Source: an archaeon (GTDB taxonomy: Archaea; Asgardarchaeota; Hermodarchaeia; Hermodarchaeales; Hermodarchaeaceae). Taken from it: 5,244 bases of DNA. Shown here one piece after another: positions 1 through 5,244 of the stretch (its first letter is position 1; each line of letters begins with the position of its first letter). The stretch spans positions 1 to 5,244 of the forward strand of contig JABXGS010000250.1 of the NCBI GenBank assembly GCA_016550425.1, given 5' to 3'. The notes under the pieces are model-generated. The model worked only from the letters and a program-made list of their open reading frames with translations. It was not told the DNA's origin and ran no database searches. A program made the position numbers and the translations under genes.

Positions 1-20
1 ATGACACAATCATATTCTGT

Positions 21-41
21 ACCCTAATTTTTAGTAGGTGA
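21..41 (+). promoter_or_regulatory. Leader and ribosome binding site of the aminotransferase gene
   Basis: AGGTGA at 36-41 is complementary to the 3' end of archaeal 16S rRNA. It lies 7 bases before the ATG at 49, which fixes that start. Just upstream, TAATTTTTAG (25-34) is AT-rich, but it is too close to the start codon to be a convincing TATA box unless the transcript has almost no leader. The true promoter may lie to the left of the window. The ribosome binding site is firm; the promoter part is weak. Confidence 0.6.
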
Positions 42-48
42 CAACATC

Positions 49-1260
49 ATGCCACGCCAATCACTTCGAAGCAACCTAATCACCGAACGAACAAAGACAA
101 TTCATTATGCGATTCGCGATGTCGTCGTCACAGCAAAACAGCTGGAGGCGAAGGGGAAAAAAATTACGTACCTCAATATCGGCGATCCGATTGTCTATGA
201 CTTTGAAACACCCCCATTCTTAGTTGAAGCGTTTTGTGATGCTGCGAAACAGGGTCATAATGGGTATTCGGCTTCGGCTGGCATTCCAGAATTTCGAGAT
301 GCCGTGGTTGATAAGGAAAAGCGCATTAACAAGATTTCAATTGGAGCTGAGGATGTTATTGCTACTGCAGGGATTTCTGAAGGCATTCAGATGATGATGG
401 CAGCACTTGTTAACCCTGGTTCTGAGGTCTTAGTTCCCGGGCCAACCTATCCTCCCTATTTGGCGTTTGTGCGCTTCTTTGGTGGAACAGCACGAACCTA
501 TCGTTGTATCGAAGAAGAAGGTTGGCGGCCAGATCTTGATGACATTCGTGCAAAAATCACCGAAAACACCGCTGCGATGGTCCTCATCAATCCAAATAAC
601 CCCACAGGAGCTGTATATCCACCGAAGACGGTTCAATTGCTAATTGACATTGCTGGTGAATTTGGCATCCCCTTGATCTCGGATGAAGTCTATGATCGGC
701 TTGTTTACGATTTGGTGCCAACAAGCACTGCAGCCCTCGCGAAGGATGTTCCCGTGATTGGTTTCAACGGTCTCTCGAAGGTGTATCTGGTTCCTGGATG
801 GCGTATCGGTTACATGTATTTCCACCATCCAAACCAAGAACTCATGGAACTCAAAGAACACATCCTCAAACAAGCCCGCATCCGTATATGCACCAATGCC
901 CCCGCTCAATACGCTGCCTCTATCGGTCTTCGCGAATCTGATCCCTACCTTAAAGATGTCGTATCCCGATTACAAGACCGAAGAAATCTCGTTTGGAGGC
1001 GCCTTAACGAAATCGATGGCATATCAACTTCAAAACCAGAAGGTGCCTTCTACATTTTTCCCAGCATTGATTTACAGGACCGCTGGTCAACAGATGAAGA
1101 ATTCGTAATGGCGCTTCTGAAAGAAACAGGAGTACTTGTCGTTCACGGATCTGGCTTTGACCCAGTATTTGGTTCAGACCATTTTCGATTAGTCTTCCTT
1201 GCTCCCCCTACCATTCTCAATTCTGCCCTTGATGCAATACAAAAATTCGTTGAAAGCTAA
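49..1260 (+). CDS. Alanine aminotransferase, archaeal AlaAT type (PLP class I/II)
   Basis: This 403-residue, full-length fold-type I aminotransferase probably interconverts alanine plus 2-oxoglutarate and pyruvate plus glutamate in the cytosol. Visible landmarks: GYSASAG (72-78), with the Tyr that reaches the cofactor phosphate across the dimer; NPNNPTG (181-187), whose second Asn contacts the PLP ring; SDEVYD (211-216), with the Asp that pairs with the PLP nitrogen and a PLP-contacting Tyr; GLSKVYLVPGWRIGY (241-255), with Schiff-base Lys244 and phosphate-binding Arg252; and HFRLVF (378-383), with the Arg that binds the substrate carboxylate. The stretches YAIRDVV, LNIGDP, VPGPTYPPY, IEEEGWRPD, KPEGAFYIFP and VHGSGF match the Pyrococcus AlaAT pattern as I remember it, more closely than bacterial AspAT. 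The start is supported by AGGTGA 7 bases upstream. The gene stands alone on its strand and converges on a small gene. Its second half uses more C-ending codons than its first half. Another 2-oxo acid specificity cannot be excluded. Confidence 0.92.
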   Translation: MPRQSLRSNLITERTKTIHYAIRDVVVTAKQLEAKGKKITYLNIGDPIVYDFETPPFLVEAFCDAAKQGHNGYSASAGIPEFRDAVVDKEKRINKISIGAEDVIATAGISEGIQMMMAALVNPGSEVLVPGPTYPPYLAFVRFFGGTARTYRCIEEEGWRPDLDDIRAKITENTAAMVLINPNNPTGAVYPPKTVQLLIDIAGEFGIPLISDEVYDRLVYDLVPTSTAALAKDVPVIGFNGLSKVYLVPGWRIGYMYFHHPNQELMELKEHILKQARIRICTNAPAQYAASIGLRESDPYLKDVVSRLQDRRNLVWRRLNEIDGISTSKPEGAFYIFPSIDLQDRWSTDEEFVMALLKETGVLVVHGSGFDPVFGSDHFRLVFLAPPTILNSALDAIQKFVES

Positions 1261-1276
1261 TACGCAATCCGCAAAA

Positions 1277-1291
1277 AACCAAGTATTGGTT
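1277..1291 (-). terminator. Hairpin plus T-run terminator between convergent genes
   Basis: AACCAA (1277-1282) and TTGGTT (1286-1291) form a perfect 6-bp inverted repeat with a 3-base loop. Read on the - strand, the stem runs straight into a T-run (the complement of A at 1273-1278), an intrinsic-terminator-like layout for the small - strand gene, whose TAA stop (1290-1292) overlaps the stem. It sits 16 bases after the aminotransferase stop, so it may also mark the end of that transcript, but on the + strand no T-run follows. The stem is short and AT-rich. Confidence 0.45.
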
Positions 1292-1622
1292 AGTCTTCCT
1301 CTTCGGGTTCTGTTGGTTCAGTAAATTCAGTTGGTTCTGTTGATTGTGCTGGTCTAGCGATATTCATTCGTGCTTCTTGAACCATACGCCCAATCGTCCC
1401 AAACATCCGCTCTGGAGAAAACATCGGCATCGATACGGTGTTTTGGACAGCATTGAAGATCTCATTATGATTCAAATCGGTCGTCAGACGAGTAGTTCCA
1501 ATTTCAGTTGGACCACGAAAAATGCGAATGGCCCATTGATTCGCCACACGTCCGAGCTCTACCAAATATGATGTCATGGGGAGGAGGTATTTCTGGGTGA
1601 TGGGTTGATATTCTTGGGACAT
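1290..1622 (-). CDS. Small unrecognised protein with repetitive acidic C-terminal tail
   Basis: This 110-residue protein has no family that I recognise. The ATG at 1622-1620 is preferred over the TTG one codon upstream, because GAGG on the - strand lies 9 bases before the ATG. From its sequence the likely order is: an N-terminal helix (about 8-28), a beta hairpin around WAIRIFRGPTEIGTTRLTTDL (about 29-50), a helix (about 53-64), a Met/Pro-rich turn, a second amphipathic helix (about 70-87), then a disordered tail built from Thr-Glu-Pro/Phe triplets ending in EEED. There is no signal peptide, no membrane segment and no cysteine, so it is probably a soluble cytosolic protein. It lies 85 bases downstream of the coiled-coil gene on the same strand and may be co-transcribed with it. 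The clear start signal and coherent folding pattern argue that it is real. Confidence 0.65.
   Translation of the reverse strand: MSQEYQPITQKYLLPMTSYLVELGRVANQWAIRIFRGPTEIGTTRLTTDLNHNEIFNAVQNTVSMPMFSPERMFGTIGRMVQEARMNIARPAQSTEPTEFTEPTEPEEED
1305..1340 (-). repeat. Four 9-base units encoding Thr-Glu-Pro/Phe
   Basis: On the - strand the units read ACAGAACCA, ACTGAATTT, ACTGAACCA and ACAGAACCC in tandem and in frame. They encode TEP, TEF, TEP and TEP in the tail of the small protein. The units differ mostly at third positions, apart from the Phe codon, so the repeat looks diverged and kept as protein, not freshly expanded. It may vary in length between strains. Confidence 0.75.
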
Positions 1623-1659
1623 CAAAAGCCGCCTCTATTTATCGTATCCATCTACATGA

Positions 1660-1691
1660 GCTAAAAAGCCTTTGTGCCCGGTTTTTCTAGC
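1660..1691 (-). terminator. Imperfect inverted repeat in the gap between two - strand genes
   Basis: GCTAAAAAGCC (1660-1670) can pair with GGTTTTTCTAGC (1680-1691), leaving one bulge, one mismatch and a 9-base loop. It lies just after the coiled-coil stop codon (1708-1710) and includes a T5 run on the - strand, so it could end or weaken that transcript before the small gene. It could equally be chance AT-rich symmetry. The rest of the 1623-1707 gap holds an ATAAATA stretch (- strand, about 1634-1643) that is too near the ribosome binding site to be a clear TATA box. Confidence 0.3.
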
Positions 1692-1707
1692 ACTCACGAG
1701 CTGAATC

Positions 1708-2937
1708 TTAAGCAAGAAGAGCTTGAACTTCGTCGGGGAACTCTATTTCGATATCATCGCGAACCAACTTAGAAATTCCCGATTCAAGGCGTTTTTGCAG
1801 GGTTTTCAATCGCGCAGTAATACGAGCGATTTGTTCCTCTATATGTGCGATTTCAGATTTCACATCACGATGCTCCCACTCAGCACGTTCCAAGGATTTC
1901 TCCAAATCTCGACGCTCATCGGACGACACTGCACTCTCTAGCTCTTCTTTTCGAAACGCAAGGTTGGAAAATCGCAACCGATACTCATCTAAGTCTCCTT
2001 TCTCAACTATACCAGTCTTCCGATCCAACACTTTTCGATTCAAACTCGCCTTAAATTTCATCTTACCCTCTTGAATAGCCTCCGCCAACGCCGTCAAACC
2101 TGCTTTCAACCGCTCAAGATCATCTGTATCCCGCTGAAAAGCCGTCCACGGATCCTTCGAATATGCATCAGCCCCCTCACCCGCTACTGAGGATATCATT
2201 ATCGACTGACCTGCCGCCTGACTTACCTTCTTAAACGGTTTCTTGAGAAAATTCAACTGGTTCGTCACAATCATTCGAATACTATCAATTTCCTTGCGGA
2301 TGCCATCAATCTCCGCCAAGCCAGAATCCATCCTGAACTGCTCAATCCCTTCCTGGTGTTCCTCAACCCTCCCCGCGGTCTGCTCCTTCTGCTCTCTCAA
2401 CTCCGCCAATTGCTCAGATAACGTCAACACCTGTCGAGACCGGTCATCAATCTCCTCTACTTCCTCACCAACCAGTTCCACCTGCTTCGCTAACTTCTCC
2501 TTCTCCCAAATTTTCTTAATCTTCTGATATCCCTGTCCAATCGACCGAAATTGGTAATCCAACTCTTTGATTATCTTCTTATGCACCCGAGGTAACCGCG
2601 GAATATACCGACGCCCAGCATGCGTCGTATCCTGCAAATAATCCTCTAAATCATCCAACAATTCCTCTACCGAAGAATAGTTAATCTCCTCTGGAAACGC
2701 CATATCCTTCGCGCTACTTTTCAACCGGCTCGCTAACTTTAGAGCGGATCCTGGCACCGTCAACTCCCCATCAATCACCACCTCTTCTAGCAGCTGATCC
2801 GATGTCTCCACCGTTTTCACCAACGCCTCATCAATCCGGTCCAACTGCTTCTGAATATCCAACCGATAATTCGAAAGCAACTCACCGGTCCGCTCAGCAA
2901 ACCACTCCGGCAACTCATGCACGCCAATCACAGTCAA
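1708..2937 (-). CDS. Long coiled-coil protein of unknown function
   Basis: This protein has 409 residues from a TTG start at 2937-2935, or 407 from the GTG two codons later at 2931-2929. Two in-frame TGA codons directly precede the TTG, so nothing further upstream can be used. GAGG 9 bases before the TTG and GTGAT 8 bases before the GTG each support one of these starts. The likely layout is: a helical N-terminal region (about 10-135), a first charged coiled coil (about 140-225, rich in Glu, Lys, Gln and Arg), a break with LNFLKKPFKKV and Gly/Ser/Ala-rich sequence (about 228-262), a short helical region after DPW (262-300), and a second coiled coil (about 315-395). No P-loop, zinc hook, signal peptide or membrane helix is visible, so a full SbcC/SMC ATPase is unlikely. 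Such proteins often act as scaffolds or tethers. It is divergent from the longin-GTPase and upstream of the small acidic-tail gene. Its third positions are G/T-rich, opposite to the neighbouring GTPase gene. Confidence 0.85.
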   Translation of the reverse strand: MTVIGVHELPEWFAERTGELLSNYRLDIQKQLDRIDEALVKTVETSDQLLEEVVIDGELTVPGSALKLASRLKSSAKDMAFPEEINYSSVEELLDDLEDYLQDTTHAGRRYIPRLPRVHKKIIKELDYQFRSIGQGYQKIKKIWEKEKLAKQVELVGEEVEEIDDRSRQVLTLSEQLAELREQKEQTAGRVEEHQEGIEQFRMDSGLAEIDGIRKEIDSIRMIVTNQLNFLKKPFKKVSQAAGQSIMISSVAGEGADAYSKDPWTAFQRDTDDLERLKAGLTALAEAIQEGKMKFKASLNRKVLDRKTGIVEKGDLDEYRLRFSNLAFRKEELESAVSSDERRDLEKSLERAEWEHRDVKSEIAHIEEQIARITARLKTLQKRLESGISKLVRDDIEIEFPDEVQALLA

Positions 2938-3099
2938 TCATCACAGCCTCGCTTCACAAAACAGAACCACCTACTAAAAAAACTACCTCAAGAGAATCCT
3001 AATCACCACCCCGCCCAAGCAGCTTGCACGAAAAGCTTATCAACGCTCTTCCATAGTCAAGAATGCAACGCTAAAATCTTATCCTGTGGTGAGCGGGCA
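2938..3099. promoter_or_regulatory. Divergent control region between the coiled-coil and GTPase genes
   Basis: These 162 bases separate the two divergent starts and must carry both promoters. For the - strand gene, an oligo-T element ending in TTTTTAGTAGGTG (complement of 2968-2980) lies about 31-43 bases before the TTG and is the best TATA-like candidate. The same 13 bases occur before the aminotransferase. For the + strand gene, AAAAGCTTATC (3031-3041) is a weak TATA candidate. The + strand can be read open from an ATG at 2917, but the resulting 61 residues are Gln/Asn/His/Ser/Pro-rich with no domain character, and that start would overlap the opposite gene, so I treat the stretch as non-coding. 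Confidence 0.5.
3088..3092 (+). promoter_or_regulatory. GGTGA ribosome binding site that points to an AUU start
   Basis: GGTGA at 3088-3092 ends 7 bases before ATT at 3100. The aminotransferase in this window has exactly the same AGGTGA, 7 bases, start-codon spacing. No in-frame ATG, GTG or TTG lies between the ATG at 2917 and the ATG deep inside the longin-like domain (Met99 counted from the ATG at 2917). A second ATT follows at 3103 with a 10-base spacer. The site therefore favours a rare AUU initiation codon, or a base error or mutation in a former ATG. Confidence 0.6.
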
Positions 3100-3990
3100 A
3101 TTATTCATAATGCTATCCTTTTCAACATCAGCCCCCGCAAAGACGAAGTCGGACTCCAAGCCAACGTCATCTTCCGCAAACAATACTGGCGCGTCCCCCT
3201 CAACGACAACATGATCCGCGAATTCCTCCGCGCCTACAAAGAATTCATGAGCCACGTCCAAAGCACCGACATCCCCGCCCTCCCCATCCACATCCAAGGC
3301 GCCAAATTCATCTTCACCAACATCGAAGACCTCCTCCTCGTCTTCATCAGCCACATGCAAGACGACGACAGCCGCGTCAACGAAAAGGTGAAAACCGCCC
3401 TCCGCATGCTCGTCGGCAAATACGGCACCGAACACATCAAAGACATCGCCACCAACGACAACACCCAACCCATCGAAGACCTCATCGACAACTACATCAT
3501 GAGCAAACTCAAAGTCAGCCTCGTCGGCGAAGGCGGCGTCGGCAAAACCACCCTCCTCCGCCTCCTCAAAGGCGGCTCCCCACCCACCGAATACGTCCCC
3601 ACCATCGCCCTCAGCATCGAACAAATCGAAGCCACCCGCTACGGCACCTACCAAATCATCCTCTGGGACTTCGCCGGCCAAGAACGCTTCCGCCGCCTCT
3701 GGACCATCTACTTCCGCGGCAGCGACATCGTCTTCATCATCACCGACAGCACCCTCAACAACGTCATCGCCACCAAAGAAATCCTCGACGTCATCCGCAA
3801 AGACGCCCCCGGCGTCCCCGTCTGGGCCATCGCCAACAAACAAGACCTCGAAGGCGCCCTCAGCCCCGAACTCGTCGAACGCATCCTCGGCATCCCCGCC
3901 TTCGGCATGGTCGCCATCGACCAAGCCCGCAAAGAAGAAATGATGCAAATCCTACTCGACGCCGTTGATCGCTATATAGGAACGGAATGA
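3100..3990 (+). CDS. Longin-like domain fused to a Ras/Arf-like small GTPase
   Basis: The protein has 296 residues if started at the ATT at 3100. Starting instead at the ATG at 2917 gives 357 residues and adds an implausible 61-residue leader. The N-terminal domain (about 1-132) follows longin order: a first strand IHNAILFN, a further strand with ANVIFRKQYW, a helix (about 37-53), strands with GAKFIFTNIEDLLLVFIS, then two helices (about 92-108 and 124-133). A complete GTPase follows from about 136: P-loop GEGGVGKTT (143-151), switch I Thr168 in an Arf-like VPTI, WDFAGQE (189-195) with the catalytic Gln194, and NKQD (246-249) for guanine recognition. The usual SAK-like G5 motif is weak, perhaps AID at 272-274. 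There is no N-terminal glycine for lipidation and no CAAX tail, so any membrane contact probably goes through the longin domain or a partner. It is divergent from the coiled-coil gene. Between about 3121 and 3963 nearly every four-fold site is C and two-fold purine sites are A, while the last few codons return to mixed usage. Confidence 0.88.
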   Translation: MIHNAILFNISPRKDEVGLQANVIFRKQYWRVPLNDNMIREFLRAYKEFMSHVQSTDIPALPIHIQGAKFIFTNIEDLLLVFISHMQDDDSRVNEKVKTALRMLVGKYGTEHIKDIATNDNTQPIEDLIDNYIMSKLKVSLVGEGGVGKTTLLRLLKGGSPPTEYVPTIALSIEQIEATRYGTYQIILWDFAGQERFRRLWTIYFRGSDIVFIITDSTLNNVIATKEILDVIRKDAPGVPVWAIANKQDLEGALSPELVERILGIPAFGMVAIDQARKEEMMQILLDAVDRYIGTE

Positions 3991-4023
3991 TTGAACAAAT
4001 AGATAAACTCTTATATTTATAAT
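3991..4023. terminator. AT-rich convergent spacer, probable termination zone
   Basis: The 33 bases between the GTPase stop (3988-3990) and the endonuclease stop (4024-4026) are strongly AT-rich, with a TTATATTTATAATT stretch at 4012-4025. Archaeal transcription often ends in T-rich tracts without a hairpin, and this is the only such tract after the GTPase gene. No strong inverted repeat is present, only a 5-bp TTGAA/TTCAA pair at its edges. Confidence 0.35.
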
Positions 4024-5244
4024 TCAACAATTAAGTTCATTCTTTTTGATGAACTTCCGAATCCTTCCTGGATAATAACAGATACCAAGTTTATCGAAAA
4101 TGAATTCAACGATTTCTCCAGGGCTTTTTCCTTCTTTTGATAATTTTTTGATATAATTTTCTGCCTCCGTAGTTATAGGAGTCCTTACATGTAAAGCTCT
4201 CGCTGCCATCATTCTTGAGAGCTTATCTGCTTGTTCTTGTCGTCCCGTTGCATGTAAGAAAAATGGGAGTTCGGCTGCATGAACAACGCTTGATTGTTGT
4301 TCAATAATAACGCGATTTCGAAGAAATCTACTATTGATTCCAAGTGAAAGAAGGAATTCGATTAGAAAGGGGCTATTGACCTCACTTGCATTTCCAAGTT
4401 TCTGATATTTCGTGTTGGCATATCCATCTCCGTCATTAAGACCTTGAAGGAACTTGATGCGGATAGGTTTGGGTGCAGTGAGGAGCCAGGGAGCTGTGAT
4501 TGGTGTGTAGGTGCTGAGTTGATTGGGGTGAAGACCAAGGCAGATGTGCTTGATCCAAGTGAGGAGTGGTGTATTCTGACTTCGCCATCGGTGCTTGTTA
4601 GTACTGGTCTTATATTCGGCGTGAACGCCGATGTGTCCGAGATAGTAGCAGACGGCATCACCGAATTGCTTACTCCAGGGATAGTTTTTCGATAGGTTTA
4701 GTGCAAGTCGGGTAGAAGTGTAGTAGGGTGTGATTTTGCCGGCGTCGCTGACGAGGGCACCAAGTAGGTAGGCGAAGGCTTCGGTTTGGGGGATGGGTCC
4801 GAATTGTTGGTGCCATTGGGTCATGGCGGGGTTGGTGCGGGGGGTAAGTTGTTGGAGGACGGGTTGGATTTGTGTCCATGTGGTGATGGTGGTGGGGACG
4901 TGGATGAAGTGGGTGGGGTGGAAGCGGCCTTCCATGATGAGGGGGAGCCATTGGTTGCCGGGGGTGGGTGGTGTGGGGGGGATGCGGCGGGCGAGGTTGA
5001 GGAGGCCGGGGCGGGCTGTGTTGGTGCACCAGTCTTTGATGTTGGTGACGGTTTTGTTGGTGGTGGTGGCGAGGTCGGTGTAGCTGTGGCCGCCTTTAGC
5101 GAGGAGGGTGAGGACGTGGAAGTATTTGGTGCATTGGGTGAGGCGGTCGGGTTGGCCTTTGGCGTGGTCGAGGAATTGGGCAGGGTAGTAGGTGTGTAGT
5201 CGATTATGCAGGTCGGTTGAGGTCTGAATGTTGGTGTTGGTTTC
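4024..5244 (-). CDS. LAGLIDADG homing endonuclease-like protein, 5' end beyond the window
   Basis: The reading frame is open from the right edge to TGA at 4026-4024, giving 406 visible residues with the true start outside. An ATG at 4935 would give 303 residues, but the 103 codons before it form a helix-turn-helix-like segment (about 44-75 of the visible protein, SYTDLATTTNKTVTNIKDWC), so the longer form is preferred. Two LAGLIDADG motifs are present, so one chain could supply both halves of the active site: YLLGALVSDAG (159-169, Asp167) and FLQGLNDGDG (265-274, Asp273). The second fits the consensus at L, G, L, D, D and G. The C-terminal part (about 360-400) has a second helix-turn-helix-like pattern. 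No intein splice-junction residues are visible at the C-terminus, so it looks free-standing or intron-borne. The first half is very Thr/Pro/His/Asn/Gln-rich because its coding strand is C/A-skewed; the last 415 bases are AT-rich and balanced. Family assignment is firm; activity is inferred. Confidence 0.8.
   Translation of the reverse strand, partial: ETNTNIQTSTDLHNRLHTYYPAQFLDHAKGQPDRLTQCTKYFHVLTLLAKGGHSYTDLATTTNKTVTNIKDWCTNTARPGLLNLARRIPPTPPTPGNQWLPLIMEGRFHPTHFIHVPTTITTWTQIQPVLQQLTPRTNPAMTQWHQQFGPIPQTEAFAYLLGALVSDAGKITPYYTSTRLALNLSKNYPWSKQFGDAVCYYLGHIGVHAEYKTSTNKHRWRSQNTPLLTWIKHICLGLHPNQLSTYTPITAPWLLTAPKPIRIKFLQGLNDGDGYANTKYQKLGNASEVNSPFLIEFLLSLGINSRFLRNRVIIEQQSSVVHAAELPFFLHATGRQEQADKLSRMMAARALHVRTPITTEAENYIKKLSKEGKSPGEIVEFIFDKLGICYYPGRIRKFIKKNELNC
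4440..5244. other. Patch with G/T-rich, C-poor + strand
   Basis: Row counts are 23 G to 7 C at 4501-4560 and 32 G to 9 C at 4921-4980, whereas 4381-4440 has 9 G to 15 C. The sign is opposite to the patch on the left. The border near 4440 falls inside the endonuclease gene, close to its second catalytic motif. The patch continues to the right edge. Confidence 0.7.

Follow-up and report, generated by a model that had tools for sequence, protein, structure and literature searches.

Fusions of a longin domain to a small GTPase have been described previously in Asgard archaea. According to Box 1 of PMC4917890, five of the 41 longin domains of Lokiarchaeum are fused to Arf-like GTPases. PMC10933270 reports that 26 of 74 GTPase sequences of MK-D1 are combined with roadblock or longin domains and that the MK-D1 class is structurally most similar to Rag. 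Homologues of AP domains, including the small chain, are likewise recorded for Asgard archaea in the consulted part of PMC10307638, and Asgard ArfR proteins share the rearrangement of the N-terminal helix seen in Arf, as stated in the portion consulted of PMC12554972. As the Lokiarchaeum fusions were known by 2016 and those of MK-D1 in 2024, the longin-GTPase architecture is not new. A sequence-only reading of the present DNA had proposed a cis fusion of this type in a prokaryote; the domains and their order were called correctly, but going by the same extracts of PMC4917890 and PMC10933270 the fusion is no novelty in Asgard archaea.

The window, by which is meant the whole 5,244-nucleotide stretch that was analysed, derives from a Hermodarchaeota-like Asgard genome and contains a longin-GTPase gene on the forward strand (3100..3990). 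Positions 3100-3987 translate without a stop into 296 residues, with ATT at the start and a TGA stop codon at 3988-3990. Orthologues are present in loci L001-L003, with 97% identity to the 296-residue protein in L001 (Candidatus Hermodarchaeum yapensis), 93% in L002 and 89% in L003, where the match spans residues 1-227 owing to the contig end. The protein consists of a longin domain (residues 1-134) followed directly, with no linker in between, by a complete small GTPase (residues 135-296), and the observation that both lie in one polypeptide is confirmed by the frame, the motifs, the predicted fold and the relatives. As in the fusions of Lokiarchaeum and MK-D1, going by the extracts consulted, a longin domain and an Arf-like GTPase share one chain in an Asgard archaeon; the present protein is set apart from them, by published descriptions and not by sequences, as a Hermodarchaeota member with a non-AUG start. 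Judged from sequence, it would add to the known kind a profile link to AP sigma, the non-AUG start codon and a conserved coiled-coil neighbour. Neither the AP sigma likeness nor the unusual start of fused longins was found in the literature searched, which was covered in part, and both may have been published.

The GTPase domain (3502..3987, forward strand, as for all features of this half) is Arf-like by sequence and contains the P-loop, the switch I threonine, the DxxG motif and the NKxD motif of the Ras superfamily. The motifs through NKQD had been read as intact, and each is found in place: the P-loop GEGGVGKT (residues 143-150, 3526..3549), Thr168 of switch I (3601..3603), WDFAGQ of switch II (residues 189-194, 3664..3681) and the base-specificity motif NKQD (residues 246-249, 3835..3846). 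The P-loop, Gln194 and NKxD are kept in all 217 distinct two-domain relatives, Thr168 in 216 and Asp190 in 216-217. Pfam searches with a 357-residue frame that contains the 296-residue protein gave Arf (E 1.2e-18), Roc (1.5e-17) and Ras (5.5e-15), with Gtr1_RagA below the cut-off (E 0.0025). The GTPase half is therefore of the Arf/Ras class. Arf is the closest family by sequence among solved relatives, and Arf and Asgard ArfR are also among the best by structure, 8oum ranking with the best matches of the GTPase half. Unlike Arf, the longin-GTPase has no N-terminal amphipathic helix and carries the longin domain at its N-terminus instead.

The longin domain (3100..3501, forward strand) was assigned from a fold model of residues 1-135, its PDB matches and family profiles. 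This half was modelled and searched alone because the GTPase filled the list when full-length structures were re-aligned. The model of residues 1-135 (pLDDT 91.0, pTM 0.88) begins with two β-strands (2-12 and 19-28), a helix (36-52) and three further strands (63-65, 68-75 and 78-85), and continues with three helices (90-108, 110-119 and 123-133). The longin strand-helix order and fold are thus present in residues 1-134, and the top PDB structure matches are adaptor, COPI, VAMP7, TRAPP and similar longin chains. The expectation that residues 1-132 are longin-like therefore holds in the predicted fold. In Pfam the window protein has no longin match and its first 136 residues give ExsA_N alone (E 0.03, below the cut-off), so the assignment relies on the predicted structure and on the family profiles. 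Among 60 family members, at E values up to 1, Pfam matches were to Clat_adaptor_s in 13, Fuz_longin_1 in 14 and Longin in 6. When a profile of the 60 N-terminal domains was compared with 177,635 PDB sequences, the nine top matches were AP sigma subunits, the best being AP-3 sigma (E 2.9e-5), and sequence similarity to AP sigma/mu exceeds that to other longins. This likeness gives a sharper form to the idea that an adaptor and its switch are combined in a single protein. Conserved positions of the N-terminal domain vary more than the GTPase motifs, with Trp30 kept in 176 and Asp88 in 164 of the 217 relatives.

The AP sigma and mu subunits thus have both the longin fold and a significant profile similarity in common with the N-terminal half. 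They are part of a heterotetramer whose eukaryotic partner GTPase is Arf1, and we know of no AP subunit with a GTPase of its own, whereas here longin and GTPase form one chain. The SRX and SR-beta subunits of the SRP receptor are similarly two proteins, and the SRX longin chain runs on into an SRP-type GTPase; the protein described here is a single chain of 296 residues, the GTPase half of which is not SRP-type. Rag/Gtr proteins likewise combine a GTPase with a fused roadblock/longin-class domain. The roadblock domain of Rag is C-terminal to the GTPase, whereas here the longin domain comes first and the chain ends behind the GTPase; in the full-length model the final GTPase helix (residues 275-293) closes the chain, with no C-terminal roadblock domain.

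The last longin helix, residues 123-133 (3466..3498, forward strand), leads directly into the first GTPase strand, which begins at residue 135, in the model of the whole chain (pLDDT 83.7, pTM 0.70). The joining segment, residues 130-143, is 14 residues long in every one of the 217 distinct two-domain relatives (217 distinct of 236 rows, selected for covering more than 85% of the two-domain profile), and this constant length suggests that the junction may be rigid. Together with the retained GTPase motifs it also speaks against a chance arrangement. The position of the helix immediately before the first GTPase strand, together with Arf being the nearest family by sequence, would fit an Arf-type toggle, in which the last longin helix replaces the N-terminal amphipathic helix of Arf and is expelled by the interswitch upon GTP binding. 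The Arf toggle needs a short interswitch. In the aligned Arf2, Arf1, Arl8A and Arl10B the interswitch is three residues shorter than in the longin-GTPase, and the spacing of 22 residues from Thr168 to Asp190 is retained in 195 of the 217 relatives. The protein also has WDFAGQ where Arf has WDxGGQ, and a second glycine in the G3 motif occurs in just 2 of the 217. Such a toggle is thus very hard to credit, and the missing hallmarks suggest that the longin half would be a permanent platform rather than a source of a helix set free when GTP binds.

The sequence-only reading suggested a self-regulating or self-dimerising switch, either of which may apply. It is possible, if somewhat unlikely, that the longin domain covers the switch regions of the GTPase to which it is fused and serves as a built-in exchange factor, GTPase activator or lid, in the manner of SRX capping SR-beta. 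Against this, the helix that leads directly into the first GTPase strand may hold the longin domain away from the switches. The coupling analysis (286 columns, 62 effective sequences at 80% identity) yielded no usable contacts between the halves; 34 of its 120 top pairs are inter-domain, in a list that looks dominated by descent.

The two-domain build is widespread in Asgard archaea. At least 147 two-domain matches occur in at least 78 of 195 Asgard genomes, among the matches listed (down to E near 3e-68). At E 1e-10 each of the 195 genomes yields a match, which may cover one domain only, and the longin N-domain alone finds matches in 97 of 119 genomes. Further copies are present in three Hermodarchaeota genomes, with 37-46% identity where the match covers most of the protein. 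Among the 120 of 974 protein matches listed, all those with an organism name are Asgard. The search of archaea for the same two-domain order thus returned many Asgard relatives, with 217 distinct two-domain rows, and these relatives retain the region of residues 1-132 on which the longin reading depends. Of the 33 GTPase domains placed in a tree, the 16 that are longin-fused lie on one side of a branch and the 17 other GTPases on the opposite side (support 99/99, and 100% of 200 bootstrap trees). The 17 all come from the genome of one relative, Arf reference sequences were left out, and the placement of the long row L143 is unsure.

Variants of the build were also observed. Thirteen frames of 150-264 residues in 12 loci (L053-L064) contain the same type of longin with no GTPase match found, two of them adjacent in L060. 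Some relatives are open frames of about 500-720 residues, and a 606-residue relative (L021, 1501-3321) has a long acidic low-complexity tail behind the GTPase. Ahead of a second longin-GTPase paralogue lies a conserved protein of 305 residues (L008 2432-3346, L004 2841-3755, L012 432-1343), which resembles transcription initiation factor IIB only weakly (E 0.0072, below the cut-off).

On balance, and with moderate confidence, the Asgard longin-GTPase is regarded as a GTP-dependent switch with its own longin platform held in a fixed place on the same chain. This reading is based on the predicted longin fold, the AP sigma profile, the kept motifs, the constant junction, the single group in the tree and the published precedents. 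Counted against it are the missing Pfam longin match in the window protein, the weaker constancy of the N-domain positions, the coupling analysis with no usable contacts between the halves and the full-length pTM of 0.70. The GTPase half would cycle between its GTP and GDP forms, its switch regions recruiting partners. The longin half would be kept in register with the GTPase, as the constant junction suggests, and would pair with a second longin or roadblock domain or else hold an effector. Longins behave in this way in the AP, SRX/SR-beta, TRAPP and Ragulator assemblies. The platform would most likely serve partners or dimerisation. A soluble protein with both halves offers a tractable object with which to ask whether an adaptor-type longin alters a GTPase cycle, and the AP sigma profile link gives this question a direction.

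The start of the protein requires separate consideration. The start at 3100 taken by the sequence-only reading coincides with the start position of the family, but the codon there is ATT (3100..3102, forward strand), a probable non-AUG start. Seven bases ahead of it is GGTGA (3088..3092, forward strand), a Shine-Dalgarno-like sequence that may have a ribosome-binding role. Further upstream, alignment of the orthologues reveals a block, GAAAAGCTTATCAACGC (3030..3046, forward strand), that may be a promoter element; it is near-identical in five of seven aligned orthologues (window, L001, L002, L003 and L134) and not in L133 and L136. Paralogues start with ATG or TTG immediately ahead of a conserved IHN/IHH, and where the window has ATT, 98 of 103 distinct family loci have ATG, TTG or GTG. 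Three of the five exceptions belong to the window's orthologue group, and the other two (L085 and L123) have ATG or TTG one codon upstream. In that group the family start position is occupied in all eight distinct loci by ATT (window, L001, L002, L133, L135), ATA (L003, L134) or ACG (L072, from the same genome as L136), and not by ATG, GTG or TTG; each of the three codons differs from ATG by one base.

Initiation at this family start codon in the window, L001, L002 and L133 is considered quite probable on the comparison of orthologues. L002 and L133 have no in-frame ATG, GTG or TTG upstream before a stop, and the window and L001 have none within 45 codons upstream. In L003, L134 and L072 translation may begin at an in-frame GTG, TTG or ATG that lies 4 to 12 codons upstream, and L135 extends only 3 codons upstream of the position. 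The orthologue group has database entries of 357 and of 259 residues, and the true protein might accordingly be either a 357-residue form from ATG 2917, the nearest upstream in-frame start in the window, or a form of about 259 residues that starts at Met38 and would be without the first two longin strands. Over residues 2-38, differences at the three codon positions number 175, 108 and 294 (21 pairs among 7 orthologues), so that the residues ahead of Met38 are under protein-level selection. The ATG at 2917 lies upstream of the conserved block at 3030..3046, which speaks against the longer form. With the family start position and the upstream stops of L002 and L133 also against them, both forms are disfavoured and very unlikely. 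A non-AUG start would explain why Met38 is the first residue of several database entries of this orthologue group, which thereby lack part of the longin domain.

That expression is controlled through the non-AUG codon is speculation. A wider proposal, which is quite unlikely, holds that the protein is a one-chain counterpart of the Arf and AP-sigma (or SR-beta and SRX) pairing, that the eukaryotic pairs descend from such chains, and that the near-cognate start holds down or controls synthesis. If true, an adaptor-type longin and its GTPase would have originated in Asgard archaea as a single polypeptide, or would persist there as one, and the near-cognate start codon would limit or control synthesis in the orthologue group of the window. 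No known prokaryotes are more closely related to eukaryotes than Asgard archaea, and the protein bears on how the switches of membrane traffic came together with their adaptors.

Upstream of the longin-GTPase gene and divergent from it is a gene for a coiled-coil-like protein of 409 residues (1708..2937, reverse strand), a conserved Hermodarchaeota neighbour and possible partner. It adjoins the longin-GTPase divergently in all seven orthologous loci whose sequence extends that far (window, L001, L002, L003, L072, L133 and L134), L135 ending short of it. A search of 190 Asgard genomes found the 409-residue protein in 102, with one match per genome, and its NCBIfam matches were all far below the cut-off. 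A functional link to the longin-GTPase is suggested. Outside Hermodarchaeota the two are about 89 kb or more apart in the seven genomes with both on one contig, among the matches listed (G006, G038, G050, G068, G075, G129 and G132), which makes such a link weak.

The remaining frames of the window are an aminotransferase (49-1260, forward strand; Pfam Aminotran_1_2, E 1.6e-58), an open frame for a 111-residue protein without assigned function (1290-1625, reverse strand) and a 406-residue frame that runs past the window end (4024-5244, reverse strand). The last of these gave LAGLIDADG_3 below the cut-off (E 0.00097) and had no match in the fetched loci, the flanks of L001 and L002 included. Third codon positions are 75% C in the longin-GTPase gene and 27% in the aminotransferase gene. 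From 1750 to 4000 the GC skew lies between about -0.3 and -0.45, and it then swings up to +0.5 at 4500-5000.
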